Source: an uncultured Opitutia bacterium (GTDB lineage: Bacteria; Verrucomicrobiota; Verrucomicrobiia; Opitutales; Opitutaceae). Taken from it: a stretch of 64,000 nucleotides of DNA. This document shows positions 1-64,000 of the stretch, one piece after another. The first letter of the stretch is position 1, and every line of letters begins with the position of its first letter. The translations under genes were made by a program, and so were the position numbers. Under the pieces are notes generated by a model, which searched no databases, had not been told where the DNA came from, and saw only the letters and a list, made by a program, of their open reading frames with translations. The stretch covers positions 1-64,000 of the forward strand of contig CAIQKV010000069.1 of NCBI GenBank assembly GCA_903872505.1, given 5' to 3'.

Positions 1-6
1 ATCATT

Positions 7-60
7 GCAGGCGGGGACGCCTGCGGTACTCGACAGGCATCACGGGTCGGGAGACCCGTG
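7..60. repeat. Tandem pair of short palindromes (two repeat modules)
   Basis: Two perfect hairpins sit side by side downstream of the OPT transporter stop. Module B (7-24) reads GCAGGCG-GGGA-CGCCTGC and module A (41-60) reads CACGGGTC-GGGA-GACCCGTG. Both have the same GGGA loop. Near-identical copies, with shared flanks such as GCGGTACT after B and GCCAC after A, occur at 22670-22720 and 23983-24098. There is no T-run, so they look like dispersed palindromic elements rather than classical terminators, though they could still stop or protect transcripts. Confidence 0.85.
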
Positions 61-65
61 CCACC

Positions 66-2390
66 TCAGGCTTTCTTCGGCGCGAGCAGCTTGTCGCGCC
101 CGACGAGGAAGAGGAAGACGCAGAGTCCGACAAACGGGATCATCGAGAGCGCGTCCGCGTGGGGCCCCCCGAAGAACGGGTTATGCGCCGTCGACCAAGT
201 TGTGCAGGCCGCGTCCACGCGCTCAAAAAAACCCGCCAAGACCGGGCTGACTTTGTCGAGCGCTCCGGCTAAAACCGCGATGATGATGCCGGCGATCGCT
301 CCGCCCGCGATGTAGCCCGACGCGAGTAGGACGCCGGAGCTCTTGTCGCTCTCCTCGATCAGCTGTTCCGGGGTCAGGTGGGCATGGCTCGCCTGCTTGC
401 TGGTCTGGCGGTCCACCAGCCAGCGGACCAGGCCGCCGACGAAGATGGGCGACGAGGACGATAGCGGGAGGTAGACGCCGACGGCAAACGCCAGCGCAGG
501 CAGAAACGACATCTCAAGCATCACCGCGATCATGACGCCGAGCAGCACCAGCGCCCAAGGGAGTTTCCGGTCGAGAATGCCCTTGATGATGTAGGACATG
601 AGTGTCGCCTTGGGGGCATCGAACTTGCGGACGGTCGTGCCGTCGGGCCGCGTGTTGAAGGCGCCGTTGATGCCGGGGTCGACCAGCCAGACGGCGTCAC
701 CCGCTTGGTTGACCAGGTAGCGCCCGGAGCGGCCGCCCACGTCGTCGGTCTTTTGCCAGACGAGGTAACTGTTCTTATCACCGCGCGCCTGCGGGCCGTG
801 CAGTGCCTCTCTTTTCGTCAGCTTGCCCGCGTCGGTGTGCAGCCCGGCAGGCGCAATCTGGGCAGCGGGCACATAGACCGTTGCGCCATCATTCAGGACG
901 AGGAGGATCGGCCCCAGCATGACGGCCGAGAGGAGCGAGCCCGCGATGATGGCCAGCTGCTGGTATTTTGGCGTGGCGCCGAGCAGGTGCCCGGTCTTCA
1001 GGTCCTGCGAGGTCGAACCGCCGTTCGACGCCGCGATGCACACGATGGCGCCGACCGAGAGCGCGGTCACGTAGTAGGGTCCGCCCGTCCACCCGACCAG
1101 GAGGAAGATGAGGCAGGTGAACAGCAGCGTCGCCACCGTCATGCCGGAAATCGGATTGGAGGAGGAGCCGATCTCGCCCGTCAGCCGGGAGGAGACGGTG
1201 ACGAAGAGGAAGCCGAAGAGCACGATGAGCAGCGCACCGAGCAGGTTCATGTGCAGCGACGGCGCCAGCATCACGACCGCGATGATCGCGACGATGCCAA
1301 TGCCGACGAATTTCATCGAGAGGTCGCGGTCCGTACGGGGAACCCCACCCTCCGGCGCCCCTTCGCCACGGGAGAGGCCCAGGTCGCGCAGGCCGCCCTT
1401 GATCCCATGCCAGATCGTCGGCGCCGACTGGACGAGGCTGATGATCCCGCCCGCCGCCACCGCCCCCGCGCCGATGTAGAGGATGTAGGCGCCGCGAATC
1501 TGGCTGGGACCCATCTCGGAAATGGGGATCGTGCCCGGCGCCAGCGGACCCACGACACGTTCGCCGAAAAACTTGATCAGGGGAATCAGCAGCAGGTAGC
1601 TGAGCACTCCGCCCGCGCACATGATGGACGAGATCCGCGTCCCGATGATGTAGCCCACCCCAAGCAGCTCGGGAGAGATTTCCATGCTCACCGAGCCGCC
1701 CTTGAGCGGTGCGTCGAAGATCTTTTCGGTCACATCCTTCCAACCCTTGAAGGCAACGTTGAGGCTCTTGTAGAGCAGGCCGAGGCCGAAGCCGGTAAAG
1801 ATCACCCGGGCGCCGGGCGACTGGCCAAGCCCGGCGGCTTCCGCGGCGCGCATCTCCACCTGGGCGGACGGTGAAGCCGCGGCGCGGTCGGAGGAATTCG
1901 CACCCGCCTTGAGCACCGCAGCGCACGCGGTGCCCTCGGGATACTTGAGCACGCCGTGCTCCTTCACGATCAGTGCCCGCCGCAGCGGGATCATCATCAG
2001 GATGCCGAGCAAGCCGCCGAGCACCGCCACCAGCATGGCGCGCGTGAGCTCGAGGTCGAAGCCGAGGATGAGGATGGCGGGCATGGTCACGCCCAGCCCG
2101 AACGCCAGCGACTCGCCCGCGGAACCCGCCGTCTGCGTGATGTTGTGCTCCAGAATGGTCGCGTCGCGGCCGCCGACCTTTGACCAGAGTCGGAATATCG
2201 CGAGGGAGATGACGGCCACCGGGATCGACGCGCTGACGGTCAGGCCGACCTTGAGCACGAGGTAGAGCGACGAGGCGCCGAAGACCAGCCCGAGCACCGC
2301 GCCGGTCAGCACGGCGCGCAGCGTGAACTCCCGCATCACGGTTTCCGGGGCAATGTACGGTTCGACCTTGGGGAACGAGGGGGAAGCCAT
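66..2390 (-). CDS. OPT family oligopeptide transporter
   Basis: A 774-residue polytopic membrane protein made of many Gly/Ala/Leu-rich helices, matching the oligopeptide transporter (OPT/YSL) superfamily in length and composition. It probably imports small peptides or metal chelates across the inner membrane. The cytoplasmic start (MASPSFPKVEPYIAPETVMREF) is followed at once by the first helix near residue 28. An unusual polar stretch of about 100 residues near 505-605 (rich in D, G, T, K, with YLVWQKTDD) interrupts the helices and looks like a soluble loop or small domain. It is divergent from mqo across a 112-bp gap. Family assignment is firm; the substrate is unknown. Confidence 0.88.
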   Translation of the reverse strand: MASPSFPKVEPYIAPETVMREFTLRAVLTGAVLGLVFGASSLYLVLKVGLTVSASIPVAVISLAIFRLWSKVGGRDATILEHNITQTAGSAGESLAFGLGVTMPAILILGFDLELTRAMLVAVLGGLLGILMMIPLRRALIVKEHGVLKYPEGTACAAVLKAGANSSDRAAASPSAQVEMRAAEAAGLGQSPGARVIFTGFGLGLLYKSLNVAFKGWKDVTEKIFDAPLKGGSVSMEISPELLGVGYIIGTRISSIMCAGGVLSYLLLIPLIKFFGERVVGPLAPGTIPISEMGPSQIRGAYILYIGAGAVAAGGIISLVQSAPTIWHGIKGGLRDLGLSRGEGAPEGGVPRTDRDLSMKFVGIGIVAIIAVVMLAPSLHMNLLGALLIVLFGFLFVTVSSRLTGEIGSSSNPISGMTVATLLFTCLIFLLVGWTGGPYYVTALSVGAIVCIAASNGGSTSQDLKTGHLLGATPKYQQLAIIAGSLLSAVMLGPILLVLNDGATVYVPAAQIAPAGLHTDAGKLTKREALHGPQARGDKNSYLVWQKTDDVGGRSGRYLVNQAGDAVWLVDPGINGAFNTRPDGTTVRKFDAPKATLMSYIIKGILDRKLPWALVLLGVMIAVMLEMSFLPALAFAVGVYLPLSSSSPIFVGGLVRWLVDRQTSKQASHAHLTPEQLIEESDKSSGVLLASGYIAGGAIAGIIIAVLAGALDKVSPVLAGFFERVDAACTTWSTAHNPFFGGPHADALSMIPFVGLCVFLFLVGRDKLLAPKKA

Positions 2391-2502
2391 CGCATGGGTT
2401 TAGCGGGCACGGTTCCCAAGCCAACGGCGAAATTTCCGCGCGAAAAACGCGGTAAAATGACTTGGAGGCCGGGAGACTTCCCGACTAGCTATCGGCTCCC
2501 TG
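2391..2502. promoter_or_regulatory. Divergent promoter region, OPT transporter / mqo
   Basis: This 112-bp gap separates the divergent starts of the OPT transporter and mqo, so both promoters must lie here or overlap the genes. It holds a short hairpin (CCGCG-CGAAAAA-CGCGG near 2435) followed by TAAAAT, a possible -10 element for mqo. No known regulator site was recognised. Confidence 0.45.
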
Positions 2503-3999
2503 ATGAAGCACGCCACGCACATCGAGAACCCCGATGTCATCCTGATCGGCAGCGGCATCATGTCCGCCAACCTCGGCGCCATGCTCAAGCGGCTGGAGCC
2601 CAACCTCTCCGTCCAGGTCTACGAGGTCACGGAGGAACTGGCGCAGGAAAGCTCCCACGGCTGGAACAACGCCGGCACCGGCCACGCCGGCATCTGCGAG
2701 CTGAGCTACACCCCGACGCGCGAGGCCGACGGGACGGTCAACGTCGCCAAGGCGATTGGAATCTTCGAGCAGTTCGAGCAGACGAAGCAGTTCTGGAGCT
2801 ACGCAGTGGCCAGCGGCATGGTGGGCAACCCGAGGGAGTTCATCAACCCGATCGCGCACATCAGCTTTGTCCATGGCCCGGAACAGGTGGATTTCCTGAA
2901 GGCGCGGCACGCTGGGATGTCCGCCCACCATTTTTTCCGGGAAATGGCCTACACCACCGACCGCGCGACGATCGGCGCCTGGGCCCCGCTCCTGGTCGAG
3001 GGCCGCGGCGACGTTCCGATCGCCGCGACCAAGATGGACGGCGGCACCGATGTGAATTTCGGGGTGATCGCCCGCCAGCTGCTCGCGTGGCTCGCCCGCC
3101 AGCCCGGCTGCGGCATCGCCAGCAACCACCGGGTGGTTGACCTGAAAAAAACGGCCGAAGGCTGGGATGTCAGCATCCGGGACCTGGCCACCGGCGAAAT
3201 CCGCCGGAGCCGGGCGAAGTTTGTCTTCGTCGGCGCCGGCGGCGGCAGCCTGCACCTGCTCCAGAAATCCGGCATCGCGGAGAGCAAGGGCCTCGGCGGC
3301 TTCCCCATCGGCGGGCAATGGCTGGTCTGTGACCACCCGGAGATCGTCAACAAACACCAGGCGAAGGTCTACGGCCAGGCGCTCGACGCCGCCCCCACCA
3401 TGGCCGTGCCGCACCTCGACACCCGCGTGCTCGACGGCCGGAAGACGCTGCTCTTCGGCCCCTTCGCCGCGTGGACGACCAAATTCCTCCACCGGAAGGG
3501 CAGCTGGACCGACCTGCCGGGCTCCATCAAGCCGGACAACCTCGCCACGCTGCTCAAGATCGGCGCCAGCAACCTGCCCCTCGTGCGCTACCTGATCCAG
3601 CAGGGCACGCAGAGCATGGCGGACCGCGTGGCGGTGCTGCACATCTTCTACCCGGCCGCCCGGGCGGAGGATTGGAAGCTGATCGACGCCGGCATCCGCG
3701 TGCAGGCGATCAAGAAAACCGACGGCGAGGCGGGCATCGTGCACTATGGCACGGAGGTCATCACCAACCCCGACCGCAGCATCTCCGCCCTCCTCGGCGC
3801 GTCGCCCGGCGCGTCCGTCTGCGTCCCGATCGTGCTCGACGTGATCAAGCTCTGCTTCCCGCAGCTGGTGACCGGCGCCGGCCAGACCCAGCTGAAGGAA
3901 ATGATCCCGACCCACGACGTGGACACGAAGCTCACGCAGAACGCCGGCTACTTCCACGAGATCCAGCGCCGGACCAATCAGCGGCTCCAACTCGACTGA
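2503..3999 (+). CDS. mqo: Malate:quinone oxidoreductase
   Basis: A 498-residue FAD-dependent peripheral membrane enzyme that oxidises malate to oxaloacetate and passes electrons to quinone, a TCA-cycle alternative to NAD malate dehydrogenase. The N-terminal dinucleotide fold (VILIGSGIMSANLGAML, about residues 13-29) and the family motif GTGHAGICELSYTP are clear, and the length is typical. The ATG at 2503 places the FAD motif at the usual distance; longer in-frame starts are not needed. It stands alone, followed 46 bp later by rhaB on the same strand, which may be co-transcribed. Confidence 0.95.
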   Translation: MKHATHIENPDVILIGSGIMSANLGAMLKRLEPNLSVQVYEVTEELAQESSHGWNNAGTGHAGICELSYTPTREADGTVNVAKAIGIFEQFEQTKQFWSYAVASGMVGNPREFINPIAHISFVHGPEQVDFLKARHAGMSAHHFFREMAYTTDRATIGAWAPLLVEGRGDVPIAATKMDGGTDVNFGVIARQLLAWLARQPGCGIASNHRVVDLKKTAEGWDVSIRDLATGEIRRSRAKFVFVGAGGGSLHLLQKSGIAESKGLGGFPIGGQWLVCDHPEIVNKHQAKVYGQALDAAPTMAVPHLDTRVLDGRKTLLFGPFAAWTTKFLHRKGSWTDLPGSIKPDNLATLLKIGASNLPLVRYLIQQGTQSMADRVAVLHIFYPAARAEDWKLIDAGIRVQAIKKTDGEAGIVHYGTEVITNPDRSISALLGASPGASVCVPIVLDVIKLCFPQLVTGAGQTQLKEMIPTHDVDTKLTQNAGYFHEIQRRTNQRLQLD

Positions 4000-4045
4000 C
4001 ATCTCCGACGTTTCTTCTTTCTGCTTTTTCCCTTTTATTTTCCCC

Positions 4046-5467
4046 ATGCCCACCATCTATTCCGCCGCCATCGACCTCGGCGCCACCAGCGGCCGGGTCA
4101 TCCTCGGCGCCTGGTCCAAGAACCGGCTGACGCTCACCGAGGCGCATCGCTTCCCCAACGCCTACCGCGACCTCGGCGCCCACACTTACTGGGAAGTCGG
4201 CACGCTCTGGCACGAGATCCAGACCGGGCTGCGCAAGGCGGTCGCCGCCCTGCCCCGCGGGGCGAAGCTCGCCTCCGTCGGCGTCGACACCTGGGGCTGC
4301 GACCATGTGCTGCTCAACGACGCGGGCCGCCTCGTGTTCCCGGCGCACGCCTACCGCGACAACCGCACCCAAGCGGGGCTCGCAGCCCTCGCCGCGCGCG
4401 GCGCCTCCCGGATCTACGCCGCCACCGGCATCCCGAATGTTTTCTACAACACCAGCCTGCAGCTGGCCGAGACGGTCGCGCGCTGCCCGGCGGTCACCGA
4501 CCTCGCCACGCGCTGCCTCTTCCTGCCGGATTATTTCAACTTCCTCCTGAGCGGCGTCATGGCGAACGAGCTCACCGTCGCCAGCACCTCGCAACTCCTC
4601 GACGTGCATTCCCCCGACTGGTCGCGGCTGGCGCTGGAGCATTTTCACATCCCGCCGACGTGGTTCACCGCACCGGTGCTGGCAGGCAAAAAGCTGGGTC
4701 GCGTCACCGCGCTGCCGGAACTGGCGGGCACCCGGGTAATCGCCGTGCCCGGCCACGACACCGCCTGCGCCTACGACGCGATGCCGGCCTCGCCCGACGG
4801 CGGCGACCTCTTCCTCAGTTCCGGCACCTGGTCGCTGGTCGGGTTTGAAAGCGCCACGCCCGTGCTCGGCGCCGAGGCGGAAAAGGCCCGCGTCGCGAAC
4901 GAGCGCACCGGCGGCGGCGGTTACCGGCCGCTGACCAACGTGGTCGGTCTCTTCCTGCTCGAGCAGATCATGAAGGACTTCAGCCAGCGCCCGCAGAGCG
5001 ACCGCGAGTGGGCGGCGCTCATCACCGCCGCGGAAAAGGCCCCCGCCCCGGCTGGCCTCCTCGACACGACCGACCCGGCGTTCACCGCCCCGGCCTCGAT
5101 GAAGGCCGCGATCGACGCGCAGTTGAAAAAGCGCCGCCTCGCCGCGCCGCGGAACCTCGCCGGCTACACGCGCCTGATCTGCAACTCGATCGGCCGCGGC
5201 CATGCCGGCGCCGTGTCGGCGTTCGAGCGGATGACCGGCAAAAAATTCCGCCGCATCCTCATGGTTGGCGGCGGCTCCAAGAACCGCCTGCTCTGCCAGG
5301 GGACGGCCGATGCCGCGGGCATCCCGGTCGTCTCGTTCAACCTCGAGGGCACGGCGGTCGGCAACCTTGCGCGCCAGCTCATCTCGCTCGGCGCCGTCAA
5401 GGACCTCGCGACGTTCCGCCGCCTCCTCGGCGAGGGCCTGGCGCAGAAGACGTACGCGCCGCGCTGA
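4046..5467 (+). CDS. rhaB: Rhamnulokinase (FGGY family)
   Basis: A 473-residue sugar kinase of the FHS/FGGY fold that should phosphorylate L-rhamnulose to L-rhamnulose 1-phosphate with ATP. The first ATPase segment (DLGATSGRVILG), the DTWGCDH motif, GHDTACA, and the C-terminal glycine-rich ATP-binding motif GGGSKNRL all fit RhaB rather than xylulokinase or glycerol kinase. Its product is the substrate of the aldolase fusion at 8616-10808, so it belongs functionally to the microcompartment locus even though M13 peptidase and epimerase genes lie between them. No isomerase gene is nearby. L-fuculokinase activity cannot be excluded. Confidence 0.9.
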   Translation: MPTIYSAAIDLGATSGRVILGAWSKNRLTLTEAHRFPNAYRDLGAHTYWEVGTLWHEIQTGLRKAVAALPRGAKLASVGVDTWGCDHVLLNDAGRLVFPAHAYRDNRTQAGLAALAARGASRIYAATGIPNVFYNTSLQLAETVARCPAVTDLATRCLFLPDYFNFLLSGVMANELTVASTSQLLDVHSPDWSRLALEHFHIPPTWFTAPVLAGKKLGRVTALPELAGTRVIAVPGHDTACAYDAMPASPDGGDLFLSSGTWSLVGFESATPVLGAEAEKARVANERTGGGGYRPLTNVVGLFLLEQIMKDFSQRPQSDREWAALITAAEKAPAPAGLLDTTDPAFTAPASMKAAIDAQLKKRRLAAPRNLAGYTRLICNSIGRGHAGAVSAFERMTGKKFRRILMVGGGSKNRLLCQGTADAAGIPVVSFNLEGTAVGNLARQLISLGAVKDLATFRRLLGEGLAQKTYAPR

Positions 5468-5473
5468 CCCCGG

Positions 5474-5540
5474 GCGAAAGTGAGGGTGAAAGTGAAAGGG
5501 CCCTGATCCGGAATCCTTTCACTCTCACTCTCCCTTTCAC
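5474..5540. terminator. Imperfect 26-bp hairpin between convergent genes
   Basis: Arms at 5474-5499 and 5515-5540 pair with four mismatches around a 15-nt loop; the arms are purine-rich (GTGAAAG units) against pyrimidine-rich. The hairpin fills the convergent gap between rhaB and the M13 peptidase gene, so a bidirectional terminator or a dispersed repeat is the likely role. There is no clear T-run. Confidence 0.6.
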
Positions 5541-5545
5541 TTCTA

Positions 5546-7555
5546 CTACCAGATCGTGACGCGGTCCGCCGCGGGCCGGCGCATCGTGGCGCCCTCAGGC
5601 ACGCTGAACGCCGCGAAGAACTCGTCGAGGTTCGAGAGCGGGCCGTTGACCCGCCAGTAACCGGGCGAGTGCGGATCGACATTCACGCGGCGGCGCTGCT
5701 CCTCGGGACGCATGGTGTCGCGCCAGACGGAGGCGTGACTGAGGAAGAAGCGCTGCTCGGGGGTAAACCCGTCGATCTTGTCATGCGGCTTGCCGGCCAG
5801 CGCCAGTTGCAGCGCGGCGTAGGAGATCTTCAGGCCGCCGAGGTCGGCGATGTTCTCGCCCTGCGTCAGCTCGCCCTTGAGGTGCAAGCCGTCGAGGACG
5901 GTGTAGCCGGAGAACTGCTGCACGATGCCGGCGGCGCGGGCCTTGAACTTCTCGGCGCTCGCCGGCGTCCACCAGTCGGTGAGGTTGCCGGCCGCGTCGT
6001 ATTGCCGGCCCCGGTCGTCGAACCCATGCGTCATCTCGTGGCCGATGACCACGCCAATGCCGCCGAAATTGGCGGCATCGTCGGTCTTCGGGTCGAAGAA
6101 CGGCGGCTGCAGGATGCCGGCCGGGAAGACAATGCCGTTGTCCGAGGCGCTGTAATAGGCGTTCACCGTCGGCGGCGTCATGCGCCATTCGGTCTTGTCG
6201 ACGGGCTGCCCGATCTTGCGGAAGTTGCGGCGCACCTCGAAGGCCTCCGCCTGGCGGATGTTGGCCAGGTAGGAGCCGCGGTCGATCTTGACGGAGCTGT
6301 AGTCCTTCCACTTGTCGGGATAGCCCATCTTCACGCTGTAGGCGTCGAGCTTGGCGACGGCCTTGGCGCGCGTGGCGTCATCCATCCACTCCAGCGTCTG
6401 GAGGCGTGCCCGGAGCGCGGCCCGAAGGTCGGCGACCAGCGAGAGCACGCGGACCTTGGCCTCGGGGGGAAAGTACGCGGCGACGTAGAGCTGGCCGAGG
6501 GCCTCGCCGATTTCGGCGTCGGTGACCCCCACCACGCGCTTCCAGCGGGGCCGCATCTCCTTCACGCCGGTCAGGATGGTGCCGTAGAAGTTGAAATTCT
6601 CCTTCACCAGCGGCTCGCTCAGGAAGGGCGCGGAATCATGCACCAGGTTCCAGCGCAGATAGGCCTGCCAGTCGGCAACCGGCGTGGCGGCCAGCTGGGC
6701 GGCGAAGCCCTTGAAGAAATCCGGGTGCGCGAGGTTGATCCCGGTGAACGCGGGCGCGCCCAGGTCGCGGAAGAAGGCGGCCCAGTCGAGGGCGCCGGTG
6801 GTTTTTGCCAGGTCCGCCACGAGAATCTTGTGATAGCTCGCGTACGGGTTGCGGAGCTTGACGCGGGCCAGCGACGCCTGTGCCAGCAGCGTTTCCAGGC
6901 GCATCACCGACTGGGCGCCCACCTGCGCGGCCTCCGGGCTGTCGCCGGCGAGCACGAGCATCTTCGCGACGTGGGCCACGTATTGCTGGCGGAGCTTCTG
7001 GGATTTCTCGTCCTCATTGAAGTAGTAGTCGCGGTCCGGCAGCCCGAGCCCGCCTTGGAACAGCTGCGCAATGTTGGTGTTGCTGTCCTTGGCGTCCGGG
7101 CCGGCGAAGAAGCCGAAGCCGACGGACGAACCCTCGAGCTTCATGCGGGCGATGGCGGCGAGCACGTCCGCCGACGTCTTGATGGCGGCGATGCGGTCCA
7201 GCTCGGGTTGCAGCGGCTTGATGCCGGCGGCGTTGATGGCGGCCTCATCCATCCCGCTGGCAAAGAAATCCCCGACCATTTTCTCGGTCGGCGTGGCGCC
7301 GGTTTGCAGCGCGGCCACGCGCTCGCAGATGGCGCGGAGATTGCCCTCGTTGCGCTCCCGCAGCATATCGAAGCTGCCCCACCGCGACTGATCCGCGGGG
7401 ATGACAATGGCTTTCTGCCAGTGGCCGTTGGCGTAAGCGTAAAAATCGTCCGCGGGCTTCACCGCCGGGTCGATGTTGGGCAGGTTGACCTCAGCCCGGG
7501 CCAGCCCGAGCGCAAGGGTGAGTGCGGCTGCCGCCGCCAGGGTGTATTTGCGCAT
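5546..7555 (-). CDS. M13 family zinc metallopeptidase (PepO/neprilysin-like)
   Basis: A 669-residue secreted endopeptidase. The start at 7555 gives a signal peptide (MRKYTLAAAAALTLALGLARA); an upstream in-frame ATG would spoil it. The zinc site is in VIGHEMTHGFDDRGRQYD (HExxH) and the third ligand in ENIADLGG, both family hallmarks. Architecture follows neprilysin: N-terminal helical lobe, then catalytic domain. The C-terminus ends RVTIW; the Cys of the usual CxxW is absent, as in many bacterial members. It likely degrades short peptides in the periplasm. It lies 111 bp downstream of the epimerase gene on the same strand and is probably independent of the microcompartment. Confidence 0.93.
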   Translation of the reverse strand: MRKYTLAAAAALTLALGLARAEVNLPNIDPAVKPADDFYAYANGHWQKAIVIPADQSRWGSFDMLRERNEGNLRAICERVAALQTGATPTEKMVGDFFASGMDEAAINAAGIKPLQPELDRIAAIKTSADVLAAIARMKLEGSSVGFGFFAGPDAKDSNTNIAQLFQGGLGLPDRDYYFNEDEKSQKLRQQYVAHVAKMLVLAGDSPEAAQVGAQSVMRLETLLAQASLARVKLRNPYASYHKILVADLAKTTGALDWAAFFRDLGAPAFTGINLAHPDFFKGFAAQLAATPVADWQAYLRWNLVHDSAPFLSEPLVKENFNFYGTILTGVKEMRPRWKRVVGVTDAEIGEALGQLYVAAYFPPEAKVRVLSLVADLRAALRARLQTLEWMDDATRAKAVAKLDAYSVKMGYPDKWKDYSSVKIDRGSYLANIRQAEAFEVRRNFRKIGQPVDKTEWRMTPPTVNAYYSASDNGIVFPAGILQPPFFDPKTDDAANFGGIGVVIGHEMTHGFDDRGRQYDAAGNLTDWWTPASAEKFKARAAGIVQQFSGYTVLDGLHLKGELTQGENIADLGGLKISYAALQLALAGKPHDKIDGFTPEQRFFLSHASVWRDTMRPEEQRRRVNVDPHSPGYWRVNGPLSNLDEFFAAFSVPEGATMRRPAADRVTIW

Positions 7556-7666
7556 GGCGCCACCGTCGGCCGGGGAGCCGCCCACGGCAAGCGTGCAGTG
7601 CCGGACGGGCGGCAGGGCGGGATGAACGGACGATTTCCCGCGTTCGCGGGCCCCGGCCGGCCCGCG

Positions 7667-8509
7667 TCAGCGCAGGTGACGCCGCGTGAACGCCACCGCC
7701 TCGCGGACAAAGGCGTCACCGTCGGGGCAGACGTTCTGGAAGATGCCGCGCCGCCAGCCGAAATCGCCGAGGCCGGTGTTGTAGCCCTCGAACCCGACGT
7801 ATTCGCACTGGGTGTCCTTCAACGCCCCGAAGACCGCCGGCCACGGCACCAGGCCGCCGCCCGGGACGCCGCGGTCGTTCTCGCAGGCATGCAGGCCCCA
7901 GATGCGGTCGCCCACCGAGCGGATCGCCGCCGCGTAATCGCGCACCTCGGTCACGAGGTGGTAGGTGTCGAGCAGGATGCGGAGGTTCGCGTGGTCCGCG
8001 GCGTTCACGAGCTTCAGCATCTGCCCCGGGGTGTTGACGACGTGGGAGCGGAAACGGCTCATGGGCTCGAGGATGACCTTCACGCCGGCGCGCTGCGCGT
8101 ACTCCGCGAGCGTGTGCAGGCCCTCGGCGGTGCGGGGCAGCTCGTCGGCCGGCGGGCGGCGCTTCAGGACCTTGCCCGGGCGGCCGTAGAGGGCGCCGGC
8201 GTAGGCCACGGCGCCCAGCTCGGCGGTTTGGTCTACAATGGATTTGTGAAACTCCAGCGCGGTGCGGCGGTTGGCGGGATCGTCGTCGGACAGGTCGGCG
8301 CCGTCGGGCCAGGCGCCGCCGGGGCCGACGAGCAGCATGATGCCGTTCGCCTCGGCCGTGCGGCGGGTGAGGGCGGCGGAAAACTTCACGTCGAGCCCGA
8401 CCGACAGCTCGATCGCCTCGAGCCCGAGGCCGCGGGCGCGCTCAAACAGCCCGACCTCCGCGTCGGACCAGCGTTCCATCCAGAGGTAAATGTGGGCGCC
8501 GAGTTTCAT
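7667..8509 (-). CDS. Sugar phosphate isomerase/epimerase-like TIM barrel
   Basis: A 280-residue xylose-isomerase-like TIM barrel of the tagatose/psicose 3-epimerase type. The four expected metal ligands are visible: Glu148 (ILEPMSRF), Asp181 (LLDTYH), His207 in GLHACENDRG, and Glu241 (FEGYN). The HACENDRG...PG segment is the phosphate/ketose-binding region of this family. It is the last gene with a sugar role in the leftward run from the microcompartment, 106 bp after the aldolase fusion, with a palindrome between. It may interconvert ketoses feeding the pathway; the exact substrate, and whether it replaces a missing sugar isomerase, cannot be told from sequence. Confidence 0.82.
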   Translation of the reverse strand: MKLGAHIYLWMERWSDAEVGLFERARGLGLEAIELSVGLDVKFSAALTRRTAEANGIMLLVGPGGAWPDGADLSDDDPANRRTALEFHKSIVDQTAELGAVAYAGALYGRPGKVLKRRPPADELPRTAEGLHTLAEYAQRAGVKVILEPMSRFRSHVVNTPGQMLKLVNAADHANLRILLDTYHLVTEVRDYAAAIRSVGDRIWGLHACENDRGVPGGGLVPWPAVFGALKDTQCEYVGFEGYNTGLGDFGWRRGIFQNVCPDGDAFVREAVAFTRRHLR

Positions 8510-8527
8510 GATTTGGTTGGAGTATGA

Positions 8528-8606
8528 AGGTGGAGCGCATTGCCCTCAATGCGATTGCTGGAGATTTTTTCCCAAACCAACGCGTTGAGGGCAACGCGTT
8601 CCACCT
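8528..8606. repeat. 26-bp inverted repeat between epimerase and aldolase genes
   Basis: Arms at 8528-8553 and 8581-8606 are reverse complements with three mismatches; each arm carries the core TTGCCCTCAA or its complement. It almost fills the 106-bp gap inside the leftward operon. It may attenuate transcription of the epimerase or simply be another palindromic insertion. Confidence 0.7.
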
Positions 8607-8615
8607 CGATCAAAT

Positions 8616-10808
<2,193 letters not shown>

Positions 10809-10891
10809 GAAAGGGAGGGAAAGTGCGGCGGGGCCGGCGACCGGAGCGACAACGGCAAACCGTCCGCGACCGCCGCCCGCCGGAGCCGCGC

Positions 10892-11821
10892 TCAGGCGCG
10901 TTGCACCTTGGCGAACGTCTCGCGGAGCGCCCGGGCGGAGGCCTGCAACGCCTGCTGCTCCTTCGGCCAGAGCTCGACCGGCACGTGGGCGAGCGCGCCG
11001 GCGCGGCCGACGATGGTCGGCACGCTGAGCGCCACGTTTCTCAGGCCGTAGGCGCCCTGCTGCACGGTCGAGACGGGCAGGAGCCGGCGCTGGTCGAGGG
11101 CGATGGCGTGCACCACCTCGGCGATGGTGAGCCCGACCGCCCAGCCCGCCCCGCCCTTGCGGCGGATGACCTCGGCGCCGCTGCCCTTGGTCCGCTCGAA
11201 GATCTGCGACTGGAACGTCGGGGTGCAGCCCGGATACTTGATCAGGGGCAGGCCCGCGCAGGTGGCGGACGACCAGACCGGAAACATGGAGTCGCCGTGC
11301 TCGCCGAGGATCAGCGCCTTCACCTGCGTGGGCGCGAGCTTGAGCTCCGACGCGAGGAGCGAGCGGAAGCGCGCGGTGTCGAGCATCGTGCCCAGGCCGA
11401 TCACCTGCGACCACGGCAGGCCGAGCCGGGCCACCGCGAGCTGCGTGAGGATGTCGACCGGGTTCGACACGACGAAGACCAGCGCATCGGGGCGGAAACC
11501 GGCGCCCTTGATGCTGTCGAGGATGCCGGCGAAGAGCGCGACGTTGCGGTTGATCAGGTCCAGCCGCGACTCGTCGGGCTGGCGGCGCAGGCCGGCGGTG
11601 ATGATGAAGATGTCGCTGTCCTTGGCGCGGGCGTAGTCGCCGGCGTAGATGCGCTGGTCGGCGATGGCGGACGAGCCGTGCAGCAGGTCAAGCGCCTCGC
11701 CCTCGGCCAGGTCGTGGTTCGCATCGAGCAGCTGGATCTCCGACACCACGCCGGCGCACTGGATGGCAAACGCCGCATTGGAGCCGACGCGACCGCCGCC
11801 GCCGATGATGGAGACTTTCAA
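10892..11821 (-). CDS. Lactate/malate dehydrogenase family enzyme
   Basis: A 309-residue NAD-dependent 2-hydroxyacid dehydrogenase: nucleotide-binding GGGGRVGSNAAF (7-18), SNPVD, and catalytic His175 in GEHGDSMFPVW. PVM-type microcompartment loci carry such a gene, usually called lactate dehydrogenase, thought to recycle NADH. The substrate loop reads AGLRRQPDESRLDL: the position that separates lactate (Gln) from malate (Arg) enzymes is Arg80, while the neighbouring Glu84 and RLDL look lactate-type. The call is therefore left at family level. It lies 37 bp after the class II aldolase in the operon. Confidence 0.88.
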   Translation of the reverse strand: MKVSIIGGGGRVGSNAAFAIQCAGVVSEIQLLDANHDLAEGEALDLLHGSSAIADQRIYAGDYARAKDSDIFIITAGLRRQPDESRLDLINRNVALFAGILDSIKGAGFRPDALVFVVSNPVDILTQLAVARLGLPWSQVIGLGTMLDTARFRSLLASELKLAPTQVKALILGEHGDSMFPVWSSATCAGLPLIKYPGCTPTFQSQIFERTKGSGAEVIRRKGGAGWAVGLTIAEVVHAIALDQRRLLPVSTVQQGAYGLRNVALSVPTIVGRAGALAHVPVELWPKEQQALQASARALRETFAKVQRA

Positions 11822-11858
11822 CTTCGTGGGGAGTTGAGGGTTGAGTACCGGGCCCGCC

Positions 11859-12917
11859 TCACTTCGTGCCGATCGCCTTCAGGATCTGTTCGGTGATCTG
11901 CTGGACCAACGCCTCCACCTGGGGATCCGCCGGGGCGCTGCTGGCCTGGGCCGGCGTCGCGCAGACGGTGGCGGGGCGGAAATCGGCGCTGTCGCAGAGC
12001 TCGCACTCCTTGAGGCCGGCGCGCGGGTCGGGCATGCCGAGCTTCTGGCGGAGATTGACGAGCTCCTTCGCCTGGCCGCCGGTGAAGCGATGCAGGCCGC
12101 CGCCGAGGCCGGCCGCGATCCAGACGGTGCGGCAGTAGGAATCGATGTTTTCCATCTTCCAGTAGGCGTCCTCGACGTCCTTGCCCCAGACGATGACACC
12201 GTGGTTCTGCATGAGCACGGCCTGGTGAATCTTGCCGACCTCGCCGACCTCGTCGGCGTTGGCGGGCGTGCCGGGCGTCCGGTACTTGGCGACGCCGATC
12301 TTGCCGAGGAAAACCTCGGCCTCGGGGATCAGGCAGGACGGAATGTCGACGTTGGCGATGGCGAACGCGGTGGCGTGCGGCGGATGCGCGTGGACGCAGG
12401 ACTTGCACGCGGGCTGGCGCTTCATGATGCCGAAATGCGTCAGCGCCTCGCTGGTGCGCACGCGGCTGCCGGCGAGCTGCTTCCCGTCGAGGTCGACGAG
12501 GCACATGTCCGCGGGCTTCATCATGCCCTTGCAGATGAGCGTGGGGGTGCAGAGCGCGAGGTTGTCGCCGACGCGGATGGTGATGTTGCCGCCGTTGCCG
12601 TCGGTGTACTCGCGCACCCAGAGGCGGCGGCCGATCTCGCACATGCGCTCCTTGAGCACCTCGATCGCGGGCGAGTGGAAGAACTTGGCGATCTCGGCGG
12701 GCGTCTTGGGATCGGCGCCGGGCGACCACTTGTACTCGTAGTCGGGCGTGACGGGACCGGTCGACAGGCCGGCGGGGGCGGTGCCGGGCGTGAAGGCGGC
12801 CTTGGCGCGGCCGCCGAACACGTCGCGGGCGGACGGGGTCAGAATGGAGTCGGCCGGAGGTTGCTGGCCTTTGCGGAGGAGTTCCTCGGCTTCGCTGGCG
12901 GTGATGACGTTGGCCAT
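11859..12917 (-). CDS. Class II aldolase with microcompartment targeting tail
   Basis: A 352-residue class II aldolase/adducin-fold protein, much longer than FucA/RhaD (about 215-275). Zinc ligands His177 and His179 (VHAHPPH) and His239 (QNHG) and the acid Glu157 are present. Residues 1-85 form an N-terminal extension with ILTPSARDVFGG. After a Pro/Ala linker, the last 20 residues (VEALVQQITEQILKAI) form an amphipathic helix of the kind that targets enzymes into microcompartment shells. In PVM microcompartments this is the signature enzyme that splits L-fuculose or L-rhamnulose 1-phosphate to DHAP and L-lactaldehyde. It sits 12 bp after a BMC-P gene. Confidence 0.92.
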   Translation of the reverse strand: MANVITASEAEELLRKGQQPPADSILTPSARDVFGGRAKAAFTPGTAPAGLSTGPVTPDYEYKWSPGADPKTPAEIAKFFHSPAIEVLKERMCEIGRRLWVREYTDGNGGNITIRVGDNLALCTPTLICKGMMKPADMCLVDLDGKQLAGSRVRTSEALTHFGIMKRQPACKSCVHAHPPHATAFAIANVDIPSCLIPEAEVFLGKIGVAKYRTPGTPANADEVGEVGKIHQAVLMQNHGVIVWGKDVEDAYWKMENIDSYCRTVWIAAGLGGGLHRFTGGQAKELVNLRQKLGMPDPRAGLKECELCDSADFRPATVCATPAQASSAPADPQVEALVQQITEQILKAIGTK

Positions 12918-12929
12918 GGGAAAAACGGG

Positions 12930-13229
12930 TTAGCGGGAGGGCGGGTTGTAGAAAAGTTCGTCGATGATGGCCGCGTTGTACGCGTCGACGGGCGTGGGCT
13001 GGTCAAAGGGGGCGGACGCCTCCGCGCCCTCGGTGAAGCCGACGATGTGGCCGGCGCCGGCGCCGAGGTTGTCGTAGACGACGAGGCTGCTGCCGGGCGC
13101 GAGCGGCGTCATCGGCGCGCCGGCGAACTGGGCTGAGGCGAACGGCTGCACGAGCAGGAACCGGGCGCCGCGGAAGGCGGCGTCCTGCTTCGAGAGAGTG
13201 ACCTTGCCGATGACATGGCCCAGGCGCAT
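12930..13229 (-). CDS. BMC-P pentameric shell vertex protein (EutN/CcmL family), copy 1
   Basis: A 99-residue EutN/CcmL domain protein starting MRLGHVIGKVTLS, with the family's SLVVYDNLGAGAGHIV core and the VDAYNAAIIDE C-terminal strand. Pentamers cap the vertices of the polyhedral shell. It is one of three divergent BMC-P genes in this operon; start and stop lie 2 bp from copy 2, so translation is probably coupled. Confidence 0.93.
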   Translation of the reverse strand: MRLGHVIGKVTLSKQDAAFRGARFLLVQPFASAQFAGAPMTPLAPGSSLVVYDNLGAGAGHIVGFTEGAEASAPFDQPTPVDAYNAAIIDELFYNPPSR

Positions 13230-13231
13230 GG

Positions 13232-13507
13232 TCAGGCGGTCTCCTTTTCCGGCTCGTCGACGATCGCGAGGATCAGGTTGCGCAGCGGGGATTTCGGGTC
13301 CTGCACGTATTCGCGCGTCTTGGATCCATCGGTGGAGATCAGCACCTGCTGATGCTGGCCGGCCCCCAGCGGGTCGAGGGCCAGGACCGGCGCGCCCTCG
13401 GCGCGGCCCGTCTCGTCGACCGGCTGGCAGATGATCGTGCGGCAGCCCACCATGCTCGGATGGCAGACGGTCGAGACGATCACTCCGTCAACGCGGGCGA
13501 GGATCAT
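13232..13507 (-). CDS. BMC-P pentameric shell vertex protein (EutN/CcmL family), copy 2
   Basis: A 91-residue EutN/CcmL protein starting MILARVDGVIVSTVCHPSM, with ALDPLGAGQHQQVLIS in the conserved core and a short charged tail. It is clearly a paralogue of copies 1 and 3 but differs in loop lengths. It follows the aldehyde dehydrogenase gene by 4 bp and precedes copy 1 by 2 bp, so the three genes form a tight translational block. Confidence 0.94.
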   Translation of the reverse strand: MILARVDGVIVSTVCHPSMVGCRTIICQPVDETGRAEGAPVLALDPLGAGQHQQVLISTDGSKTREYVQDPKSPLRNLILAIVDEPEKETA

Positions 13508-13511
13508 GGGT

Positions 13512-14996
13512 TCAGTAGATGCGGAGGTTGTCGACCATCACGCAGCGGCGGGTGCGCGTGAAGGTGGCGGGGTTGGAGATGCCCTCGCCGGTGGTGGTGG
13601 CGATGGAGTAGCTGAGATAGCCCTCGCCGCCGAGGCCGAGGCCGGCGGTGCTGGGGCCGTTCTTCACGAACAGCGTGGTGTCGAGCGCCCGGGCCATCTG
13701 CGTCATGTGGTCCACGTTGAGCGAGTGGATGATGGCGGAATGCTTGTAGCCGTGCTCGGACTTCTTGGCGAACTCGATGGCCTGGGCGATGCTCTTGACG
13801 CGGACGACCGGGAGCATCGGCATCATCTGCTCCTCCATGACGAAGGCGTGGTCCACGTCGGTCTCGGCGAAGAGCATCGGCGTGTTCGGCGGGACGTTCG
13901 CCCCGGCGTGCCGGGCGAGCACGGCGGCGTCGGCGCCGACCAGCGCGCGGTTGAGCACGGCGTGCGAGCAGCCGCCGGCGTCCTTCGACGTGGTGAAGGC
14001 GGCCGCGGTGAGCTTCGCCAGCTGGGCGTCGTTGAGCTGCACGGCGCCGGCACCCGAGAAGCACTCGATGAACTTGTCGGCGAACTGCTCGAGGACGAAC
14101 ACCTGTTTTTCCCCGATGCAGAGGAGGTTGTTGTCGAACGCGCCGCCCGAGATGATGTCGCGGGCGGCCTTCTTGAGGCAGCCGGTGCCGTCGATGATGA
14201 CGGGCGGGTTGCCGGGGCCGGCGCAGATGGCGCGCTTGCCGGACTTCATCGCGGCGCTGACGACGCCGGGACCGCCGGTGACGAGGAGGATGTTGATGGC
14301 CTCGTGCTTCGTGAGCGCGTTGAACGTGTCGAGCGTCGGCTTCAGCACCGTGCACACCAGGTTCTCGATGCCGAGCGCGGCGTGGATGGCCTCGTTGTAG
14401 GCCCGGACCGCGAGGGCGGCGGAGCGCGCCCCGCCGGGATGCGGGTTGAAGACGACGGCGTTGCCGGCCGCGACGATGTTGATGATGTTGCCGCTGAGGG
14501 TCGGGATCGAGTGCGTGACGGGGAGGACGGCGCCGATGACGCCGAACGGGGTGTGCTCCTCCATCGTGATGCCGTGGTCGCCGCTGAGGCCGTAGGGCTT
14601 GATCCACTCGACGCCCGGGACGAGCTTCACGATCTGGAGCTTCTCGATCTTGTGCTCGAGCCGGCCGATCTTCGTCTCCTCGAACTCGAACTTCCCCCAC
14701 TCGACCGCCTTGGCGGTGACCATCTCCTTGACGATCTCGACGACCTTGGCGCGGCCGGCGATCCCCTTCTCCCGGAGCTGCTCAAAGGCGGCGGCGGCGG
14801 CGACGCAGGCCTCGTTGACGTCCTCGAACACGCCGAAGCGCCCGCCCCGGGAAGGTCCGCGGGACGGGCTGGAAGCGGCGGACGGGGCGGACGGCGCGGG
14901 GGCCGGGGACAGGACCGGTGAGCGGCCCAGGCTGCGCATCACGTCCTCGACCACGGCGCGCAGGGCCTGCTCATCAAGCTGCAAGGTGGAGCTCAT
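13512..14996 (-). CDS. CoA-acylating aldehyde dehydrogenase (PduP/EutE-like) with encapsulation peptide
   Basis: A 494-residue aldehyde dehydrogenase converting an aldehyde (here probably L-lactaldehyde) plus CoA and NAD to acyl-CoA. The catalytic Cys293 lies in FDNNLLCIGEKQ, and GPGNPPVII is the cofactor-binding region typical of EutE/PduP. Residues 1-25 (LDEQALRAVVEDVMRSLG) form an amphipathic helix followed by a Pro/Ala/Ser linker to about residue 50, the standard encapsulation peptide layout. In the locus it hands lactyl-CoA to PduL. Length and motifs are full. Confidence 0.95.
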   Translation of the reverse strand: MSSTLQLDEQALRAVVEDVMRSLGRSPVLSPAPAPSAPSAASSPSRGPSRGGRFGVFEDVNEACVAAAAAFEQLREKGIAGRAKVVEIVKEMVTAKAVEWGKFEFEETKIGRLEHKIEKLQIVKLVPGVEWIKPYGLSGDHGITMEEHTPFGVIGAVLPVTHSIPTLSGNIINIVAAGNAVVFNPHPGGARSAALAVRAYNEAIHAALGIENLVCTVLKPTLDTFNALTKHEAINILLVTGGPGVVSAAMKSGKRAICAGPGNPPVIIDGTGCLKKAARDIISGGAFDNNLLCIGEKQVFVLEQFADKFIECFSGAGAVQLNDAQLAKLTAAAFTTSKDAGGCSHAVLNRALVGADAAVLARHAGANVPPNTPMLFAETDVDHAFVMEEQMMPMLPVVRVKSIAQAIEFAKKSEHGYKHSAIIHSLNVDHMTQMARALDTTLFVKNGPSTAGLGLGGEGYLSYSIATTTGEGISNPATFTRTRRCVMVDNLRIY

Positions 14997-15023
14997 TTCG
15001 GTTAGCGGTTCGAACGGTTGCCC

Positions 15024-15335
15024 TTATTTCTTCGGGGGATAGATTTTCTGGTCCAGGACATCGACGGTATCGACGATGCCGACCACCACCGCGTCCACCG
15101 GCAGCGACTTCATGCCGGTGGCCTGGCGGGCCGAGCTGCCCTGGCAGAACAGCACGACCTCGTCCTGGCCGGCCCCGAGGCTGTCCACCGCGACGATGGT
15201 GTTCGCGCCGGGGCGGAATTGCGTGGGGTTGGCCTCGTCCACGAGGAGCGGGCGCAGCACGACCAGCTTGCGGCCTTTCATCGCCTCATCCTTTTTGGTC
15301 GAGACCACGGAGCCGATAACGCGTGCGAGGAACAT
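15024..15335 (-). CDS. BMC-P pentameric shell vertex protein (EutN/CcmL family), copy 3
   Basis: A 103-residue EutN/CcmL protein starting MFLARVIGSVVSTKKDEAM, with VAVDSLGAGQDEVVLFCQGSSAR, the best match of the three to the classical family core. It ends in a basic tail (IYPPKK). It lies between a BMC-H gene (30 bp upstream) and the aldehyde dehydrogenase gene (27 bp downstream). Confidence 0.95.
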   Translation of the reverse strand: MFLARVIGSVVSTKKDEAMKGRKLVVLRPLLVDEANPTQFRPGANTIVAVDSLGAGQDEVVLFCQGSSARQATGMKSLPVDAVVVGIVDTVDVLDQKIYPPKK

Positions 15336-15365
15336 GGGAGGGGTGGGCGGAAGCCCGGTGCAGGA

Positions 15366-15662
15366 TTACTTCTTGGCGGCGACGGGGGCCTTGGGCAGCA
15401 CGACGACGACCTCGTCATGCGGGCGCGGAATGACCTGCACGCTGACGACTTCGCCAACCGTGCGCGCGGCCTGGGCGCCGGCGTCGGTGGCGGCCTTCAC
15501 GGCGGCGACGTCGCCGATCACGACGGCCGTGACGAGCGCGTTGCCGACCTGCTTCATGGGGCCGGCGAGCGTGACGTTGGCGGACTTGAGCATGGCGTCG
15601 ACGCCGGTGACGAGGGCGGTGAGACCCCGGGTTTCAAGGAGACCGATGGCTTTGGAGGACAT
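15366..15662 (-). CDS. BMC-H hexameric shell protein, copy 1 (atypical pore)
   Basis: A 98-residue single BMC domain: [20 protein letters not shown] at the start and [11 protein letters not shown] at the end are diagnostic. The pore loop region reads [16 protein letters not shown]; the usual small GSG of the pore is replaced by GNA, which would change pore size or charge. It has a short Lys/Ala tail (APVAAKK). It follows acetate kinase by 39 bp. Confidence 0.95.
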
Positions 15663-15701
15663 AATTTTGTTGGGTTGGGAGTTGGTGGTTGAAATTCAGG
15701 G

Positions 15702-16886
15702 TCAGGCGGCGATGCGGCGGAGCGTCTCGCGGGCCACGACGAGCTCCTCGTTGGCCGGGATGACGAAAACCTTCACCTTCGAGTGCGCCGCGGAGATCTC
15801 GCCCTCGGTGCGGAGCGAGGCGTTCTTGGCCGGGTCGAGGACGAGGCCGAGCTGGTCGAGGTCGGCGCAGATGGCGGCGCGCAGGTCCGGGTTGTTCTCG
15901 CCGATGCCGGCGGTGAACACGAGGGCGTCGCAGCCGTTGAGCGCGAAAAAGAGGGAGCCGATCCAGTGGCGCGCCGAGTGCACGAGGACGTCGAGGGCGA
16001 GCTGGGCGCGGGCGTTGCCCTGCGCGGCGGCGGCGCGGATGTCGCGCAGGTCGTTGCTGACGCCGGAGAGCCCGAGCAGGCCGGCTTCCTTGGTCATCTG
16101 GCGCTCCACCTCGGCGAGCGGGAGGTTGAGCGTCTTCATGATGAACGGCACGGCGGCGGAATCGAGGTCGCCGACGCGGTTGTTGTGCGGGAGGCCCGAC
16201 TGCGGGCTGAGCCCCATGCTGGAGCCGATGGCCACGCCGTCGCGCATGCCGGCGACGGAGCTGCTGCCGCCGAGGTGGCAGGAGATCACGCGGAGCGGCG
16301 GGCGGCCGGCGGCGACGGGGGTCGGGCCCGCGACGTAAAGGCGGCGGACACGCTCCGCGATGTCATTGCGGCCGAGCAATTCCGCCGAGCGCTCGGCGAT
16401 GAACTTGTGGTTCGCGCCGTGGAAGCCGTAGCGGCGGACCCCGGCCTGGTACCAGGATTCCGGCACGGCATAACGCGTCGCGGCCGCGGGCAGCCACTGG
16501 TAGAACGCGGTCTCGAAGAGCGCGACCAGCGGGACGCCCGGGAGTTTTTCGCGGAAGCGCCGGATGCCCTCGGCATAGGCCGGGTTGTGCGCGGGCGCGA
16601 TCTCGCGCAGGCCCTCGAGCGCCGCGATGGCGCGGTCGTCGGCCGGCACGCAGCCGGTGAGGTCCTTGCCGAGGACGGCCTTGAAGCCGACGCCGTGGAG
16701 ATCGGCGGCCGTGCGCAGATGGCCGGCGGCCCGGAGCTCCGCGAGACAGTCGTCGATGGCCTTGCCCTGGTCGGCCACGCGCTCGTAGCCGCCCTTCGCG
16801 AGCAGCGACGCCTCCCCCGCCCCGTCAAAGTGAAACAGACGGAACTTGAAGGACGTCGAGCCGAGATTGGCGACGAGGATGTTCAT
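15702..16886 (-). CDS. Acetate/propionate kinase family (acyl-phosphate kinase)
   Basis: A 394-residue member of the acetate kinase family, beginning MNILVANLGSTSFKFRLF (first phosphate-binding motif), with FETAFYQWLP, YGFHGANHKF and FTAGIGENNPDLR all conserved. In this operon it should take the acyl-phosphate made by PduL (probably lactyl-phosphate) and make ATP plus lactate. The start at 16886 is fixed by the motif; upstream in-frame codons run into the BMC-H gene. It is embedded between shell genes, as in other PVM microcompartment loci. Confidence 0.93.
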   Translation of the reverse strand: MNILVANLGSTSFKFRLFHFDGAGEASLLAKGGYERVADQGKAIDDCLAELRAAGHLRTAADLHGVGFKAVLGKDLTGCVPADDRAIAALEGLREIAPAHNPAYAEGIRRFREKLPGVPLVALFETAFYQWLPAAATRYAVPESWYQAGVRRYGFHGANHKFIAERSAELLGRNDIAERVRRLYVAGPTPVAAGRPPLRVISCHLGGSSSVAGMRDGVAIGSSMGLSPQSGLPHNNRVGDLDSAAVPFIMKTLNLPLAEVERQMTKEAGLLGLSGVSNDLRDIRAAAAQGNARAQLALDVLVHSARHWIGSLFFALNGCDALVFTAGIGENNPDLRAAICADLDQLGLVLDPAKNASLRTEGEISAAHSKVKVFVIPANEELVVARETLRRIAA

Positions 16887-16941
16887 CGGGAACGGCGGGA
16901 ACCGGCGGGGAAGAGCGCGCTGCGCTGAGCGCGCCCCACGC

Positions 16942-17238
16942 TCAGGCCGACGGTGCGGGGTTGAGCCACTTGCCCAGGCCGGAGAGTTCCTCGTGCGGGC
17001 GCGGGATGACCTGCACGGCGACGACTTCGCCGACCTTGGAGGCGGCCTCGGCGCCGGCATCGACCGCGGCCTTGATCGCGGCGACGTCGCCGCGGAAAAA
17101 GGCGCAGACATAGCCGCTGCCGACGGCCTCGTAGCCAGTCATGGTGACACTGGCGGCTTTGAGGGCGGCGTCCGACGCTTCGAGAAGCGCACAGAAACCC
17201 TTGGTTTCAATCAGTCCGACTGCTTCTTGGATAGCCAT
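16942..17238 (-). CDS. BMC-H hexameric shell protein, copy 2
   Basis: A 98-residue BMC domain protein: AVGLIETKGFCALLEASDAAL, pore segment AVGSGYVCAFFRGD, then [11 protein letters not shown] and a short Trp/Pro tail. The pore keeps GSG, followed by Tyr, with cysteines near the pore (YVC) and in the first helix. It is 24 bp after copy 3 and 55 bp before acetate kinase. Confidence 0.95.
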   Translation of the reverse strand: MAIQEAVGLIETKGFCALLEASDAALKAASVTMTGYEAVGSGYVCAFFRGDVAAIKAAVDAGAEAASKVGEVVAVQVIPRPHEELSGLGKWLNPAPSA

Positions 17239-17262
17239 ATAGAATGTGGTTTGAAGTTGTGG

Positions 17263-17532
17263 TTAGAGTCCGACGGCGCGGAGCAATTCGGGATGCGGCC
17301 GGGCGATGACGTGCGAGCAGATGAGCTCGCCGACGCGCTTGGCGGCCTCGGACCCGGCTTCGACGGCGGCCTTGACGCTGCCGACATCGCCTTTGACCAC
17401 GACGGTGACAAAGCCACCGCCGATCTGGAACTGGCGAACGAGGGAGACGTTCGCCGCTTTGACCATGGCGTCGCTGGCTTCGACGCTGCCGACATAGCCT
17501 TTGGTTTCTACCATACCGATGGAATCACTCAT
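17263..17532 (-). CDS. BMC-H hexameric shell protein, copy 3
   Basis: An 89-residue minimal BMC domain: SIGMVETKGYVGSVEASDAM, pore segment QIGGGFVTVVVKGD, then SHVIARPHPELLRAVGL. It is the first shell gene of the leftward operon and so probably the most strongly expressed, typical for a major facet protein. Confidence 0.95.
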   Translation of the reverse strand: MSDSIGMVETKGYVGSVEASDAMVKAANVSLVRQFQIGGGFVTVVVKGDVGSVKAAVEAGSEAAKRVGELICSHVIARPHPELLRAVGL

Positions 17533-17578
17533 AATATTTGGGTGGCTGAGGGTTGAGGGAGATCAGGGAAAAGGGCGG

Positions 17579-18256
17579 TTACTTGAGGAGGGCGACGGAG
17601 GTGTCGGGCTGCAGGGCGCAGGCGTTGCCCTCGTCGGTGTCGATGTGCACCTCGAGCTTGAACTCGGGATCCACGCGCACGAGCAGCCGGTCAAAGGTGG
17701 TGGCGCAGGGCCCGCCCACGCGCAACCGCATGAAGTCGCCGGCCTTCACGCCGTAGAAGGCGGCGTCGTCCGGATGCATGTGCACGTGCGGGGCGGCGCG
17801 GATCACGCCCTCCTTCATCTCGAAAAATCCGTTGGGCCCCATCAGCATGCAGCCGGGGGCGCCGGCGATGGTGCCGGAAAAACGGATGGGGGCGTTGAAG
17901 CCCAGCGCGATCGAGTCGGTCAGGGCGAGCTCGACCTGGTTGAGGCTCCGGCACGGGCCGAGGATGCGCAGGTTGGAGATCACCCGGCTGCGCGGGCCGA
18001 CCAGCGTGATGGTTTCCTGCGCGGCGAACTGGCCCTTCTGGTAGAGCCACTTCATCGGGGTGAGCTTGGCGCCCTTGCCAAACAACGCCTCGACCGCCTC
18101 CTGGGTCAGATGGCAATGGCGGGCGCTGATGTTCACCAGCAAAGGATTGGGCGCGAGCGCCGCCTGCGGGAGTTCCTTGCCCAGGCGCTGGTAAATCGAT
18201 CGCCGGACGAGATGTTCAATCTCGACTCGATGGGGCGATGGAGGTGGTAGGGACAT
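17579..18256 (-). CDS. pduL: Phosphate acyltransferase PduL with N-terminal encapsulation helix
   Basis: A 225-residue PduL-type phosphotransacylase, converting acyl-CoA plus phosphate to acyl-phosphate and CoA. The two halves carry the zinc-binding histidines: NISARHCHLT (His47, His49) and APHVHMHPDDA (His157, His159, His161). The start at 18256 (MSLPPPSPHRVEIEHLVRR) is preferred over the upstream in-frame ATG at 18334, which would run into the regulatory gap. Residues about 10-27 form an amphipathic helix, as in encapsulated PduL. It is the first gene of the operon, divergent from the DeoR gene, and regenerates CoA inside the shell. Confidence 0.94.
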   Translation of the reverse strand: MSLPPPSPHRVEIEHLVRRSIYQRLGKELPQAALAPNPLLVNISARHCHLTQEAVEALFGKGAKLTPMKWLYQKGQFAAQETITLVGPRSRVISNLRILGPCRSLNQVELALTDSIALGFNAPIRFSGTIAGAPGCMLMGPNGFFEMKEGVIRAAPHVHMHPDDAAFYGVKAGDFMRLRVGGPCATTFDRLLVRVDPEFKLEVHIDTDEGNACALQPDTSVALLK

Positions 18257-18358
18257 GCGGGAAAACGCCGATTTCGACCAATTGACGCCCAAAATCTTCC
18301 AGAAAGTCAATCTAAAGATTGCATTATCTTCCAAAACTTTCCAACTTCAGGTTGATCG
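18257..18358. promoter_or_regulatory. Divergent control region of the microcompartment operon and its DeoR regulator
   Basis: This 102-bp gap is markedly more AT-rich than its surroundings. It contains a short palindrome CAATC-TAAA-GATTG (18308-18321) flanked by two direct copies of ATCTTCCA-rich sequence (near 18294-18303 and 18327-18336). DeoR regulators typically bind repeats between their own gene and the target operon, so these are candidate operators; that is inference. Confidence 0.55.
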
Positions 18359-19129
18359 ATGCAAGCTGAGGAACGTCAATCCAAGATAGAGGCTTACCTG
18401 CAAAAGGCTGAATTTGCCTCACTTGAAGAGCTGTCCCAGCAGGTCGGCGTGTCGGTCTCGACGGTCCGCCGCGACCTGACGGCGTTGGAAGGACACAGCT
18501 CCGTGCGGCGCACGCATGGCGGCGCGCGCACCCTGCAGCAGCCGAAGTCCGACGAATTCGTCTTCAATGTCCGCGACACCCATCAGGTGGCGGAGAAGGA
18601 CGCGATCGGCGAGGCGTGCGCCGCGCTCATCTCCCCCGGGCAGAACGTCATCCTCGACAGCGGCACCACGTGCTTCCACGTCGCAAAGTGCCTCGGCGAC
18701 AAGGTCGCGCAGATCATCACCAACTCGCTGCCCGTCGCCAACCTGTTCTCCGCCTCCAACCGCCATGAGGTGCACCTCTCCGGCGGCGTCATCTACCCCC
18801 GCCTCGGCGTGCTGGTCGGGCCGCACGCCGTGGACACGTTTTCCCGCATGCACGCCGACGTGGCGATTCTCAGCGGCAGCGGTATCGCCGAGGACGGCAT
18901 CTACAACTCGCACGCGCTGATCGTGGACATCCAGCGCGCGATGATCGCCGGCGCCGCCAAGGTCATTTTCTGCTTCGATCACAGCAAGTTCGGGCGGCGC
19001 TCGACCTTTTTCCTCGCGGACTTCTCCGCGGTGGACGTGATCGTCACCGACGCCGGCGCCCCGGCGCCACTGGTGGCGGCACTGCGGGCCAAGGGCCTCG
19101 AGGTCGTCATCGCCCCGGCCGTTTCCTAA
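18359..19129 (+). CDS. DeoR/GlpR family transcriptional regulator
   Basis: A 256-residue sugar-responsive regulator. Residues 1-55 are a winged helix-turn-helix (RQSKIEAYLQKAEFASLEEL, then VSVSTVRRDLTALE); residues about 75-240 are the DeoR sensor domain with the phosphosugar-binding ILDSGTTCFHVAK and ITNSLPVANLF motifs. It most likely represses the divergent microcompartment operon until a sugar phosphate such as rhamnulose or fuculose 1-phosphate, or DHAP, builds up. The PduS-like gene follows after 21 bp and is probably co-transcribed. Confidence 0.93.
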   Translation: MQAEERQSKIEAYLQKAEFASLEELSQQVGVSVSTVRRDLTALEGHSSVRRTHGGARTLQQPKSDEFVFNVRDTHQVAEKDAIGEACAALISPGQNVILDSGTTCFHVAKCLGDKVAQIITNSLPVANLFSASNRHEVHLSGGVIYPRLGVLVGPHAVDTFSRMHADVAILSGSGIAEDGIYNSHALIVDIQRAMIAGAAKVIFCFDHSKFGRRSTFFLADFSAVDVIVTDAGAPAPLVAALRAKGLEVVIAPAVS

Positions 19130-19150
19130 CTTCCGCCTCCACCCCACCCC

Positions 19151-20473
19151 ATGAATCTCGTCGAACAAGTCAGGCTGGCAGGCGTGGTCGGTGCCGGCGG
19201 CGGCGGTTTTCCGACCCACGTTAAGCTGGCGGGCAAGGCCGACACCGTCATTGCCAACGGCGCCGAGTGCGAACCCCTCCTGCACAAGGACGCCGCCGTG
19301 ATGGAGCATCAGGCCGCCGCCATGCTGCAGGGCATCCAACTCGCGATGACGGCCGTGGGCGCCGGCACCGGCATCATCGGCATCAAGGCGAAGAACAAGC
19401 ACGCCGTCGCCGCCGTGGAGGCCGCCTGCCAGGGCACCACGGTCCGTGTGCACTTGCTCGGCGACTATTATCCGGCGGGCGACGAGTACGACCTGGTCCA
19501 CGAGACCACCGGGCGGCTCATCCCGCCGGGCGGCATCCCGCTCAACGTCGGCGTCGTCGTCTGCAACGTGGAGACGTTCGTCAACATCGCCGCCGCCGCC
19601 GAGGGCCGCCCCGTCACCCACAAGACCCTCACCATCGCCGGCGCGGTGCGCGAGCCGAAGACTCTCACCGTCCCCCTCGGCACCAGCCTGCGCGACTGCA
19701 TCGCCGCGGCCGGCGGCGCCACGGTCGCCGACCCCGTGCTGGCCATCGGCGGCATGATGATGGGCGAGACCACGGACGACCTCGACCGGCCGGTCACGAA
19801 GACCACCGGCGGCGCCATCGTGCTGGCGCGCGACCACCATGTGATCGAGCGCAAGCTCAAGCCGCCCGCCGTGAAGAACGCGATCGGCAAGTCCGCCTGC
19901 GACCAGTGCCGCTATTGCACCGAGCTCTGCCCGCGCTACCTGCTGGGCTACGCGGTCGAGCCGCACCAGGTGATGCGCAGCCTGGCCTTCACCGCGACCG
20001 GCGCGGCCCATTGGAACGAGTGGGCGGCGATGTGCTGCGCGTGCGGGCTCTGCACCCTCTTTGCGTGCCCCGAGGAGCTCTACCCGAAGGAGGCCTGCGA
20101 CCAGTCCAAGGTGGAGATGAAGCAGGCGAACGTGAAGTGGTCCGGCCCCACCACGGTCAAGCCGCACCCGATGCGCGAGGGCCGCCGCCTGCCGATCACG
20201 TCGCTGATGAAGAAGCTGAACATCGCGCAGTACGCCCACCCCGCCCCCTTGCAGGACACCGCCCTGGCCCCGCGCCGCGTCGTGCTGCCGCTCAAGCAGG
20301 GCGCCGGCGCCGCCTGCCTGCCGCTGGTGCGCGCGGGCGAGACCGTCGCCGCCGGCCAGGCCGTCGGCGCGATTCCCGAAAAAGCCCTCGGCGCCATGAT
20401 CCATGCCCCGTTCGCCGGGACCATCGCGGAGGTCACCGCCACCCATCTCATCCTCAACCGCAATGCAGGTTAA
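19151..20473 (+). CDS. PduS/RnfC-like flavo-iron-sulfur electron transfer protein
   Basis: A 440-residue RnfC-family protein. It has an N-terminal glycine-rich FMN/NADH-binding segment (GVVGAGGGGFPTHVKLAGKA), GAECEPLL, a central SLBB-type fold, and two [4Fe-4S] sites: CDQCRYCTELC (Cys250, 253, 256, 260) and CCACGLCTLFAC (Cys295/296 to 306). A C-terminal barrel-sandwich domain (about 375-440) follows. PduS in propanediol microcompartments reduces cobalamin; no B12 enzyme is present here, so a role in NADH reoxidation or electron export through the neighbouring BMC-T is more likely. That role is inference. Confidence 0.9.
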   Translation: MNLVEQVRLAGVVGAGGGGFPTHVKLAGKADTVIANGAECEPLLHKDAAVMEHQAAAMLQGIQLAMTAVGAGTGIIGIKAKNKHAVAAVEAACQGTTVRVHLLGDYYPAGDEYDLVHETTGRLIPPGGIPLNVGVVVCNVETFVNIAAAAEGRPVTHKTLTIAGAVREPKTLTVPLGTSLRDCIAAAGGATVADPVLAIGGMMMGETTDDLDRPVTKTTGGAIVLARDHHVIERKLKPPAVKNAIGKSACDQCRYCTELCPRYLLGYAVEPHQVMRSLAFTATGAAHWNEWAAMCCACGLCTLFACPEELYPKEACDQSKVEMKQANVKWSGPTTVKPHPMREGRRLPITSLMKKLNIAQYAHPAPLQDTALAPRRVVLPLKQGAGAACLPLVRAGETVAAGQAVGAIPEKALGAMIHAPFAGTIAEVTATHLILNRNAG

Positions 20474-20600
20474 ACACGGATTACACGGATGAACACGGAT
20501 CAAACTTCGAGTTGGGTAGCTACGAGCGTGAGCGAGTGGAAAGCAGACCACTCGCTCACGCTCGTAGCTACAAATCTCTATCCGTGTCATCCGTGTACCG
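20474..20600. repeat. Long nested palindrome with perfect 24-bp stem
   Basis: Between the PduS-like and BMC-T genes. The core arms at 20516-20539 and 20548-20571 are perfect reverse complements (24 bp) around the 8-nt loop AAAGCAGA. Outside lie ACACGGATTACACGGAT (from 20475) and ATCCGTGTCATCCGTGT (20580-20596), which also pair with one mismatch. The whole forms a nested cruciform-type element. It contains no open frame and is probably a dispersed palindromic element; in RNA it would be a very stable stem within the operon. Confidence 0.85.
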
Positions 20601-20645
20601 AGCGTAGCGACATCAGACAATCCGTGGTCACTCCTCTCTACTCCC

Positions 20646-21197
20646 ATGACTGAAAAATCCATTGGCTTGGTTGAACTCTCCAGCGTGGTGGCGGGATTCC
20701 TGGTGGCCGACGCCGCACTGAAGGCGGGCACGGTGCGCCTCGTGCTCTCGCGCTCGATCTGCTCCGGCAAATACATGGTGCTGATCGCCGGCGACCCGTC
20801 GGCCGTGCAGAGCGCCATCCAGGCCGGCTGCGAGGCGGCCCACGGCTGCCTGATCGACAGTTTCGTGATCACCAACATCCACCCCGACGTGATCACGGCG
20901 CTGGCTCGCACGTCGGTCGCGCCGCCGGAGGGCGCGCTCGGCATCCTCGAGTCGTTCAACGTCGCCACCCTGATCCGGGCGGCGGACGCCTGTGCCAAGA
21001 GCGCGCCGGTCCAGCTGTTCGAGGTCCGCGTGGCGATGGCGCTCGGCGGCAAGGCGTTTGTCACGATGACGGGCGATACCGCCGCCGTGCAGACGGCGGT
21101 GGAAGCCGGCCGGAAGATCATCGCCGACGCCGGCATGCTCGTGAACGCCGCCGTGATCACCCGGCCCCACCCGGACGTCTACCGCGAGGTGGTCTGA
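20646..21197 (+). CDS. BMC-T trimeric shell protein, PduT-like with Fe-S pore cysteine
   Basis: A 183-residue tandem BMC-domain protein (domain 1 about 4-85, domain 2 about 96-180: ALGILESFNVATLIRAADAC to VITRPHPDVYREVV). In domain 1 the pore loop reads SRSICSGKYMVLIAGD; Cys39 matches the cysteine through which PduT binds a [4Fe-4S] cluster in the central pore of the trimer. With the PduS-like gene directly upstream, this looks like an electron conduit across the shell. The gene follows a strong palindrome and ends before another hairpin. Confidence 0.93.
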   Translation: MTEKSIGLVELSSVVAGFLVADAALKAGTVRLVLSRSICSGKYMVLIAGDPSAVQSAIQAGCEAAHGCLIDSFVITNIHPDVITALARTSVAPPEGALGILESFNVATLIRAADACAKSAPVQLFEVRVAMALGGKAFVTMTGDTAAVQTAVEAGRKIIADAGMLVNAAVITRPHPDVYREVV

Positions 21198-21234
21198 GCG
21201 AAGCATCCCACCGACCACAAACTCAGGTGAACCT

Positions 21235-21255
21235 CAGCCCGAAACCGTCGGGCTG
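21235..21255. terminator. Hairpin downstream of the BMC-T gene
   Basis: Perfect 8-bp stem CAGCCCGA/TCGGGCTG around a 5-nt loop, 38 bp after the BMC-T stop. It has no T-run, so a terminator role is plausible but not proven. Confidence 0.45.
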
Positions 21256-21301
21256 CCCGGCTCTGTCAAGAGTCAAGGTATGTCCCCTTTTCCGGTCCCT
21301 T

Positions 21302-21550
21302 TCATTCGCCCCTATTCCCTTGTAAGCAAATAAGGATGAGAGCGATAAGAGTCAGTACCCCACTTACTCCGAAAACGACAGTAACAGTGATATCCTTGAT
21401 CCCTTGGCCTCCGTAAATCGCCTCGCGAACTACAATTGCCAGACAACCCGCCGACGTAAAAGCCAGAGCTGAACGCCGCTTCTTCGTCTTGAACAGATAC
21501 GAGCCAGCCAACGCGCAGGTCAAAATGAAGATTGTAATCGCAATGTTCAC
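21302..21550 (-). CDS. Small hypothetical membrane protein
   Basis: An 82-residue protein with about three hydrophobic segments (NIAITIFILTCALAGSYLF; ALAFTSAGCLAIVV; VTVVFGVSGVLTLIALILI) and a basic loop KTKKRR. It starts with GTG at 21550, preceded at 5 nt by GGAAGG, a good ribosome site, which supports it being real. Its base composition is clearly lower in GC than its neighbours, so it may have been acquired or be a remnant. No family recognised. Confidence 0.5.
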   Translation of the reverse strand: MNIAITIFILTCALAGSYLFKTKKRRSALAFTSAGCLAIVVREAIYGGQGIKDITVTVVFGVSGVLTLIALILICLQGNRGE

Positions 21551-21665
21551 TTAAGCCTTCCGATAGCCTGCTGCAATTGCTGTTGAGTGGAGCCAGACGG
21601 GTTGAGGCTGAGACACTTGTGATAGGCTGTTTAGAATGGAACGACTTTGGTGGGCTGGTGGGGTT

Positions 21666-21685
21666 CACGGGGCGGACGACCCGTG
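21666..21685. repeat. Degenerate copy of palindrome module A
   Basis: CACGGGGCGGACGACCCGTG followed by CCACG resembles the CACGGGTC-GGGA-GACCCGTG module and its GCCAC flank, with changes in the left arm and loop. It lies just 3' of panC. Confidence 0.55.
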
Positions 21686-21694
21686 CCACGCGCG

Positions 21695-22537
21695 CTACAG
21701 GATCACGTTGTCGATGAGGCGCACCTCGTCGACCCAGGCCGCGATGGCCAGCATGGTGTTGCCGGCCGTGGCCTCGCGCACGGGCTCCAGCGCCACCGTG
21801 TCGACAATGGAGATGTAGATGATGCGCACGCGCCGGTGCTGGCTGAGGATGTGCGTGGCCTCGGCGATCAGCCGGTCGGGGTTGCGCACGCCGGCGTCGG
21901 CCATCTCCTTCACCTTCTTGAGCGCCTTGCTGAACGCGAGGGCCTCCTGCCTCAGGCTGGCGGTGAAATTCCGGTTGCCCACGCCGACGGCCAGCCCGTC
22001 GGGCTCGCGCACGGTCGGCACCACGACCACCTCGACGCCGAAATGCAGGTCCGCCGCCATCTGGCGCACGACCGCCGCGCGCTGGGCGGTCTTCTGGCCG
22101 AAAAAGGCGAAGTCCGGGCGGATCAGGTTGAACAGGCTGGCCATCATCGTCGTCACGCCGCGGAAATGGGCCGGCCGCGACACACCGCAGAGCGTCTTGG
22201 CGATGTGCTCCTCGCTGACGTAGGTCGAGTAGCCCTTCGGGTACATCTCCGCCACCGACGGCGCGAACACGACTTGCGCCCCAGCCGCCGCGCACAGCTT
22301 CAGGTCCTCCGCCAGGCTGCGCGGGTAGTTGGCCACCGCCTCGTTGGGGCCGAACTGCAGCGGATTCAGGAACACGGACACGACCACCACATCGGCCTTT
22401 TTCACCGCGGCGCGGATCAGCGCCTCCTGCCCCGCGTGGAGCGCGCCCATCGTGGGGACGAGGGCAATGGTCTTGCCCGATGATTTTAGTTGGGCGGCAA
22501 CCGACCGCATTTCCGACACCGACTCGATTTGTTGCAT
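21695..22537 (-). CDS. panC: Pantoate--beta-alanine ligase, divergent active site
   Basis: A 280-residue PanC homologue, which would join pantoate and beta-alanine with ATP on the way to pantothenate and CoA. The nucleotidyltransferase fold, the VFLNPLQFGPNEA segment and FGQKTAQ are clear. Two signature motifs differ: the first is MGALHAGQEAL (His34, but Gln37 where HxGH has its second His), and the usual SSRN motif after REPDGLA reads VGVGNRN. Length is normal and the frame intact. The enzyme may be a lineage variant rather than dead. It is a single gene facing away from dapL. Confidence 0.85.
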   Translation of the reverse strand: MQQIESVSEMRSVAAQLKSSGKTIALVPTMGALHAGQEALIRAAVKKADVVVVSVFLNPLQFGPNEAVANYPRSLAEDLKLCAAAGAQVVFAPSVAEMYPKGYSTYVSEEHIAKTLCGVSRPAHFRGVTTMMASLFNLIRPDFAFFGQKTAQRAAVVRQMAADLHFGVEVVVVPTVREPDGLAVGVGNRNFTASLRQEALAFSKALKKVKEMADAGVRNPDRLIAEATHILSQHRRVRIIYISIVDTVALEPVREATAGNTMLAIAAWVDEVRLIDNVIL

Positions 22538-22669
22538 GGGCGGGCCTTTCTTCAGCGAAACGTCGGGCTTGATCTAACTCGTCCCGCGCCAATTGTTCAA
22601 GGTTTTCGCCCCGCCCCGGGGCACTTCACGTTCCCTTTACCAATCAATTTCGAACAGCCCGCTTCGTGG

Positions 22670-22720
22670 CACGGGTCTCCCGACCCGTGATTCCCAGCTC
22701 TCACGGGTCAGAGACCCGTG
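22670..22720. repeat. Two copies of palindrome module A upstream of dapL
   Basis: CACGGGTC-TCCC-GACCCGTG at 22670-22689 (opposite orientation to the copy at 41-60) and a second copy with a 3-nt loop, CACGGGTC-AGA-GACCCGTG, at 22702-22720. The latter is followed by CCACCTCA, the same flank as at the window start. The pair lies in the leader of dapL, 24 bp before its ATG. Confidence 0.85.
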
Positions 22721-22743
22721 CCACCTCAACCCCTTCTACTCCC

Positions 22744-23967
22744 ATGATCCGCATCAACGAGAACTACACCAAGCTCAAGGCCTCCTACCTCTTCACCGAC
22801 ATCGCCCGGCGCGTGACTGCCTTTGTCGCGGCCAACCCCACGAAGCCGGTCATCCGCCTCGGCATCGGCGACGTCACCGAGCCGCTCCCGCCCGTGTGCA
22901 TCGCCGCGCTGCACGCCGCGACCGACGAGATGGCGAAGCGCGAGACCTTCAAGGGCTACGGCCCGGAGCAGGGCTACGCGTTCCTCCGCGAGGCCGTCGC
23001 CGCGCATGACTACGCGGCGCGCGGCTGCGCCATCGAGGCCGACGAAATCTTCATCTCCGACGGCTCCAAGTGCGACTGCGGCAACATCCAGGAAATCTTC
23101 AGCCTCGACACCCGCCTCGCGATTCCGGACCCGGTTTATCCCGTCTACATCGACACGAACGTCATGGCCGGCCGCACCGGCGCGAACGTCGACGGCCGCT
23201 ACAGCGGCGTCACGTACCTCGACAGCACCCCGGCCAACGGCTACGTGCCCGCGATCCCGGCCGTCGCGACCGACCTCATCTACCTCTGCTTCCCCAACAA
23301 CCCCACCGGCGCCGTCGCCACCAAGGCCCAGCTCGCCGCTTGGGTCGCCTACGCCAAGAAGAACCAGGCCATCATCCTGTTCGACTCCGCCTACGAGGCT
23401 TACATCCGTGACCCGGCCATCCCTCACTCGATCTACGAGATCGAGGGCGCGCGCGACGTCGCGATCGAGTTCCGCAGCTTCTCGAAGACCGCCGGGTTCA
23501 CCGGCACGCGCTGCGCCTACACCGTGGTGCCGAAGTCGCTCAAGGCCTTCGACGCCGCCGGCAAGGAGCAGTCCGTGCACGCGCTCTGGAACCGCCGCCA
23601 CACGACCAAGTTCAACGGCGTCGCCTATCCGATCCAAAAGGCCGCCGCCGCCATCTTCACGCCGGAAGGCCAGCAGCAAACGCGCGCGCTGACGGATTTT
23701 TATCTCGGCAACGCGCAGCTCATCCGCGACGCGATGGCGAAGCTCGGCCTGCCCTGCGTCGGCGGCGACAACGCGCCCTACATCTGGATCAACACCGGCC
23801 GCGACTCGTGGGAGTTCTTCGACCTGCTGCTGAACAAGGCGCAGGTCGTCTGCACGCCCGGCGCCGGCTTCGGCAAGTGCGGCGAGGGCCACGTGCGCAT
23901 CAGCGCGTTCAACACCCGCGCCAATGTCGAGGCCGCCCTCGCCCGCATCGCGTCGGCGCTGAAGTAA
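22744..23967 (+). CDS. dapL: LL-diaminopimelate aminotransferase
   Basis: A 407-residue class I/II PLP aminotransferase that converts tetrahydrodipicolinate directly to LL-diaminopimelate for lysine and peptidoglycan, the pathway of plants, Chlamydiae and Verrucomicrobia. The N-terminus [30 protein letters not shown] and the PLP-lysine segment [15 protein letters not shown] are DapL hallmarks. The start at 22744 is chosen because the longer open frame would translate the upstream palindromic repeats. It is a single gene. Confidence 0.95.
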
Positions 23968-23982
23968 GCGCCGACGCCGTGG

Positions 23983-24098
23983 CATGGGTCTCCTGACCCA
24001 TGTCTGAGTGTAGCGCAGGCGTCCCCGCCTGCATTCCCTAACCGTGCAGGCGCGGATGCCTGCGGTACTTTTTCTGAACACGGGTCGGGAGACCCGTG
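23983..24098. repeat. Cluster of four palindromes (A, B, B, A modules)
   Basis: Between dapL and the PqiC-like gene. In order: CATGGGTC-TCCT-GACCCATG (23983-24002), GCAGGCG-TCCC-CGCCTGC (24015-24032), GCAGGC-GCGGAT-GCCTGC (24046-24063, followed by GGTACT as at the window start), and CACGGGTC-GGGA-GACCCGTG (24079-24098). The two halves are inverted relative to each other, giving a composite element with A modules outside and B modules inside. Confidence 0.87.
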
Positions 24099-24118
24099 CC
24101 ACGACAAACCAACCGCGC

Positions 24119-24742
24119 TCAGCGCTTCTCCGCCGTCGCCAGCAGCGCGGTGATGCGGTCGGCCAGCCCGTCCACCGCCTCGCTGAGCTTCAGCGCCAGC
24201 TGCCCGTAGCTGCCATCCCAGCCGGCGGCCTCCACCGTGAACGTGTCCCGCGCGCGCCGTTCCGTGCCGGCGCCCGGCGGATAGACCTCCACCACGGCCG
24301 TGAACCGCGCCAGCTTGTTCTCGTGGTCGCCCTCGCAACGCAGCACGCGCACGGTGACATCAAAGTCATGATCCTCCCCCGGCGACGACACCACCCGCGC
24401 CACCTCGCCGCGCCCCTCCAGGCTCTCGCGCAGCACGCGGCCGAGCCCGGCCTCGAGCGACTCGGCCCAGCGCGCCTCGTCGGCGTAGCGGATCTCGTTG
24501 CCGGCGTAGCGCACCTGCATCGCCTTGCCCCGCAGGAAGGCCGGGACCTCGACCGGCCGGAGCGCGATCCGCCAGTGCGGGCCCGCCGGCGCCACGGTGG
24601 CGGGCTTGGCCGGGGCGGTCGTCAGGACGTAATAGCGGGTCGTGTCCGGCGTCGCCGGCGGAATGACGGTGCAGCCGGCGCCCGCCAGGGCACAGCCGAG
24701 CAGGAGCAACCGGCCGGGAAGGAAAAGGGAGTGCGGCTTCAT
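24119..24742 (-). CDS. PqiC/YmbA-type ABC transport auxiliary lipoprotein
   Basis: A 207-residue lipoprotein: signal peptide LLLLGCALAGAGC with a lipobox (AGAGC), then a domain with YYVLTTAPA and IALRPVEVPAFLRG, typical of the PqiC/YmbA family that accompanies MCE transport systems. It is probably anchored in the outer membrane and bridges to the MCE protein. It is the last gene of the leftward MlaE-MlaF-MlaD operon, 33 bp after mlaD. Confidence 0.85.
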   Translation of the reverse strand: MKPHSLFLPGRLLLLGCALAGAGCTVIPPATPDTTRYYVLTTAPAKPATVAPAGPHWRIALRPVEVPAFLRGKAMQVRYAGNEIRYADEARWAESLEAGLGRVLRESLEGRGEVARVVSSPGEDHDFDVTVRVLRCEGDHENKLARFTAVVEVYPPGAGTERRARDTFTVEAAGWDGSYGQLALKLSEAVDGLADRITALLATAEKR

Positions 24743-24775
24743 CGGAGAACGGGTTTCGGGGTTGGAAAAGTCGGG

Positions 24776-25777
24776 TCACCGTGGCGGATGCTTGCCGCTG
24801 ATCAGCGCCTGCGGGTTGCGCTCGAGGAAATCGGCCAGCCGCTGCACCGCCTCGGCGGCATCGGCCAACTGGGAGAGCGCATGGCTCGTGTCCGCGCCCA
24901 GCCCGCTTTGGGCGGCGACGAACCGGCGGGTGCTGTCGGCGGCGGCATTGAACGACGCCAGCGTCTCCTTCGTCTGGGCCAGGGTCGCCTTCAGCTCCGT
25001 GCCGTTGGTGGTGATCTGGGTGTCAAGCTTGGCCAGCACCGCGCGCAGCTCGGTGAGGGTCGCGTTGAGATTCACCAGGGTCTGCTTCGCCTCGGGTGAA
25101 CCGGCCAGCGCCTCGACCGAGGCGCCCGCCTGCCGCCACTGCGCCACGAGCCCCTTCACGTCGAGCCCGTCGAGCTGCTTGTGGGTGTCGACCAGCAGCA
25201 GCTTCAGCTCCCGGCCGATGCCGGCAAAGTCGACCTTCTTGATGTCGTTGAGGATCTCCGTGAGGTTGGTCTGGAACTCGGAGATGGCGGAGGGCACGTA
25301 GGGGATCACGACGTACTTCAGCTCGGGGTTGCGGCTGTCCGCCGGGTAGTCCTTCGGGTTGAGAAACTCGAGCTCCACGAACAGCAGGCCCGTCGCCAGG
25401 CCCTGCACGTCCAGCCGCGCGCGCAGGCCGTGGTCCACCATCGTCTGCAACTCGGCGCGGCTGGAGAAGTTGATGGCGGTGCCGCGGGGGTCGGTGACCT
25501 TGTCCTTGCTGAACTCGCAGAGGACGGCGACGGCCGAGTGGTTGGTCTTCTCGTCGTAGCGGACATTGAGGTCGACCACCCGCCCCACGGGCACGCCCCG
25601 GAGCTTCACCGGCGAGCCGAGGGTGAGGCCGTGGACGGACTCCTCGAAGTACACCAGGAACCGCTGCGGCTTGGCGAAGAAGTTCACCCCGCCAAACGTC
25701 AGCAGCGCGACGATGCCCAGCGCAAACGCACCGATCACGAACATGCCGACGATCGCGGGGCTGACTTTGGTCTTCAC
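24776..25777 (-). CDS. MCE/MlaD family substrate-binding protein
   Basis: A 333-residue protein with one N-terminal membrane helix (IVGMFVIGAFALGIVALLTF) and an MCE domain (about 38-120: FLVYFEESVHGLTLGSPVKLRGVPVGRV). It is followed by a long helical region (about 150-330) with a coiled coil like that of PqiB/MCE proteins. MCE rings carry lipids between the membranes. It lies between the ATPase and the PqiC-like lipoprotein of the same operon. Confidence 0.9.
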   Translation of the reverse strand: MKTKVSPAIVGMFVIGAFALGIVALLTFGGVNFFAKPQRFLVYFEESVHGLTLGSPVKLRGVPVGRVVDLNVRYDEKTNHSAVAVLCEFSKDKVTDPRGTAINFSSRAELQTMVDHGLRARLDVQGLATGLLFVELEFLNPKDYPADSRNPELKYVVIPYVPSAISEFQTNLTEILNDIKKVDFAGIGRELKLLLVDTHKQLDGLDVKGLVAQWRQAGASVEALAGSPEAKQTLVNLNATLTELRAVLAKLDTQITTNGTELKATLAQTKETLASFNAAADSTRRFVAAQSGLGADTSHALSQLADAAEAVQRLADFLERNPQALISGKHPPR

Positions 25778-25816
25778 GTGCGGGGGAGCGTAGCGATCGG
25801 GGAAATGAGGGGAAGT

Positions 25817-26605
25817 CTATTGCGGCGCCAGGTCCCCCCGCCGGAGAAACTCCGTCACGCGCGGGTCGCGACTGGCCGCGGCCAGGGTGCGCGGCGGGCC
25901 CTCGGCGATGATGCCCTGGGTGCCGCGGTCCAGCATGATCACCCGGTCGGCGATGTCGAAGATCGACGCCAGCTCGTGCGACACGACCACGATCGTGGTG
26001 CCAAACGTGTCGCGGATCTGGACGATGAGCTCGTCGAGCTTGCGCGAGGTCACCGGGTCCAACCCCGCCGACGGCTCGTCGAAGAACACGATCGCCGGGT
26101 CGAGCGCCAGCGCCCGCGCGAGGCCGGCGCGCTTCCGCATGCCGCCGCTGATCTCGGTCGGATAGTAGTCCTCGAAGCCGCTGAGCCCGACCTGGGCGAG
26201 CTTCAGCGTCGCCAGCTCCTCGATCTCGCGGGGGGCCAGGGTGGTGTATTCCTCGAGCGGCAGCGCCACGTTCTTGCGCAGCGTGAGCGAACTCCACAGC
26301 GCCCCGCTCTGGAACAGCATGCCGAAGGTCTTCAGCAGCGCGCGCCGCGCCGTCGTGTCCGCGTCCGTGAAGGACTGGCCGAAGAACTTCACCGTGCCCG
26401 CCGTGGGCGCGCGGAGGCCCACCAGGTGGCGCAGCAGGGTGCTCTTGCCGCAGCCCGAGCCGCCGATGATGAAAAAGATTTCCCCGCGCGCCACCGTGAA
26501 CGCAACGTCCTTCAGCAGCACCCGGTCGTCATAGCCGCACTCCAGCCCGGTCACCTCGATGGCGGGGCTGTCGGCGGGCGGGAGAAGGGCGGTGGGGTCG
26601 GCCAT
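25817..26605 (-). CDS. ABC transporter ATP-binding protein (MlaF-like)
   Basis: A 262-residue ABC ATPase: Walker A GGSGCGKSTLLRH, signature ISGGMRKRAGLARAL (the MlaF variant of LSGGQ) and Walker B AIVFFDEPSAGLDP. It powers the MlaE-type permease encoded just upstream (4-bp gap), driving lipid movement in the cell envelope. Confidence 0.93.
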   Translation of the reverse strand: MADPTALLPPADSPAIEVTGLECGYDDRVLLKDVAFTVARGEIFFIIGGSGCGKSTLLRHLVGLRAPTAGTVKFFGQSFTDADTTARRALLKTFGMLFQSGALWSSLTLRKNVALPLEEYTTLAPREIEELATLKLAQVGLSGFEDYYPTEISGGMRKRAGLARALALDPAIVFFDEPSAGLDPVTSRKLDELIVQIRDTFGTTIVVVSHELASIFDIADRVIMLDRGTQGIIAEGPPRTLAAASRDPRVTEFLRRGDLAPQ

Positions 26606-26609
26606 GGTG

Positions 26610-27737
26610 TCAGAGCCCCAGCACGTTGAACAGCACCGCGAAAATCGCGTCCGCGATGATGATGAGCAGGATGGCGGTCACCACGGCCGACGTGGTCGCG
26701 CGGCCCACCCCGGCGGCGCTGCGGTCCGACTGCAGGCCGCGCAGGCAGCCCGACAGGCCGACGATCAGCCCGAACGCCCCCGCCTTGATCACCCCGGTGG
26801 CGATGTCCGTCAGGTCCACGATCGAGAGCATCTCCACCCAGAAGGCCGTCGGCGGGATCGCGAGCAGCCCGTACGCCACCAGCATGCCGCCGAGGATGCC
26901 CAGCGCGTTGGCGTAAAGCGCAAGCAGCGGCATCATCACGGCCAGCGCAATCAGCCGCGGCAGCACGAGGAACTGCACCGCAGGGATGCCCAGGGTCTCG
27001 AGCGCGTCGATCTCCTCGTTGGCCTTCATGTTGCCGAGCGTGGCCGCGAACGCCGCGCCGGTGCGGCCTGCGAGCACGACCGCCGTCATCATCGCGCCCA
27101 TCTCCCGCACCATCGAAAGTCCGATCAGGTCCGCGATGTAGATGTCGCCGCCGTACTGCCGCAGCACGATCGACCCGGTGTAGGCGAGCGTGACGCCGAC
27201 CAGCAGGCTGACCAGGCTCACGATCGGCAGCGCCATCGCGCCGCACTGCTGCATTTCCCCCAGGCAGTCGCGCCAGCGGAATTTCCGCGGCGACCGCGCG
27301 AGCCGCTGCGCGCCGAGCACGCACTCGCCGACAAAATGGAGGATCGCGCGCCCCTTCACCAGGACGTCCTGCGTCGCCACCCCGACCGTGGTGAGGAAGC
27401 TCTCCGACCGGTCGAACGGCACGCTCGTCTCGTGCGACGCGGCCAGCTGCACCAGCAGGGTGCGGATCTTTTCGGGCAGCGCGTCCGCCTCGCAGTAGAC
27501 GCCGGCCGCGCGGCACCACTGCTGGGCCTCGAACAGGAACAGCAGCAGCGAGCTGTCCCACTTCTCGACCTCCGCCACGCGCAATCGCACGCGGGCGGGA
27601 CTCGACCCGTTGAGCAGGGCGGCCCAGGACGGCCGCGGCTCCGTGATCTGCCACGTGCCGGACAGCGCCACCTCCAGCACGTCCCCCGCGGCTTTCGCCG
27701 TGACGCGCGCACTGGAAGGTCCCGGGCTGGCTGGCAT
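26610..27737 (-). CDS. MlaE-type ABC permease with N-terminal STAS-like domain
   Basis: A 375-residue fusion. Residues about 1-110 resemble a STAS domain (the MlaB role), and residues about 120-375 are the MlaE permease with the conserved GMMTAVVLAGRTGAAFAA-type segment (here MGAMMTAVVLAGRTGAAFA). The STAS-MlaE fusion means a separate MlaB is not needed. It is the first gene of the four-gene leftward operon and faces the HAD phosphatase gene. Confidence 0.92.
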   Translation of the reverse strand: MPASPGPSSARVTAKAAGDVLEVALSGTWQITEPRPSWAALLNGSSPARVRLRVAEVEKWDSSLLLFLFEAQQWCRAAGVYCEADALPEKIRTLLVQLAASHETSVPFDRSESFLTTVGVATQDVLVKGRAILHFVGECVLGAQRLARSPRKFRWRDCLGEMQQCGAMALPIVSLVSLLVGVTLAYTGSIVLRQYGGDIYIADLIGLSMVREMGAMMTAVVLAGRTGAAFAATLGNMKANEEIDALETLGIPAVQFLVLPRLIALAVMMPLLALYANALGILGGMLVAYGLLAIPPTAFWVEMLSIVDLTDIATGVIKAGAFGLIVGLSGCLRGLQSDRSAAGVGRATTSAVVTAILLIIIADAIFAVLFNVLGL

Positions 27738-27791
27738 GGCCTCACTTCACCCGTGACACGGCCCGCCGCCAAACCAAATCTCCAAGCCGTG

Positions 27792-28433
27792 ATGCCACCC
27801 TTCGCCACCATCCTTTTCGACCTCGACGGCACGCTGGTGGACGCGTTCACCACGATCCACCGGAGCTACACGCATACGCTGCCGCAGTTCGGCCGGCCGG
27901 TCCCGACCATGGCCGAGGTGCGGCGGGCGGTCGGCGGCGGGCTGTCCCACGCCATGGGCCACTTTCTGCCGCCGGAACTGATCGCCGAGGCGATGAAGGT
28001 CCACGTCGCCTATTCCGAAAAAATCCTGCTGGAGGACGTGACGCTCTTCCCGGGGGCGGCCGAGTTGCTGCGGACCCTGCAGGCCCGGGGCATCAGATGC
28101 GCCGTCCTCACCAACAAGCTGGGCGACGCCGCCCGCCGCATCTGCACCCACCTCGGCGTGACGCCCTTCATGCGGGGCGTCTATGGCGCCGGGGACACCC
28201 CGTGGCACAAGCCCCGGCGCGAGTTCACCGACCACGTCCTGGAAAAACTCGGCGCCGACGCCGCGACCGCGCTGCTCATCGGCGACTCGCCGTTTGACGT
28301 GGAGACCGCGCACAACGCGGGTTTCCCCTGCTGGTGCGTCACCACCGGCACGCATGACGCCGCCCAGCTCACCGCCGCCACGGCCGACCGCGTATTCCCG
28401 GACCTGTTCGTGATCGCCCGGGAGTTCGCCTGA
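27792..28433 (+). CDS. HAD-superfamily phosphatase (phosphoglycolate phosphatase-like)
   Basis: A 213-residue haloacid-dehalogenase hydrolase. Motif I is LFDLDGTLVD (nucleophile and acid aspartates), motif II VLTNK, and motif IV GDSPFDVETA. The cap between about 15 and 80 is the helical type of Gph/PGMB enzymes. It probably dephosphorylates a small metabolite such as 2-phosphoglycolate. The start at 27792 lies 10 residues before motif I; longer open frame upstream overlaps the mlaE gene on the other strand. Confidence 0.87.
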   Translation: MPPFATILFDLDGTLVDAFTTIHRSYTHTLPQFGRPVPTMAEVRRAVGGGLSHAMGHFLPPELIAEAMKVHVAYSEKILLEDVTLFPGAAELLRTLQARGIRCAVLTNKLGDAARRICTHLGVTPFMRGVYGAGDTPWHKPRREFTDHVLEKLGADAATALLIGDSPFDVETAHNAGFPCWCVTTGTHDAAQLTAATADRVFPDLFVIAREFA

Positions 28434-28449
28434 GGCCCGCGTCGTTGCC

Positions 28450-29148
28450 TCAGCCCGCCGTGGCGGGCACCAGCACCTGGCGGGCGGGAAAATCGAGGTC
28501 GAACGGCTCGTCCGCCCCGGGCGAGTGGTAGGTGCTGATGATGGCGTAGCGGTCCCGGCCGGCGGTGTTGCGCGTGGACCCGTGCACCAGCCGGTCGGAA
28601 AACACGATCACCGAGCCGCGCTTGATCGCGCAGGTGACGACGTCGCCCTCACGCCACGTGCCGTCGTTGATCTCGTACTGGAAGTCGCCGCTCGGCAGGC
28701 CGAGCTTCACCATCCGCCAGTCCTGCTTGTGGCTGCCGGGCACCACCGTGAGCGTGCCGTTCTCGGCCAGCGCGTCGTCGAGCGGGATCCAGACGGAGAG
28801 CTTCGGCCGGGTGTTGCGCCAGTAGAAACAATCGATGTGCCACGGCGTCGCGAAGGTCTTGTCGGCGGATTTGTAGACGATCTTGTCACTCAGGAACATC
28901 ACACCGTGTGGCATGAGCGGCTTGAGGATGTCCACGATGCGCGGGTCCCCGGCGAGCGCCCGGAAGACCGGGCTGCCGACCGACACGTGCACATGCACCG
29001 ACGCGCCGGCCTGGGCCTTGGCGTCGAGCACGGCCCGGGCCTCGACCTTCAGCCGGTCGCACTCCACGGCGCTGAGGACGTCCGGGACGATGACAAAGCC
29101 GTCGCGGTCGTAGCGCGCGGCGAGGCTGGCGGGGGCGGAGGGTTTCAT
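28450..29148 (-). CDS. Phytanoyl-CoA dioxygenase (PhyH) family protein
   Basis: A 232-residue Fe(II)/2-oxoglutarate-dependent oxygenase of the PhyH family. It shows ARYDRDGFVIVPDVLS at the start, the metal motif in TPWHIDCFYW (HxD), SVWIPLDDALAENGTL, VPGSHK, and the distal His in DRLVHGSTRNT. The substrate is unknown: PhyH proteins hydroxylate small molecules in secondary or lipid metabolism. It is a single gene convergent with the HAD phosphatase. Confidence 0.88.
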   Translation of the reverse strand: MKPSAPASLAARYDRDGFVIVPDVLSAVECDRLKVEARAVLDAKAQAGASVHVHVSVGSPVFRALAGDPRIVDILKPLMPHGVMFLSDKIVYKSADKTFATPWHIDCFYWRNTRPKLSVWIPLDDALAENGTLTVVPGSHKQDWRMVKLGLPSGDFQYEINDGTWREGDVVTCAIKRGSVIVFSDRLVHGSTRNTAGRDRYAIISTYHSPGADEPFDLDFPARQVLVPATAG

Positions 29149-29502
29149 AGACGGCGCGCGCCACCGTAGCCGCGGGACCGGGCGAGTGGAGCTTTTTCTG
29201 GCCGAAGCCTTTTTAGCCGGAAGCCAGGAAACCAGGAATCAAGCCAATCTCGTGGGTGGTCGTCGGTATGGAAACCGACGACCACCCGCGAACATCGGGC
29301 GTAAAGTCCGACCCAAATTCCGCGTCTCCGCCCCTCCGCGTTTCCACGATATGGATCCGTATCTGCATTCCTTGTTTCCTGGCTTCCGGCTAAAGACTTT
29401 CCGGACCCCGCCCTGCCGCGGGCAAAGAATCCGCTTTCCTCCCTTCGCGGTTGCGCCAACGTAGCCGGGCCGGCCACGCCGCCGCGGCCCGTCCTCCCCC
29501 GC
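29149..29502. repeat. Gene-free 354-bp gap holding nested inverted repeats
   Basis: Divergent gap between the PhyH and symporter genes. Outer arms at 29214-29239 and 29367-29392 pair over 26 bp with one mismatch (core AGCCGGAAGCCAGGAAAC). Inside lies a 17-bp hairpin (29251-29267 with 29274-29290, one mismatch, core GGGTGGTCGTCGGT), then a copy of the GTCGGGC-type hairpin (29294-29312) also seen at 63143-63161. The structure resembles a composite REP/BIME-like element and must also contain both promoters. No coding potential is seen. Confidence 0.82.
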
Positions 29503-31011
29503 ATGACCCTCACCCTGATCGACTGGATTATCGTCGCGGTCTACGTCGTCGGTTGCCTCTCGGCGGGCCTGTGGATGCGGCGCTTCATCCGCGGCGTGGA
29601 CGACTTCACCGTCGCCGGGCGCGAGGTGCACGTGAACCTCGGCATCGCCTCGCTCGCCGCCACCGAGCTCGGGCTCGTGACGGTGATGTACACGGCGCAA
29701 CTCGGCTACGAGAAGGGCTTCGCCGGCGCGATCATCGGCGTGATCATGGCCCTCGCCTTCCTGCTTGTGGGCGGCACCGGCTTCGTGATCGAGCCGCTGC
29801 GCAACGCCGGCGTGATGACCATCCCGGAGCTGTTCGAGAAGCGCTTCAGCAAGCGCGTGCGCTGGCTCGCCGGCGTGTTCGTCGCGCTCGGCGGCCTGCT
29901 CAACATGGGCATCTTCCTGCGGCTCGGCGGCGATTTCCTCGTCCACGCCACCGGGATGCCGGGCAGCTGGCTCGAGAGCGTGATGACCATCCTGCTCGCC
30001 CTCGTGCTGCTCTACACGGTGTTCGGCGGCATGCTCTCGGTGCTGGTCACCGACTACCTCCAGTTTCTCATCGTCGGCATCGGCATCGTCGTCACCTCCG
30101 TGCTCGTGCTGCTGAACATCGGCTGGGCGAACCTGATTCACGGCCTGCAGTCGGCCTGGGCCGCCCATGTCGCGGCCGGCATCCCGGCCGCCCATCCGTT
30201 CAACCCCGCCCACCCGTCCAACTTCGGCTGGGGCTACCTCGCGTGGCAGTTCGTCTTCCAACTCGCCGTCGTCACCACCTGGCAGACGACGATCACCCGG
30301 GTGCTGGCGATGAAGGATTCCAGCTCCGCCAAGCACATGTACCGGCGGGTGTCGTTTTATTTCGTCGGCCGCTTCCTGCTGCCGGGCCTGTGGGGCGCGG
30401 CGGCCTTCGTCTACTTCACCCAGCACGGCGGCCTGCCGGCGGGCCTCGACTCCTCGTCCGCCATGCCCCGGTACCTCGGCCTCGTGCTGCCCGCGGGCCT
30501 GCTGGGCCTCGTGGTCGCGGCCATGATTGCCGCCGAGATGTCCACCGTCAGCGGCTACATGCTCACGTGGGCCACGGTGATCTACAACGACATCATCACA
30601 CCCTGCCTGAAGACCCCGCTCTCGAGCAAGGGCCAGCTCTTCCTCACGCGCAGCATCCTGTTCGCGATCGCGGCGTTCCTGCTGTTTTACGGCCTGTGGT
30701 ACAAGATGCCCGGCAGCGCCTGGGATTACCTCGCCGTGACGGGCAACATCTACCTCGCGAGCGTGTTCACGCTCCTCGTCGCCGGGCTCTACTGGCCGCG
30801 CGCCAACGCCACCGGCGCGTACGCCGCGCTGGTCCTCGGGGCCATCGGCCCCCTGACCTTCCTGGTCGTCAACGCCGTGGTCGCCAAGGACCACCAGATC
30901 GCCCCCGAGGTCGCCGGCGCCTCCTCCTTCACCCTCGCCTTCCTCGGCATGATCCTCGGCTCGCTCCTCACGGCCGCGCCCGCCCGAACCCCCGCCGCCA
31001 CCCCGGCCTGA
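29503..31011 (+). CDS. Sodium:solute symporter family protein
   Basis: A 502-residue SSS-family transporter with about 13 membrane helices: LIDWIIVAVYVVGCLSAGLW, FTVAGREVHVNLGIASLAATE (sodium-site region), GGTGFVIEPLRNAGVMTIPE. It imports a small solute (sugar, amino acid or similar) with sodium; the substrate is unclear. A 52-residue membrane protein starts 5 bp after its stop and is probably translated with it. Confidence 0.9.
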   Translation: MTLTLIDWIIVAVYVVGCLSAGLWMRRFIRGVDDFTVAGREVHVNLGIASLAATELGLVTVMYTAQLGYEKGFAGAIIGVIMALAFLLVGGTGFVIEPLRNAGVMTIPELFEKRFSKRVRWLAGVFVALGGLLNMGIFLRLGGDFLVHATGMPGSWLESVMTILLALVLLYTVFGGMLSVLVTDYLQFLIVGIGIVVTSVLVLLNIGWANLIHGLQSAWAAHVAAGIPAAHPFNPAHPSNFGWGYLAWQFVFQLAVVTTWQTTITRVLAMKDSSSAKHMYRRVSFYFVGRFLLPGLWGAAAFVYFTQHGGLPAGLDSSSAMPRYLGLVLPAGLLGLVVAAMIAAEMSTVSGYMLTWATVIYNDIITPCLKTPLSSKGQLFLTRSILFAIAAFLLFYGLWYKMPGSAWDYLAVTGNIYLASVFTLLVAGLYWPRANATGAYAALVLGAIGPLTFLVVNAVVAKDHQIAPEVAGASSFTLAFLGMILGSLLTAAPARTPAATPA

Positions 31012-31015
31012 CCCC

Positions 31016-31174
31016 ATGAAAGACCCCTTCATCCTCTTCTGGGCCGTGCTGCTCTTCGGCTCGATCGCCTGGTACGGCTTCCTCGTGTTCTACATCGGCA
31101 TCAAGGCCGGCGGCGAAATCAAGACGCTGATCAAGGACCTCCGCCTGCCGCCGGGCGGGGCAAAGCAGCCCTGA
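31016..31174 (+). CDS. 52-residue single-helix membrane protein, symporter partner
   Basis: A short open frame beginning MKDPFILFWAVLLFGSIAWY: one membrane helix (about 5-29), then a basic tail (GGEIKTLIKDLRLPPGGAKQ). It starts 4 bp after the symporter stop on the same strand. Tight spacing, hydrophobic plus basic layout and uniform GC-rich codon use suggest a real accessory subunit, as small membrane partners of SSS transporters are known. No named family recognised. Confidence 0.65.
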   Translation: MKDPFILFWAVLLFGSIAWYGFLVFYIGIKAGGEIKTLIKDLRLPPGGAKQP

Positions 31175-31188
31175 GCGCGGCCGCCCGG

Positions 31189-31668
31189 TCACAGCCCCTG
31201 CCGGGCCCGGACGACCTCGAGGTGCAGGGCGTGCAGCGACACGTGGATGTCGCGCAGGAACGCGGTGAGCGCAGCGATGAGCAGCAGGATGCTGCTCGTG
31301 AAGAAAACGATCATGAACAGCGAGAGGTCCTGCTTCAGGATCGCCGTGGCAAAAGTCAGCAACACCAGTCCGCAGGCCACCAGCATGCTCAGGCCGGCGA
31401 ACGTCACCGCCCGGCGGATCAGCCGCGACCGCCGCCACATGATCTCCAGCTGGTTCTCGAGGTGCTGGCGCTCGCTCCCCACGGTGGCATCGTCGCCCGC
31501 CGCCGCCAGCTGCCGCACCTGTCCGGCCAGGCTGCGCGTGCGGTCCACGATCCGGCCCATCCGGCCGGTCAGCGTCAGCATCAGCGCGCCCTCGCCCGAG
31601 ATCAGGATCACCGGCGAGATGGACAACTGGATGATCGGGAGCAGCGTGCCGCTGGTGAGTGGTTCCAT
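31189..31668 (-). CDS. DUF2721 family membrane protein
   Basis: A 159-residue protein matching the DUF2721 pattern: QLSISPVILISGEGALMLTLTGRMGRIVDRTR at the start (first helix then basic motif), a central polar segment with RRSRLIRRA, and two further helices (TFAGLSMLVACGLVLLTFA; MIVFFTSSILLLIAAL). Function unknown. It is convergent with the 52-residue gene. Confidence 0.85.
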   Translation of the reverse strand: MEPLTSGTLLPIIQLSISPVILISGEGALMLTLTGRMGRIVDRTRSLAGQVRQLAAAGDDATVGSERQHLENQLEIMWRRSRLIRRAVTFAGLSMLVACGLVLLTFATAILKQDLSLFMIVFFTSSILLLIAALTAFLRDIHVSLHALHLEVVRARQGL

Positions 31669-31712
31669 GCCGCGACGCTAGGCCGCTACCGCCGCGGGGC
31701 AATCCCTCTTCC

Positions 31713-32075
31713 TCACCCGCCCGATGCGCACACGAGCCAGAGCGCCACGGCGCCGGGCACGGCCTGCACCCAGAGGATCTTCCGGCTCGCCGTCGCGCCG
31801 CCGAAAATCCCGGCGAGGATCACGCACGAGAGGAAAAACACCTTCGGCGCGTGGCCGTCCGCCCCCGCGAAGAGCCCCCACCCGAGCCCGGCCGCGAGGA
31901 ACCCGTTGTACAGGCCCTGGTTCGCCGCGAGCGACCGGGTCGCCGCGGCCTTCTCCGGCGTCAGCCCGAACACGCGCCGGCCATACGGCTTCGTCCAGAG
32001 GAACATCTCCAGCACCAGGAAATAGAGGTGCAGCAGTGCCACCAGGCCCACCGCGATATTCGCCGCCATTGCCAT
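31713..32075 (-). CDS. DUF1304 family membrane protein
   Basis: A 120-residue small membrane protein with four helices. The DUF1304 signature is visible: HLYFLVLEMFLWTKPYGRRVFGL and ANQGLYNGFLAAGLGWGL. The start at 32075 (MAMAANIAVG) begins directly at the first helix; the longer open frame upstream reads an unlikely Pro/Ala stretch. Function unknown. It is divergent from recD2. Confidence 0.87.
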   Translation of the reverse strand: MAMAANIAVGLVALLHLYFLVLEMFLWTKPYGRRVFGLTPEKAAATRSLAANQGLYNGFLAAGLGWGLFAGADGHAPKVFFLSCVILAGIFGGATASRKILWVQAVPGAVALWLVCASGG

Positions 32076-32182
32076 GCCCCCACCCAAGCCCGCCGGGCGC
32101 CGGGCCGCAAGCCCGGCGTGGCCGGCGGCGGGCGCCGGCATAGTTGCATCGCCGCCCATCTGTGTTTTTTCTCGCCCCATCC

Positions 32183-34471
32183 GTGGCCCCTCCTCCTGCC
32201 AGCTCCCTCACCGGCGTCCTCGAGCGCATCATCTTTTTCAACGAGGAGAACCACTACACCATCGCCGAGTTCCGCCCCGATGCCGCGGACCCGAAGGCGG
32301 CCGAGGCCAAGGTCACCATCGTCGGCGCCCTGCCCGGCGTGGAATGCGGCGAGACCCTCCATCTCTCCGGCGAGTGGACCCGCCACGCCCAGCACGGCGC
32401 GCAGTTCAAGGTCACGGGGTTCAAGTCCGAGCTGCCGTCCTCCGTCTACGGCATCCGCAAATACCTCGGCAGCGGGCTCGTATCCGGCATCGGCCGGGTC
32501 TACGCGAACAAGATCGTCGACGCCTTCGGCACCGACACATTCCGCGTGCTGAGCGAGGAGTCGGGCCGGCTGCGGACAGTCGACGGCATCGGCAAAAAAC
32601 GCGCCGCCTCCATCAAGAAGGCGTGGGATGAAAAGCGGACCGAGCGCGAGCTCTACATCTTCCTCCAGACCTACGGCGTCACCCCCTCGCAGTGCGTGAA
32701 GCTCGTCAGCCATTTCGGCCCGCAGGCAAAGCAGGTGCTGATCAACGAGCCCTACCGCGTCGCGCGCGAGATCGACGGCATCGGCTTCAAGACCGCCGAC
32801 CGCATCGCCATCAACCTCGGCTTCGCCAACGACGCCCCGCCGCGCCTCGACGCCGGCCTCATCTTCGCGCTCGAGACGCTGCAGGAGGAGGGCCACACCG
32901 CGTTCCGCGAGGCCGACCTGCGCGACTACTCGGCGAACCAGCTCGAGACCGATTCGAAGCTCGTCGAGGCGCGCATCGCGGCGCTGGTCGAGGCCAAGGC
33001 CCTCATCCGCCACTCGCCCAATGGGGACGCGACGCCCTCGTCGCGCTCCGAGTCCGTCCGCGGCGGGGGCGCCGCGGCTCCAACTAACACGCCCCTCCCC
33101 GGCTCCGCGCTCATCCAGCTGCCGCAGAACGACCGCGCCGAGCAGAAGATCGCCGATGTCGTCGCCCGGCTCAACCGCGTCGCCAGCGGCCTGCCGCCGA
33201 TCAAGGCCGACGCGGCCGTGAAGTGGGCGGAGGCCAAGGCCGGCTTCGTGTTTCACGAGCTGCAGCGCACCGCCCTCCGCCATGCGCTCACGCACAAGTT
33301 CACGGTTCTCACCGGCGGTCCCGGCACCGGCAAGACCACCATCCTGCGCGCGCTGGTCGAGATCCTGAAGGCCAAGCGGGTCCGGATCCACCTCGCCGCG
33401 CCGACCGGCCGCGCCGCGCAGCGCCTCGCCGAGACGACCGGCGGCTTCGCCTCCACCATCCACCGGCTGCTGAAGTACGAGCCCGCCAGCGGCGGCTTCA
33501 CCAGCAACGAGTCGCACCCGCTCGCGACCGATTTTCTCGTCGTGGACGAGGCCTCGATGCTCGACGTGCGGCTCGCCGCCGCGCTGCTCCAGGCCGTGCC
33601 CTCGAAGGCCCACCTGCTGCTCGTCGGCGACACCGACCAGCTCCCGAGCGTCGGCGCCGGCAACGTGCTGAAGGACCTGATCGCCGCGGAGCGCGTGCCG
33701 GTCACGCGCCTCTCCGTCATCTACCGCCAGAAGGACCAGAGCGGCATCGTCACCACCGCGCACGGAATCAACTCCGGCGACGCCTCGCTGCCCCCGGCGG
33801 TGACCGACCTTGCCGCGATCCAGGCCTGGAGCGACCTCACGTTCGTCGCCGCGACCGACGCCGAGGACTGCCTGCGCAAGGTCATCGCGCTCTGCACGGA
33901 GGGCGTGCCGCGGCTCTGGAAGTGGTTCGACCCCGTGAACGACGTGCAGGTGCTGGCGCCGATGCACAAGGGCGTCGCCGGCGTCGCGAATCTCAACGCC
34001 TCCCTCCAGGCGGCGCTCAACCCCCACGCGCGCGGGCTGCGCGGCCCGACGGCCGAGTACCGGCCGGGCGACAAGGTCATCCAGCTGCGGAACAACTACG
34101 ACAAGAACCTCTTCAACGGCGATATCGGCGCGGTGACCGCGGTCGACGCCACCGCCGGCACGCTCGAGGCCGAATTTGACGGCGAGCGGCACACGTTTGA
34201 CCGCGGCGACTTCGGCGACCTCGCCCTCGCCTACGCCATCAGCATCCACAAGTCGCAGGGCAGCGAATACCCCGTCGTCATCATCCCGCTGCTCAAGGGC
34301 CACTTCATGATGCTGCAGCGCAACCTGCTCTACACCGCCATCACGCGCGGCCGGAAAAAGGTCCTGATCGTCGGCGAACCCGCCGCGTACGCGATGGCCG
34401 TCCGCAACAGCGAGGCGAAGCAGCGGATCACGTACCTGCGCGAGAAGATCACCGCGGGCCGGCCCGCCTAG
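32183..34471 (+). CDS. recD2: RecD2-type ATP-dependent DNA helicase
   Basis: A 762-residue superfamily 1B 5'-3' helicase. It has an N-terminal OB-like region (GVLERIIFFNEENHYTIAEF), a helix-hairpin-helix (TVDGIGKKRAASIKKAW), Walker A GGPGTGKTTILRAL, Walker B LVVDEASMLD and motif VI AYAISIHKSQGSEYP. GTG at 32183 is chosen; a TTG at 32144 would add 13 residues. RecD2 acts alone in DNA repair, unlike RecBCD RecD. Residues about 280-310 (NGDATPSSRSESVRGGGAAA) are a low-complexity insertion encoded by a palindromic repeat (33028-33077). Confidence 0.93.
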   Translation: MAPPPASSLTGVLERIIFFNEENHYTIAEFRPDAADPKAAEAKVTIVGALPGVECGETLHLSGEWTRHAQHGAQFKVTGFKSELPSSVYGIRKYLGSGLVSGIGRVYANKIVDAFGTDTFRVLSEESGRLRTVDGIGKKRAASIKKAWDEKRTERELYIFLQTYGVTPSQCVKLVSHFGPQAKQVLINEPYRVAREIDGIGFKTADRIAINLGFANDAPPRLDAGLIFALETLQEEGHTAFREADLRDYSANQLETDSKLVEARIAALVEAKALIRHSPNGDATPSSRSESVRGGGAAAPTNTPLPGSALIQLPQNDRAEQKIADVVARLNRVASGLPPIKADAAVKWAEAKAGFVFHELQRTALRHALTHKFTVLTGGPGTGKTTILRALVEILKAKRVRIHLAAPTGRAAQRLAETTGGFASTIHRLLKYEPASGGFTSNESHPLATDFLVVDEASMLDVRLAAALLQAVPSKAHLLLVGDTDQLPSVGAGNVLKDLIAAERVPVTRLSVIYRQKDQSGIVTTAHGINSGDASLPPAVTDLAAIQAWSDLTFVAATDAEDCLRKVIALCTEGVPRLWKWFDPVNDVQVLAPMHKGVAGVANLNASLQAALNPHARGLRGPTAEYRPGDKVIQLRNNYDKNLFNGDIGAVTAVDATAGTLEAEFDGERHTFDRGDFGDLALAYAISIHKSQGSEYPVVIIPLLKGHFMMLQRNLLYTAITRGRKKVLIVGEPAAYAMAVRNSEAKQRITYLREKITAGRPA
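33028..33077. repeat. Palindrome pair inserted in frame inside recD2
   Basis: CGCGACG-CCCT-CGTCGCG (33028-33045) and CCGCGGCG-GGGG-CGCCGCGG (33058-33077) lie in the coding sequence between the N-terminal helical domains and the helicase core. They share the stem-plus-tetraloop design of the intergenic repeats, and the flank GCCGCGGCTCCAA matches the reverse complement of sequence at 61167-61180. The reading frame stays open. Confidence 0.8.
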
Positions 34472-34562
34472 TTTCCTCGCGCCGCAGACGCACGGCCGGC
34501 GGCGGGGAACTTGCTGGCACGGATGCGTGTACTAGGCTCAGCTTCCTGATCCCCAATATCCC

Positions 34563-37406
34563 ATGATGAAACGCTCCTTCGTGTTCGCCGCCCGCCTCGT
34601 GCTGCTGGCGGCCGCCCTGAACCTTTCCGCCCCGCTCTTCGCCCAGGCTCCCGCCGCGATCCCGCCCCGGCCGCAGGCGACCAACGACGAGTCGGCCTAC
34701 CGCCGCCTCACCCTCGACAACGGCCTCCGCGTCATCCTCGTCTCCGACCCGAAGTTCAACAAGTCGTCCGCCGCCCTTGCCGCCGGCACCGGCTCCTACA
34801 GCGATCCCGCCAGCCGGCAGGGGCTCGCGCATTTCCTCGAGCACATGCTCTTCCTCGGCACGGAGAAGTATCCCGATGAGGCGGAATACCGCACCTACCT
34901 GCAAAACAACGGCGGGGAAGGGAACGCCTACACCGCCGGGGATATCACCAACTATCACTTCGAGATCCGCCACGAGGCCTTCGAGGGGGCCCTCGACCGT
35001 TTTGCCCAATTCTTCATCGCCCCGCTCTTCTCCCCCAAGTTCACCGAGCGGGAGATGAACGCCGTCAATTCCGAATACCAGTTCCGGCTGCAGAATGACC
35101 TGTATCGCGAATACCATCTCCGCAGCACGTTCTACCGCCCCGGGCACCCAGCCAATCACTTCACCATCGGCAGCCGCGAAACCCTCGCGGGCACGACCCA
35201 CGATGAGCTGCTCGCCTTTTACCGCACCCATTACAGCGCCGCCACGATGACGCTCGCCCTCACCGGCAAGGCCAGCCTCGACCAGCTCGAACACTGGGCG
35301 CGCACCTATTTCTCCGGCATCGAGAACCGCCACCTGGCACCGGTCCCGCTCCCGGCGGACTACCTGCCGCCCAAGGCCGCCCTGCGCCTGGTCCGCATGG
35401 AACCGGTCAAGGATCTCCGGACGCTCAGCCTGGAGTTCTCCCTGCCGGCGACCCGGCAGTTCTACGCCAGCAAGCCGGCGGAATTGATCGGCTTCATCCT
35501 CGGCCATGAGGGCGAAGGCAGCCTGCTCTCTCAGCTCAAGGCCGAGGCCCTGGCCACCGGTCTCAGCGCCGGCGCCGAGACTGACGCCCCGGAGTTCGGC
35601 TCGTTCAACATCTCCGTCAGGCTCACCCCCGCCGGCCTGGCGAACTACCCGCACGTGCTGGACCTGGTCTTCGGGGCCATCGCCCAGCTGCGCACCGCGG
35701 GCTATCCCTCCTATCTTTTCCGCGAACGCCAGGCCATGGCGCGCCTGGATGAGATGTTCAAGGACAAGGGTGAAGGGGCCGAGCGGGCGGTCGCACTCGC
35801 GAATCAGGTGCAGGAATTTCCCCTCGAAGTCGCCGAGCGCGCGCCCTTCCTCTGGCTCAAGGAGGATCCGGCGGCGTACCAGGCGATCCTTGATCAGCTG
35901 CGCCCCGACAACCTGCTCGCGAGCCTCGTCGCCAAGGGCGTGACGACGGACAAGACCGAGCATTACTTCGGCACCAAGTACAGTTACAGCGAGGACGCCG
36001 GCGCCGCCTACACCGCCCTGCTCCACCCGCCGGCGGTCGCCACGGTCACTTTGCCCAAGCCCAATCCGTATGTGCCGGCCAAGGCGGCGCTGCTGCCCAT
36101 GCAACCGCTGCACCTGATCGACGAGCCGGCGCTCAGCCTCTACTACGCCCAGGACGCCGAGTTTCTCCGCCCGATGGTCGCCGAGGTCTACCGCTTCCGC
36201 CTGCCCCGCGCCCTGGGCTCGCTCGAAAACGCCGTGCTGCTGCGGTTCTACGAGGCCTGCGTCAACGAGGCGCTCAACGAGACCGCCTACACCGCGCACG
36301 AAGCCGGCCTCAATTTCAGCTTCTCCGCCGGGCTCGAGGGCGTGCGCATGGCGATTGACGGCTATGATGAATCCACCGCCCGCCTGCGGGAGGCGGTCGC
36401 CGCCAACCTGACCGGCTTCTCGATCTCCCCCGAGCGCTTCGCGGCGATCAAGGACCGCCTGCTCCGTACCTTGGCGAGCTTTCCGCGGGCCGACGCCTAC
36501 CAGATCGTCAGCACCACCAACCAGGCCACCGTGCGCGAGTTTTATTACCGGCCCGACGAGCAGCTGCCCGTCGCCGCCCAGGTGACGCTCGCCGCCGTGC
36601 AGGATTTCGCCCACCGGCTCTATGCCCACGGCAAGCTCGAGGCGCTGGTGTTCGGCAATGTCACCGCGGCGGATGCCCAGGCGGCCGCCCGGCGCATCGG
36701 CAGCGCGATCGCGGTGCAACCGGTGCCCGGGGCCGACCTGCTCCGCCCCCGGCGGCTCGTCACGGCCCCTGGCGAGTCGGTGCGGACCTCCGAAAAGCTC
36801 ATTGGCAACAATTCCTGTTTCTGGCGCGAGCATGTGCTCGGTGGTGACACCCCCGAGCTGCGGGCCGCGACCCTCGTGCTCTTCAATGCGATCAGCGAGC
36901 CGTATTTCACCGAGATGCGGACCCACCAGCAGCTCGGTTACGTGGTCTGGGGCGGCGCCATGGGCGAGGAGCGGAAGAATTTCGCGTATTTCATCATTCA
37001 GTCGGGCGAGCACCCGGCGGATGAACTGGAGGCGCGCTCCGATGAGTTCACCGCCAAGCTGCCCGGCCTGCTTGCCGCCCTGACCGACGAGCAGTGGGCC
37101 ACCATCGTGGCGGGGACGCGCGACCAGCTGAAGGAAAAGGACAAGACCATCGCCGAGCGGGCGGCCCGGCTGTTCGGGCTGGCCTACGACCGCGACGCCG
37201 ATTGGGGCCGCCGCGCCGAGACCCTCGCGGCGCTCGACCGGCTCACGAAGCAGCGCACTGGCGAAATCCTCTCCGTTGCTCTCGCCCCCGCCACGGGCCA
37301 GACGAGGACCTTCCTCGGTTTTGCCCGCCAGCACGAGCCGAAGGCGCCGCCCGCGGTCACGTTCACCGACCGCGCCGCCTGGAAGCCGACCCGGAAATTC
37401 GAGTAA
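34563..37406 (+). CDS. Insulinase (M16) family metallopeptidase, pitrilysin-like
   Basis: A 947-residue secreted peptidase. Signal peptide about 1-27 (RLVLLAAALNLSAPLFAQA). The inverted zinc motif is in GLAHFLEHMLFLGTE (HxxEH: His90, Glu93, His94). The length and the four-lobed layout (active M16 domain, inactive middle domains, C-terminal domain) match insulysin/pitrilysin rather than the short processing-peptidase type. It likely degrades peptides in the periplasm. Single gene; convergent with the TIR operon. Confidence 0.93.
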   Translation: MMKRSFVFAARLVLLAAALNLSAPLFAQAPAAIPPRPQATNDESAYRRLTLDNGLRVILVSDPKFNKSSAALAAGTGSYSDPASRQGLAHFLEHMLFLGTEKYPDEAEYRTYLQNNGGEGNAYTAGDITNYHFEIRHEAFEGALDRFAQFFIAPLFSPKFTEREMNAVNSEYQFRLQNDLYREYHLRSTFYRPGHPANHFTIGSRETLAGTTHDELLAFYRTHYSAATMTLALTGKASLDQLEHWARTYFSGIENRHLAPVPLPADYLPPKAALRLVRMEPVKDLRTLSLEFSLPATRQFYASKPAELIGFILGHEGEGSLLSQLKAEALATGLSAGAETDAPEFGSFNISVRLTPAGLANYPHVLDLVFGAIAQLRTAGYPSYLFRERQAMARLDEMFKDKGEGAERAVALANQVQEFPLEVAERAPFLWLKEDPAAYQAILDQLRPDNLLASLVAKGVTTDKTEHYFGTKYSYSEDAGAAYTALLHPPAVATVTLPKPNPYVPAKAALLPMQPLHLIDEPALSLYYAQDAEFLRPMVAEVYRFRLPRALGSLENAVLLRFYEACVNEALNETAYTAHEAGLNFSFSAGLEGVRMAIDGYDESTARLREAVAANLTGFSISPERFAAIKDRLLRTLASFPRADAYQIVSTTNQATVREFYYRPDEQLPVAAQVTLAAVQDFAHRLYAHGKLEALVFGNVTAADAQAAARRIGSAIAVQPVPGADLLRPRRLVTAPGESVRTSEKLIGNNSCFWREHVLGGDTPELRAATLVLFNAISEPYFTEMRTHQQLGYVVWGGAMGEERKNFAYFIIQSGEHPADELEARSDEFTAKLPGLLAALTDEQWATIVAGTRDQLKEKDKTIAERAARLFGLAYDRDADWGRRAETLAALDRLTKQRTGEILSVALAPATGQTRTFLGFARQHEPKAPPAVTFTDRAAWKPTRKFE

Positions 37407-37426
37407 CCGCCGGCCGTCTCTGGCTT

Positions 37427-37455
37427 GGTCGTAGGGGCGCAGTCTTGCTGCGACC
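37427..37455. repeat. Small palindromic element after the M16 gene
   Basis: GGTCG...CGACC outer arms with an inner GCAG/CTGC hairpin. The GGTCGTAGG prefix is shared with the element near 63136. It lies directly before the in-frame stop of the cupin-like remnant on the opposite strand. Confidence 0.5.
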
Positions 37456-37580
37456 TTACACCTGAATCCGGTCCTTGAGCTCCACGCTTACCACGTGGAG
37501 CTCCGCCGCGCCGACATTCTCGAGCGAATGCGGTGGCAACGGCTCGGACCACGGCCAATTGGCGGATTGGCCCGCGGCGC
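37456..37580 (-). pseudogene. Possible 3' remnant of a small cupin-like gene
   Basis: On the minus strand, directly after the stop of the 1099-residue TIR protein gene, about 40 codons read like the C-terminus of a small cupin: WPWSEPLPPHSLENVGAAEL then HVVSVELKDRIQV and a stop. The pattern PPHSLENVG..ELHVVSVELK resembles the last strands of single-domain cupins of about 110 residues. The 5' part is missing and its place is taken by the TIR gene, so this may mark the left boundary of the inserted island. Confidence 0.4.
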
Positions 37581-40500
37581 TCATTTCAACTGGTCGTCGG
37601 GCAGGCCCAGTTCTTTGCGAAACGCCGCCCAGCGCGGGTCGGAATGGAGCGATGCGTACAAGGGATCCAGCTCGAGCTCGATCAGTCCGCTGTCGCGCTG
37701 CTTTCGGGCCCGCGCAAGCCACTCGAAGGCGCGATCTAGGTCACCCCGGTAGGCATGGATCTCCGCGATCTGGTAGGCGGCGGTACCCGCGCCGATGGCG
37801 ACGAGACGGTCCAACGCGGCATCGGACTCCGGCCGCCGTTGCTGGCTCCAACGAGCACAGGCGATGATCAACAATTGCGCATATTCCGCCGACTCATCCC
37901 GGACGGCGGCCAAGGCGTCGTCGTAGCGATGTTGCAGCAGGTAACCCAAAGCCAAGCCAGCGTGGGCCCAGGGCACGGCGGAATTCAACGCCACCACTCG
38001 CGGAAACTCGGCTTCGGCCTCGGCGTAGTGGCCGCTGGTCACCAATTGGAGGGCGAGATAAGACCGGGCCGTCGGATTGACCGGGTCGACGGCCACCGCC
38101 TGGCGAAAGCAGGCCAGCGTTTCGTCATTGTCGCCGATGGCCGCCGCCACGTTGCCCGCGGCAAGGAGGAGAGCGGGATCCGCCGGCGCCTTCGCGCGCG
38201 CCTTCCGGAGCGTCTCGCCCGCGGCTTGCCAATCGAAGTCCACGTTGAGCTGGATCAGCGACTTCGCCAGCAGGCTCTCCGCCATTTCGGGCTCGAGCGC
38301 CATCGCCTGCGCCACAGCGACGCGGGCCTTGGCCAGGTGATTGTCGAACCCCACCCGCCCCAGCTCGGTCGAAAATGAGCAGAACCACAGGTGGGTCTGG
38401 GCCAGCCCCGCCCACGCCAGGGCAAAGCCCGGGTCGAGTTCCACCGCCCGCTGGAAGTGGGCCTGCGCCTGGACCATTTCCTTTTCGGAATGCCGGTTGG
38501 CGAAAAACTTGCCCTGGAGGTGCTCCTGGTAGGCCTCCGGCACCTTGGTCCCGCCCTTCACCGCCGCCTTCACCGTCGCGGCGCTCTCCTCGCCGGCCAG
38601 CTGGCCGCGCAGCTCGCCGAGGATGGCCACGGCGAGTTCCTCCTGCAGCGCAAAGACGTCCTTCAGCTCGCGCGTGTAGCTCTCGGACCAGCGCTCCTCG
38701 CCCGTGGCGGCGCGGCTGAGCCGCGCCGTAACCTTCACCCGGTTGCCGGATTTCTGCACGCTGCCCTCGACGAGATTCGCCACTCCCAGCTTGGCGCCAA
38801 TTTCCTGTGCCGTGGCTTCCTTCCCCTTGAAGGAAAACGCCGACGTCCGCGCCGCCACATGCAGCCCGGGGATCTTCTGCAGCACCGTCAGCAGCTCCTC
38901 GCTGATGCCGTCCGAGAAGTATTCGTTGCCCTTGTCGTCAGAGAGGTTCGCGAACGCCAGCACGGCGACGGATTTGGGGTCGACGCTGGGCGCGGGCAAG
39001 GCCGCGGCCGGGCCGCCGCCGGCCCGGAGTTCCGCGAGCTGGGCCTCCCCCTTGGTGACGATGGCCTGGAAGCGCGGATCCGCGCGGAGGGAATCGAACT
39101 CCGGCTCGTAGCGCAGATGGTTCACCATGATGGGCCAGCGGGACTTGCCCCGGTCGATGCCGCGCTCGGCGGCCGCCATGGCTCCGTCGTTCGATCCGGT
39201 CAGGATGAGGAGTTCCGCATTCGGGAAGGGCGAGACCTTGGGGCCGACCAGTTCCCGGAGGACCCGTATCACCTGTTCCGCCTCGGCTTTTTGCCCGAGC
39301 CGCGCGAGCAGCCGGACTTTCTCATAGAGATACTTGGGGTTGTTCGGTTCCGGGACCAGGCGGTCATTGACCGCCTTCAGGCCGGCCGCGAACGCGCCCT
39401 TCGCCGCCTCGGCGTGCCCGGCCAGCAACTGGGCGCAACCCGCCAGATAATCCGTGGACACAAACAGCGACCCCTGCTCGATGAACGGACGCGGGAAGCG
39501 TTGCAAAACCTCCAGCGCCCGATCGGGCTGCCGCGACCAATACCAGGTGAGGTAGGCCAGCATCGCCACGCGATCCTCCTGCAGGAGCGAGGCGGGCATC
39601 TGCTCCACCCACGCGCGGCCGGCCGGCAGGTCGCCCCACCCCCACACCAACAACATGAGTTTGTAGTGGCACGCCAACGCCGTCGTCCGCTGGGCCAGCG
39701 ATTGCTCGAGCGTCGCCGCCATCTGCGGGTAATTATTTTGGCTCCAGTAGATTCCCAGGCGGAAGTTCAAGGACTCGGGATCGCCGCCAGGGAGGGCAAT
39801 CGCCCGGTCAACCCATTGTTGCGATTCCTCGAAGTGGCCCTGCCTCATCGCCACGAACTGCAGCAGATGAAACACCCGCCGGTCGTTTGGCACCCGGGCC
39901 AGCAGGGTTTCCAGCGAATGCTCCACCTCTGCCAGCCGGCTGCCGGTCATGATATCGACCGTGGCCAGGGCGAGCGCCGCCTCCACGGAATCGGGCGCGA
40001 GCCGGATCGCACTCTCGGCCCGGCTGCGGGCCGCGACGATGCTGGCGGGAGACTGGTCCTGATATTCCCAGATCAACTGGCATGACGCGCGGGCCGTGAC
40101 CGCATAGGCGTCCGCGTCGCCGGGATCGAGGTCAATGGCCCGCTCGCCCAGCCGTTTCGCGGTCAGATAGTTTTCCCGCACCGCCAGCGGATCATCGTCA
40201 ATCAGCGCCCGCGCCTGGTTCGCCAGCTTGCGCGCCGCGGAGACGGGAGCATCGGCCTCAGCCTTGGCGGCGGGCTTGGACTTGCTGCGCTCCGGCTGCC
40301 ACATCGGCCGCAACCCGTAGAATAGCGCGAGGGTGATCCCGACGGCCGCCCAGGCATAGCGCAGCCAGACGGGCCGATGAGCATTCCTTGGAGACGCGGC
40401 GCCCTCGCCGCGTTCTGCGGGACGAGGGCGTCCCGCCTCCGGTGAATCTCCGCTGAGCAATTTCGCCACGCGGTTGGCAAACGCCGGAGTCGTCTCCCCC

Positions 40501-40880
40501 GCCGGTAATCGCGTCCACTGCACCTCGGTGAACGAGTCTGGCACATGCGCGTCGGCGTCGCGGGTATCATCGATCACGACGGGTAGCAGGAACGGCCGGC
40601 CCTTCGCCATCAGGTGCGTGCGCTGGTCCGCCAGCCGCCACTCCAGCCGGAAATACCCCTCGGTTCGCGCCTGCGTGGCCGCCGAGATGATCGGGATCAG
40701 CAGCGCGCACTCCTTGATCTGCCGCCGGATCTTGTGATCCCACGCGTCGCCGCCGACCAGCTCGCTCTGGTCGAACCACACCTCCACGCCCGCCGCCCGC
40801 AGCGCATCCGCGATGCGCTTCGCCGCCGCGGCATCCTGCGACGCGTAGCTCAGAAAAACAGCTTTGGTGGCGTCACCCAT
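37581..40880 (-). CDS. TIR - TPR - TolB-like - TPR protein (1099 residues)
   Basis: Domain order: TIR about 5-145 with FLSYASQD, WFDQSELVGGDAW and the catalytic-type Glu80 in GYFRLEWRLADQ; a linker coded by a palindromic repeat (about 148-165); a membrane helix 172-193; TPR-like repeats about 210-610; a TolB-like domain 636-757 (SVAVLAFANLSDDKGNEYFS; VANLVEGSVQKSGNRVKV); and C-terminal TPRs about 770-1095. TIR domains cleave NAD or make cyclic ADP-ribose signals. Its TIR and C-terminus are closely similar to those of the 42753-44627 gene. It is the last gene of the island operon, starting 1 bp after the glycosidase stop. Immune or signalling role is inference. Confidence 0.88.
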   Translation of the reverse strand: MGDATKAVFLSYASQDAAAAKRIADALRAAGVEVWFDQSELVGGDAWDHKIRRQIKECALLIPIISAATQARTEGYFRLEWRLADQRTHLMAKGRPFLLPVVIDDTRDADAHVPDSFTEVQWTRLPAGETTPAFANRVAKLLSGDSPEAGRPRPAERGEGAASPRNAHRPVWLRYAWAAVGITLALFYGLRPMWQPERSKSKPAAKAEADAPVSAARKLANQARALIDDDPLAVRENYLTAKRLGERAIDLDPGDADAYAVTARASCQLIWEYQDQSPASIVAARSRAESAIRLAPDSVEAALALATVDIMTGSRLAEVEHSLETLLARVPNDRRVFHLLQFVAMRQGHFEESQQWVDRAIALPGGDPESLNFRLGIYWSQNNYPQMAATLEQSLAQRTTALACHYKLMLLVWGWGDLPAGRAWVEQMPASLLQEDRVAMLAYLTWYWSRQPDRALEVLQRFPRPFIEQGSLFVSTDYLAGCAQLLAGHAEAAKGAFAAGLKAVNDRLVPEPNNPKYLYEKVRLLARLGQKAEAEQVIRVLRELVGPKVSPFPNAELLILTGSNDGAMAAAERGIDRGKSRWPIMVNHLRYEPEFDSLRADPRFQAIVTKGEAQLAELRAGGGPAAALPAPSVDPKSVAVLAFANLSDDKGNEYFSDGISEELLTVLQKIPGLHVAARTSAFSFKGKEATAQEIGAKLGVANLVEGSVQKSGNRVKVTARLSRAATGEERWSESYTRELKDVFALQEELAVAILGELRGQLAGEESAATVKAAVKGGTKVPEAYQEHLQGKFFANRHSEKEMVQAQAHFQRAVELDPGFALAWAGLAQTHLWFCSFSTELGRVGFDNHLAKARVAVAQAMALEPEMAESLLAKSLIQLNVDFDWQAAGETLRKARAKAPADPALLLAAGNVAAAIGDNDETLACFRQAVAVDPVNPTARSYLALQLVTSGHYAEAEAEFPRVVALNSAVPWAHAGLALGYLLQHRYDDALAAVRDESAEYAQLLIIACARWSQQRRPESDAALDRLVAIGAGTAAYQIAEIHAYRGDLDRAFEWLARARKQRDSGLIELELDPLYASLHSDPRWAAFRKELGLPDDQLK
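40396..40437. repeat. Palindrome pair inserted in frame inside the TIR gene
   Basis: CGCGGCG-CCCT-CGCCGCG (40396-40413) and GCGGGACG-AGGG-CGTCCCGC (40418-40437) encode the linker between the TIR domain and the membrane helix. The upstream flank TTGGAGACGCGGCGCCCT resembles TTGGAGCCGCGGCGCCCT at 61167-61184. The insertion keeps the frame. Confidence 0.8.
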
Positions 40881-40881
40881 G

Positions 40882-42684
40882 TCAGCGCTTCGGCTCCGGC
40901 GTGCACTCGAACACCAGCACCTCGAACGGCCGTAGTGAAATTGTCACCGGCTCACCCGCGCGCACGGCGGTCATCGGCGCGGGGGCGTCGGCGTAGGGGC
41001 TCTGGACGCGGAACGTGCCGATGGCGCCGGCGGGCAGCTCGAACGCCGTGCCCGCCTCGAAGGTAAACGTCGCGGGCCGGTCGGAGGGATTGCGCAGGGT
41101 CACGATGCCCTTGGCTGGCGACCATGCCGCCCAGCCGTAGGCCTCAAGCTTGTAGGGGTCGCCGCCGAGCCAGTGCACGTCGCACAGCGTGGCGGAGTTC
41201 GCGCGCGACCATTTCGCGGCCGCGGCGAGGTCGTCCCAGTTCCTGGGTGTGAGCAACTCGGGCGAGAGATACATCTCCTGCAGCTGCGTGCCGCAGCCAA
41301 AATACGTCCGCACCTCGCTCCCAAAGTCGCCGCCCAGGTCCGTGCGCAGCTGCTCCGGCCGGACCGCGTAGAGCAGCCCGTGGATCATCAGCGAATTGAG
41401 CGGATAGAGCGGCCCGCGGCGGACCACGTTCTGGTAGGTCTCGGCATCGCGGTAAGTGATCCACCGCTGCCGGTTCGTGCCCACGCCGGCGAAGCCGTGG
41501 TCCGAGCCCTCGCGCCAGATGTTGTCGACATGGAACAGCCACCACGGCGACGGGAAAGTGCCCGTGGTCTGGCTGATGTAGATGTCCGGCCGCAGCGCCC
41601 GCAGGTCATGGACGAGTCGCAGCATCGCGTCGAAATCCCGGCCCGCGGCCGGGTCGATCCGGCCGGTCTCCGCGATCGAGCCGATGCCGTCGAACTTGAA
41701 ATACGCCACACCGCTGTCGCGGACCACGTCCATGCAGAGCCCGCTGAAGCGCGCGTAGTACTTCGGCCCGGCCAGCGAGAAGTTGTTGTCGCGCGTCTCG
41801 AACCCCTGCGGCGCGGCGGCGGCCATGCGCGCGTCGTGGGCCTTGCTGTAGCCGCCCCACGGCGAGAGCCAGATCCCCGGCGCGGCGCCGTAGCGGGCCG
41901 CGGCGGCGGTGACGTTCCTCAGGCCGACCGGCCAGCCCGCATGAAACCGCCACAGCGAGTGCACGTCGTCCCAACCGTCATCGAGCACGAAGCCGTCGAG
42001 CTTGACGCCGCGCTTCTCGACCAGCTCGCGGCCGAAGAAGGCGACATCGCCCAAGACTTCGGCCTCGGTGAATTTCCGGCCGCAGCCGAGATTGTACCAG
42101 TTGTTGTGGTGGAGGAACGGCTGGTACGGCCGGGCGCGCTCGCGCTCGACATAGGCGAGGAAGTCGCGCCGCAGCTGGCCGGGCCGGTAGGTGCCCTCGA
42201 CGAGCGACACGGTCACGGTCTCGCCGGGACGCAACGGTTGCATCAGCGGCAGCGCGCAGCGCACGCGGCCGTCGGCCACGCGGTTGTCCGCCAGCGGATG
42301 CTCCACGCCGAGGAACCGGCGTCCGGTCACCACGGGCGAGCCGCTGAATTCACCGACCACCTTTGCCGAGCCGTCGTCCAGCGTGGCCGCGGGCGCATCG
42401 AGCAGCACGATGCGCGCGAGCGCCAGGTCCGCGCCGCTGGTGTTGGTCACCGTCACGAAGGTCCGCGTGTAACCGGCCCCGGCGGGCGCCGCCACCCGGC
42501 GCGTGGCGGAAAAACGCCCGGCGGCGTCAGCCAGGTTCTCGCCCGCCGCGGTGGGCGGCAGCGCGCGCAGCTCCGACGACGCGACGGACTTGCCGTCCGC
42601 CAGTTCGACGAAAAACGGCGCCGGCGTATCCGCCGCCCGGCCCGTCACCACTAATCCGCACACGAGCAGAAGGATACTTTTCAT
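40882..42684 (-). CDS. Secreted GH36-like glycoside hydrolase (alpha-galactosidase-type)
   Basis: A 600-residue protein with a signal peptide (MKSILLLVCGLVVTGRA), an N-terminal beta region (about 20-180), a TIM barrel with HHNNWYNLG, GFVLDDGWDD and APGIWLSPWGGY, and a C-terminal beta-sandwich. The GH36-type nucleophile is Asp332 in AYFKFDGIG, and the acid/base is probably Asp395 in REGSDHGF. Related proteins are often mislabelled enterotoxin. It should cleave alpha-galactosyl or similar bonds in the periplasm or outside. It lies in the middle of the TIR operon: 68 bp after one TIR gene and 1 bp before the next. Confidence 0.87.
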   Translation of the reverse strand: MKSILLLVCGLVVTGRAADTPAPFFVELADGKSVASSELRALPPTAAGENLADAAGRFSATRRVAAPAGAGYTRTFVTVTNTSGADLALARIVLLDAPAATLDDGSAKVVGEFSGSPVVTGRRFLGVEHPLADNRVADGRVRCALPLMQPLRPGETVTVSLVEGTYRPGQLRRDFLAYVERERARPYQPFLHHNNWYNLGCGRKFTEAEVLGDVAFFGRELVEKRGVKLDGFVLDDGWDDVHSLWRFHAGWPVGLRNVTAAAARYGAAPGIWLSPWGGYSKAHDARMAAAAPQGFETRDNNFSLAGPKYYARFSGLCMDVVRDSGVAYFKFDGIGSIAETGRIDPAAGRDFDAMLRLVHDLRALRPDIYISQTTGTFPSPWWLFHVDNIWREGSDHGFAGVGTNRQRWITYRDAETYQNVVRRGPLYPLNSLMIHGLLYAVRPEQLRTDLGGDFGSEVRTYFGCGTQLQEMYLSPELLTPRNWDDLAAAAKWSRANSATLCDVHWLGGDPYKLEAYGWAAWSPAKGIVTLRNPSDRPATFTFEAGTAFELPAGAIGTFRVQSPYADAPAPMTAVRAGEPVTISLRPFEVLVFECTPEPKR

Positions 42685-42752
42685 GACGGCATCAAATCGC
42701 CAGCCGGGGCCGGCGCAACGGGGAAGCCGCCACGCGGCTGGGACGGCATCGC

Positions 42753-44627
42753 TCATGCCAGCTGGTCGTCCGCCAGATTCAGTTTTCGCAGGAACGGCAG
42801 CCAGCGCGGGTCGGCGTGCAGTTTGCGCATGAGCGGATCGCATTTCAGCAGCACCGTCCCGGAGTCCCGCACCCGGTAGGCCTCGTCCAGCCACTGGAAG
42901 GCCTGGTCCACCTCGCCGCGGAAGGCATAGACCTGGGCCACCTGGTAGGCGGCGTGGGTGCCGTCCTTCACCTTCAATTCCACTAGGGCCGCCTCCGAAT
43001 CCTCGATCCGTCCCTGGGCAAAGCGCGCGCACGCCAGCGCCGTCCGCCGCGCCCAGCCGGGCGGCACTTCCTCCGCGGCCCGGGCGGCCTCGTCGATCCG
43101 TCCTTGGAACAGCCGGGCCAAAAACAGGAAGAGCCGGCTGCGCAACCCGGCGGGATTGATCGAGATCACCCGCTCCGCCTGCTTCTCCATTTCCTCAAAG
43201 CGCCCCGCGAAGCCCAGGCTGCGGACGAGGGTATAGGTGGAAAAATAGTTGAGCGGGTCAAGTTCCACGGCCTGACGCGCGAGCCGGATGGCCTCGTCGC
43301 ACCGCCCCATGATTCCGGCTAGGTGCGCCACCATGCTCCGGGTCTCCACGTCGCCCGGCGTGAGCTCCGACGCCCGCGCGAGCAGGGCGGCCGCCTGTTT
43401 CCAGTCCCAACCGTGCATCAGTTCCTCGAAGCCCAGGGCAAAGTGACCCTTGGCCAGCTCCGGATCCAGGGCGATCGCCCTCTGCGCCGCCTCACGGGCT
43501 AGGCGGTTGCCGGCCTCGATCGAATACATGCCGGATCCGGCGGACATGCAGTAGACCAACGCCAGCCAGGCCCAGGTGAGTGCGCAACCTTCGTCAATCG
43601 CGATGGACGCCTGGTAGCACTCGATCGCCTTGGCGTATTCGTCGGGCACCTCGCGGTTGAAGATCGCCCGGCCCTGCAGGAACAGCTGGTAAGCCTCGGG
43701 ATTCACCGCCCGCGCCGCGGAGGTGGCGCCCAGCTTGAGCGAGAGCGCCTGGGCGATGAGCCCGGCGATCTCGTCCTGCACCGCGAAGATGTCCTTCAGG
43801 TCCCGGGTGAAGGTGTCGGACCAGACATGGAACCCGTCGGCGGCCTTGATCAGCTGCGCGGTGATACGGACGCGATCGCCCGCCTTGCGCACGCTGCCCT
43901 CGACGACGTAGGCGACGCCGAGCTGCCGCGCGATCTCCGGGATGGGCGTGTCCTTGCCCTTGAAATGAAACGCCGAGGTCCGCGCCGACACCTTCAATCC
44001 CTTCACCTTGGCCAGCACGTTCAGCAGTTCCTCGCTGATGCCGTCGGAAAAATACTCGTTTTCCTTGTCGTTGCTCAGGTTGGCGAAGGCCAGCACCGCC
44101 ACAGAATGACCCTCTGTTGACCGGGTGGCGGCCATCGCCTGGGCCATCGGCTGGCCGACTGACCGGTTCTTTTCGCCGGACTCCGGGCCCGGAGTGGACG
44201 ACTCGCCCGGCAGCAGGCGCTTGACCCGTTCCACGAACGCCGGCGGGGTTTCGCCGCCGGGCAGCCGCGTCCATTGCACCGCGGTGAACGAATCCGGGGC
44301 GTCCGCATTGGCATCCGGCGTCTGGTCCACGCAAACCGGGACGAGGAACGCGCGGTTGCGGCCCATCAGGTGCGTGCGCTGGTCGGCCAGCCGCCACTCG
44401 AGCCGGAAATAGCCTTCGGGCCGCGCCTGGGTGTTCGCCGAGATGATCGGCAGAAACAGCGCGCACTCCTTGATCTGCCGGCGGATCTTCTGGTCCCATG
44501 CGTCGCCGCCCCGCAGCTCGCTCTGGTCGAACCACGCCTCGATGCCCGCCGCACGCAGCGCCTCGGCGATCCGGCGTGCGGCGTCGGCGTCCTGGGAAGC
44601 GTAGGAAAGGAAAACGGCTCCGGGCAT
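42753..44627 (-). CDS. TIR - TolB-like - TPR protein (624 residues)
   Basis: TIR domain about 3-140 (FLSYASQD, WFDQSELRGGDAW, catalytic-type Glu77 in GYFRLEWRLADQ), a short linker without an obvious membrane helix, a TolB-like domain about 182-305 (SVAVLAFANLSNDKENEYFS), and TPR-like repeats to the end (about 315-620), finishing PRWLPFLRKLNLADDQLA. The start at 44627 (MPGAVFLSYASQD) begins right at the TIR domain. TIR and C-terminus are close paralogues of the 37581-40880 protein. It starts 13 bp after the nSTAND stop, so it is in the same operon. Confidence 0.9.
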   Translation of the reverse strand: MPGAVFLSYASQDADAARRIAEALRAAGIEAWFDQSELRGGDAWDQKIRRQIKECALFLPIISANTQARPEGYFRLEWRLADQRTHLMGRNRAFLVPVCVDQTPDANADAPDSFTAVQWTRLPGGETPPAFVERVKRLLPGESSTPGPESGEKNRSVGQPMAQAMAATRSTEGHSVAVLAFANLSNDKENEYFSDGISEELLNVLAKVKGLKVSARTSAFHFKGKDTPIPEIARQLGVAYVVEGSVRKAGDRVRITAQLIKAADGFHVWSDTFTRDLKDIFAVQDEIAGLIAQALSLKLGATSAARAVNPEAYQLFLQGRAIFNREVPDEYAKAIECYQASIAIDEGCALTWAWLALVYCMSAGSGMYSIEAGNRLAREAAQRAIALDPELAKGHFALGFEELMHGWDWKQAAALLARASELTPGDVETRSMVAHLAGIMGRCDEAIRLARQAVELDPLNYFSTYTLVRSLGFAGRFEEMEKQAERVISINPAGLRSRLFLFLARLFQGRIDEAARAAEEVPPGWARRTALACARFAQGRIEDSEAALVELKVKDGTHAAYQVAQVYAFRGEVDQAFQWLDEAYRVRDSGTVLLKCDPLMRKLHADPRWLPFLRKLNLADDQLA

Positions 44628-44640
44628 GGTGCGCGCCGGT

Positions 44641-47600
44641 TCAGCCGCCCGGGGTGGCCCGGGCAGCCGCGATCCAGCCGGCCAGCTCGAGGTTGTCGAC
44701 GTATTGCCCGACACCGCCGGTCAGGCCCCCCAGCGCCTTGTCCGCCTCGTCGAGCAGCGACTGGCGCTGCTCGCGTCCCGCGGCGTCGTCCGCCTGGGCG
44801 AGGGCACAGGCGTAGAGGGCATGGGCATAAGCCGGCAGGAACTCGTTGTCATCGGCGCCATGGGCGTACTCCTTGCGATAGTACGCCATCGCCGGCTCCA
44901 GCAGCGTGCGAGCTTCCGCTCCCCGCCCCTGCCGCGCGACGGCGCGGGCGAGGCGCACCCGGTTCCAGGCATCGTCGGCCACGGGGTCACCTTCGCGGTT
45001 CGGGTTCATCGGGATCTCGCGCAGGCGGCGCGCCGTGGATTCCGCCAGGGCAAAATCTCCCTGGTGAAAGGCGGCCGTCGAGGCCAGGCCGAGGGCGCTC
45101 CGGGTGATGTTGTGATGCATCTGCTGTGCGCTGCGGTTCGCCGCCGGGACCTTGAGCTTGGCCAAACGGTCCACCGCGGCCATGGCTCCCGTCACCACCT
45201 TCTGGTCCTCGCCCAGGAGCCGCTGGTACCGGAGGTCCTGCAACGCGATCACCTCGGTGGCCATCTGGCGCTCGACGCCGCCCTCCGGGAACTGCTTCAC
45301 CCACTCACGCGTGGTCCGCTGGGTTTCCGCGAGCGCGTGCTCGGCCGCGGCCCGGTGCCCGGCCTGCGCCTCCCAGTTGAGCATCTCGGCCCAATAAAAA
45401 TTCATCTGACCCGCCAGGCTGGACGGCCGGCGCGGGTCGTTTTCCAGCGCGACCAAGGAATACACCTTGGCCAGCGCCTCGCTGACCCGACCCCGCTCGT
45501 ACATCAGGAACGCCAGCTGGGCGCGCGCACGCAGCCACATGTTCCACACGGTGATGTCGGACGGATTCGAGCGCACATACTCCTCGCCGGCCCGCTCGCC
45601 CTTGAGGGCGTAATCCAGCGCCTCGGCATAGTCGTGGCGGCGTTCCGCCAGCGTCCCGAGCAGGTCCGCTGCCAGGGTGCGGTTGAGCATGGAGCGCAGG
45701 TCACCCGGCCGTTGCACGAGGACCTTCTCGGCCATCTCGTACACCTCGCGCTCGAGCTGCTCGGCCTGGTCGATCCGGCCCAGCACCAGGGCATGGCGGG
45801 CCTCCGAATCCGTGGTGTCGCCGTAGGCCGACGCGGCGTTGAGATCCGACAGGTCCAAGGCGCCGAGTCCGACGAGGATGGCGCGGGCCTCCTCGCAGTT
45901 CGCGATCCCGTCCTCCTTCTTCACTTGAAAATGGCTGTAGACATTCAGGATGTCGACATACACGCGCCGCGCCTGGCGGGAGGCGTCCGGCTTTTTCACC
46001 AGCGGGCGCAGCAGGCCGGCCGCCCGCTCCAGGTCGGCGGGATTTTGCATGCCCGTGCCCATCATTTGCCCGGACTTGGTGAAGAGCGCCAGGGCCAGGC
46101 CGATGGTCGTGGCCTCGCTTTGGTCGCCCTCCGCCCGCAGTTGCTCAAACACCTGCCGGGCCTCATCGAGGAGTCGGGTGGCCTTGGGAATGTCGCCCCG
46201 GCCCATCTCGGCCGCGCCCTGCCGGACGAGGGCCATGCCGCGGTAGAGGCGGGTGGACGGCGTGAGCAGCTCGGCCGGCAGCCCGTCGTAGTAGGCGACC
46301 GCCTGCTGGGCGAGCTTGCCCATCGTGTCGAGCCGGCCGGTCGGCTCGAGTTCCAGGTAGAAATCCTCGATCAGAAACCCGACCAGCTTTTCCGCCTCGG
46401 TCCGGGCACGCTCGGCCATCTGGCGGGTGGCCAGCGCCTGGGCCTCGGCCACGCGGGCCCGGCGGAGATTGACGAAGCCGAACACGGCGCTGCCCGCCGC
46501 CGCCAGCATCAGCACGCTGGCCACGGCGGCCACAACCCGCGCGCGCAGCAGTGCCCGGCGGGTTGCAATCTCGCGCTCCTGCTGGAGCGCCAGCTGGCGC
46601 TTGGATTCCTCGAGGGCCTCGCGCTCGTGCCGCACGGAGCGGCTGGCGCCGACGACGCTGCAGAGCACGTCGTGCGTGATCTCGACGCGCCGCAGGTCCA
46701 GCCGGTCCTCCACGCGCAGCAACCGGCGATCCACCAGCTTCGCCAGGGCGTCGGGGGCGGCGCCGGCGGCGACAAAGGCCTTCCGCACGCGCTCCTCGGC
46801 CACGCTCTCACGGTAGCCGGACTCCGTCAGCATCTCGTCCTCGATGAAGATGCGCACGCCGGCCGGCTGGTCCGCCAGGGCGCGCTCGTAGAACTCGGTC
46901 AGGATGGTGTCGCGCGAGCCTTCCAGCAGGTGGGCGGAAATCTCGGCCTGGCCCTGCGCCAGCCGGGTGTTGTTCAGCTCGCGGCAGATCAGGCTGAGCA
47001 GCGACGGCTCGACCTCGGCGTGCGCAAGGTCCGCGCCGCCGGCGACGAACCGCACCACCGCCTCGGCCACGGCCTCGCCCACCAGGTGCGGCGCGGGGGC
47101 GCGCACCGCGGCCACCGCCTGCGCCCCGGTCATGCGCGCCAGGCGCATGCGGTTCTGTGTGACGGAGGGCATCTGCCCCTTCAGCCCCTCGAGGTGCGCG
47201 AGGTAGTCCTCGCGCAGCGAGATCAGGATGCGGTAGTCCGCGCGGGCGAAGTCGAACTTGGAGGCATCGGCCTCGTCCCGGTCGATCCGCGCCTCGAGCG
47301 CGACCGGCGGGCGGTTCTCCACCAGGTCGGCGAGGTCCGCGAGGAACTCCTGCGCCCGGCGCCGGCCGGCGTCGTCGGATTGCGCGAGGGTGAAGATCTC
47401 CTCGAACTGGTCGAAGATCAGGATCGGGATGAGCGTGCGGCCGCTCGCGTCCTTCAGCACGTCGTCGCGATGGTGCAGGAACTCCCACAGCGTCTCGCCG
47501 CTCACGGCCGAGCCGGTCCGGGTCCAGGCGCCGGCGGCCTCCGTCGCACGGAACACCGCGCGCTTGATCTGCTCCGCGGGCGGCGGTGACGCCGGGTCGT

Positions 47601-47862
47601 AGTCGAGCCGCACGTAGACGGGGCAGAAGCCCTCGGGCCGGAGCCGCGGGACGAGGCCCGCCTGCAGGATCGAGGTTTTGCCGAGGCCGGACTGGCCGAA
47701 CAGGATGGTGAGCAGCTTGCGCTGCACGCGCCGGCCGAGCTCGGCGGCCTCCTCCTCGCGGCCGTGGAAGTAGCCGCGGGTCTCCTCGGTGAAGGAGACG
47801 AGGCCGAGCCACGGGTGTTGTTCGTCGACCGTGGCGACGGGGGCGGGGGCGGAGGGCTTCAT
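44641..47862 (-). CDS. nSTAND-type NTPase with TPR-like C-terminus
   Basis: A 1073-residue protein. Residues about 15-430 are a STAND NTPase of the nSTAND1 type: HPWLGLVSFTEETRGYFHGR, Walker A FGQSGLGKTS (55-64), Walker B PILIFDQFEEIFTL, then a winged-helix region ending in EITHDVLC. A membrane helix (about 440-465, VVAAVASVLMLAAAGSAVFG) separates it from a helical TPR-like region (about 500-1070). STAND proteins are ligand-triggered ATPase switches, common in bacterial immunity. The start at 47862 overlaps the SIR2-TIR stop as ATGA, so translation is coupled. The open frame continues upstream but that part is a shadow. Confidence 0.9.
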   Translation of the reverse strand: MKPSAPAPVATVDEQHPWLGLVSFTEETRGYFHGREEEAAELGRRVQRKLLTILFGQSGLGKTSILQAGLVPRLRPEGFCPVYVRLDYDPASPPPAEQIKRAVFRATEAAGAWTRTGSAVSGETLWEFLHHRDDVLKDASGRTLIPILIFDQFEEIFTLAQSDDAGRRRAQEFLADLADLVENRPPVALEARIDRDEADASKFDFARADYRILISLREDYLAHLEGLKGQMPSVTQNRMRLARMTGAQAVAAVRAPAPHLVGEAVAEAVVRFVAGGADLAHAEVEPSLLSLICRELNNTRLAQGQAEISAHLLEGSRDTILTEFYERALADQPAGVRIFIEDEMLTESGYRESVAEERVRKAFVAAGAAPDALAKLVDRRLLRVEDRLDLRRVEITHDVLCSVVGASRSVRHEREALEESKRQLALQQEREIATRRALLRARVVAAVASVLMLAAAGSAVFGFVNLRRARVAEAQALATRQMAERARTEAEKLVGFLIEDFYLELEPTGRLDTMGKLAQQAVAYYDGLPAELLTPSTRLYRGMALVRQGAAEMGRGDIPKATRLLDEARQVFEQLRAEGDQSEATTIGLALALFTKSGQMMGTGMQNPADLERAAGLLRPLVKKPDASRQARRVYVDILNVYSHFQVKKEDGIANCEEARAILVGLGALDLSDLNAASAYGDTTDSEARHALVLGRIDQAEQLEREVYEMAEKVLVQRPGDLRSMLNRTLAADLLGTLAERRHDYAEALDYALKGERAGEEYVRSNPSDITVWNMWLRARAQLAFLMYERGRVSEALAKVYSLVALENDPRRPSSLAGQMNFYWAEMLNWEAQAGHRAAAEHALAETQRTTREWVKQFPEGGVERQMATEVIALQDLRYQRLLGEDQKVVTGAMAAVDRLAKLKVPAANRSAQQMHHNITRSALGLASTAAFHQGDFALAESTARRLREIPMNPNREGDPVADDAWNRVRLARAVARQGRGAEARTLLEPAMAYYRKEYAHGADDNEFLPAYAHALYACALAQADDAAGREQRQSLLDEADKALGGLTGGVGQYVDNLELAGWIAAARATPGG

Positions 47863-49250
47863 GCGCGGCGGGAGTTGAAAAGGTCCTGGAGCCGGCGGGT
47901 GAATTCCGCCGGGGGGGCGCCCCCGGGCAGCCGCGCGAAGTGCATGGCCTTGAATTTCTCGGGGGCCACGGCATCGGCCTCGGTCGTGCCGTCGATGCAG
48001 ACCGGCAGGATGAACACCGCGCCGTCCGCCATGCCGCGCGTGCGGTCCACGGCGTAGCTCCACTCGCGGCGGAAATACCCCTCGTGCCGCCGCTGCGTGG
48101 TGGCGGAGATGACGGGCACGAAGTACGAACACCGCGCGATGTTGCCGCGGATCTTGCGGTCGTAGTCGTCGCCGCTCTCGAGCCGGTCGAGGTCGAACCA
48201 GGTGGTGATGCCGGCGGCGTCGAGGCCGGCCTTGAGCTTCTGGACCGCGGGCAGGTCCTCGCGGGCGTAGCTGATGAACACCGCGTTCTCCGGCATCTCG
48301 CGCGCCGGCGGCAGGAACCGCACCGGCGCCGCGGAGCCGCCCGCGGGCGCGGCGCCCGCGCGGCGGGCCGTCCAGCGGCGGTGCAGCTCGGCGACGAACT
48401 CCTCCGCGCCGGAAAACATCCGGGTGCGCACGCTGACCTGCTGCAGGAACGACACGAGCCGCACGTCGGTCAGGCTGTGGCTGTCGGCCAGGATCTCGCC
48501 CACGTCGCGCGGGTCGGACAGCCGGCGGCGCTTGGTCATGCGCAGGAACAGCCGCGCGAGCCAGTTGGAGAAATCGCTGCCGATCACGAGCAGGTGGTTG
48601 TGTTCGAGCGCGTGGAACAGCTTCTCCGGCGTGAGGTGCTCGCTCTGCAGCGCGCAGACGAACTCGAGCATGTCCTCGTCGGAGATCACGTAGGTCGGCG
48701 ACGCCGACAGGCGGCCGAGCAGGTGGTAGACGACGGGGCGCTGCAGGTCGTCGCGCTCGACGGGCAGGTCGGCCACGCGGTTGGGCGCGTAGGCAATGAC
48801 CTCGGTGTTGGCGGCGCCGCCGAAGCGGACCTGGTTGATCGCCAGCTCGAGCAGCGGGTCGAACGTCATCGAGACGTAGAGGTTGAAATCCGTGATCTCC
48901 GCGAGCTGCCGCAGCGGCAGCGGCGGGTCGAAGGCCGCCTCGCGCATGATGGTGCGGAGCCGGGTGTAGGCCTCCTCGCGCCGGCCGTGGCCGGTCAGGT
49001 AGCTGCAGACGACGTCGTTCAGCGTGAGCGGCCGGGGGAGCGGCCCGGCCTCGACGCCGAGGCGCGCGGCCAGCTTCTCGGCCAGCCACTCCAGTAGGAG
49101 CTGCGGCCCGTTCTCCGTCTGCACCTTGAGCAGCTCGGGGCCGATGATGGGGATGACGCGCTTCTCCTCGATGTAGTTGAGCAGGTCCTCCCACACGTCG
49201 TCGCTGAACAGCGTGGCGGGGGCGGAATCGTCGGCGGTTTCGGGATTCAT
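47859..49250 (-). CDS. SIR2-like - TIR fusion protein
   Basis: A 463-residue protein. Residues about 15-290 resemble a SIR2-like domain: RVIPIIGPELL, VSMTFDPLLE (at the place of the usual TNYD), PVVYHLLGR (His176), and LLVIGSDFSNWLARLFLR, as in SIR2_2-type immune proteins. Residues about 322-460 are a TIR domain: NAVFISYARED, WFDLDRLESGDDYDRKI and catalytic-type Glu396 in GYFRREWSYA. The SIR2 catalytic Asn seems replaced by Thr129, so only the TIR may be enzymatic. Start at 49250. It overlaps the nSTAND gene by 4 bp; the two proteins probably act together. Confidence 0.85.
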   Translation of the reverse strand: MNPETADDSAPATLFSDDVWEDLLNYIEEKRVIPIIGPELLKVQTENGPQLLLEWLAEKLAARLGVEAGPLPRPLTLNDVVCSYLTGHGRREEAYTRLRTIMREAAFDPPLPLRQLAEITDFNLYVSMTFDPLLELAINQVRFGGAANTEVIAYAPNRVADLPVERDDLQRPVVYHLLGRLSASPTYVISDEDMLEFVCALQSEHLTPEKLFHALEHNHLLVIGSDFSNWLARLFLRMTKRRRLSDPRDVGEILADSHSLTDVRLVSFLQQVSVRTRMFSGAEEFVAELHRRWTARRAGAAPAGGSAAPVRFLPPAREMPENAVFISYAREDLPAVQKLKAGLDAAGITTWFDLDRLESGDDYDRKIRGNIARCSYFVPVISATTQRRHEGYFRREWSYAVDRTRGMADGAVFILPVCIDGTTEADAVAPEKFKAMHFARLPGGAPPAEFTRRLQDLFNSRRA

Positions 49251-49276
49251 CGGTGGAGGGGTTGAACGGGAAATTA

Positions 49277-51601
49277 TCAGAGCAGCGGGGCGTTGTTCTT
49301 CGGATCGTTCACCAGCGTCTCGAAGCGCGGGTCGCCCCGCAGCGGAAACCACGAGGCCCCGGCCTTCGCCGTGTAGATGTTCTCGCCCCGGGGCGTGCGC
49401 AGCAGCCGGGCGAGTTCGGCCAGCGCGCGGTCCTTGTCGCCCAGCCAGGCCAGGCACACCGCGTAATTAAAGGTGTAGTTTGGCCCGAAGATCGCGTCCT
49501 TCGACTCGGGCACGAGGTCGATGGCCTTTTGCGCGCAGCGCAACGACTCCGCGCGCTCGCCGAGCATCGCATAGGCCAGGCCGAGGTTGGTCCAAAGGAT
49601 TTCGTTCGTTGGTTGTTTTTCGAGCTGAGACTTGAGGTCGCTCACCGCCTCCGCGGCGCGTGTGCGTGCGACCGCTTGGTCGCCCATGGCGGCCAACACG
49701 AACGCCGCGGTCGTGTCCTGGATACCCTTCGCCTCGCCAAACGTGTCCGCGTAGCGCAGCTGGCGGTCGAGGGCCACGTACCCGGCAAAATCGCCAATCT
49801 GCAGGGCCCAGGCCTTGCGCAGATAGATCATGGTCGGCGTGCCCGCCTGCTCCGGCGAGATCCGGGCCAGCCACTCCTCCCCTTCCTTCGTCGAACCCGT
49901 GGCCGCAAACGGAATCAAGGGTATTTGCGCCTCCGCCGTGGGTTCATGGTCGGCCAGCTCGGCCGCCCGCCGCATCATCGGCAGGGCCTCGTCGTAGAGG
50001 CAGAGAAATTCCGCCGTCTCCGCCAGCGAACGCACGTAGCGCAGACTGCGCGGCTCGAGCTGCACGGCGCGCCGGAATTCGCCCATCGCCTCCTTGAACC
50101 GGCCCTGCCGGCGGTGGATGAGGGCGAGCGAGCCGTAGACCGCCCCGTCATTGGGCCGCAGCACGGCGAGCCGCTCGTATTGCTCGACCGCACGCGTGTA
50201 GTCGCGATAGCCGTAATAATAATAATCGCCGAGATTCTCGATCACCTCCGGCGCGTCGGGCGCGAGACGCACCGCCGTGTCGATCACCGCCTTGGCCCTG
50301 GCCAGCCGCCCCGCCGTGTGGTCGTTCCCGCCGAAATACTGGAAGGCATGAAGGGAGCCCAAGGCGGCCCATGCGGCCGCAAATTTCGGATCGAGTTGCA
50401 CGGCCTGCTGCAGCAACCGCTCGCTTTCGTTGAGGTCCTTGCTGTTGACGCTGCCCGATAGCTGCCGCGCCTTCACGTAGGCGTCGTAAGCGGCGAGGCT
50501 TTCGGTCGGGCGGCGCTCCAGCAGCGATTTCTCCTCGGGCGAAAGCGCGGCGGCCAGCGCCCCGGCGATTGCCTGCGACAGCTCGGCCTGAATCCCAAAG
50601 ATGTCCGTGATGTCCCGGTCGTAGGCCTTGGCCCATACATGCTCGTCGGTCCGGGCGTTGATCAGCTGGCCGGTGACGCGCACCTTGCTGCCGGCTCGGC
50701 GCACGCTGCCCTCGAGCACGTAGGCCACGCCCAGTTCCTCGCCGATCTGGCGGATCGGCTTGGTTGTGCCCCGGTACTGCATGACCGAGGTGCGCGAGAC
50801 GACGTGCAGTTGGCGGACGAGCGCGAGGTTCGTGAGGATGTCCTCGTGGATGCCGTCGGCGAAGAAGCCGCTGTCCTTCTCCTCGCTCATGTTGTTGAAC
50901 GGCAGGACCGCGATGGATTTTTCGGAAATGACGGGCGTGACCGGCGCGGCGACTGCGGCCGGTTTTGGCGCGGGGGCCGGGGCGGGAACGGGTGCGGGCG
51001 GCTCGCTTCGGCGGCCAACCGTGAGCGCGACCCCGACACCGACCACGACCGCAATGAGGGCACCCCAGGCCCAGCCGGGGAGGCCGGACTTGGCTGCAGC
51101 CGCCGGCAGCGCATGGGCGGCCGGGGCGGATTTCTTGGCCGGCGTAGCCTTGGCCGGGCGCTCCAGCAGCCGCTTGACGTGCTCGACAAACTGCGGCGTC
51201 GGCATGCCGTGCGCCAGCCGGGTCCACTGCACGCGCATGAATTCCTCCGGCACGAGCGCCTCGGACTCCGCCGTGTCATCGCTCACCACCGGCAGCAAAA
51301 AGGCCACGCCGGCGGCCATGTCGTGGGTGCGCTCGACGGCGAGCTTCCACTCCCGGCGGAAGTAGCCCTCGCCGCGCGCCTGGGTGTTTTCCGAAATGAT
51401 GGCCACAAACAACGAACAGGTGCGAATCTGGGTGCGGATCTTGGCGTCCCACGAATCCCCGCCCCGGAGCTCATTCTGGTCGAACCACACCTCCAGGCCG
51501 AAGGCGCGCAGGGCATCGGCCAATCGGCGGGCCACGTCGGAATCTTCGCGGGAATAGCTGAGGAATACGGCGCCCGGCGGGGCGGAGGGGGAATCCGGCA
51601 T
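49277..51601 (-). CDS. TIR - membrane helix - TolB-like - TPR protein (774 residues)
   Basis: TIR about 9-150 (FLSYSREDSDVARRLADA, WFDQNELRGGDSW, Glu84 in GYFRREWKLAVE), one membrane helix about 172-193 (WAWGALIAVVVGVGVALTVG), a Pro/Ala linker, a TolB-like domain about 228-350 (SIAVLPFNNMSEEKDSGFFA; YVLEGSVRRAGSKVRVTGQL), and about ten TPR-like repeats to the end. The TIR would be cytoplasmic and the TolB-like/TPR part on the other face if the helix spans. It is the first gene of the island operon. The ATG at 51601 is preceded by AGGTGA at 6 nt, a good ribosome site. It is more divergent from the other two TIR-TolB proteins than they are from each other. Confidence 0.9.
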   Translation of the reverse strand: MPDSPSAPPGAVFLSYSREDSDVARRLADALRAFGLEVWFDQNELRGGDSWDAKIRTQIRTCSLFVAIISENTQARGEGYFRREWKLAVERTHDMAAGVAFLLPVVSDDTAESEALVPEEFMRVQWTRLAHGMPTPQFVEHVKRLLERPAKATPAKKSAPAAHALPAAAAKSGLPGWAWGALIAVVVGVGVALTVGRRSEPPAPVPAPAPAPKPAAVAAPVTPVISEKSIAVLPFNNMSEEKDSGFFADGIHEDILTNLALVRQLHVVSRTSVMQYRGTTKPIRQIGEELGVAYVLEGSVRRAGSKVRVTGQLINARTDEHVWAKAYDRDITDIFGIQAELSQAIAGALAAALSPEEKSLLERRPTESLAAYDAYVKARQLSGSVNSKDLNESERLLQQAVQLDPKFAAAWAALGSLHAFQYFGGNDHTAGRLARAKAVIDTAVRLAPDAPEVIENLGDYYYYGYRDYTRAVEQYERLAVLRPNDGAVYGSLALIHRRQGRFKEAMGEFRRAVQLEPRSLRYVRSLAETAEFLCLYDEALPMMRRAAELADHEPTAEAQIPLIPFAATGSTKEGEEWLARISPEQAGTPTMIYLRKAWALQIGDFAGYVALDRQLRYADTFGEAKGIQDTTAAFVLAAMGDQAVARTRAAEAVSDLKSQLEKQPTNEILWTNLGLAYAMLGERAESLRCAQKAIDLVPESKDAIFGPNYTFNYAVCLAWLGDKDRALAELARLLRTPRGENIYTAKAGASWFPLRGDPRFETLVNDPKNNAPLL

Positions 51602-51688
51602 AAAACGTCACCTAATATGCTAGTTAAGCTTAGACCTTGCCAGCTCAAATCCCCGCTGACACCCGTTTTGCACGACTTTTTCGGCCGA
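51602..51688. promoter_or_regulatory. Divergent promoter region of the TIR island
   Basis: This 87-bp gap separates the first TIR gene (leftward) from the SLOG gene (rightward), so one small region controls both. On the minus strand TTGAGC, 16 bp, TAACTA is a possible promoter for the TIR operon. The region is AT-richer than its surroundings. Confidence 0.45.
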
Positions 51689-53176
51689 ATGCCCCTGCCC
51701 GCCACCACCGCCAGCCAGCTGCCCCTGTTCCATGTCGTCGGATTTTCCGGCCACCGGCAGCTCCCGGATGCCGCCGGCACCGCCCGGGCCGTGACCCGCG
51801 CGCTGGAGTCCCTCCGGCAGGAGGCGACCGGCGAATGGGTGGCGCTCTCGTCCGTCGCCACGGGCGGCGACCTGCTGTTTGTGGCGCAGGCGCGGGCGCT
51901 CGGCCTGTCGTGGCACGCCATCCTGCCGCTGCCGAAGGCGGAGTTCGCCAGTGATTTCACCGCGGCGGAATGGGCCACGACCGAGGAGACGCTGAAGCAG
52001 GCGGAGCATGTGCGCATCATCACGGAGAACGGCTCGCGCGAGGACGCCTACCTCGACTGCGGCATGGAGACGGTCAACGGGGCCGACTTGCTGCTCGCGG
52101 TCTGGGACGGCCAGCCAGCCCGGGGCCGCGGCGGCACCGCCGAGGTGGTGGAATACGCCCGCTCCCTCGGCAAGCCGCTCATCGTGATCAACCCCGACAC
52201 GATGGAAACCCGGCGGGAAAATTTTCCCCAGCTCGCGCGGGCCGACGCCAGCCTCACCTACCTCAACCGCCTCCCGGCGGCCCCGGACGGCGGGGCCAAT
52301 CCCTTCAAGGCGCCGGACTTCATTTTCGCCTTCCAGAAGAAGGCGGACTACGCCGCCAGCCACGGGGCGCCCCAGTTCCGCCGGCTCATCGTCTCCACCG
52401 TGCTGCTGCACGTCGTCGCCACGATCGTCGCCGGCGCGGCGCTGGCCTTCGACCTGCACCTCGGCGCGCTGCCGTGGGTCAAGCTGCTCTGCCTCATCGG
52501 CGCGCTCGGGGTGGCGCTGGTCCTGCGGTACCACCACTCGCACCACAACTGGGTGCGCTGCCGCCTCGCCGCCGAGTTCTGCCGCTCGGCCCTCGCCACG
52601 TGGGGCCTGCCGCGCGCCGCCCCGCTGTTCCAGGACCTGGACCTGCCCGGCGTGCACGCGCTGACCCGCTCGCTCCACATCCTGCACAGCCGTTCCGCCA
52701 ACGCCCAGCCGATCCCCATGGCGGAATTCAAGCGCACCTACCTGGAAAAACGCATCGACGACCAGCTCGCGTACTACCAGCGGCAGGAGTCGCGCTCGCT
52801 GCCGCAGTTCACCCGGCTCAAGCTGGGCTTCTGGATCGCGACCATCCTGGCGCTCTCAAGCACCCTGGCCTACGCCGTCTGCCACACCATGGAGGTGGAG
52901 ACGCCCCACTGGGTCACGACCACGGTGTTTTATTTCCTCCCGATCGCGCTGCCCGTCGTGGCCGCCGCCTTCATCTCGCTGATCTCGATCAACGACCTCC
53001 AGCGGCGCGTGGCCCGCTACCGGGAGATGCGCGCCACGCTGGAGGACAGCCGCAAGCAGGTCGCCTTCTGCCAGACGTGGAACAGCCTCGAGCGCATCGT
53101 CCTCAAGACCGAGCGCGCCCTGCTGCAGGAGGTGATCGAGTGGCACTCGATCACGAGCTTCACCGAGTCGCACTGA
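51689..53176 (+). CDS. SLOG domain - four-helix membrane protein (SLATT-like)
   Basis: A 495-residue protein. Residues about 12-195 form a SLOG/LOG-type Rossmann domain: FHVVGFSGHRQLPD, SSVATGGDLLFVAQA, and WDGQPARGRGGTAEVVEYAR. Residues about 230-495 hold two pairs of membrane helices (233-253, 262-280; 379-397, 410-434), with WVRCRLAAEFCRSALATW after the first pair, as in SLATT effectors. SLOG domains in Thoeris ThsA bind TIR-made cyclic ADP-ribose. This protein may sense such a signal and act on the membrane; that is inference. ATG at 51689 chosen, since earlier frame overlaps the TIR gene. Confidence 0.82.
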   Translation: MPLPATTASQLPLFHVVGFSGHRQLPDAAGTARAVTRALESLRQEATGEWVALSSVATGGDLLFVAQARALGLSWHAILPLPKAEFASDFTAAEWATTEETLKQAEHVRIITENGSREDAYLDCGMETVNGADLLLAVWDGQPARGRGGTAEVVEYARSLGKPLIVINPDTMETRRENFPQLARADASLTYLNRLPAAPDGGANPFKAPDFIFAFQKKADYAASHGAPQFRRLIVSTVLLHVVATIVAGAALAFDLHLGALPWVKLLCLIGALGVALVLRYHHSHHNWVRCRLAAEFCRSALATWGLPRAAPLFQDLDLPGVHALTRSLHILHSRSANAQPIPMAEFKRTYLEKRIDDQLAYYQRQESRSLPQFTRLKLGFWIATILALSSTLAYAVCHTMEVETPHWVTTTVFYFLPIALPVVAAAFISLISINDLQRRVARYREMRATLEDSRKQVAFCQTWNSLERIVLKTERALLQEVIEWHSITSFTESH

Positions 53177-53198
53177 GCGCGCCCGCGCCAAAAAAAGA

Positions 53199-53230
53199 GC
53201 CGGGGCGGAGGATTGCTCCCCCACCCCGGC
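53199..53230 (-). terminator. Intrinsic terminator (possibly bidirectional)
   Basis: GC-rich hairpin with GCCGGGG/CCCCGGC at the ends. On the minus strand it is followed by TCTTTTTTT, a classic Rho-independent terminator, 13 bp after the stop of the 85-residue gene. On the plus strand it may also end the SLOG transcript. Confidence 0.8.
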
Positions 53231-53242
53231 GTTGTTTGCTGT

Positions 53243-53500
53243 TTAAGCTGAAGCGGCCGGCTTCGCAGCCTGACGCCACAGCGGCTGCCGGACGAGACGG
53301 CGCCACACCTCGGGCAGGTGCCTGGCCGCCTGCGTCCAGTTGCGTTGCGGACTCTCGCGTCGTTGGGCCGGTTTTGGCTCCCCGGGCAGATCATCGTACG
53401 TGCGCTGGTAGGGGTCTTCCCCTGCATCCCAGCTGACGAACGCCGCCCCGGGAGAAATCCCCGGACTGATGACGTAGAGTTGTCTGGTCCTGTTCTTCAT
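53243..53500 (-). CDS. Small hypothetical protein (85 residues)
   Basis: A soluble, Pro/Arg-rich protein starting MKNRTRQLYVISPGISPG, with FVSWDAGEDPYQRTYDDLPG and a basic C-terminal half (ARHLPEVWRRLVRQPLWRQ). Its stop lies 13 bp before an intrinsic terminator on the same strand, good evidence that the frame is expressed. No family recognised. Confidence 0.6.
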   Translation of the reverse strand: MKNRTRQLYVISPGISPGAAFVSWDAGEDPYQRTYDDLPGEPKPAQRRESPQRNWTQAARHLPEVWRRLVRQPLWRQAAKPAASA

Positions 53501-53655
53501 GGTCGGAAGGAAGCTTCACCGCGGGAATGCGGCAACGCCTCCAGACCGACCAGGAAAGTGGCAAAGAACGGCCGCAAGCTGCGCCGCCGCCCCCGGGCGT
53601 CAAGCGCCGGTGCCGTCACATTCCGGTCACAGCGTCACTAGCCAATGACCCGGCG

Positions 53656-54249
53656 TCACTTGCCGAGTTTTTTCAGCGCCTTGTTGATCTTGGTCAGGTC
53701 GCAGACCTCGGGGTGGTAATCCGGGCCGAGCCATTCGAGCCACTCGCGCCCGAGGTCGGTGTGCGGCTCCTTGATGCACGCCAGCATGTCCTGGAACGCC
53801 TCCAGCCCGCCGCAATCCTCCGGCGGCCCGGCGCGCTCGCCGGCCAGGCAGACCGGAAACGCCACGCCCTTCTCGATCACGCCGACCCGCTCGACCTTGA
53901 GCTCGACCTGCCAGCCGTCGCCGAAGTTGTAGTCGTAGGTGAAGCGGGCCCGGTGCTCGAGGTCGAGGTCCGCCAGCGAGACGTCGCGGTCGTCCTCGAT
54001 GCTGAGGTCGTCGCGCTTCAGCGGGTTGCCATAATGCAGGTCGTCGAGGTTGAAGGCGTGGGTCTGGTAGTCGAACCAGTCGAAGAGGATCTGGATGCTG
54101 TCGTGCAGCCGCGAGAGCCACATGGATTCGCGCACGCTCAGCCGCCGCCAGATGCGCGGCGAGCAGCCGGCCACGGTGAGCCGCAGCGTGAAGAACCGCT
54201 CGGGCGGCTTCTTGGCCGCGGCGCCCTTGCCTTCCTGGAGACCGATCAT
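53656..54249 (-). CDS. Plasmid pRiA4b ORF-3 family protein
   Basis: A 197-residue protein matching the pRiA4b ORF-3-like domain: FTLRLTVAGCSPRIWRRLSV, LSRLHDSIQILFDWFDYQTH (the family's HxIIQxxxGW-like region), FTYDYNFGDGWQVELKVE and PVCLAGERAGPPEDCGG. The function of the family is unknown; members are common on plasmids and in accessory DNA. It ends in KINKALKKLGK. Confidence 0.88.
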   Translation of the reverse strand: MIGLQEGKGAAAKKPPERFFTLRLTVAGCSPRIWRRLSVRESMWLSRLHDSIQILFDWFDYQTHAFNLDDLHYGNPLKRDDLSIEDDRDVSLADLDLEHRARFTYDYNFGDGWQVELKVERVGVIEKGVAFPVCLAGERAGPPEDCGGLEAFQDMLACIKEPHTDLGREWLEWLGPDYHPEVCDLTKINKALKKLGK

Positions 54250-54318
54250 GGCCCGAGTTGTACGCCGCCGCCCGCCGTGCGCAAGCGAGAGGTCACGCGC
54301 CCAGCGCCCGGCGCGACC

Positions 54319-56667
54319 TCAGAATTTGAATTTGAAATACCCTTCCAGGCGGAACGGCAGCGCGGGAAAGATCAGCTCGCTGGCCGTGTAGGCGTCGCCG
54401 TTGTGGATCCAGTTGCGCTGGCCGGTGAGGTTGAGGAGGTCGAGGTTCACCGACCAGCGCCGGGCCTCGTAGAACAGCGCGCCGTTGAGCGCGTACTGCG
54501 CGGGGATGTGCCACTCGTTGTCGAGGTTGCCGCGCTGCCAGCTCTGCCACTGGAGGTTGAGGCCGGCGCCCCATCCGCCCTCCAGCCGGTAGCGCACGCT
54601 GCCGTTGAGCAGGACCTTCGACATCCCCAGCAGCGGCCAGTCCCCCGCGGGCACCTGGTCCGCATACGGATCGTAGGCCGCGGTGCCGGTGCCCCGCCCG
54701 CCGGGTCCGCGGCCGAGCGCGTAGGCGGCGTAAATCGAGCGGCCGCCCAGCTGGAATGGCGCGGAATCGACATAGTGGCCGTCCTGGAACGTCGCATTGG
54801 CGGTGGCGCTGAACCGCGTGTCGGGCTGGTAGACCGCCTCCAGCTCGAGCCCGCGGAGCAGGATGTCGTCGTGCTCGCCGCCGACCCCGATCTTCGTGCG
54901 CCGCTGGTCAAAGAGCGCCGCGGCCGCGAACAACCGGTGGTCCAGCAGCGAGAATTTCGCGCCGGCCTCGGCGAGGTCGCTGCGGTTGCGGAAGTCGTTG
55001 TGGTTCAGCGCGCCGGTGCCGTCGCCCCGGTCCTTCAGGATGAGCCCGCCGCCCGCCAGGTTGCCCTCGACCGCGCGGATCCGCTGGTAGGTCGCGTAGA
55101 GCGAGGTCGTCGGCGTCGGCCGGAAGATGAGGCTGGTCGTCGGCGAAAACGTGCCGACGTTGGCGGAGTCGTGCCACGGGGTCGTGCCGGCCGGCGCCAG
55201 CGGGTCGCGGGCGTCGCCGCGGTACAGGTCGCCGCGCAGGCCGGCGATGAACGAGAGCCGGGGGGTGAACTTGAGCTCGTGCTGCCAGAAGGCCGCGAGA
55301 TCCCAGAGCGTGCTGTGGTCCGTCTCGGGACTACCCCATGCCGCCGGGAAGAACGGCCGCCCGCCGGGGCCGGCGACGCCGGGATAGTAGGAGTTGGGAT
55401 ACTGCGCCGCCTCGTTGAAGGTGCGCGACGGGTCGGTGAGGTCGAAGTTGTAGATGTATTCGTTGAAATAGTTCTCGTAGCTGAGCGCGCGCGCCTCGCG
55501 GACCGTCACGCCGGCGACGACCGACGACGGCAGCGCGGCGGCGCTCCAGTCGCCGTGCAGCTCGGTGCGGTTCTCGAACGTGTGCTGCGTGACGTACTCG
55601 GCGTACTCGAACTGCTGGAAACGGCGGCGGTTCACGTACTCGAACAGCGTGCGGTTCACGAGCGTCAGCGCCGGGGAGAACCCGTGCGTGACGATCAACT
55701 GCGCGCGCACGACGTTGGCGTTGGAAAAATCCCCCCGCGAAAACAGCGTGGCCTCCCACGGCAGCGGCACCGCGCCGGTGGCCGGGATCGGGCCCGGGAA
55801 CGGGGAGGTGTCGGCCGCCGCGCCGGTGTAGTAGGTCCCGCGCCAGATCAGGTCCTGGTTGACGCGGTTGACGCCGAGCGTCTCGGGCGGGTTTTGCCAG
55901 AAATACTGCGCGCTGAAATCCACCGTCGTCGCCGCCCCGGGCTTCCAGGTGAGCGCGGCGAACACATCCTGCCGGCTGTCCGGCGCGGCGTTCTGGCGGA
56001 AAAACGTGTCGCCGCCCTTCGCCTCGTAGCTCAGCCGCCAGGCGAGGCGGTCGTTGACCGGCGCGGTCGTGTCGATCTGCACCGAGCCGTTGAGAGAGGA
56101 GACCTGGCCCGGGGCCCAGGTCCCGAGCCGGGTCGTCACGGTCGTCGCGGGGCCGGAAAAACCCGGCGACTTCGTGACATAGTTCACGTAGCCCCCGGTG
56201 AAATAGCCGGCGCCGAAGACCGCCGAGCCGGGGCCGCGCACGAGATCGACGGCCTCGACGCCGTTGAACGACGGGAAATACCCGTAGAAGTTGTAGCTGA
56301 GCCGCTGGCCGTTGAGGTAGGTCTCGGCCAGGTCGCCGCGCAAATTCGGCATGGTGATGTTGCCGTAGGCCGCGCCGACGTAGGCGCTCGGCGAATACAG
56401 CAGGATCTCCTGCACCCCGTGGATCTGGCGCTCGTTGAAGAGGGCCGTGGTGATCGTGCTCACGCCCCGCGGCGTGTCCAGCGGCCCGCGCGCGTCGCCC
56501 ATCACCGCCGCGGTCTCGCGCGTGAGCGGGTTGACCGACTGGTCCACGGGCACGCCGGTGACGAGAAAGCGGGAGAGCGTGGTGACGTCAGGCGCGTCCT
56601 GCGCGCCGGCACGGGCGAGGCTCAGGGCGCCGGCGGCGAGGAGAAGGAGGCGGTGCGGGAGTTTCAT
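54319..56667 (-). CDS. TonB-dependent outer-membrane receptor, probable thiamine transporter
   Basis: A 782-residue TonB-dependent receptor. Signal peptide MKLPHRLLLLAAGALSLARA; plug domain about 35-190 (GVSTITTALFNERQIHGVQE, AVDLVRGPGSAVFGAG); 22-strand barrel with LEGYFKFKF at the end, the usual terminal aromatic strand. The start at 56667 gives the clean signal peptide. A TPP riboswitch lies in its leader, so uptake of thiamine or a thiamine precursor is the likely job; family members of this plug type are otherwise often siderophore receptors. Single gene. Confidence 0.92.
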   Translation of the reverse strand: MKLPHRLLLLAAGALSLARAGAQDAPDVTTLSRFLVTGVPVDQSVNPLTRETAAVMGDARGPLDTPRGVSTITTALFNERQIHGVQEILLYSPSAYVGAAYGNITMPNLRGDLAETYLNGQRLSYNFYGYFPSFNGVEAVDLVRGPGSAVFGAGYFTGGYVNYVTKSPGFSGPATTVTTRLGTWAPGQVSSLNGSVQIDTTAPVNDRLAWRLSYEAKGGDTFFRQNAAPDSRQDVFAALTWKPGAATTVDFSAQYFWQNPPETLGVNRVNQDLIWRGTYYTGAAADTSPFPGPIPATGAVPLPWEATLFSRGDFSNANVVRAQLIVTHGFSPALTLVNRTLFEYVNRRRFQQFEYAEYVTQHTFENRTELHGDWSAAALPSSVVAGVTVREARALSYENYFNEYIYNFDLTDPSRTFNEAAQYPNSYYPGVAGPGGRPFFPAAWGSPETDHSTLWDLAAFWQHELKFTPRLSFIAGLRGDLYRGDARDPLAPAGTTPWHDSANVGTFSPTTSLIFRPTPTTSLYATYQRIRAVEGNLAGGGLILKDRGDGTGALNHNDFRNRSDLAEAGAKFSLLDHRLFAAAALFDQRRTKIGVGGEHDDILLRGLELEAVYQPDTRFSATANATFQDGHYVDSAPFQLGGRSIYAAYALGRGPGGRGTGTAAYDPYADQVPAGDWPLLGMSKVLLNGSVRYRLEGGWGAGLNLQWQSWQRGNLDNEWHIPAQYALNGALFYEARRWSVNLDLLNLTGQRNWIHNGDAYTASELIFPALPFRLEGYFKFKF

Positions 56668-56745
56668 GGGAGGTGTGGCCCGCCCCAAACCGGACTCCCG
56701 GCGAAAGCGGCGCCGCCCGCCCCGTGGCGCTGACAGCGCCTGCTG

Positions 56746-56837
56746 TTTCCTTCGTCGGCATGATCCGTTTCAGGTTCGAAGGGTCGAGCAGCCGGTCGTG
56801 CCGCAATCTCAGTCCTCCGCGGAGGACACCCCTACAG
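56746..56837 (-). promoter_or_regulatory. TPP riboswitch (THI box)
   Basis: Read on the minus strand, the region shows the THI-box blocks in order: TGTAGGGGTG, a GC-rich stem, ACTGAGATTGCGG (the CTGAGA core), ACCCTTCGAACCTGAAACG, and GGATCATGCCGACGAAGGA. The outer CTGT/ACAG ends can close P1. It precedes the TonB receptor start by about 80 nt; the stretch between is very GC-rich with a hairpin (GGCGCTG/CAGCGCC) but no T-run, so control of translation is more likely than termination. Confidence 0.93.
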
Positions 56838-56914
56838 GCAAGAGCGGTGAAAGCGCGCCGCGGGCGGCGGCGCAAGCCAATCCTTCCGCCGGGGCGCGAA
56901 TCCCAGAAACACAA

Positions 56915-56938
56915 GAGCCGCCCCTTTCGGAGCGGCTC
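56915..56938. other. Hairpin upstream of the TPP riboswitch
   Basis: GAGCCGCCCC and GGAGCGGCTC pair with one mismatch around a TTTC loop. On the minus strand it is followed by TTGTGTTTC, only weakly T-rich. It lies in the 508-bp gap between the receptor and SIMPL genes; the rest of that gap holds a small palindrome CGTTC-CCGT-GAACG (56984-56997) and an AT-rich stretch near 57060-57115 that probably carries the promoters. Confidence 0.5.
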
Positions 56939-57175
56939 GAGTGACCTAACACCAAGCAAACCGTAAGAACTACAAACGATTACCGTTCCCGTGAACGATA
57001 ATTGACTACGCAGAGATAGACGGGCGGGCGCGCAAAACGCTCAAAAAAATCCCGGGTTTGTTCACGCCCGATTATATTACGCAAGTGATTGTATTACAAT
57101 TACTATGGCATTGTGAATGACTTGAGTTGGACAACTATGACACGCAAGCCGAGGGCTATCCGCACACCATTTCCC

Positions 57176-57919
57176 ATGGAAACCCACCCTTCCCGCCCGC
57201 ATCTCTTCGGCCTCCTCGCCGGCCTGTTTCTCGCCGCTGGTCTCTGCTTTGCCTCCATTGTCTTCACCCGGACCTGGACCCACCTCCATGAATCCCAAGT
57301 CATCGAGGTGACCGGTTCCGCGCGAAAAAACGTGCAGTCCGATCTCGTCGTCTGGCGCGCCAGCTTCGGCGTGGACGACGAGTCCCTCCTGGCGGCGCAT
57401 GAAAAGCTCAAGTCCGCCCTCGGGCAAGTGGACGCGTTCCTGCGCGCGAAGGGCGTGAAGGAATTCACCCTCCTGCCGGTGCAGATCCGCGAGATCACGG
57501 CGCGCGCAAGAAACGGCGACGAGGAAACCGTGACGAAGCGCCTCGGCTACCGTCTCGTCCAGCGGATCGAGATCAAGTCGACCGACATCGCGACGACCAC
57601 GCGGCTGGGCACGGAATCCGCCGCGTTGCTGGCGCAGGGCATCGCGCTCGTATCGGAGGGACTCGAGTTCATCTACACCAAGGCGAGCGAGGCGAAGATC
57701 GAGATGATGGCTGAGGCGACCAAGGATGCGCGCGCCCGGGCGGAACAGATCGCCGGGCAGGGCGGTCGCCGGATCAAGGAGCTGCGCACCGCCCGCATGG
57801 GCGTCGTGCAGATCAACCCGCTTTATTCGAGCGCGACCAGCTGGGAGGGGAACAACGACACCACCGCGCCCGAGAAAACCATCACCACCACCGTCAGCGC
57901 GACCTTCTCGCTCCAATGA
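57176..57919 (+). CDS. SIMPL (DUF541) domain protein
   Basis: A 247-residue protein with one N-terminal membrane helix (LFGLLAGLFLAAGLCFASIVF), then a SIMPL domain (about 40-245): VIEVTGSARKNVQSDLVVWR, YRLVQRIEIKSTDI, AEQIAGQGGRRIKELRTARM, and the ending TTVSATFSL. Family members act in the envelope in unclear ways (oxidative stress in Brucella). The ATG at 57176 is preferred over one at 57089 because it places the helix near the N-terminus. Confidence 0.85.
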   Translation: METHPSRPHLFGLLAGLFLAAGLCFASIVFTRTWTHLHESQVIEVTGSARKNVQSDLVVWRASFGVDDESLLAAHEKLKSALGQVDAFLRAKGVKEFTLLPVQIREITARARNGDEETVTKRLGYRLVQRIEIKSTDIATTTRLGTESAALLAQGIALVSEGLEFIYTKASEAKIEMMAEATKDARARAEQIAGQGGRRIKELRTARMGVVQINPLYSSATSWEGNNDTTAPEKTITTTVSATFSLQ

Positions 57920-57938
57920 CGGGCACGGGGCAACGCCG

Positions 57939-59120
57939 TCACCGGGCCGGGATCTTCTCGACCGGGGCCGCGGGCGCCACCACCGGCACGCTCTTGAGCG
58001 GGTACACGAACCGCTCGCCCTCGTAATTGCGGAACACCACCTCGTCGTCCGTGATCTTTTCGACGTACTCGGGATTGACCGGCACCTTGCCGCCGCCGCC
58101 CGGGGCGTCGATGACGTACTGCGGCACGGCGTAGCCGGTCGTGTGGCCGCGCAGTGCGCGGATGATCTCGATGCCCTTGCGGACATCGACCTTGAAGTGC
58201 GCGCCCCCGGTGATGAGGTCCATCTGGTAGAGATAGTAGGGCCGCACGCGCATCCGCAGCAGCCGGTGGACCAGCGCCGCCATCACGTCCGCATCGTCGT
58301 TCACCCCGGCAAGCAGCACGCTCTGGTTGCCGAGTGGCACGCCGGCAAACGCCAGCCGCTCGCATGCGTCCTTGAGCTCGGCCGTGCACTCCTTCGGGTG
58401 GTTCACGTGGATGCTCATCCAGATCGGCCCGTACTGCTCGAAGATCTCGCAGAGCGCGGGCGTGATCCGTTGCGGCAGGAACACCGGGATGCGCGAGCCG
58501 ATGCGGATGAACTCCACGTGCTTGATCGCGCGCAGCCGGCTGATCAGGTGCTCGAGCTTCTTGTCCGAGAGCAGCAGCGGGTCGCCGCCGGAGAGCAGCA
58601 CGTCGCGCACCTCGGGATGGTCCTCGATGTAGCGGAGCGCCTGCTCGTATTCCGGATGAAAATTATAGTCCTGCGCATTGGAGACGAGCCGGCTCCGGGT
58701 GCAGTAGCGGCAGTAGGCCGCACAGCGGTCCGTCACCAGGAACAGCACCCGGTCCGGATACCGGTGCACCAGGCCCGGCACCGGCGAATGCCCGTCCTCG
58801 CCCAGCGAATCGAGCTCCTCCCCGGTCGACAGCTGCATCTCCCCCGACCGCGGGATGACCTGCTTCCGGATGGGGCAGTTCGGGTCATGGCGGTCGATCA
58901 GGTTGAAAAAATAGGGCGTGATCGCGAGCGAGAGCTTCTGGCCGGCAAAATCGCAGCCGGCCTTCTCGTCCGCCGTGAGCGTCATAAACTGTTCCAGCTG
59001 CGCGACACTCGTGATGCGGTTCTTGAGCTGCCACGTCCAGTCGCGCCAGTCGCTGGCGGGAATGTGCTGCCAAAGCCCCTGCCCTTCGAACCAGGCGGAG
59101 CGGTCTTCGGTGTAGGGCAT
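57939..59120 (-). CDS. KamA-family radical SAM protein (lysine 2,3-aminomutase-like)
   Basis: A 393-residue radical SAM protein of the KamA family: CAAYCRYCTRSRLV carries the CxxxCxxC iron-sulfur motif, followed by LLSGGDPLLLSD (SAM-binding GGE/GGD motif), and IDAPGGGGKVPVNPEYV, which in KamA holds the PLP lysine. It may interconvert alpha- and beta-lysine or act on another amino acid. The C-terminus is short, without the zinc/oligomerisation tail of clostridial KamA. Convergent with the SIMPL gene. Confidence 0.88.
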   Translation of the reverse strand: MPYTEDRSAWFEGQGLWQHIPASDWRDWTWQLKNRITSVAQLEQFMTLTADEKAGCDFAGQKLSLAITPYFFNLIDRHDPNCPIRKQVIPRSGEMQLSTGEELDSLGEDGHSPVPGLVHRYPDRVLFLVTDRCAAYCRYCTRSRLVSNAQDYNFHPEYEQALRYIEDHPEVRDVLLSGGDPLLLSDKKLEHLISRLRAIKHVEFIRIGSRIPVFLPQRITPALCEIFEQYGPIWMSIHVNHPKECTAELKDACERLAFAGVPLGNQSVLLAGVNDDADVMAALVHRLLRMRVRPYYLYQMDLITGGAHFKVDVRKGIEIIRALRGHTTGYAVPQYVIDAPGGGGKVPVNPEYVEKITDDEVVFRNYEGERFVYPLKSVPVVAPAAPVEKIPAR

Positions 59121-59238
59121 TGGTTGGTCGGAAACGGGTAAGGGGCCCGGCCCGTCCTGTCAAATGGCGGGGTAAAATTGCCCCCGGGCCATGTTTCCCC
59201 TTGGCAGACCCGCACCAACGCCTTTTCGTCAGGCTTTA

Positions 59239-60411
59239 ATGTCCACGCCCAAGCCCGCAGTTCTCGCCCTTGAGGATGGTTCGATCTTCCGGGGCCGCGC
59301 CTTTGGCGCCGATGCCACCATCGCCGGCGAGTGCGTGTTCAACACGTCGATGACCGGCTACCAGGAGATCCTCACCGACCCCTCCTACTTCGGCCAGATC
59401 GTCACCATGACCGCCGTCCAGATCGGCAACTACGGCGTGAATGACGAGGATACCGAGGCCGCGGCGCCCAAGTGCTCCGGTTTCGTCGTGCGCGAGCTCT
59501 CGCCCGTGGTCAGCAACTGGCGCAGCCGCCAGTCGCTCGGCGACTACCTGCGCGCGGCCGGCATCCCGGGCATCAGTGAGGTCGACACCCGCGCGCTCAC
59601 CAAAAAACTCCGCGTCGACGGGGCGATGAAGTGCTGCCTCAGCACCCTGCCCCTCGGCGATGATGAGGCGGTGAAACTCGCCCGGGCCTGGCGGGACATG
59701 GCCGGGGCGGACTACGTGAGGGATGTCACTTGCCCGGCACCCTATTTCTGGCGCGCCGACGACCCCGCGAACCACAACACTCCGTACCTGCCCGTCGGCA
59801 CGACGATGAACGTCCCGGGCGTGCCGGTGAAAAAATTCCGCGTGGCCGCCTTCGACTACGGCGCGAAGCACAGCATTTTCCGGAAACTGGTGAACCACGG
59901 CTTCGACGTGCAGGTCTTTCCCGCCACCACGACGCACGAGCAGGTGCGCGAGCACCGGCCCGACGCCGTGTTCCTCTCCAACGGCCCCGGCGACCCCGCC
60001 GCGCTGCCCTACATCCACCAGACCGTGACCGGCCTGCTGCCGGATTTCCCGATCTTTGGCATCTGTCTCGGCCACCAGATGATCACCCACGCGCTCGGCG
60101 GCACCACCTTCAAGCTCAAGTTCGGCCACCGCGGCGGCAACCAGCCGGTGAAAAACCTCGAGACCGGCAAAGTCTCCATCACCGCCCAGAACCACGGCTT
60201 CGCCACCGACCCGAAGTCCCTCGAGCGCCGCGGCGCGCGGGTGACCGAGATCAACCTCAACGACCAGACCGTCGAGGGCCTGCGCCATGACCGGCTGCCT
60301 GTCTTCTCCGTGCAATACCATCCCGAGGCGGCGCCCGGCCCCAACGACGCCGACCCGCTCTTCGTCGATTTCTACCGGATGGTCGAGCAGCGCCAGGCCG
60401 GGAAGATCTGA
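59239..60411 (+). CDS. carA: Carbamoyl-phosphate synthase small subunit
   Basis: A 390-residue glutamine amidotransferase subunit that supplies ammonia for carbamoyl phosphate (arginine and pyrimidine synthesis). N-terminal CPSase domain: LALEDGSIFRGRAFGADATI and FNTSMTGYQEILTDPSYFGQ. Class I amidotransferase domain with the nucleophile in FGICLGHQMI and the catalytic His/Glu in HPEAAPGPND. The start at 59239 (MSTPKPAVLAL) is standard; longer frame upstream is unlikely. carB is not in the window. Confidence 0.95.
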   Translation: MSTPKPAVLALEDGSIFRGRAFGADATIAGECVFNTSMTGYQEILTDPSYFGQIVTMTAVQIGNYGVNDEDTEAAAPKCSGFVVRELSPVVSNWRSRQSLGDYLRAAGIPGISEVDTRALTKKLRVDGAMKCCLSTLPLGDDEAVKLARAWRDMAGADYVRDVTCPAPYFWRADDPANHNTPYLPVGTTMNVPGVPVKKFRVAAFDYGAKHSIFRKLVNHGFDVQVFPATTTHEQVREHRPDAVFLSNGPGDPAALPYIHQTVTGLLPDFPIFGICLGHQMITHALGGTTFKLKFGHRGGNQPVKNLETGKVSITAQNHGFATDPKSLERRGARVTEINLNDQTVEGLRHDRLPVFSVQYHPEAAPGPNDADPLFVDFYRMVEQRQAGKI

Positions 60412-60532
60412 GTTTCCGCCGCGCCTACTCCGCCCGCGGGCCGGTCCGTCCGCGCCGCGGGATGGAAATTTCCCGCCGGTTTCCAAGCTGCGCGCACTTG
60501 CCTCCGCGGAAATTTTGCCCGGGACTGCCCCG

Positions 60533-61120
60533 GTGAAAAAATGGTTCGTCTTCGGTCTCCTCGCCGCCGCCGCGTGGCTGTATCTGCACGAGCCGGCCGC
60601 CGCCTGGCGCGGGCTGCCCGCCGCCAAGGACCCGGTGCAGGTCGCGTCCGGCCTGCCGGGGCCGTTCATGCAGGGCAAGTACACGATCACGCCGCTGGCC
60701 CGCTACACCATCACCGCCGTCGTGCTCAGCCGCGAGCGGTACCACAACGACCGCGAGGCCGACCTCTCGCCGGTGGACCTCGCGCTCGGCTGGGGCCCCA
60801 TGTCGATGTCCGCGGTCATCAATGACCTCACGGTCAGCCAGTCGGGCCGCTGGTACGAATACCGCTGGTCGGGCGAGCCGCCCCTCGACCCCGGCCTCAT
60901 GGCCACCCACTCCGCCAACACCCATTGCCTGCCCGCCGACAATGTGCGCAGCGCCCTGCTGGCGGTGAAACGGCACGACGTCGTCACGCTCGAGGGCTAT
61001 CTGATCGAGGCCACCGCGCCCGACGGCTATCACTGGCGCTCCTCGCTCTCGCGCGACGACACCGGCGGCCACGCGTGCGAGGTGTTTTGGATCACCCGCG
61101 TGAGCACCAAGCGGCTGTAA
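60533..61120 (+). CDS. Hypothetical membrane-anchored protein
   Basis: A 195-residue protein read from a GTG: VKKWFVFGLLAAAAWLYLHE gives an N-terminal signal anchor, then a soluble domain with ITPLARYTITAVVLSRERYH, DLALGWGPMSMSAVINDLTV, an SANTHCLPADNVRSAL segment, and EGYLIEATAPDGYHWRSSL. The later motifs (a His, an Asp/Asn-rich stretch, a final EVFWITRV) suggest an ordered periplasmic domain, but I recognise no family with confidence. It follows carA by 121 bp. Confidence 0.72.
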   Translation: MKKWFVFGLLAAAAWLYLHEPAAAWRGLPAAKDPVQVASGLPGPFMQGKYTITPLARYTITAVVLSRERYHNDREADLSPVDLALGWGPMSMSAVINDLTVSQSGRWYEYRWSGEPPLDPGLMATHSANTHCLPADNVRSALLAVKRHDVVTLEGYLIEATAPDGYHWRSSLSRDDTGGHACEVFWITRVSTKRL

Positions 61121-61130
61121 GCGGGGATCA

Positions 61131-61193
61131 ACGCGGCGAGGGCGCCACGTCTCCATCGGTGTTGTTTGGAGCCGCGGCGCCCTCTCCGCAGCC
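61131..61193. repeat. Imperfect palindromic repeat between hypothetical gene and kdsB
   Basis: CGCGGCG-AGGG-CGCC on the left and TTGGAGCCGCGGCGCCCT on the right, with GAGGGCGCC and GGCGCCCTC as long-range arms. The right part matches flanks of the intragenic repeats in recD2 (reverse complement) and in the TIR gene at 40388-40405. Confidence 0.7.
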
Positions 61194-61937
61194 CTAGCCG
61201 AGCCACGCCTCGAACTTCGCCGCATCCTCGGGCGTGTCCACGCCGATGGTCGGGTCCTCCGTCACGCCGCACGCGATGTCGTAGCCGTTTTCCAGCGCGC
61301 GGAGCTGCTCGAGCTTTTCCGCCTGCTCATACCGGCCCGGGGGCAGCTTCGTGAATTTTTCCAGCAGGTCCGCCGAGTAGGCGTAGAGCCCGAGATGCTT
61401 GAAACAGGGATTCGCCCGCACCCACGCATCATCCACGGCGGTCCCGCGCTCCCGCGGGAAGGGAATGATCGACCGGGAAAAATACAGCGCCCGGCCGTCC
61501 CGCCGCATCACCACCTTCACCTGGTTCGGGTTGGCAATGTCCACCGCGCGCTGGAACGGCGTCGCCAGCGTCGCCATCGGGGCCCCGCCGTCCAGCAACC
61601 CGGCCAGCGCCCGGATCTGGCCGCCCGTGACCAGCGGTTCATCGGCCTGCACATTGATCACCTTGGCCGCCCGGACGGTGTGGTTGGCCTCCGCGATGCG
61701 ATCCGTGCCGCTGGCGTGCGCCGGATCGGTCATGACAGCCTTGAAACCCTGCCCGGTGACGCAATTTCGCAAAAGTTCATGATCCACCGCGAAATACAGC
61801 GGAAACTCCGGCGCCTCCCGCTTGATCCGTTCCGCCACCCACAACAGCAGCGGTCGGCCCTTGATCTTGTGTAAGAGCTTGCGCGGGAACCGGGTAGACT
61901 CAAGCCGGCATGGCACGATGATTGCAATATCGCTCAT
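61194..61937 (-). CDS. kdsB: 3-deoxy-manno-octulosonate cytidylyltransferase
   Basis: A 247-residue nucleotidyltransferase that activates Kdo as CMP-Kdo for lipopolysaccharide. It has [17 protein letters not shown] (substrate-binding loop), [20 protein letters not shown] and [13 protein letters not shown], all KdsB hallmarks. The start at 61937 ([11 protein letters not shown]) is chosen; the longer frame is unlikely. Divergent from the HPr gene across 82 bp. Confidence 0.93.
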
Positions 61938-62019
61938 CTGGTCACAGCATGACTTCCGGTTTTTAGGTTGCAAGCCGGAGCCTCATCTTGGATTTAGGCC
62001 GGTCTCTCTCACCACTGTC

Positions 62020-62322
62020 ATGAACAAAAGCGACGCACCTTCTGCCACTCCCCAGCTCATCAAGGAGCTTTTGGTGCAGAACAAGATGGGCATTCACGCC
62101 CGTCCCGCCGCCATGATCGTGCGCATCACCAACCGGTTCAAAGCCGACGTGTTTGTGGAAAAGGACGAGGAGCAGGTGAACGGCAAGAGCATCATGGGCT
62201 TGATGATGCTCGCCGCCGGCAAGGGCTCCAAGGTCAAGTTTCTGGCCAGCGGCGACGATGATGCGGCGCAGATGCTGACCGAGCTCGAGGCGCTGTTCGC
62301 CCGCAAGTTCGACGAGGCCTGA
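62020..62322 (+). CDS. HPr family phosphocarrier protein
   Basis: A 100-residue HPr protein with an N-terminal extension of about 15 residues. The phosphorylation site is His26 in GIHARPAAMIV, and the regulatory serine is Ser57 in GKSIMGLMMLAAG. In bacteria without a full sugar PTS, such HPr proteins serve nitrogen or carbon regulation. No EI or EIIA gene is in the window. It starts at ATG 62020. Confidence 0.92.
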   Translation: MNKSDAPSATPQLIKELLVQNKMGIHARPAAMIVRITNRFKADVFVEKDEEQVNGKSIMGLMMLAAGKGSKVKFLASGDDDAAQMLTELEALFARKFDEA

Positions 62323-62325
62323 GCC

Positions 62326-63123
62326 TCACAGGCCGAAGAACTTCCGCGCGTTCGCGGTCGTGGCCACCGCCAGTTCGTCGTAGCTCACGCCCAAGACTTC
62401 CCGGGCGGCAAATTCCGCCGTGTGCCGCACAAACGCGGGCTCGTTGGGTTTTCCCCGGTGGGGCATGGGCGTGAGGTACGGCGCGTCGGTTTCGAGCATC
62501 AGCCGCGCCAGGCCCTGGGCACGCGCCGCGGCCCGGATATTGCCGGCCGTCTTGTAGGTCAGGATCCCCGTGAACGATCCCACCCCGCCCCGCCGCGTCA
62601 GCTCGGCCATCTCGGCCTCGCCTTCCGCGAAGCAGTGAAACACGACCTTCGTCCAGTCCACGCCGCTCGCGTCGATCATCGCCACGCATTCCGCCAACGC
62701 CCCGCGCGAGTGGATCACCACCGGGCAGCCCAGCCGCTTCGCCAGCGCCAGCCCCTCGGCAAACGCCGCGCGCTGCCGGGCAAAAACCTTTTCCGCCTCC
62801 GCCGCCTCCTTGGGCAGGTGAAACCGGTCGAGCCCGATTTCGCCCAGCGCGACCGGCCGCGTCTCCCCTGCCCAGAAACCCGCCACCTGCGCCTGCGCGG
62901 CTTCCCAGCCCGCCTCAACTTCGCAGGGATGCAGCCCGGCCGTGTAGTGCACGAAGCCGGCCTGGTCCCGGGCCAGATCACGGTTGAGCGCCCAGTCATC
63001 CGGCGAGGTGCCGATGGCGATCATCGCTTCAACCCCGGCCTCCCGCGCCCGGGCGAGGATGCCCGGCAGCGTGCCGGCGCGGGCAAAACCCTCGAGGTGC
63101 GTGTGGGTGTCAATCAGGCCCAT
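62326..63123 (-). CDS. TatD family metal-dependent hydrolase (DNase)
   Basis: A 265-residue amidohydrolase-fold protein: MGLIDTHTHLEG (first metal motif HxH), ALGEIGLDRFHLP (metal Glu), PVVIHSRGA, KVVFHCFAEGEAEM and LETDAPYLTPMPHRGKPNEP. These are the complete TatD/YcfH motifs. Such proteins are 3'-5' exonucleases in DNA repair or RNA/tRNA trimming. Convergent with HPr with a 3-bp gap between stops. Confidence 0.94.
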   Translation of the reverse strand: MGLIDTHTHLEGFARAGTLPGILARAREAGVEAMIAIGTSPDDWALNRDLARDQAGFVHYTAGLHPCEVEAGWEAAQAQVAGFWAGETRPVALGEIGLDRFHLPKEAAEAEKVFARQRAAFAEGLALAKRLGCPVVIHSRGALAECVAMIDASGVDWTKVVFHCFAEGEAEMAELTRRGGVGSFTGILTYKTAGNIRAAARAQGLARLMLETDAPYLTPMPHRGKPNEPAFVRHTAEFAAREVLGVSYDELAVATTANARKFFGL

Positions 63124-63142
63124 GGCTAATTTTCGGTCGTAG

Positions 63143-63161
63143 GTCGGGCTTCACGCCCGAT
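63143..63161. repeat. Short palindrome between TatD and M32 genes
   Basis: GTCGGGCTTCACGCCCGAT, stem TCGGGC/GCCCGA. A diverged reverse-complement copy is at 29294-29312; the preceding GGTCGTAGG is shared with 37427-37435. Confidence 0.65.
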
Positions 63162-63168
63162 ATTCAGT

Positions 63169-64000
63169 TCAGCGCAGGTAAAGCGCACCGTAGCGCTCGC
63201 GCAGGTAGCGCAGCAGGTGCCGCGGCGACAGTTCCTCGCCCGTCACCCGGCGGGCCAGGGCGAGCGCGTCGAAGCGCCGGCCCTGCGCGTGCACGTTCTC
63301 GCGCAGCCAGTTGAGCAGCCACCGGAAGTCCCCGCGGGCAAAGTCGTCCTCCAGCGCCGGCCGCAGCGCCAGAGCGCGGTACCACAGCTGCGCCGCCAGC
63401 ATGTTGCCGAGGCAATAGCTCGGGAAATAGCCGAACGAGCCGCCGCTCCAGTGCACGTCCTGGAGCACGCCCACGCGGTCGTTCGCCGGGGTGAGCCCGA
63501 GCAGCGCCTGCGCCGCGGTGCGCCACGCCGCCGGCAGGCCGTCCACCGCGAGTTCGCCGGTGAAGAGCTTCTTCTCCAGCTCGAAGCGCAGAATGATGTG
63601 CAGGTTGTAGGTTACCTCGTCCGCATCGACGCGGATCAGCGTCGGCTCCACCGCGTTGATCGCGAGGTACAGTTCGTCCGTCGAGACCGCCGCCGTCTGC
63701 GCGGGAAACAGCTCCCGCAGGCGCGGCTCGAAGCACTGCCAGAACCCGCGGCTGCGCGCCACCTGGTTCTCCCAGAGGCGGCTCTGCGACTCGTGCACCG
63801 CCATGCCGGCGTGCACGCCGAGGGCCGTGCCCAGGTGCTCGGCCACCAGGCCCTGCTCATACAGGCCGTGACCCGTCTCGTGGATGGCGCTGAAGAGCGA
63901 GTCGAGGGGCTCCTGCTCCTTGAACCGCGTCGTCATGCGCACGTCGGAGCCGGTCCCGGAGCAGAACGGATGCAGCGACACGTCGATGCGGCCGCGCTGG
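63169..64000 (-). CDS. M32 (Taq) carboxypeptidase, C-terminal part, cut by window end
   Basis: The C-terminal 277 or so residues of a zinc carboxypeptidase of family M32 (full length about 500). The zinc motif HExxH is in AIHETGHGLYEQGL, followed by GVHAGMAVHESQSRLWENQV (third ligand Glu) and, at the end, RHLLRYLRERYGALYL. The reading frame is open through the window edge (RIDVSLHPFCSGTGSDVR), so the gene starts beyond 64000. It removes C-terminal residues from peptides in the cytoplasm. Confidence 0.93.
   Translation of the reverse strand, partial: QRGRIDVSLHPFCSGTGSDVRMTTRFKEQEPLDSLFSAIHETGHGLYEQGLVAEHLGTALGVHAGMAVHESQSRLWENQVARSRGFWQCFEPRLRELFPAQTAAVSTDELYLAINAVEPTLIRVDADEVTYNLHIILRFELEKKLFTGELAVDGLPAAWRTAAQALLGLTPANDRVGVLQDVHWSGGSFGYFPSYCLGNMLAAQLWYRALALRPALEDDFARGDFRWLLNWLRENVHAQGRRFDALALARRVTGEELSPRHLLRYLRERYGALYLR

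What the first reader, a model, noticed from the sequence alone, without database searches (positions are those of the whole stretch)
47859..49250. SIR2-like-TIR fusion with the SIR2 catalytic Asn apparently lost
The protein joins two domains that both can consume NAD. The TIR keeps its Glu (Glu396), but the SIR2 motif that normally reads TNYD is MTFD (Thr129 at the Asn place), while the HLxG histidine (His176) remains. This suggests the SIR2 part has become a sensor or scaffold and the TIR is the effector, the reverse of many SIR2 immune proteins.
Basis: partly seen in the sequence, partly recalled or inferred. Interest (0 to 1): 0.68.

Follow-up and report, generated by a model that had tools for sequence, protein, structure and literature searches.

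The report
Dead sirtuin domain steering TIR effector
A bacterial protein joins a sirtuin-like domain that has lost its catalytic residues to an intact-looking TIR domain and sits beside a gene for a membrane-spanning ATPase sensor, which suggests that a dead enzyme was reused as the connector of an immune receptor.

Summary
The protein is real: 463 aa, minus strand 47859-49250, SIR2-like plus TIR. The claim that the SIR2 histidine remains is wrong: His176 aligns with the Lys of KLHG, and the catalytic His place is Leu178. The NAD-loop GAGxS is lost too (GPELL). In 119 distinct relatives none has the Asn (T114, S4, G1) or the His (L95, F12, M12), while 114 keep the TIR Glu; the five exceptions have a broken, cut or replaced TIR. 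The dead domain is as conserved as the TIR (mean identity to the window 78% and 76%). Its ATPase part is 78% identical, its C-terminal sensor 32%, with one predicted TM segment between. One relative carries a nucleotide cyclase instead of the TIR; in another locus a separate dead SIR2-like gene lies between CHAT and nSTAND1 genes. Best reading: a two-gene receptor/effector cassette in which the pseudosirtuin is adaptor or scaffold and the TIR the output. No function was tested. New variant of STAND/TIR immunity.

The parts
47859..49250 (-). SIR2-like-TIR fusion gene, 463 aa, ATG at 49250, stop at 47859-47861
   Evidence: full-length relatives L034 and L039 start at the same codon
48357..49208 (-). 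SIR2-like pseudo-catalytic domain, residues 15-298
   Evidence: SIR2_2 hit; VIA-align Z 16-18 to SIR2 domains of SPARSA, KomC, DSR2 and Avs5
49128..49142 (-). GPELL (residues 37-41) in place of the NAD-loop motif GAGxS
48864..48866 (-). Thr129 codon at the place of the catalytic Asn (TTNYD reads SMTFD)
48714..48725 (-). HLLG (residues 176-179) in place of KLHG: Leu178 at the catalytic His place, His176 at the Lys place
47862..48290 (-). TIR domain, residues 321-463
   Evidence: TIR_2 66.2 bits; VIA-align Z 15.6 to the SPARTA TIR 8ifl, rmsd 2.6 over 133
48063..48065 (-). Glu396 codon, putative TIR catalytic Glu
44641..47862 (-). nSTAND1 ATPase with C-terminal TPR solenoid (1073 aa), ATG overlapping the SIR2-TIR stop by 4 bp; proposed sensor partner
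   Evidence: nSTAND1 113 bits; Walker A GQSGLGKT and B LIFDQFEE; AlphaFold2 model pLDDT 81
46489..46554 (-). single hydrophobic segment of the nSTAND1 protein, residues 437-458, between ATPase and sensor
   Evidence: hydropathy only
49277..51601 (-). TIR-TM-TPR gene 26 bp upstream, same strand; not conserved with the pair outside Opitutaceae-type loci
42753..44714 (-). TIR-TPR gene downstream of nSTAND1 (true start probably inside, after the nSTAND1 stop)

Best explanation
The protein is the effector half of a two-gene STAND receptor system. The nSTAND1 protein keeps its ATPase in the cytoplasm and, through one membrane segment, holds a fast-evolving repeat domain (TPR here) probably outside the inner membrane. 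Ligand binding there is proposed to trigger ATP-driven oligomerisation. The N-terminal SIR2-like domain of the partner, no longer an NADase, docks on that assembly and/or forms the multimers or filaments that SIR2 folds are known for, and so clusters the C-terminal TIR domains. The clustered TIR then cleaves NAD+ (depletion and growth arrest, or a nucleotide signal). Shown here: motif losses, conservation of the dead domain, retention of the TIR Glu, gene pairing, constant ATPase with variable sensor, predicted folds. Inferred: immunity as the role, physical contact, topology, TIR activity, the clustering step.
For: Asn, His and NAD loop lost in 119 of 119, 119 of 119 and nearly all members (GxG loop reads G-P/A/Q/S), confirmed by two alignment methods. 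The dead domain is as conserved as the TIR (77.7% and 76.0% mean identity to the window, n = 74). TIR Glu kept in 114 of 119; exceptions are an in-frame stop (L036), frameshifts (L101, L195), a cut TIR (L158) and the cyclase (L050). nSTAND1 gene follows in 77 of 80 loci; 56 of the 71 starts measured overlap by 4 bp. It also follows at 29% (L157) and 33% identity (L032). The nSTAND1 domain starts at residue 16-28 in the proteins scanned, leaving no room for an effector domain of its own. Identity to the window, 47 paired loci: SIR2 78.1, TIR 75.9, ATPase 77.6, sensor 31.8%. Sensors differ between relatives: TPR, WD40, WD40+TPR, WD40+FGE. Effector swap: L050 has the pseudosirtuin with a class III cyclase (PF00211, E 4.4e-9; PycC 1.6e-6) beside nSTAND1. 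Separate pseudo-SIR2-like gene between CHAT and nSTAND1 in L225. Fold neighbours include filament formers ThsA, KomC, Avs5, FAM118B. Patchy: 48 of 252 Opitutaceae genomes, 5 of 12 in the window's genus.
Against: No experiment. One locus with 1933 bp of room (L091) has no nSTAND1 partner. The cyclase swap is one contig of one MAG; L174 is the same contig. The pseudo-SIR2 of L225 is only a weak relative (20.3 bits to A1; 24.7 bits to SIR2_2). No PADLOC model names either gene as a system (the TIR part alone matches TIR effectors), no phage-defence test, and no relative in phage records at E 1e-3. Topology rests on hydropathy and K/R counts; one of ten further proteins shows no segment. AlphaFold2 pLDDT for SIR2-TIR is only 74 and pTM 0.57.
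Confidence: 0.58

Rival explanations
1. The pseudosirtuin is a ligand-binding regulator: its worn NAD pocket binds NAD+, ADP-ribose or the TIR product without cleaving it and holds the TIR off or on, much as the ARM domain regulates SARM1 (recalled). nSTAND1 is then only one input.
For: Fold kept and pocket-side residues remain fixed, e.g. D131 in 118, G179 and D193 in 119, H176 in 116 of 119. An invariant His next to the old active site is hard to explain by scaffolding alone.
Against: The Gly-rich NAD loop is lost, and the partner gene is nearly always present, which points to protein contact. Not exclusive with the main reading.
Confidence: 0.2
2. The output is a nucleotide second messenger rather than NAD+ depletion: TIR makes a cADPR-type signal, the cyclase variant a cNMP, read by a receptor encoded elsewhere (in the window perhaps the neighbouring TIR-TPR or SLATT-type proteins).
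For: TIR and class III cyclase, both able to make nucleotide signals, replace each other on the same pseudosirtuin. SLATT_1 and SLATT_3 hits in the window's next gene on the other strand.
Against: In the three isolate loci looked at (L061, L074, L076) the pair stands alone between genes that look like housekeeping genes, with no obvious third gene (names recalled). One swap only.
Confidence: 0.14
3. The SIR2-like domain is still catalytic, with another residue doing the work of the Asn or His (for example Thr129 with His176).
For: Thr129 and His176 are nearly invariant (114 and 116 of 119).
Against: All defining motifs are lost together. Asn or His changes abolish activity or immunity in Avs5 and FAM118 (passages of PMC12931631 and PMC12700824).
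Confidence: 0.04
4. The pair is not immunity but a housekeeping or developmental membrane signalling system of these soil and water bacteria.
For: No phage-defence data; no defence-database system match; no phage or viral relatives.
Against: Patchy spread, sensor diverging far faster than the engine, sister sequences in several phyla, and in the window several TIR-TPR genes and a SLATT-type gene nearby.
Confidence: 0.15

Closest known systems
Thoeris (ThsA SIR2-SLOG effector plus ThsB TIR)
   Same: Uses SIR2 and TIR domains; the SIR2 fold of ThsA is among the nearest structures (8bto, 8btp, 7uxt)
   Different: There SIR2 is the NADase and TIR makes the signal, on two proteins; here SIR2 is dead, TIR is fused to it, no SLOG domain was found, and the partner is nSTAND1
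Avs5 (AVAST type 5, SIR2-nSTAND3-repeats)
   Same: SIR2-type domain coupled to a STAND ATPase with C-terminal repeats
   Different: One protein with an active SIR2 (GAGxS and TTNxD kept, N110A kills function; passages of PMC12931631) and nSTAND3; here the ATPase is a separate nSTAND1 gene and the SIR2 is dead
nSTAND1 conflict systems with EAD adaptors (Kaur 2021, Vallota-Eastman 2024)
   Same: nSTAND1 ATPase, variable C-terminal sensor (WD40, FGE), effector in a separate gene joined by a shared adaptor domain
   Different: The adaptor place is taken by a pseudosirtuin; the passages seen name TIR, caspase and trypsin effectors and EADs, and one list of effectors with SIR2 for a different (EAD10/GreA-PIN) system, no SIR2-TIR fusion
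SPARTA / SPARSA (TIR-APAZ or SIR2-APAZ with short pAgo)
   Same: TIR nearest to the SPARTA TIR (8ifl Z 15.6), SIR2 near the SPARSA SIR2 (8y80 Z 18.1)
   Different: No APAZ and no Argonaute found beside it
FAM118A/B vertebrate sirtuins
   Same: SIR2 fold of the immune type (9r3e Z 15.3), filament formation linked to activity
   Different: FAM118 keeps the active-site Asn and His (passages) and has no TIR

Membership tests
SIR2_2 (PF13289) SIR2-like domain | profile score above the curated cut-off | tested here: met
   30.6 bits against 24.5
SIR2 NADase (catalytic) | GAGxS, TTNxD Asn and LHG His | tested here: not met
   GPELL, T129, L178; 0 of 119 members have the Asn, 0 of 119 the His
TIR domain, NADase type | TIR_2 profile and catalytic Glu | tested here: met
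   66.2 bits; Glu396 in 114 of 119, the other five lacking an intact TIR
TIR domain, NADase type | NAD+ cleavage in vitro | not testable with these tools
   needs a bench assay
STAND ATPase, nSTAND1 (PF20703), partner gene | nSTAND1 profile with Walker A and B | tested here: met
   113 bits; Walker A GQSGLGKT in 70 of 72 and LIFDQFEE in 72 of 72 proteins in which the pattern search found a Walker A
Thoeris | ThsA: SIR2 plus SLOG; separate ThsB TIR gene | tested here: not met
   SIR2 and TIR fused, no SLOG/STALD match at E 1; SIR2 motifs lost
Avs5 / AVAST type 5 | SIR2-nSTAND3 in one polypeptide with active SIR2 | tested here: not met
   ATPase is a separate nSTAND1 gene; SIR2 dead
SPARTA / SPARSA | APAZ domain and adjacent short pAgo | tested here: not met
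   no such match in the four neighbouring proteins scanned; wider surroundings not scanned for pAgo
Phage defence system | protects a host against phage | not testable with these tools
   needs a plaque assay

The most novel reading that the evidence does not exclude
A pseudosirtuin serves as a general adaptor that couples membrane-spanning STAND receptors, with their repeat sensors outside the cell membrane, to exchangeable cytoplasmic effectors (TIR as a rule, a Pycsar-like cyclase in L050, a CHAT protease in trans in L225): a bacterial receptor scheme like Toll-like receptors in layout, with a dead NADase in the place of the adaptor.
Probability: 0.35. Interest if true: 0.82.

Novelty: new variant of a known kind. 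Interest (0 to 1): 0.66.

Why it matters
Immune SIR2 domains are known as NADases. Here a whole family, in Verrucomicrobiota, Pseudomonadota and one record labelled Mycobacteriaceae, has kept a catalytically dead SIR2 domain as strictly as the active-looking TIR beside it. That is good evidence that the fold has a second job. It is the mirror image of animal TIR adaptors, which mostly scaffold. The constant engine with a fast-diverging sensor beyond a predicted membrane segment makes the question of outside-facing bacterial STAND receptors directly testable with two genes.

Tried and rejected
His176 as the retained catalytic His: rejected by two alignment methods. Restoration of the motif by a neighbouring Asn: no Asn at residues 127-131 in any of 119 members. 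Sequence search against solved structures: phmmer and profile found only TIR matches, no SIR2 match; the SIR2 relation to solved structures rests on Pfam, hhalign and the predicted fold. Residue-level superposition on the catalytic site could not be done, since no tool gives model coordinates; the site assignment rests on sequence alignment. A wider source of relatives: phages and viral contigs gave none; plasmids gave one full-length record, whose annotation is empty. Foldseek on the nSTAND1 model returned TPR solenoids, no STAND chain among the 50 rows shown; this says nothing against STAND. Transfer between phyla: the quick tree does not separate the phyla, but most rows are MAGs and the tool warns that this is no proof. 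The gene at 40882-42650 was considered as a system part and set aside: no Pfam match, looks like a secreted glycosidase (recalled). The Methylacidiphilum-like pseudo-SIR2 group (L120 and kin) was set aside: its one neighbourhood looked at (L226) has no nSTAND1-like gene by eye.

Full report
What is there. The window (an Opitutaceae genome by its nearest relatives) encodes on the minus strand at 47859-49250 a 463-residue protein with a SIR2-like domain (SIR2_2, 30.6 bits) and a C-terminal TIR domain (TIR_2, 66.2 bits). It lies 26 bp after a TIR-TPR gene (49277-51601), and its stop overlaps by 4 bp the start of a 1073-residue nSTAND1 ATPase with TPR repeats (44641-47862).

Motifs. Against SIR2_2 proteins with canonical motifs from the same class of bacteria, MAFFT and hhalign (97.2% probability, E 3.4e-11) agree. 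GAGxS reads GPELL; TTNYD reads SMTFD, with Thr129 on the Asn; KLHG reads HLLG, with His176 on the Lys and Leu178 on the catalytic His; GFSFxDPN reads GSDFSNW. The Glu claim is right: Glu396 aligns with the Glu of other TIRs.

Family. One scan of 84,980 species genomes with the SIR2 part confirmed 154 relatives, of which the best 80 were kept: Opitutaceae, Gamma- and Betaproteobacteria, and one record labelled Mycobacteriaceae; most are MAGs, but Lysobacter profundi, Lysobacter telluris and Rhodanobacter sp. B05 are isolates by their titles. In the window's family 48 of 252 genomes have it (34 of 165 good-quality ones), 5 of 12 in the same genus, and some genomes carry many copies. With these copies, a Paraburkholderia megaplasmid (L032, 33% identity) and two other Verrucomicrobiota (L157, L158), 119 distinct sequences were aligned (80 + window + L032 + 35 + 2). 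Place 129 is T 114, S 4, G 1; place 178 is L 95, F 12, M 12; His176 is H in 116. The TIR Glu is E in 114. The exceptions are L036 (in-frame stop), L101 and L195 (frameshifts), L158 (TIR cut off, next ORF transposase-like by eye) and L050 (no TIR). The SIR2-like domain is as conserved as the TIR: 77.7% and 76.0% mean identity to the window over 74 sequences. A merely decaying domain would not behave so.

Partner. nSTAND1 follows in 77 of 80 loci. L037 and L068 have under 100 bp left; L091 has 1933 bp and no partner. In 71 loci the start lies within 300 bp, in 56 with the 4-bp overlap; five more lie some 460-530 bp away. Among the Opitutaceae copies, those without a match have under 430 bp left or are fragments. 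L157 (29% identity) and L032 also have it. The ATPase domain starts at residues 16-28 in the proteins scanned, so an effector domain is not built in. Walker A and B are intact. Over 47 paired loci, mean identities to the window are SIR2 78.1, TIR 75.9, ATPase 77.6, sensor 31.8%. All 64 nSTAND1 proteins over 540 aa have one hydrophobic segment between ATPase and sensor; K/R are commoner on its N side in 56 and rarer in 2; nine of ten more distant partners have it as well, L208 does not. Sensors are TPR, WD40, WD40 with TPR, WD40 with FGE, or without Pfam match. AlphaFold2 gives the ATPase/winged-helix part and a confident TPR solenoid (pLDDT 81), though its first 60 residues are poor.

Fold. 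The model of SIR2-TIR (pLDDT 74, pTM 0.57) matches SIR2 domains of immune proteins: SPARSA 8y80 Z 18.1 (rmsd 3.6, 259 aligned), KomC 9xvc 17.6 (3.7, 249), DSR2 8wy9 17.4 (4.3, 259), Avs5 9jap 16.1 (4.9, 261), FAM118B 9r3e 15.3 (4.5, 261); ThsA 18.7 over both halves at rmsd 16.9. The TIR matches SPARTA 8ifl 15.6 (2.6, 133). Several of these are helical assemblies.

Effector exchange. L050 (one Opitutaceae MAG contig; L174 is the same contig) has the pseudosirtuin at 75% identity fused to a class III cyclase (PF00211, E 4.4e-9), which also hits PycC (1.6e-6), and still overlaps an nSTAND1 gene at 67% identity. In L225 a separate SIR2-like protein with the same losses (L125) stands between a CHAT gene and an nSTAND1 gene with a caspase gene beyond; its kinship is weak (20.3 bits). 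Both point to the SIR2-like domain as the constant link and the enzyme as exchangeable, but each is a single case.

Mechanism. The best-supported reading is a two-gene receptor. nSTAND1 senses through its variable C-terminal part, probably outside the membrane, and assembles with ATP; the pseudosirtuin docks and/or multimerises; the clustered TIR cleaves NAD+. Only anatomy and conservation are shown; the rest is inference. Rivals are a ligand-binding regulatory pocket, a messenger output, residual SIR2 catalysis and a non-immune role.

Known systems. It is not Thoeris, Avs5, SPARTA/SPARSA or a DSR protein (membership table). Passages on nSTAND1 systems in PMC8195603, PMC10907252 and on related systems in PMC7159879, on Avs5 in PMC12931631, FAM118 in PMC12700824 and a review PMC10952713 mention no SIR2-TIR fusion; PMC10907252 does propose periplasmic sensing for some STAND proteins. 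Searches of open papers listed none on a dead SIR2 adaptor; only listings were seen there, subscription papers are mostly missing, and PMC7685563 was not held.

Setting. In L074 the pair lies just before a tRNA-Gly/Cys cluster and in L076 beside tRNA-Lys (2 of 7 loci tested); in the isolate loci it stands among genes that look like housekeeping ones (names recalled). This fits a self-contained, moving cassette.

Noticed in passing
window 51671-53176 (+): Divergent gene after the TIR-TPR gene with two SLATT-type matches (SLATT_1, SLATT_3) and an N-terminal part that looks SLOG-like (recalled): perhaps another nucleotide-signal defence gene.
   Followed up: partly
window 37581-40880, 42753-44714, 49277-51601 (-): Three TIR-TPR genes around the pair; similar TIR-TPR tandem arrays occur in related Opitutaceae loci such as G154 and L034.
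   Followed up: partly
window 40882-42650 (-): Conserved protein (82% identical in L033, also hit in L039) between TIR genes, no Pfam match at E 0.01; by eye a secreted glycosidase. Odd place for it.
   Followed up: partly
L050:5756-7267: Pseudosirtuin fused to a class III nucleotide cyclase instead of TIR; Asp, Asn and Arg motifs of the cyclase look intact (roles recalled).
   Followed up: partly
L225:5118-14924 (G334): CHAT gene, separate SIR2-like gene without the catalytic residues, nSTAND1 with peptidoglycan-binding domain at its C-terminus, caspase gene: a possible related four-gene system.
   Followed up: partly
L120-L124, L139-L152, L226 (one 2.2-2.5 Mb Verrucomicrobiota family): Another SIR2-like group with GPG, VDVWYD and KPLG in place of the catalytic motifs, free-standing, in many genomes of one family; in L226 among genes that look metabolic.
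   Followed up: partly
L067, L078 (Betaproteobacteria): The longest ORF over the SIR2-TIR gene is about 1,120 aa; probably an open frame extension, not examined.
   Followed up: no
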